A DNA stretch of 12,232 nucleotides from Planctomycetota bacterium (GTDB lineage Bacteria; Planctomycetota; Phycisphaerae; UBA1845; UTPLA1), in the NCBI GenBank assembly GCA_027295245.1, contig JAPULF010000207.1:1-12232 (forward strand), written 5' to 3'. The number at the start of each line of letters is the position of its first letter. Within the stretch, counting starts at the first letter, position 1. The notes beneath the pieces were generated by a model, which was given only the letters and a program-made list of their open reading frames with translations, was not told where the DNA came from and ran no database searches. A program made the position numbers and the translations under genes. Below, in pieces: positions 1-12,232 of this stretch.

Positions 1-237
1 TACTACCTTACGTTGTGTTTCGCGTGGCAGATCGGGCTTGTCGCTCCGCGTGCAAACATGCGCTACTATTACTTCTCAGAGAATGACTCGCTGGATATGG
101 CCTTTTTTGTTGTTTATTGGCCGATGATCCGCCTCGGCGAGGTTATTGAGACAACGCGCTGGGGGGCGAGTGGTGCCATCTATTATCGTGAGCGCAGTTT
201 TCCGACGGCGGAAGAAATGAGCAGGTTGGGGCCATAG
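1..237 (+). CDS. 3' end of an unrecognised protein (truncated by window edge)
   Basis: The reading frame is open from the first base of the window and ends at TAG 235-237, giving about 78 residues of a C-terminus whose start lies outside. The first possible in-window start codon (TTG at 13) has no reason to be the true one, because the frame continues upstream. The visible part is rich in aromatics (RYYYFSE, FFVVYWP) and has one moderately hydrophobic stretch, but I recognise no family motif. It stops 12 bases before the ATG of the redoxin gene at 250, so the two could be co-transcribed. That it is a real gene is moderately supported; its function is unknown. Confidence 0.45.
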   Translation, partial: YYLTLCFAWQIGLVAPRANMRYYYFSENDSLDMAFFVVYWPMIRLGEVIETTRWGASGAIYYRERSFPTAEEMSRLGP

Positions 238-249
238 CGCCTGATCGAT

Positions 250-1062
250 ATGGGACTTGCGGCAACTTTCGACGGACGTAAACTGGCATCCATGACGAAA
301 CCTGATGTCAATGTCGCTACACAAAAACGGGCCGCAATCCCCGCGCTAATCGGCCTGCTGCTCACGCTGGCGGGACCCGTTGCGTGGATCCTGCTCATGG
401 AGCACACTTGGCTTTGGAGAACCGGCCTGCCGGCATGGGTATCGATGGGTGCGGGCCTTTTAATCGTGCTCTGGGCCATGCGACGAGATCGGCGGTGGCG
501 CGTTCGCCTTCCGGCGCTTGCGTCGATCGGGTTCTCGCTGTTATTCGTCTACGGGTTTTATGGCGAGGCGGCCTTGCCCGCCGCCGACGCTTTCGAGCAA
601 CTTGATGTCGCCCCCGACTTCGAATTGCGCGACCACACCAAGCGCACCGTCTCGCTCGCCGACAGTCTGGACGAGGGTCGCGTGTTACTGGTCTTCTATC
701 GCGGCCACTGGTGAATGTCCTGCGTTCAGGAGCTCGTCGGGCTCGATCAGATCAGTTCAGATTTCGAAGACGCCGGTGTGAAGCTCATGGCCGTCTGCGT
801 GGACGCCCCGTCCGAATCAAGAAAAGTCGTCAAGAAGAACGACCTCAGTTTTCCCATTCTTGCCGACGAGGCGCGTGAAGCCATCAAGGCATACGGACTT
901 GTCCACGCGGGCGAAGGTCCCAAGGGCACCGATGTCGCCATTCCGGCGCACGTTTTGATCGGGCCCGACCGGAAGATTCTCTGGCGGCATGTTTCACGTC
1001 GCATCCAGGATCGGCTCTCACCCAAGGACGTGCTCGAACACGTTCGCGGCGCCGCCGGGTAA
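250..1062 (+). CDS. Membrane-anchored AhpC/TSA-family redoxin with selenocysteine at in-frame UGA (712-714)
   Basis: Read through UGA 712-714, this gives 270 residues ending at TAA 1060-1062. Three hydrophobic segments (about 29-50, 60-77, 87-106) have RRDRRWRVR between the second and third, which places the C-terminal domain outside the cytoplasm. The domain opens with APDFELRDH and reaches VLLVFYRGHW-U155-MSC158-VQEL. In the AhpC/TSA redoxin family this motif is YRGxWCxxC, so the UGA sits at the peroxidatic/redox cysteine. Downstream family features continue in the same frame (VKLMAVCVDAP, FPILAD, YGL, IPAHVLIGPDRKILWRHV). Such proteins reduce peroxides or exchange thiol/disulfide through the Cys or Sec. 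Other genes here end with UGA, so UGA is a normal stop in this genome. ATG 292 (in frame) is an alternative start; neither start has a strong Shine-Dalgarno. The main alternative is a Cys-to-stop mutation or a base error; the SECIS-like stem argues against it. Confidence 0.85.
712..714 (+). other. In-frame UGA, predicted selenocysteine codon
   Basis: The codon lies between TGG (Trp154) and ATG (Met156) in an otherwise open redoxin frame. It replaces the first cysteine of a WCxxC-type active site; the second cysteine, TGC at 721-723, is kept, giving UxxC. Conserved family sequence lies directly on both sides in one frame, which a genuine C-terminus would not show. Insertion of Sec needs selA, selB, selC and selD, none of which is in this window. 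Confidence 0.8.
720..750 (+). promoter_or_regulatory. Candidate bacterial SECIS stem-loop
   Basis: Upper stem GAGCTC (730-735) pairs with GGGCTC (739-744), six pairs including one G-U, closing a GTC loop at 736-738. Below it TC (726-727) can pair with GA (745-746) and CTG (720-722) with CAG (748-750), with small bulges. The loop begins 21 bases after the UGA and its first base is G followed by U. This matches what is known of bacterial SECIS elements: apical loop roughly 16-37 bases downstream, G in the first two loop bases. A tighter hairpin TCCTG-CGTT-CAGGA (718-731) competes with it but puts the loop only 8 bases from the UGA. The folding was done by eye. Confidence 0.45.
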
Positions 1063-1553
1063 TTGCGGGGGGGATTGGACGGTCTACGATTTCTTCTGCA
1101 CCGTCCCCAACCCGTTCATGCTTTCGGCCAACTTTGGGTCGCGGTCCGAACCTGATTCGATCCGATCCGTGGTTTGCGGCGTTGGGGAGACTTATCGGAT
1201 TCGATGGATTGAGAGCCCGCTTGGCGACTGCAGGGTCCGCATCCTATTCGGATCGCACCAGACTTCGGACGCTGGAAGATACTACCCAGTTGCGAAATTG
1301 CCCGGTGGGCAATGTTGCCCAGCGAAATGCCCTGGCGCGCTCTCAGCGGGCTTTCGATGATGTCGAACGGGCTGGCACGCGGGTTGTAGGCTATTCCTTT
1401 CCGGCGCCGTCGGTGCGGATTGGCCGGTTCTCTAAAAAAACAACTTGGAGTCGTGGCATGTTCTCTACCCTACTGGAGTACCTCGTGTTCGGTCTGGTCA
1501 GCCTCGCCGATTCGGCGCAGAGCGAGGAGTTGATCATTCAATTATGGAATCCG
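1063..1553. other. Intergenic stretch without a recognisable gene
   Basis: About 490 bases lie between the redoxin stop and the 3' end of the minus-strand gene ending at 1554. Open frames exist on the plus strand (for example 1134-1586), but their translations show no family motif, no credible start context for the long version and no hydrophobic or catalytic pattern. The region holds the interlocking TTGCCC/GGGCAA hairpins at 1297-1320, a run of seven A at 1434-1440 and the possible small ORF at 1458-1586. It separates a plus-strand gene from a convergent minus-strand pair, so 3' ends and transcription termination are expected here, but no classical terminator with a T run is visible. Confidence 0.5.
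1297..1320. repeat. Interlocking inverted repeats able to form two exclusive hairpins
   Basis: ATTGCCC (1297-1303), spacer GGT, then GGGCAAT (1307-1313) is a perfect seven-pair palindrome. A second TTGCCC follows at 1315-1320, so GGGCAA can pair either upstream or downstream, with a two-base spacer in the latter case. As RNA this would be a small switch between two hairpins; as DNA it resembles an operator with a third half site. No T run follows, so it is not a standard terminator. It lies about 235 bases after the redoxin stop. Function is unknown. Confidence 0.35.
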
Positions 1554-1586
1554 CTATACGTCGTGTTGCTCAGAATGGGGCTCTAG
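1458..1586 (+). CDS. Possible small hydrophobic protein (42 aa)
   Basis: ATG 1458 is preceded by GGAG (1447-1450) with a seven-base spacer, one of the better ribosome binding sites in the window. The frame runs to TAG 1584-1586. The product starts MFSTLLEYLVFGLVSLADS and ends with a second apolar stretch (IIQLWNPLYVVLLRMGL), so it could be a small membrane peptide. Against it: no recognised family, and its last 33 bases overlap the 3' end of the convergent gene on the minus strand. It could equally be chance. Confidence 0.22.
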   Translation: MFSTLLEYLVFGLVSLADSAQSEELIIQLWNPLYVVLLRMGL

Positions 1587-2039
1587 GCGCGACGCGCGGG
1601 AGCGGGCTTCTTGAATGGCCTCGAGCAGGCCGTCCCGGTCTTGGAGCTGGATGACGTCCGGTCCGATGTCCCATCTGCCGCCGGGCACTTCGTCGCGCGT
1701 CGTAATGTATACACATTTGGCAGAACCGACGCCGCCACCGGGAGCATAAACCCCCACGCGTCGCACGCTCGGCCACGCGATCTCGATTGCGCCGGTCAGT
1801 CCGGTCAGGCGGGCTCCCTTTTCGCCGAGCACCAATCGCCGCATATACCCCCGCGAGAATACGAACGCACTCATCACCACCACGATTCCCGCCGACCAGC
1901 GCATCCATGCGGGCATCGGGGCCCACAGCAGAAATGCCTCCAGCCCGCAGATCGGCGCCATTACAAGAAGGTACGTCGACAGCGGCGCCGAAAAATACGG
2001 CCAACTTCGCCGGTATGCCGCGTCGGCTTTGTCGTTCAC
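1554..2039 (-). CDS. Small membrane protein with two N-terminal helices and a PH-like C-terminal domain
   Basis: The gene starts with GTG (2039-2037) and ends at TAG (1556-1554), giving 161 residues. GGGGAA seven bases upstream of the GTG is a weak ribosome binding site. The N-terminus MNDKADAAYRRSWPYF is followed by two hydrophobic segments (about 21-41 and 46-62), then a basic turn (SRGYMRRLVLGEKGARL). A soluble domain of about 90 residues follows, with the pattern LTGAIEIAWPSVRRVGVY. That layout, two helices and then a beta-rich domain with a W-x-x-V strand, resembles bacterial PH-domain (bPH2/DUF304-like) membrane proteins; this is resemblance by pattern only. It lies 24 bases downstream of the ABM-family gene on the same strand, so the two probably share a transcript. 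Specific function is not known. Confidence 0.7.
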   Translation of the reverse strand: MNDKADAAYRRSWPYFSAPLSTYLLVMAPICGLEAFLLWAPMPAWMRWSAGIVVVMSAFVFSRGYMRRLVLGEKGARLTGLTGAIEIAWPSVRRVGVYAPGGGVGSAKCVYITTRDEVPGGRWDIGPDVIQLQDRDGLLEAIQEARSRASRLEPHSEQHDV

Positions 2040-2063
2040 CGGTAGGTTCCCCGGATGCTCAAA

Positions 2064-2348
2064 TCAGTGTGAGTAGGTCGTGTGCAGAGGGCGGCCGGCC
2101 AGAATCTGTTCCTTGCCCCAGTTGGCGACGTTGCGAAACGTGTCCGACGCGATAAAGGCATCGAAGGCCGTCTTGTCCGACCACACGCTCAGGATCACGT
2201 AGGTGTTGGCGTCGTCGATGTCGCGGTACATATTCGACGACGTGTGTCCCTCGATCGATGCCATCGCGTGGATCACCTTTCGAAAGGCGGACTCGAAGAT
2301 CTCTTCCTTGCCGGGCAGCACCCGATAGTTCATTCCGATCGTGACCAT
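2064..2348 (-). CDS. ABM-fold protein (antibiotic biosynthesis monooxygenase family)
   Basis: The protein has 94 residues, ATG at 2348-2346 with a strong GGAGG five bases upstream, and a TGA stop at 2066-2064. The sequence follows the dimeric ferredoxin-like ABM pattern: an opening strand IGMNYRVLPGKEEIFESAF, then the strand TYVILSVWSDKTAFDAFIAS typical of the family, then FRNVANWGKE. Members include small quinol monooxygenases and heme-degrading IsdG/HmoA enzymes. Asn7 matches the IsdG position, but the tryptophan after VW-x5-F is Phe65 here and the IsdG histidine in the helix after S-D-x-F is absent, so IsdG-type heme cleavage is not supported. It is the first gene of a minus-strand pair with the membrane protein at 1554-2039. 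Family is fairly sure, substrate unknown. Confidence 0.85.
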   Translation of the reverse strand: MVTIGMNYRVLPGKEEIFESAFRKVIHAMASIEGHTSSNMYRDIDDANTYVILSVWSDKTAFDAFIASDTFRNVANWGKEQILAGRPLHTTYSH

Positions 2349-2454
2349 GGTCGCCTCCGTTCGTTCTTGCGTCTTGTTTCCGGACCGGTTGCCCGCAAGT
2401 GTAGACGATATCCTATCGGGCGGGGGGCGTCGCGTCCCGCACGGGCGCGTTTGG

Positions 2455-2482
2455 TTGACATACGGCGTGTCGCTGCCAAAAT
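2455..2482 (+). promoter_or_regulatory. Sigma-70-type promoter of tRNA-Ser
   Basis: A perfect -35 TTGACA (2455-2460), a 16-base spacer and a -10 of CAAAAT (2477-2482, four of six matches) are supported by an extended -10 TG at 2474-2475. A transcript start near 2489 would lie about 24 bases before the mature tRNA 5' end. This is the clearest promoter in the window, and stable-RNA genes usually have such strong elements. Confidence 0.6.
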
Positions 2483-2512
2483 GCTCTCGATACGCTGGAC
2501 CCGTTGTCCCGT

Positions 2513-2599
2513 GGAGAGATGTCCGAGTGGCTTAAGGAGCACGCTTGGAAAGCGTGTGTGCGGGAGACTGCACCGGGGGTTCGAATCCCTCTCTCTCCG
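2513..2599 (+). tRNA. tRNA-Ser (anticodon GGA)
   Basis: A complete cloverleaf of 87 bases. Acceptor GGAGAGA (2513-2519) pairs with TCTCTCC (2592-2598), with discriminator G2599. Anticodon stem CACGC/GCGTG (2540-2544/2552-2556) encloses the loop TTGGAAA with anticodon GGA at 2547-2549, which reads UCC and UCU. A long variable arm between 2557 and 2574 is the class II mark of tRNA-Ser. The T arm is GGGGG-TTCGAAT-CCCTC (2575-2591, one G-U). The 3' CCA is not encoded, so it must be added by nucleotidyltransferase. Confidence 0.97.
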
Positions 2600-2650
2600 T
2601 TTTCAGGCAGCCTCATGTCCATGCGGGTCGACGTGGTCGATGAGCGGGGG

Positions 2651-2672
2651 GATCCCTACCCGGTAGGGGATC
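2651..2672 (+). terminator. Strong hairpin after tRNA-Ser, possible terminator or processing structure
   Basis: GATCCCTAC (2651-2659) pairs with GTAGGGGATC (2663-2672), nine pairs with one bulged G and a three-base loop. It begins 52 bases after the tRNA and about 130 bases before the peptidase start. The bases that follow (TTGGCTCGG) are not a T run, so intrinsic termination would be inefficient. It could instead protect or stop 3' trimming, or belong to the peptidase leader. Confidence 0.35.
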
Positions 2673-2700
2673 TTGGCTCGGGGCACCACTCGACTTGGCT

Positions 2701-2716
2701 TGGCATTGTGGTCGCA
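2701..2716 (+). promoter_or_regulatory. Weak sigma-54-like promoter candidate before the M14 gene
   Basis: TGGCAT, five bases, then TCGCA places GG (2702-2703) and GC (2714-2715) exactly ten bases apart, as in the sigma-54 consensus TGGCAC-N5-TTGCA. There are two departures from consensus. It lies about 90 bases before the peptidase ATG. No activator site was identified and a match of this quality can arise by chance. Confidence 0.2.
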
Positions 2717-2804
2717 TCATACGGCTTGTTTCCATTAACCCATGCCCTGTCGGCCGATCAACGTCGAGCGGTGGCGGGCCGCACTCGATAGGGAAGTGTC
2801 CACG

Positions 2805-5708
2805 ATGTCGGAATATTGCGATCGATTCACGGCTTGTGTTGTCCTCTTGATCTGCTGGGGGGCGGCCTGTCAGGCCCAGACTTCGAAAGGCCCGGCTCAA
2901 GCGGGCGGCAAACCGAAGATCGCCGATCCGGGCGCCGATGTCGCATCGGTAGCCTCATCGGTGCTGAGCATCGCGGGTGAAGATGGAATCAAATTCGACC
3001 CGTCGATTCCGACTCCGGCCGACGTGCTTGGCTTCGAGATGGGCTCGCGGCCGATTCGGCACATGGAAGTGAAGCTCTACCTTCGCCGTTTGGCGGAGGC
3101 GAGCGACCGCGTCGAGTTTCGAGAATACGCCCGCTCGCACGAGGGGCGCGAACTCTTCTATGTCGTCGTCAGCGATCCGGCCCATATGGGGCGTCTCGAC
3201 GAGATTCGCGCGGGTCTTGCAACGCTCGCGGATCCCCGCACGACCACGGACGCCCGGGCGGCCGAGATCATCGACAAGTCGCCGGCGGTTGCATGGATGT
3301 TGTACACGGTTCACGGCGACGAGATGTCGGGCACCGACGCGGCGGTGGTGGCGGCGTATCGGTTGGCGGCGGGCCGCGATGCGCGCACCCTCTCGTTGCT
3401 CAAGGACGTGGTGGTTTGTATTGATCCGCTGCAGAATCCGGATGGAAGAGAACGATACCTGTCCATGCTCCAGCAAGGCCGGGGCAAGGTGCCGACCGGA
3501 GACGTGCAGAGTGTTGAACACCGAACGCCCTGGCCTTGGGGACGGACCAATCATTATCTGTTCGATCTGAATCGCGACTGGAACGTGACCGTTCATCCCG
3601 AGTCGCGCGGCCGGGTGAAGGCGATCGCGGATTGGCATCCGCAGTTGTTGGTCGATGGACATGAGATGGGCGCCACCGACACGTATCTGTTCAGTCCGCC
3701 CACCGAACCGTTCAATCTGCACATTCCTCCGAACATTCTCCGATGGTTTGAGAAGTACACGTCTGACCAGGCGGACGCATTCGACCGGCACGGTTGGAGC
3801 TACTACCGCGGCGAGTGGAACGAGGCGTGGGCGATCGGTTTCGCGGACGTTTGGGCCATGCATCACGGGGCCGCCGGCATTCTCTACGAACAGTCCCGCA
3901 GCGCCGGGACGCTGGTGCGACTTCCGACCGGGCAGGATCGATTCTATCGCGAGGACGTAGCGCATCAGTTGGTCAGTACCCTGTCGAATCTGCGTACGCT
4001 GGCGGCCAACCGCAGGGCGTTTCTGTCTGATTTCTACGCCGACAAGAAGGCCGCCGTCGCCGATGTCCGCGCTACCGACGGCCGCAATCTGTTTCTATTG
4101 GTACCCGGCCGGAACCGCTCGAGGGCGGCGGAGTTTTTCGATCTGCTCGAGCGGCAGCACATCGAGGCTTACGTGGTCGGCGCCGGCGGTGCGACTGTCG
4201 AGGACGTGGTCGATCCCTGGGGCGCGGTGGAGGATCGGCGGACGTTTCCGGCCGGTACGATCGCGATTTCCACGAAGCAACCGCTCGGTCCGTTGATGCG
4301 CGGGATGCTCGAGTTTGATCCGAAGTTGACCGACGCGTTTCTGGCAATCGAGCGCCGGGAACTCGAGTTGAAGGGCGAGACGAAGCTCTACGACGTGACC
4401 GGTTGGTGCATCGCCATGGGCTATGACGTCGAGGCGTTTTGGGCTCGCGGAGACCTGAAGGCCCTCTTGTCCGACATGCGGCCGGCGAAACGCGACGCGA
4501 TCACGGGACCGAGTCGCGGCCTGGATGATGATGCGCGAGTGTACGGATACTTGATGGACGGGGACGACGATGCCGCAATCGCCCTTACGGGACGATTGCT
4601 TCAATCCGGTTGGCACATTCGTGCCGCGAAAAAGCCCTTCGTTTCTTCGGGGCGATCGTTTCCTTCGGGTACCTTCCTGATTCGGGGCCACGAAAACGCC
4701 GAGCGCATGTCGAAGTTGAAGAACGAGGTCGCCGGGTTGCCGGATGGGGTCGGCGTCGTGGCGACCACCGCGCGTAGCGGCGACGGTCCGGATCTCGGGG
4801 GCGGCGAATTTCCCTTGCTGACTGAACCGCGGATCGCACTGATCGGCAACGACCCTTTTTCGGCCTATTCCTACGGCTCGATTTGGCACCTGCTGGATGC
4901 GCGGACCGGGCTTCGCATATCCCGGCTGCAAGCGCACGCGCTGGCGAGGTACGATCTTCGTAAGTACAACGTGATCATCTTGCCGAATGCATCGAACGGC
5001 AGGTCTCTGAAGAGCGCATTGGATCAAGGTATTCGCGACCGGCTCGGGGCATGGATACGAGAGGGCGGAACGTTGGTTGCCATCGGCGGCACGGCTGCGG
5101 CGTTGGCGAACGACCCAGGGCTCGGTTCGGTCCGGCTGCGGCGGGACGTGCTGAAGGACATCGATATCTATGCGGAGGCGGTCTGGCGAGAACGTGCCGC
5201 CGACGCCCCATCGGTTGACGTCGATCAGGTCTGGGAATTCGACCCCGACAAGGGCTTCTCGACCACGCGCCCCACGAGCCAACGGATCGAGATCGACGAC
5301 GTGGATGCGCTTAAGAGACACGACGAATGGGCCCGGCGATTCATGCCGCACGGCGTCGTGCTACGGGCCGATCTTCTTCCGGAACATTGGCTCGGTCACG
5401 GGATGCGCAGTCGGGTTCCCGTCATGTACGGCTTGCGGCACGTGCTCATGGCGAAGCCGCCTGTCGAGACGGCGGCCCGATTGGCCGAGGCGGGGTCCTT
5501 GCGATTGAGCGGGCTGCTTTGGCCGGAAGCCAGGGGGCGGCTGGCCGACGGGGCGTACCTGACCCGCGAGCGGATCGATCGCGGTCAACTGATCCTCTTC
5601 GCGACCGACCCGACGTTCCGTGGCTTTTTTCGAGGCACGGATCGCCTGCTCTTGAACGCCGTTGTGCTTGGACCGGGGCTCGGGGCCTCGGTGCCGCTGC
5701 CGTGGTAA
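2805..5708 (+). CDS. Secreted M14-family zinc metallopeptidase with C-terminal amidotransferase-like domain
   Basis: I chose ATG 2805 because AGGGAAG lies eight bases upstream and the product opens with a signal peptide (RFTACVVLLICWGAACQAQ). The in-frame ATG at 2742 lacks a ribosome site and would bury the signal. The mature protein follows the large M14 pattern: TPADVLGFEMGSRPIRH, EGRELFYVVVS, zinc ligands H170 and E173 in HGDEMSG, NPDGRERY, DLNRDW around N256-R257, third zinc ligand H286 in DGHEMG, and probable catalytic Glu362 in YEQSR. M14 enzymes trim C-terminal residues or cell-wall peptides. From about residue 675 a Rossmann-like segment (RIALIGND, NVIILPNAS, GGTLVAIGG) resembles a class I glutamine amidotransferase fold without an obvious catalytic Cys. 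At 967 residues it fits the long two-domain members. Its TAA overlaps the next ATG. A Cys in GAAC also allows lipid anchoring. Confidence 0.92.
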   Translation: MSEYCDRFTACVVLLICWGAACQAQTSKGPAQAGGKPKIADPGADVASVASSVLSIAGEDGIKFDPSIPTPADVLGFEMGSRPIRHMEVKLYLRRLAEASDRVEFREYARSHEGRELFYVVVSDPAHMGRLDEIRAGLATLADPRTTTDARAAEIIDKSPAVAWMLYTVHGDEMSGTDAAVVAAYRLAAGRDARTLSLLKDVVVCIDPLQNPDGRERYLSMLQQGRGKVPTGDVQSVEHRTPWPWGRTNHYLFDLNRDWNVTVHPESRGRVKAIADWHPQLLVDGHEMGATDTYLFSPPTEPFNLHIPPNILRWFEKYTSDQADAFDRHGWSYYRGEWNEAWAIGFADVWAMHHGAAGILYEQSRSAGTLVRLPTGQDRFYREDVAHQLVSTLSNLRTLAANRRAFLSDFYADKKAAVADVRATDGRNLFLLVPGRNRSRAAEFFDLLERQHIEAYVVGAGGATVEDVVDPWGAVEDRRTFPAGTIAISTKQPLGPLMRGMLEFDPKLTDAFLAIERRELELKGETKLYDVTGWCIAMGYDVEAFWARGDLKALLSDMRPAKRDAITGPSRGLDDDARVYGYLMDGDDDAAIALTGRLLQSGWHIRAAKKPFVSSGRSFPSGTFLIRGHENAERMSKLKNEVAGLPDGVGVVATTARSGDGPDLGGGEFPLLTEPRIALIGNDPFSAYSYGSIWHLLDARTGLRISRLQAHALARYDLRKYNVIILPNASNGRSLKSALDQGIRDRLGAWIREGGTLVAIGGTAAALANDPGLGSVRLRRDVLKDIDIYAEAVWRERAADAPSVDVDQVWEFDPDKGFSTTRPTSQRIEIDDVDALKRHDEWARRFMPHGVVLRADLLPEHWLGHGMRSRVPVMYGLRHVLMAKPPVETAARLAEAGSLRLSGLLWPEARGRLADGAYLTRERIDRGQLILFATDPTFRGFFRGTDRLLLNAVVLGPGLGASVPLPW

Positions 5709-6880
5709 TGTCGAGGTGGCGCCCGATGGTCTTGGCGGAATCGGCTGACTCGCTTCTCGAATTGGCCCGGATGGTTGTCGGGCCGATTGCGATTGCGTTG
5801 GCCGTCACGCTGGTTGCCACACCGGTGGTGCGGCGGCTGGCCATTGCGTGGTCGCTCTACGACCGGCCCGACGACGGCCTGAAGCCGCATGACCGTCCGA
5901 TTCCCTATCTGGGCGGTCTTGCGATGTATCTCGGTTGGGTGGTCGCACTAATCTACGTTGCGATCTCGAAGTCCGGCCTTGCCGAGACCATTCTGTACGT
6001 TATCGCCGGCGGCACGATTCTGATGCTCACGGGCTTGGTCGACGACATTCGTCACATCCGTCCGGGACACAAGCTCTTTATTCAGGCCGTTGCCGCGGTC
6101 GTTCTGTTGTGGGGCGGTATCGGTGACGGGCTTATCCATTGTCTGTTTGCAGGGGGTGACGCGACTGGGGAGACGACGTCGGGGGCCGTGGCGCTGGCGG
6201 CCGGCGGCGTGATCATGTTTTTCATCATCGCGGGCGCCGGCAACGCAATCAACCTGATCGACGGAATGGACGGTTTGTGCGCCGGGGTCGTTGCGATTGC
6301 CGCGCTGGGGCAGGCGGTGCTTGCGGGCTGGTTGGTTGGCGGTCCGGACGGCGGGAACGCCGCCGAAGTGGCCCTCGTCTTGGCCGCGGTCCTGTTTGCG
6401 ACGTGTGCCGGGTTCTTGCGGTACAACTCCCATCCCGCGGGGATCTTCATGGGCGATTGCGGGTCGCTGCTTCTCGGATTCAGCGCAGCCGTGTTGATCA
6501 TCCTCTCCGCGCACGGCGGCTCGCTTGCCGTGACGGCGGGTTCGATCATGATCTTCGGGTTTCCGGTCTTCGATACCGCGCTGGCCATTGCCCGGCGCGG
6601 CCTCAACGGAAAGCCGCTCTTCACCGGGGATCGAAGCCATTTCTACGATCAATTGCGAGATCGCGGACTGTCGGTCGGGAAGACTGTGCTGATCTGCTAT
6701 TCGCTCGGGATTATCTTTACCTGTCTTGGAACGGCCGTGATTTATTTACGGACCGTTTACTGGATCTCGCTGTACGCCGCCGTTATTCTGCTGGCGGTCG
6801 TCGGATGCCGGTTATTCGGCCTGCTTCGCGTGGACGACTCGGCCCGACGATCCGAGGTTACCGAGAAACCACCTACGTAG
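5708..6880 (+). CDS. Polyprenyl-phosphate GlcNAc-1-phosphate transferase family (WecA/TagO/MraY type)
   Basis: ATG 5708 overlaps the preceding TAA as TAATG, implying translational coupling. The frame is open far upstream only because the M14 gene lacks stops in it. The 390-residue product is almost wholly membrane-embedded (about ten helices). Family motifs appear in order: PHDRPIP with GG (60-68), the Mg-binding D112-D113 in LVDDIRHIRPG, NAINLIDGMDGL (179-190, catalytic Asp185 and 188), FMGDCGS with D250, and the cytoplasmic loop FTGDRSHFYDQL (305-316). These enzymes move a sugar-1-phosphate from a UDP-sugar onto undecaprenyl phosphate at the inner membrane, starting O-antigen, teichoic acid or exopolysaccharide. 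The HIHH-type motif of WecA reads HFYD here, so the sugar substrate may differ. MraY is less likely, because the neighbours are not peptidoglycan cluster genes. Confidence 0.92.
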   Translation: MSRWRPMVLAESADSLLELARMVVGPIAIALAVTLVATPVVRRLAIAWSLYDRPDDGLKPHDRPIPYLGGLAMYLGWVVALIYVAISKSGLAETILYVIAGGTILMLTGLVDDIRHIRPGHKLFIQAVAAVVLLWGGIGDGLIHCLFAGGDATGETTSGAVALAAGGVIMFFIIAGAGNAINLIDGMDGLCAGVVAIAALGQAVLAGWLVGGPDGGNAAEVALVLAAVLFATCAGFLRYNSHPAGIFMGDCGSLLLGFSAAVLIILSAHGGSLAVTAGSIMIFGFPVFDTALAIARRGLNGKPLFTGDRSHFYDQLRDRGLSVGKTVLICYSLGIIFTCLGTAVIYLRTVYWISLYAAVILLAVVGCRLFGLLRVDDSARRSEVTEKPPT

Positions 6881-6977
6881 CTTTCACGAACGGGCGCGTT
6901 TTCGGACCGCCCATCAGTTTGGCGAACGAGCCATGTGTACCGAAACGCCGAACGCGCGCTGACCGATCGAACGCTGT

Positions 6978-7772
6978 ATGCACACGCTTGCCGGCATCGA
7001 CATCGAGCAGGTTGCGACTACCGCGCCGACCGTCCACGCCGACATTCGGATCATGACCCATAACATTCTGTACGGCTGGAAGTGGGGCCGGGTGCTCGAT
7101 CTGATCCGTTTCGAGCGACCCGACATCATTTGCTTGCAGGAGGTTCCCCACCGCGATCATCGCCTCGGCGGCGCTCCGCCGGAGCGGATCATCGATGACT
7201 TGCAGTTGCCCAACGCGTACGAGATGCTTTGGGGCGCGGCGCCGAACGCCATCGGGAATATGACGCTGGTTCGAGGGGGCGTCGGGCCCGGCGAGATTCT
7301 GAAGGTCCGGTGGACGCGACCTTACGGCATCGCCAACCGGGTTGAAACGTGCGGCGTTCGGTTGACGGTCGCCAACGTTCACCTGTCGCCGATGAAGGGG
7401 CCGCCGCCGTTGGCGTTTCTTCCGACCGAGATCGCAAGATTCCGAGAGGCCCGCGATTTGTCACGGCGGTTCGCGACGATCGACACGCCGGCCGTCGCGC
7501 TGGGAGACTTCAACACGTTCCATCCCGCGCCCGCGTGTTGGGTCATGAACCGGTGCTGGACCGATTGTCGTCGCGCCGCCGGCGGGCGGCACGGGGCCAC
7601 GCGGCCGACATACGGTCTGCCGTTCGTGATCGATCACATTTTCACGCGCGGCCACGGGCAAGTGCTCGATTATCGCGTCATCAAGAGCGGGGCTTCCGAT
7701 CATCGGGCCGTCATTGCCACGGTGCGTTTTTCCAGGAATTCCGGACAAGCCTCCTTTGGTTCTGTTGATTGA
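6978..7772 (+). CDS. Endonuclease/exonuclease/phosphatase (EEP) family protein
   Basis: The protein has 264 residues from ATG 6978 to TGA 7772; the upstream ribosome site is weak and Met26 (7053) would cut into the first strand, so 6978 is kept. EEP motifs are all present: RIMTHNILYG (N29), IICLQEVP (E55), NVHLSP (H135), ALGDFNTF (D177, N179), VIDHIF (D219, H220) and SDHRAVIATV (D241, H242). These residues bind metal and attack a phosphodiester. Family members cut DNA, sphingomyelin, inositol phosphates or nucleotides. No signal peptide or membrane segment is evident, so a cytoplasmic role is likely. It starts 97 bases after the transferase stop. The active site looks complete; the substrate cannot be told from sequence. 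Confidence 0.88.
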   Translation: MHTLAGIDIEQVATTAPTVHADIRIMTHNILYGWKWGRVLDLIRFERPDIICLQEVPHRDHRLGGAPPERIIDDLQLPNAYEMLWGAAPNAIGNMTLVRGGVGPGEILKVRWTRPYGIANRVETCGVRLTVANVHLSPMKGPPPLAFLPTEIARFREARDLSRRFATIDTPAVALGDFNTFHPAPACWVMNRCWTDCRRAAGGRHGATRPTYGLPFVIDHIFTRGHGQVLDYRVIKSGASDHRAVIATVRFSRNSGQASFGSVD

Positions 7773-7922
7773 GTTCTTTCGCTCGGCGGGATCCTTCCTT
7801 TCGCACTTTGCCGATTTCCGTTACTTTTCCGGTTTGTCGCACTGCCTATGGGACCGGTCGAGTTATAGCGGTGCCGGCGCGGAACGACACGTTGGGCGAA
7901 CGTAGCGCAGTCGGGCTTGACC

Positions 7923-9404
7923 ATGTCTGGAAACGGCAACAATCATTCGAGTTCGCATCGCATTCGGCTCTCGCCGTTCGACTATCACTTTCTGGTGACA
8001 CAGCGCGGCGAGGGGCGGCGCGACGGTTGTTCGTTCACATGCTACTACGTGCTCGATTTGGACGGCCATCCCGACGGCGCCCGCCTGCGAGCGTCGCTTC
8101 GTCGGGCAATGGCGACCTATCCGGCCGTTTCCGGCGGGGTGAAGTACTCCTTGTCGCGCACTCGGGCGTTTTGGGAGCACAACTCGAAAACGGACTACGC
8201 CGATCGTGCATATCGTTATCACGATTTGCGAGATCGGTGCGACTGGACGGCCCTTGTCGAGGCCGCGATTCGAAAGTCGATCAACACCGAATGGGATCTC
8301 ACGCGGCCGCCGCTCGTCAGGCTCGTTCATTTCGACGGTCCCGACGGACAGTCGCGCGTCTGTTTGCTTTGGCCGCACGCCCTGATGGACGCCGAGGGGG
8401 CCCACTGGTTTCTGCGCGAGTTGTCGCGGCTTGCAGAGGATCGCGCGACGGATCCGCCGCCGGGTCTCCTGGACACTCGCGAGCCGCCCGACCCGCTCGC
8501 GGGCCTCTCGTTGCGGAAACGCTGGCGGCTCTTTCGGGAGGGACTCGACGAACAATCGCAATTGAGCAAAATGAAGACGAGCCATCTCGCGACGGCGTCG
8601 CCCGGCGACGGCGCCGCTCATCGCTTTGTGGTTCGGCTCGGATCCTCGGAGCAGTTCCGACGAATTCACGCAAACGCGCGGCATCTCATGCCCAACGGGC
8701 GCGGTCTCTTTGCGACCGCGGCGGCCTTGAATCCGATCGTGCGATTCCTGGCCGCGTGCGTGTTGCGCGCCTTGCACCGCCAATACACGCGTCACGGTAT
8801 CGGGACGGATGTATACCGAATCGCATACCCCATGCGGGTCAGCACGGTCGCGACCCCGAGGCCCTTGACCGGTAATTTCATCAGCGTTCCGACTTTGTGC
8901 GCTTCGGCTTTCGAAATGAACGACATGCGAATGCACGTCGAGCAGGTTCATCGTCAAGTCACCAATTTCCGCCGGCATCGCGCCGACGTCAAGCAATGGG
9001 CCCTGTTGTGGATGGCCGGCCAGTTGCAGCCGGGTCTCTATCGCCGCCTGATGTGCTCGGCGATCGGCAACACGCCCATTCACTCCGGATTCTCCTATTT
9101 CGACGTCGGCTCCGACCCTCGGTGGACGACCCTGGCCGGAGCGACGATTCGCCGCGTGTGGTTGGGCGGCGTGGTCAGCAACCCGCCGGGCTGGAATGCC
9201 GTTTTCTGTCGGTACCGGGACTGTATGACATTCAACCTCTCGTGGATTGACGGCGTGGAAATGGAGTCGCTCGCCAACGAGTATGCCGACCTGATCACGG
9301 ACGAGGTGACGCACAATTGGCTGCCCCCTTCGCCTCAAATCAACGGTCCGGAACCCGACGAGGAGCACGCGGCCGCGTGCCGAACCGCGTCTTTCGGGGA
9401 ATAA
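7923..9404 (+). CDS. Condensation-fold (HxxxD) acyltransferase, WS/DGAT- or PapA-like
   Basis: About 493 residues from ATG 7923 (TTG 7917 is an in-frame alternative; neither has a good ribosome site) to TAA 9404. The opening RIRLSPFDYHFLVT and the strand TCYYVLDLDGHPDGARLRAS followed by a helix are typical of the CoA-dependent acyltransferase superfamily. The catalytic motif is WPHALMDAEG, with H152 and D156 as HxxxD. Later LTGNFISVPT and NPPGWNAVFC occupy the places of the second-half motifs. Such enzymes transfer acyl groups to alcohols or amines (wax esters, triacylglycerol, polyketide-derived lipids) or act as NRPS condensation domains. Here it stands alone with no carrier protein, adenylation or ketosynthase gene nearby, which favours lipid or small-molecule acylation. 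It has no signal peptide; the acyl acceptor is unknown. Confidence 0.78.
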   Translation: MSGNGNNHSSSHRIRLSPFDYHFLVTQRGEGRRDGCSFTCYYVLDLDGHPDGARLRASLRRAMATYPAVSGGVKYSLSRTRAFWEHNSKTDYADRAYRYHDLRDRCDWTALVEAAIRKSINTEWDLTRPPLVRLVHFDGPDGQSRVCLLWPHALMDAEGAHWFLRELSRLAEDRATDPPPGLLDTREPPDPLAGLSLRKRWRLFREGLDEQSQLSKMKTSHLATASPGDGAAHRFVVRLGSSEQFRRIHANARHLMPNGRGLFATAAALNPIVRFLAACVLRALHRQYTRHGIGTDVYRIAYPMRVSTVATPRPLTGNFISVPTLCASAFEMNDMRMHVEQVHRQVTNFRRHRADVKQWALLWMAGQLQPGLYRRLMCSAIGNTPIHSGFSYFDVGSDPRWTTLAGATIRRVWLGGVVSNPPGWNAVFCRYRDCMTFNLSWIDGVEMESLANEYADLITDEVTHNWLPPSPQINGPEPDEEHAAACRTASFGE

Positions 9405-9484
9405 AACCGCCGTCCATCCGTAAAGACTCGTGAACCTCGACTGCCCCCTGGCGATCGGGTGGATGCGAGGTTAAGACCACGGGC

Positions 9485-9988
9485 GTGGAAGCGGAATTTG
9501 ATTTGGACGCTTTGGCGGAGAGATTTCAGAGAAAGGGATTTGCGCTTGCGATGCACCTGTTGGGCAATGCCGATGACGCCGCCGACGCGGTGCAGGAAGG
9601 CTTGAGTGTTCTGTGGTCGAGGCGAAAGAATCTTCGGCCGGGTCAGGATCCGGCGGCGTGGTTTTTCAGGGTGCTGCGAAACCACTGCATCGACCAGCTT
9701 CGCAAGCGCCGACATCGCGGGGGCGGGTCCGTCGAAGTGGAGGACCTGCCGGCCGCGCCGGCAGACCGGCCGGATATCGGCGCGGAACGGCGAGAGTTCA
9801 ACGTCCGGCTCTTTCAAGAGTTGGAAAGGCTGGACTTGCCTCACCGGGAGATTCTCTTGCTGCGGGATTTTCAGGATCTCTCGTATTCGCAGATCGCGGC
9901 CGTCCTGGGAATCAGCCAGGGGACAGTGATGTCGCGGTTGCACCGTGCCCGAATGTTGCTTCGCGAGCGATTGAAGGATTTTCTGTAG
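9485..9988 (+). CDS. ECF-type RNA polymerase sigma factor
   Basis: The protein has 167 residues with a GTG start at 9485; region 2 begins within the first residues, so a later start would remove it. Sigma region 2 covers about 10-77, including LLGNADDAADAVQEGLSVLW and the core-binding/-10 segment PAAWFFRVLRNHCIDQLRKRRHR. After an acidic linker, region 4 (about 113-165) carries LPHREILLLRDFQDLSYSQI and a helix-turn-helix GISQGTVMSRLHRARMLLRERL. ECF factors steer RNA polymerase to stress or envelope-response promoters. The gene for a zinc-finger membrane anti-sigma starts three bases after its stop, which is the standard partner layout. No autoregulatory promoter is recognisable in the 80 bases upstream. 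Confidence 0.95.
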   Translation: MEAEFDLDALAERFQRKGFALAMHLLGNADDAADAVQEGLSVLWSRRKNLRPGQDPAAWFFRVLRNHCIDQLRKRRHRGGGSVEVEDLPAAPADRPDIGAERREFNVRLFQELERLDLPHREILLLRDFQDLSYSQIAAVLGISQGTVMSRLHRARMLLRERLKDFL

Positions 9989-9991
9989 CCG

Positions 9992-10429
9992 ATGGATCAT
10001 TGCCGCACGATCGAGGAAATGCTGAGCGCTTACCTGGACGGTGAGCTGACGCAGCAGGATCGCCAACGGGTGGAAGTCCACGCCGATTCGTGCGGGGCGT
10101 GCGGAAAGACGCTCGCCGAATTAAAGAGAGTCAGTGCCGGGATCGGCGGGTTGCACACGCCCGAGCCGACCCCCGAACAGTGGAGCAGAATGATGCCGAT
10201 TGTCGTTACCAAGACGAGTCGCGGCCTTGGCTGGCTGCTGGCGCTCATCGGAGGCGCCATCCTCGCCGGCTACGCGATTTACGAATTCGCAACCGACGAC
10301 ACCGTCGACGCACTGGTCAAGATTGCGGTGGCCGGGGTGGTCGGCGGGTCTGCACTGTTGCTTCTCTCGGTGATCCTGGACCGACTTCGGGCCAGAAAGA
10401 CCGACCGGTATAAGGATGTCGAATTATGA
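9992..10429 (+). CDS. Membrane zinc-finger anti-sigma factor (ZAS/zf-HC2)
   Basis: The protein has 145 residues. The N-terminal 40 residues form the ZAS-type zinc domain: MDHC with Cys4, then H30-x3-C34-x2-C37 in VHADSCGACGKTL, with LSAYLDGELT between as in other zf-HC2 anti-sigmas. Two hydrophobic segments (about 79-97 and 109-128) anchor it in the inner membrane, with a short acidic loop between and a basic C-terminus (RLRARKTDRYKDVEL). It is expected to hold the adjacent ECF sigma factor inactive until an envelope or redox signal arrives; the CxxC zinc site could itself sense oxidation. It lies three bases behind the sigma gene and overlaps the YbjQ-family gene by ATGA. The two-helix hairpin is less common than the single helix of many anti-sigmas. 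Confidence 0.9.
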   Translation: MDHCRTIEEMLSAYLDGELTQQDRQRVEVHADSCGACGKTLAELKRVSAGIGGLHTPEPTPEQWSRMMPIVVTKTSRGLGWLLALIGGAILAGYAIYEFATDDTVDALVKIAVAGVVGGSALLLLSVILDRLRARKTDRYKDVEL

Positions 10430-10758
10430 ACCGAGTGATTGTCGTGACCGCGTCGGGCGTAACGGGGAGAACCGTGGCGCGGACTGTCGGGCTTGTTCGG
10501 GGCAATACCATCCGGGCCCGCCACATAGGCAAGGACATTCTCGCCCTCCTGCGCCACATGGTCGGCGGCGAAATTGCCGAGTACACCAAACTGATGGCCG
10601 AATCCCGCGAACAGGCCATAGATCGCATGGTGGAAGAGGCCGAGGACCTGGGGGCCAACGCCATTATCAATTGTCGGTTTACGACGTCGGTCGTTATGGG
10701 CGGCGCCGCCGAGTTGTTGGCGTACGGCACGGCCGTGATCCTCGAGCCGGAGACCTGA
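10426..10758 (+). CDS. YbjQ/UPF0145 family protein
   Basis: The protein has 110 residues, ATG overlapping the anti-sigma stop as ATGA (10426-10429). It matches the UPF0145 family along its whole length: an opening strand VIVVTASGVTGRTVARTVGLVRGNTIRARHIG as a family hallmark, then GGEIAEYTKLMAESREQAIDRMVEEA, then LGANAIINCRF and ELLAYGTAVILEP. Members such as E. coli YbjQ form pentamers and have been called heavy-metal-binding, but no physiological role is settled. The tail GTAVILEP is as expected. Translational coupling to a sigma/anti-sigma pair suggests it serves the same stress response, perhaps as modulator; that is inference. A cytoplasmic location is likely, as no signal or membrane segment is visible. 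Confidence 0.92.
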   Translation: MNRVIVVTASGVTGRTVARTVGLVRGNTIRARHIGKDILALLRHMVGGEIAEYTKLMAESREQAIDRMVEEAEDLGANAIINCRFTTSVVMGGAAELLAYGTAVILEPET

Positions 10759-10804
10759 GGAAGAATCCCGAGGGCCGTCTTACACCCGTGAGAACCCGGC
10801 GCCA

Positions 10805-10830
10805 CTTTGACTTTCGAGACAGCGTCAAGG
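10805..10830 (+). promoter_or_regulatory. Inverted repeat in the leader of the hydrolase gene
   Basis: CTTTGAC (10805-10811) pairs with GTCAAGG (10824-10830), seven pairs including one G-U, around a twelve-base loop. It lies 32 bases before the hydrolase ATG. It could be a repressor-type operator (TTGAC-N12-GTCAA) or an mRNA stem; it also contains TTGACT, a good -35, but no matching -10 follows. There is no T run, so it is not a clear terminator for the upstream operon. Confidence 0.25.
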
Positions 10831-10862
10831 TCTTGTTCCCCACCGCGCCGAAAGGAATTGTG

Positions 10863-12194
10863 ATGAAGCCTTGTGATCGAGTCGTACTTACTTTGTCTTT
10901 GCTCGCGCTCATTTCATCGGCCGGCGTTGCAACGGCGCAGCAACCGCACGCCCGGGAAATCGTCAAGGTCCGGGCCCTGTTTGATTTGATTCGTACCGGG
11001 AAATACGATGCGTTTCTCTCGGCCTGCGACGCCAGAGTCAAGGAAGGGCTTCCCGCGCCGAAACTGAAGGAAGTCTGGGAGGGACTGACCAAGTCACTGG
11101 GTCCGTACGAACGCGAACTCAGCGCCAGCGCGAAGCCGGTGGGGGAACATCTGACCGTCGATCTGATCTGCAAATTCAAGTCCGGGCCGCTCAAGGCCCG
11201 AATCTCGATTGACAAGGACGGCAAGGTGGCGGGGCTATTATTCTTGCCCGCCAACGAATTAGTGGAATATGCCGCGCCGGACTACGTGGATTCGTCGCGT
11301 TTCCGGGAGGAAGAGGTCAGCGTTACATCCGGAGAATTCCAATTGCCGGGGACGCTGACGGTACCCGTCGGCGACGGTCCATTTCCGGCGGTTGCCTTGG
11401 TGCACGGCAGCGGTCCGCACGACCGCGATGAGACGGTCTTCGGCCGAAAGCCGTTCAAGGACATTGCGGGAGGCCTGGCCACGCTCGGCGTCGCCGTCCT
11501 TCGATATGAAAAGCGCACTTACAAATACGGCGCATCGATGGATCCTGAAGCGATCACGATCGATTCGGAAGTTGCGGACGACGCGATTGCCGCGGTCCGA
11601 TTGCTCATCGGCCACGATGCGATTCGATCCGACCGTGTTTTCCTCGTGGGGCACAGTCTTGGCGCCGGTGCCGCGCCGTACATCGCCACGAAGGAGTCGG
11701 GCATCGCGGGCGTCATCATGCTCGCGGCGCCGGCCCGACCCGTATATGAACTGGTCGATGACCAGATCCCGTATCTGGCTGCGATCGACGGAACCGTGGA
11801 CGACGCCGAGCAGGCCAATATCGACGAGACGAGGGCGGCGGTCGACAAGTTGCGCAAGGGTACCTGGAAGCCGGGGGATATGCTCTTGGGCGCCCCGGCC
11901 AAGTATTGGGCGAGCCTGGACAAGATGGCCCCTGTCAAATACGCGCTGAAGTATGAGAAACCCATGTTGATCATTCACGGCGGCCGCGATTACCAGGTTT
12001 CCAAGAAGGACTTCGCGATCTGGAAGAAAGAGCTTGGCGGTCGAAAGAACGTCACTCTCAAGAAGTTCGGCAAGCTGGATCACCTCTTGACCGCCGGCAA
12101 GGGGAAATCCACGCCGGCGCAGTATCAGACACCGGGTCACGTGGATCGGCGCCTGATAGAGAGAACGGCCAAGTGGATTCATGCCCGCGGATGA
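10863..12194 (+). CDS. Secreted DUF3887-alpha/beta hydrolase fusion protein
   Basis: ATG 10863 has AAAGGA six bases upstream and opens a clear signal peptide (MKPCDRVVLTLSLLALISSAGVATAQ), so the longer open frame upstream is not used. The product is 443 residues. Residues about 30-135 (VRALFDLIRTGKYDAFLSACDARVK and following strands) match the DUF3887 pattern, often found ahead of hydrolases. The rest is an alpha/beta hydrolase: oxyanion strand ALVHGSGPHDRDET, nucleophile S265 in VGHSLGAG, acid D376 in HGGRDYQV and base H407 in LDHLL. This is an intact Ser-Asp-His triad. Relatives act as esterases or serine peptidases outside the cytoplasm. It is 104 bases after the YbjQ gene and has its own ribosome site, so it may be separately transcribed. 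The substrate is unknown. Confidence 0.92.
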   Translation: MKPCDRVVLTLSLLALISSAGVATAQQPHAREIVKVRALFDLIRTGKYDAFLSACDARVKEGLPAPKLKEVWEGLTKSLGPYERELSASAKPVGEHLTVDLICKFKSGPLKARISIDKDGKVAGLLFLPANELVEYAAPDYVDSSRFREEEVSVTSGEFQLPGTLTVPVGDGPFPAVALVHGSGPHDRDETVFGRKPFKDIAGGLATLGVAVLRYEKRTYKYGASMDPEAITIDSEVADDAIAAVRLLIGHDAIRSDRVFLVGHSLGAGAAPYIATKESGIAGVIMLAAPARPVYELVDDQIPYLAAIDGTVDDAEQANIDETRAAVDKLRKGTWKPGDMLLGAPAKYWASLDKMAPVKYALKYEKPMLIIHGGRDYQVSKKDFAIWKKELGGRKNVTLKKFGKLDHLLTAGKGKSTPAQYQTPGHVDRRLIERTAKWIHARG

Positions 12195-12232
12195 CCGAGT
12201 GGCCGGCGATGCCGACCGTTCACCGTTGACCC

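Follow-up and report, generated by a model that had tools for sequence, protein, structure and literature searches.

Thiol-disulfide oxidoreductases of the ResA/TlpA/DsbE group, the cytochrome c maturation type, are membrane-anchored and lie outside the cytoplasm. Members of the peroxiredoxin (Prx) superfamily carry a Pxxx(T/S)xxC motif and an absolutely conserved active-site arginine, as given in the part of PMC5302317 available to us. Selenocysteine (Sec) occurs in two arrangements in the available excerpts of PMC1088965 and PMC13188914, with Sec-containing Prx having TxxU and a Prx-like class having UxxC. Excerpts of the second source also set limits for bSECIS hairpins: a stem of 4-16 bp, a loop of 3-9 nt lying 16-37 nt after the UGA, and a G within the first two loop positions (PMC13188914). 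Selenoproteins have been reported for two planctomycetes (PMC4807772, accessible part), and a Prx-like selenoprotein is mentioned for Asgard archaea (PMC11291895, accessible part). Our literature search, which took in few subscription papers, found no account of the selenoprotein described here in planctomycetes or of a membrane-anchored form.

We analyzed a 12,232-nt stretch of DNA from a Planctomycetota bacterium (assembly GCA_027295245.1, contig JAPULF010000207.1), hereafter the window. With a probability of about 85%, positions 250-1062 of its forward strand are a selenoprotein gene encoding a membrane-anchored thiol-disulfide oxidoreductase. The product shares with the Prx-like UxxC selenoproteins a PF00578 domain in which UxxC replaces TxxU, a distance from true Prx, and the pairing of Sec with Cys among homologues. 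By the published description of that class, whose reference protein is WP_010940744.1 (PMC13188914, Table 1, UxxC/UxxU; PMC1088965; both in excerpt), it is a member. Its apparent distinctions from the class as so described are a conserved N-terminal part with three predicted transmembrane (TM) segments and the RGxWUxxC motif, and it possibly represents a new membrane-anchored subfamily.

Two other groups come close. The W-C-x-x-C of ResA aligns with W-U-x-x-C in the window's protein, and Pro232 falls at the cis-Pro position, so that by alignment the site is of the ResA/TlpA type. Unlike ResA/TlpA/DsbE, however, the protein has three predicted TM helices and Sec, and as a whole it resembles BCP/PrxQ more closely in sequence and fold. 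BCP/PrxQ and AhpE differ in turn, as their Prx Pro, Thr/Ser, and Arg are all replaced in the window's protein. No NCBIfam model reaches its cut-off on the protein: the best match, the SelL-related NF040769, covers only the redoxin part (residues 120-220) at 66.1 bits against a curated cut-off of 120, and the ResA model NF002854 scores 54 bits against 170.

A conserved frame across an in-frame UGA

The gene (250-1062, + strand) is open on both sides of a TGA at 712-714 and closes with TAA at 1060-1062. Read through, it yields 270 residues with the join FYRGHW-U-MSC, the UGA supplying residue 155. Translation could begin at ATG 250 or, more likely, at ATG 292, since most homologues show, on inspection by eye, nothing that clearly corresponds to the first 14 residues. 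The readthrough protein scores 94 bits against PF00578 (residues 119-244), compared with 56.8 bits for the piece downstream of the UGA alone, and the upstream piece alone has no Pfam family match at E 0.001; the domain thus spans the UGA. Pfam and structure matches place an AhpC-TSA/Redoxin thioredoxin-fold domain at residues 119-253 (604-1008, + strand). The initial annotation had described both the single frame through the UGA and the UxxC at the join, and these descriptions stand, with PF00578 extending across the join and RGxWUxxC present in all of the strong homologues considered below.

Homologues were collected from 41 genomes, comprising the window's own and 40 relatives, with a match counted as strong at E below 1e-30. 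Strong matches are found in 25 genomes: all 17 from the window's family and 8 of the 24 from other families of the order. Every one of these homologues contains exactly one in-frame stop, a TGA, in the same alignment column, which argues that the in-frame UGA is not a product of chance; among the 25 strong matches in the 41 genomes, none lacks the TGA. In the alignment, YRGxWUxxCxxE is invariant around the TGA, and Arg151, Sec155, Cys158, and Pro232 are each invariant in 25/25.

Other homologues carry Cys at the UGA column. These include the full-length database proteins P0002 (43%, WCPFC), P0003, and P0004 (both WCPTC), which have the same membrane part, as well as L188, L189, and L201 from a sample of 392 genomes of the phylum, 78 of which contain a match with an E value of 1e-25 or lower. 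Among the best 30 of the 86 rows from this sample, 27 have TGA and 3 have Cys; across all 86 rows listed, 56 have TGA and 30 do not, with those below the best 30 counted by TGA, their sequences unread, and many of them matching the redoxin part only. The Sec/Cys label needs five changes on a tree built from 62 rows, 51 with Sec and 11 with Cys, suggesting that the two residues replaced each other several times. This alternation of UGA with Cys, a comparison the initial annotation had called for, strongly supports a reading of UGA 712-714 as Sec, so far as sequence can speak to it.

Several further observations concern the distribution of copies. Within one family (f61), the sister pairs L186/L189 and L187/L188 each consist of one Sec copy and one Cys copy, and hairpins that fit the bSECIS limits reach 3 bp at most in the Cys copies L189 and L188. 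The window's copy groups with L005, from another family of the order (support 95/90), and copies from the window's own family lie in separate clades, pointing to an old duplication or transfer. Weaker redoxin-like matches with a single TGA are also present in relatives (e.g. G034:C72:76493-76798, G016:C109:846-1160, and G022:C1:2491270-2491551) and may be further selenoproteins. A search of genome contigs with a Cys-only pattern gave a best relative at 38% over residues 92-262; because this pattern could return only Cys relatives, the search is silent on Sec copies. Viral contigs scanned for the UGA motif contained none.

Purifying selection acts on the frame beyond the UGA: the two closest relative pairs give dN/dS values of 0.142 and 0.070 for this part. 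Pairs that include the window's own copy give 0.27-0.42 at saturated dS, and all more distant pairs, the window's among them, give either 0.18-0.42, again at saturated dS, or no value.

Annotation nevertheless splits the gene, as the initial annotation had anticipated of gene callers: the closest database relatives appear as C-terminal fragments lacking the active-site Sec residue. With the downstream half as query, we retrieved 23 database proteins of 90-116 aa from a search that admits only lengths near the query and in which longer proteins could not appear; all of the 14 that we read start after the UGA. One 'Phycisphaerales bacterium' protein matches the C-terminal half of the window's redoxin at 56%. 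In a search open to full-length proteins, every complete form listed had Cys.

These separate small proteins are what would be expected if the UGA were a true stop, whether in a pseudogene, through a sequencing error, or between two independent small proteins, and the window's own metagenome-assembled genome (MAG), which is 75.5% complete, likewise yielded no selA, selB, or tRNA-Sec. Against this stand the position of the UGA at one column in 25/25 divergent genomes, the dN/dS of 0.07-0.14 after it in the closest pairs, and a domain core that spans it, with Cys at that column in homologues. We regard a true stop as extremely improbable.

Only marginally less improbable is decoding of the UGA as a standard amino acid, through general reassignment to Trp or plain readthrough. 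Sequence alone cannot show which residue is inserted, but UGA ends 5 of the 10 other genes whose ends we checked in the window, which indicates that it is still a normal stop here. The residue moreover pairs with Cys rather than Trp in homologues, and relatives encode tRNA-Sec and selA. The initial annotation had counted at least six UGA gene ends; of the ends checked, only the five it listed are UGA, and its conclusion that the codon is not globally reassigned is sound. We are nearly certain that 250-1062 is a real selenoprotein gene, with Sec155 most plausibly inserted at 712-714 (+ strand), where the codon is UGA in 25/25 strong homologues and Cys in others.

Active site and membrane part

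The initial annotation had assigned the UGA to the peroxidatic position of the AhpC/TSA motif, an assignment that our alignments contradict. In BCP/PrxQ and AhpE, the UGA aligns to the Thr/Ser of Pxxx(T/S)xxC, and it is the second redox residue of UxxC, Cys158 (721-723, + strand; 25/25), that aligns with the peroxidatic Cys. The Prx Pro is replaced by Arg, so that the motif reads RxxxUxxC in 25/25. The catalytic Arg is replaced as well: the aligned residue is Pro232 (943-945, + strand), a Pro in 25/25, at a position that hosts the catalytic Arg in Prx and the cis-Pro in thioredoxins (PMC2757866, accessible part).

These replacements bear on whether the protein could be a genuine selenoperoxidase of the peroxiredoxin type, with Sec attacking peroxide from the peroxidatic position. 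The nearest solved structures among the structure matches are indeed peroxidases, which makes some peroxidase activity conceivable. Yet Sec takes the Thr/Ser position and not that of the peroxidatic Cys, Arg and Pro stand in 25/25 where Prx have Pro and Arg, and the available excerpts of the published surveys give Sec-Prx as TxxU and Prx-like proteins as UxxC (PMC1088965, PMC13188914). We therefore consider a selenoperoxidase unlikely. Judging from the residues at the site, the protein probably carries out disulfide exchange rather than peroxide destruction.

Upstream of this domain, hydropathy predicts three TM segments, at residues 32-50 (343-399), 59-77 (424-480), and 85-103 (502-558, all + strand), corresponding to model helices 22-48, 60-79, and 83-105. 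Three hydrophobic segments are likewise predicted by hydropathy in 25/25. Across the 25 homologues, the loop between TM2 and TM3 contains 2-6 K/R and that between TM1 and TM2 contains 0-2, a distribution that under the positive-inside rule places the N-terminus on the cytoplasmic side and the redoxin domain on the other; the domain is thus probably periplasmic.

Genomic context names no partner: across 21 loci, made up of the window and 20 of its 24 gene-bearing relatives, no neighbor gene (frames of at least 100 aa) recurs at more than 4. For such a domain, the usual supplier would be a DsbD/CcdA-type membrane reductase. Elsewhere in the window, 2742-5708 encodes an M14 peptidase (70% to a 'Phycisphaerae bacterium' protein), and 7917-9404 is a 495-aa open frame with no Pfam match at E 0.001. 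An ECF sigma factor gene followed directly by a zf-HC2 anti-sigma-like gene (9485-10429) forms a probable sigma/anti-sigma pair, and a YbjQ_1 family gene (10426-10758) overlaps the zf-HC2 gene's 3' end by 4 bp.

Selenocysteine machinery and the downstream hairpin

The initial annotation had proposed a search for selA, selB, selC, and selD in the same genome, and the outcome was divided. The window's assembly is a MAG of 3.13 Mb in 653 contigs, 75.5% complete. It contains selD (L229:507-1430; G000:C561), itself with an in-frame TGA at CAG-U-AGK; UxxK is listed as a known Sec site of SelD in a table of PMC13188914 (in excerpt), and this selD is a second selenoprotein gene of the genome. In the same MAG, selA, a selB above cut-off, and tRNA-Sec were not found. 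The best tRNA-Sec candidate (40.7 bits, cut-off 47) turned out to be a tRNA-Ser(GCT). Serine tRNAs also ring in this search within the window itself, where the tRNA-Ser(GGA) gene at 2512-2600 scores 34.3 bits against the tRNA-Sec model.

The full set is found among the relatives. All 24 that carry the gene exceed the cut-offs for both selA and tRNA-Sec (64.9-73.7 bits for the latter, against 47); selB does so in 23 of them, falling below in G022, and selD in 22, falling below in G010 and G022. None of the four relatives without selA over cut-off carries the gene (hypergeometric p 0.02), and 12 relatives have selA without this gene. We tentatively read the gaps in the window's own genome as missing sequence, and we infer that Sec would be decoded in this very strain as in its relatives.

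Just downstream of the UGA lies a bSECIS-like hairpin, GAGCUC-GUC-GGGCUC (730-744, + strand), with a 6-bp stem and a GUC loop 21 nt after the UGA, all within the published limits. Stems of at least 6 bp within these limits occur in 24 of the 25 homologues (5 bp in the remaining one). Of 26 additional Sec forms, 25 have such a stem, as does 1 of 3 Cys forms. Control positions in the same genes, 5028 in all, reach 6 bp in 24% of cases and 4 bp in 71%, which makes the hairpin weak evidence for any single copy.

RNAalifold on the plain alignment gave no common structure. The hairpin sits in two registers, which we then chose by hand. Most copies use CUCCGA-GGUC-UCGGAG (register A), and the window uses register B. 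For register A, none of 500 shuffles reaches the covariation score or the number of cells paired. Both-sided changes are present in only 2 of its 6 pairs, however, and 222/500 shuffles do likewise; there is no excess of pair types (487/500 shuffles); and sliding the register by -2 columns gives a score of 0.182 vs 0.200. Register B shows no both-sided change. Folded singly, the window's copy (54 nt) is no more stable than shuffled sequence (z -0.67), and z-scores for seven copies range from -1.73 to 0.58. CTC is the codon for the two hairpin Leu residues in 21/25 and 23/25, compared with 171 of the 759 Leu codons found in the rest of these genes, an excess that cannot be taken as a probability because related sequences are not independent. 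At gathering scores, Rfam finds nothing in the window but the tRNA.

Proposed function and significance

Together, the replaced Prx residues and the three TM segments predicted in 25/25 point to a membrane-anchored, probably periplasmic, thiol-disulfide oxidoreductase. UGA 712-714 would be decoded as Sec with the aid of the hairpin just downstream. In the resulting product, three membrane helices at the N-terminus would precede a C-terminal domain of Prx-like thioredoxin fold bearing the site RGxW-Sec-x-x-Cys, and by the positive-inside rule this domain would face the periplasm. Sec155 would act as the attacking selenol and Cys158 as the resolving residue, and Se-S/dithiol equivalents would be exchanged with partner proteins or small disulfides, as in ResA/TlpA-type oxidoreductases.

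We give even odds to a broader proposal, that the gene belongs to a lineage-conserved subfamily of inner-membrane, three-TM proteins with an outward-facing RGxWUxxC redoxin, a Prx-type body with a thioredoxin-type site, and Sec in 25/25 copies in the order, which would serve as a periplasmic redox hub that annotation has split.

A redox enzyme of 17/17 sampled genomes in one family has, in its closest relatives, been listed in databases as C-terminal fragments. Its recognition extends the known Prx-like selenoproteins by a membrane-anchored one and gives a profile for annotating such genes. The mixed site, with a Prx-type fold, thioredoxin-type residues, and Sec, makes the protein a useful case for the relationship between peroxiredoxins and thioredoxins. 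Furthermore, these findings suggest that some little-studied bacteria use selenium for redox chemistry beyond the cytoplasm.
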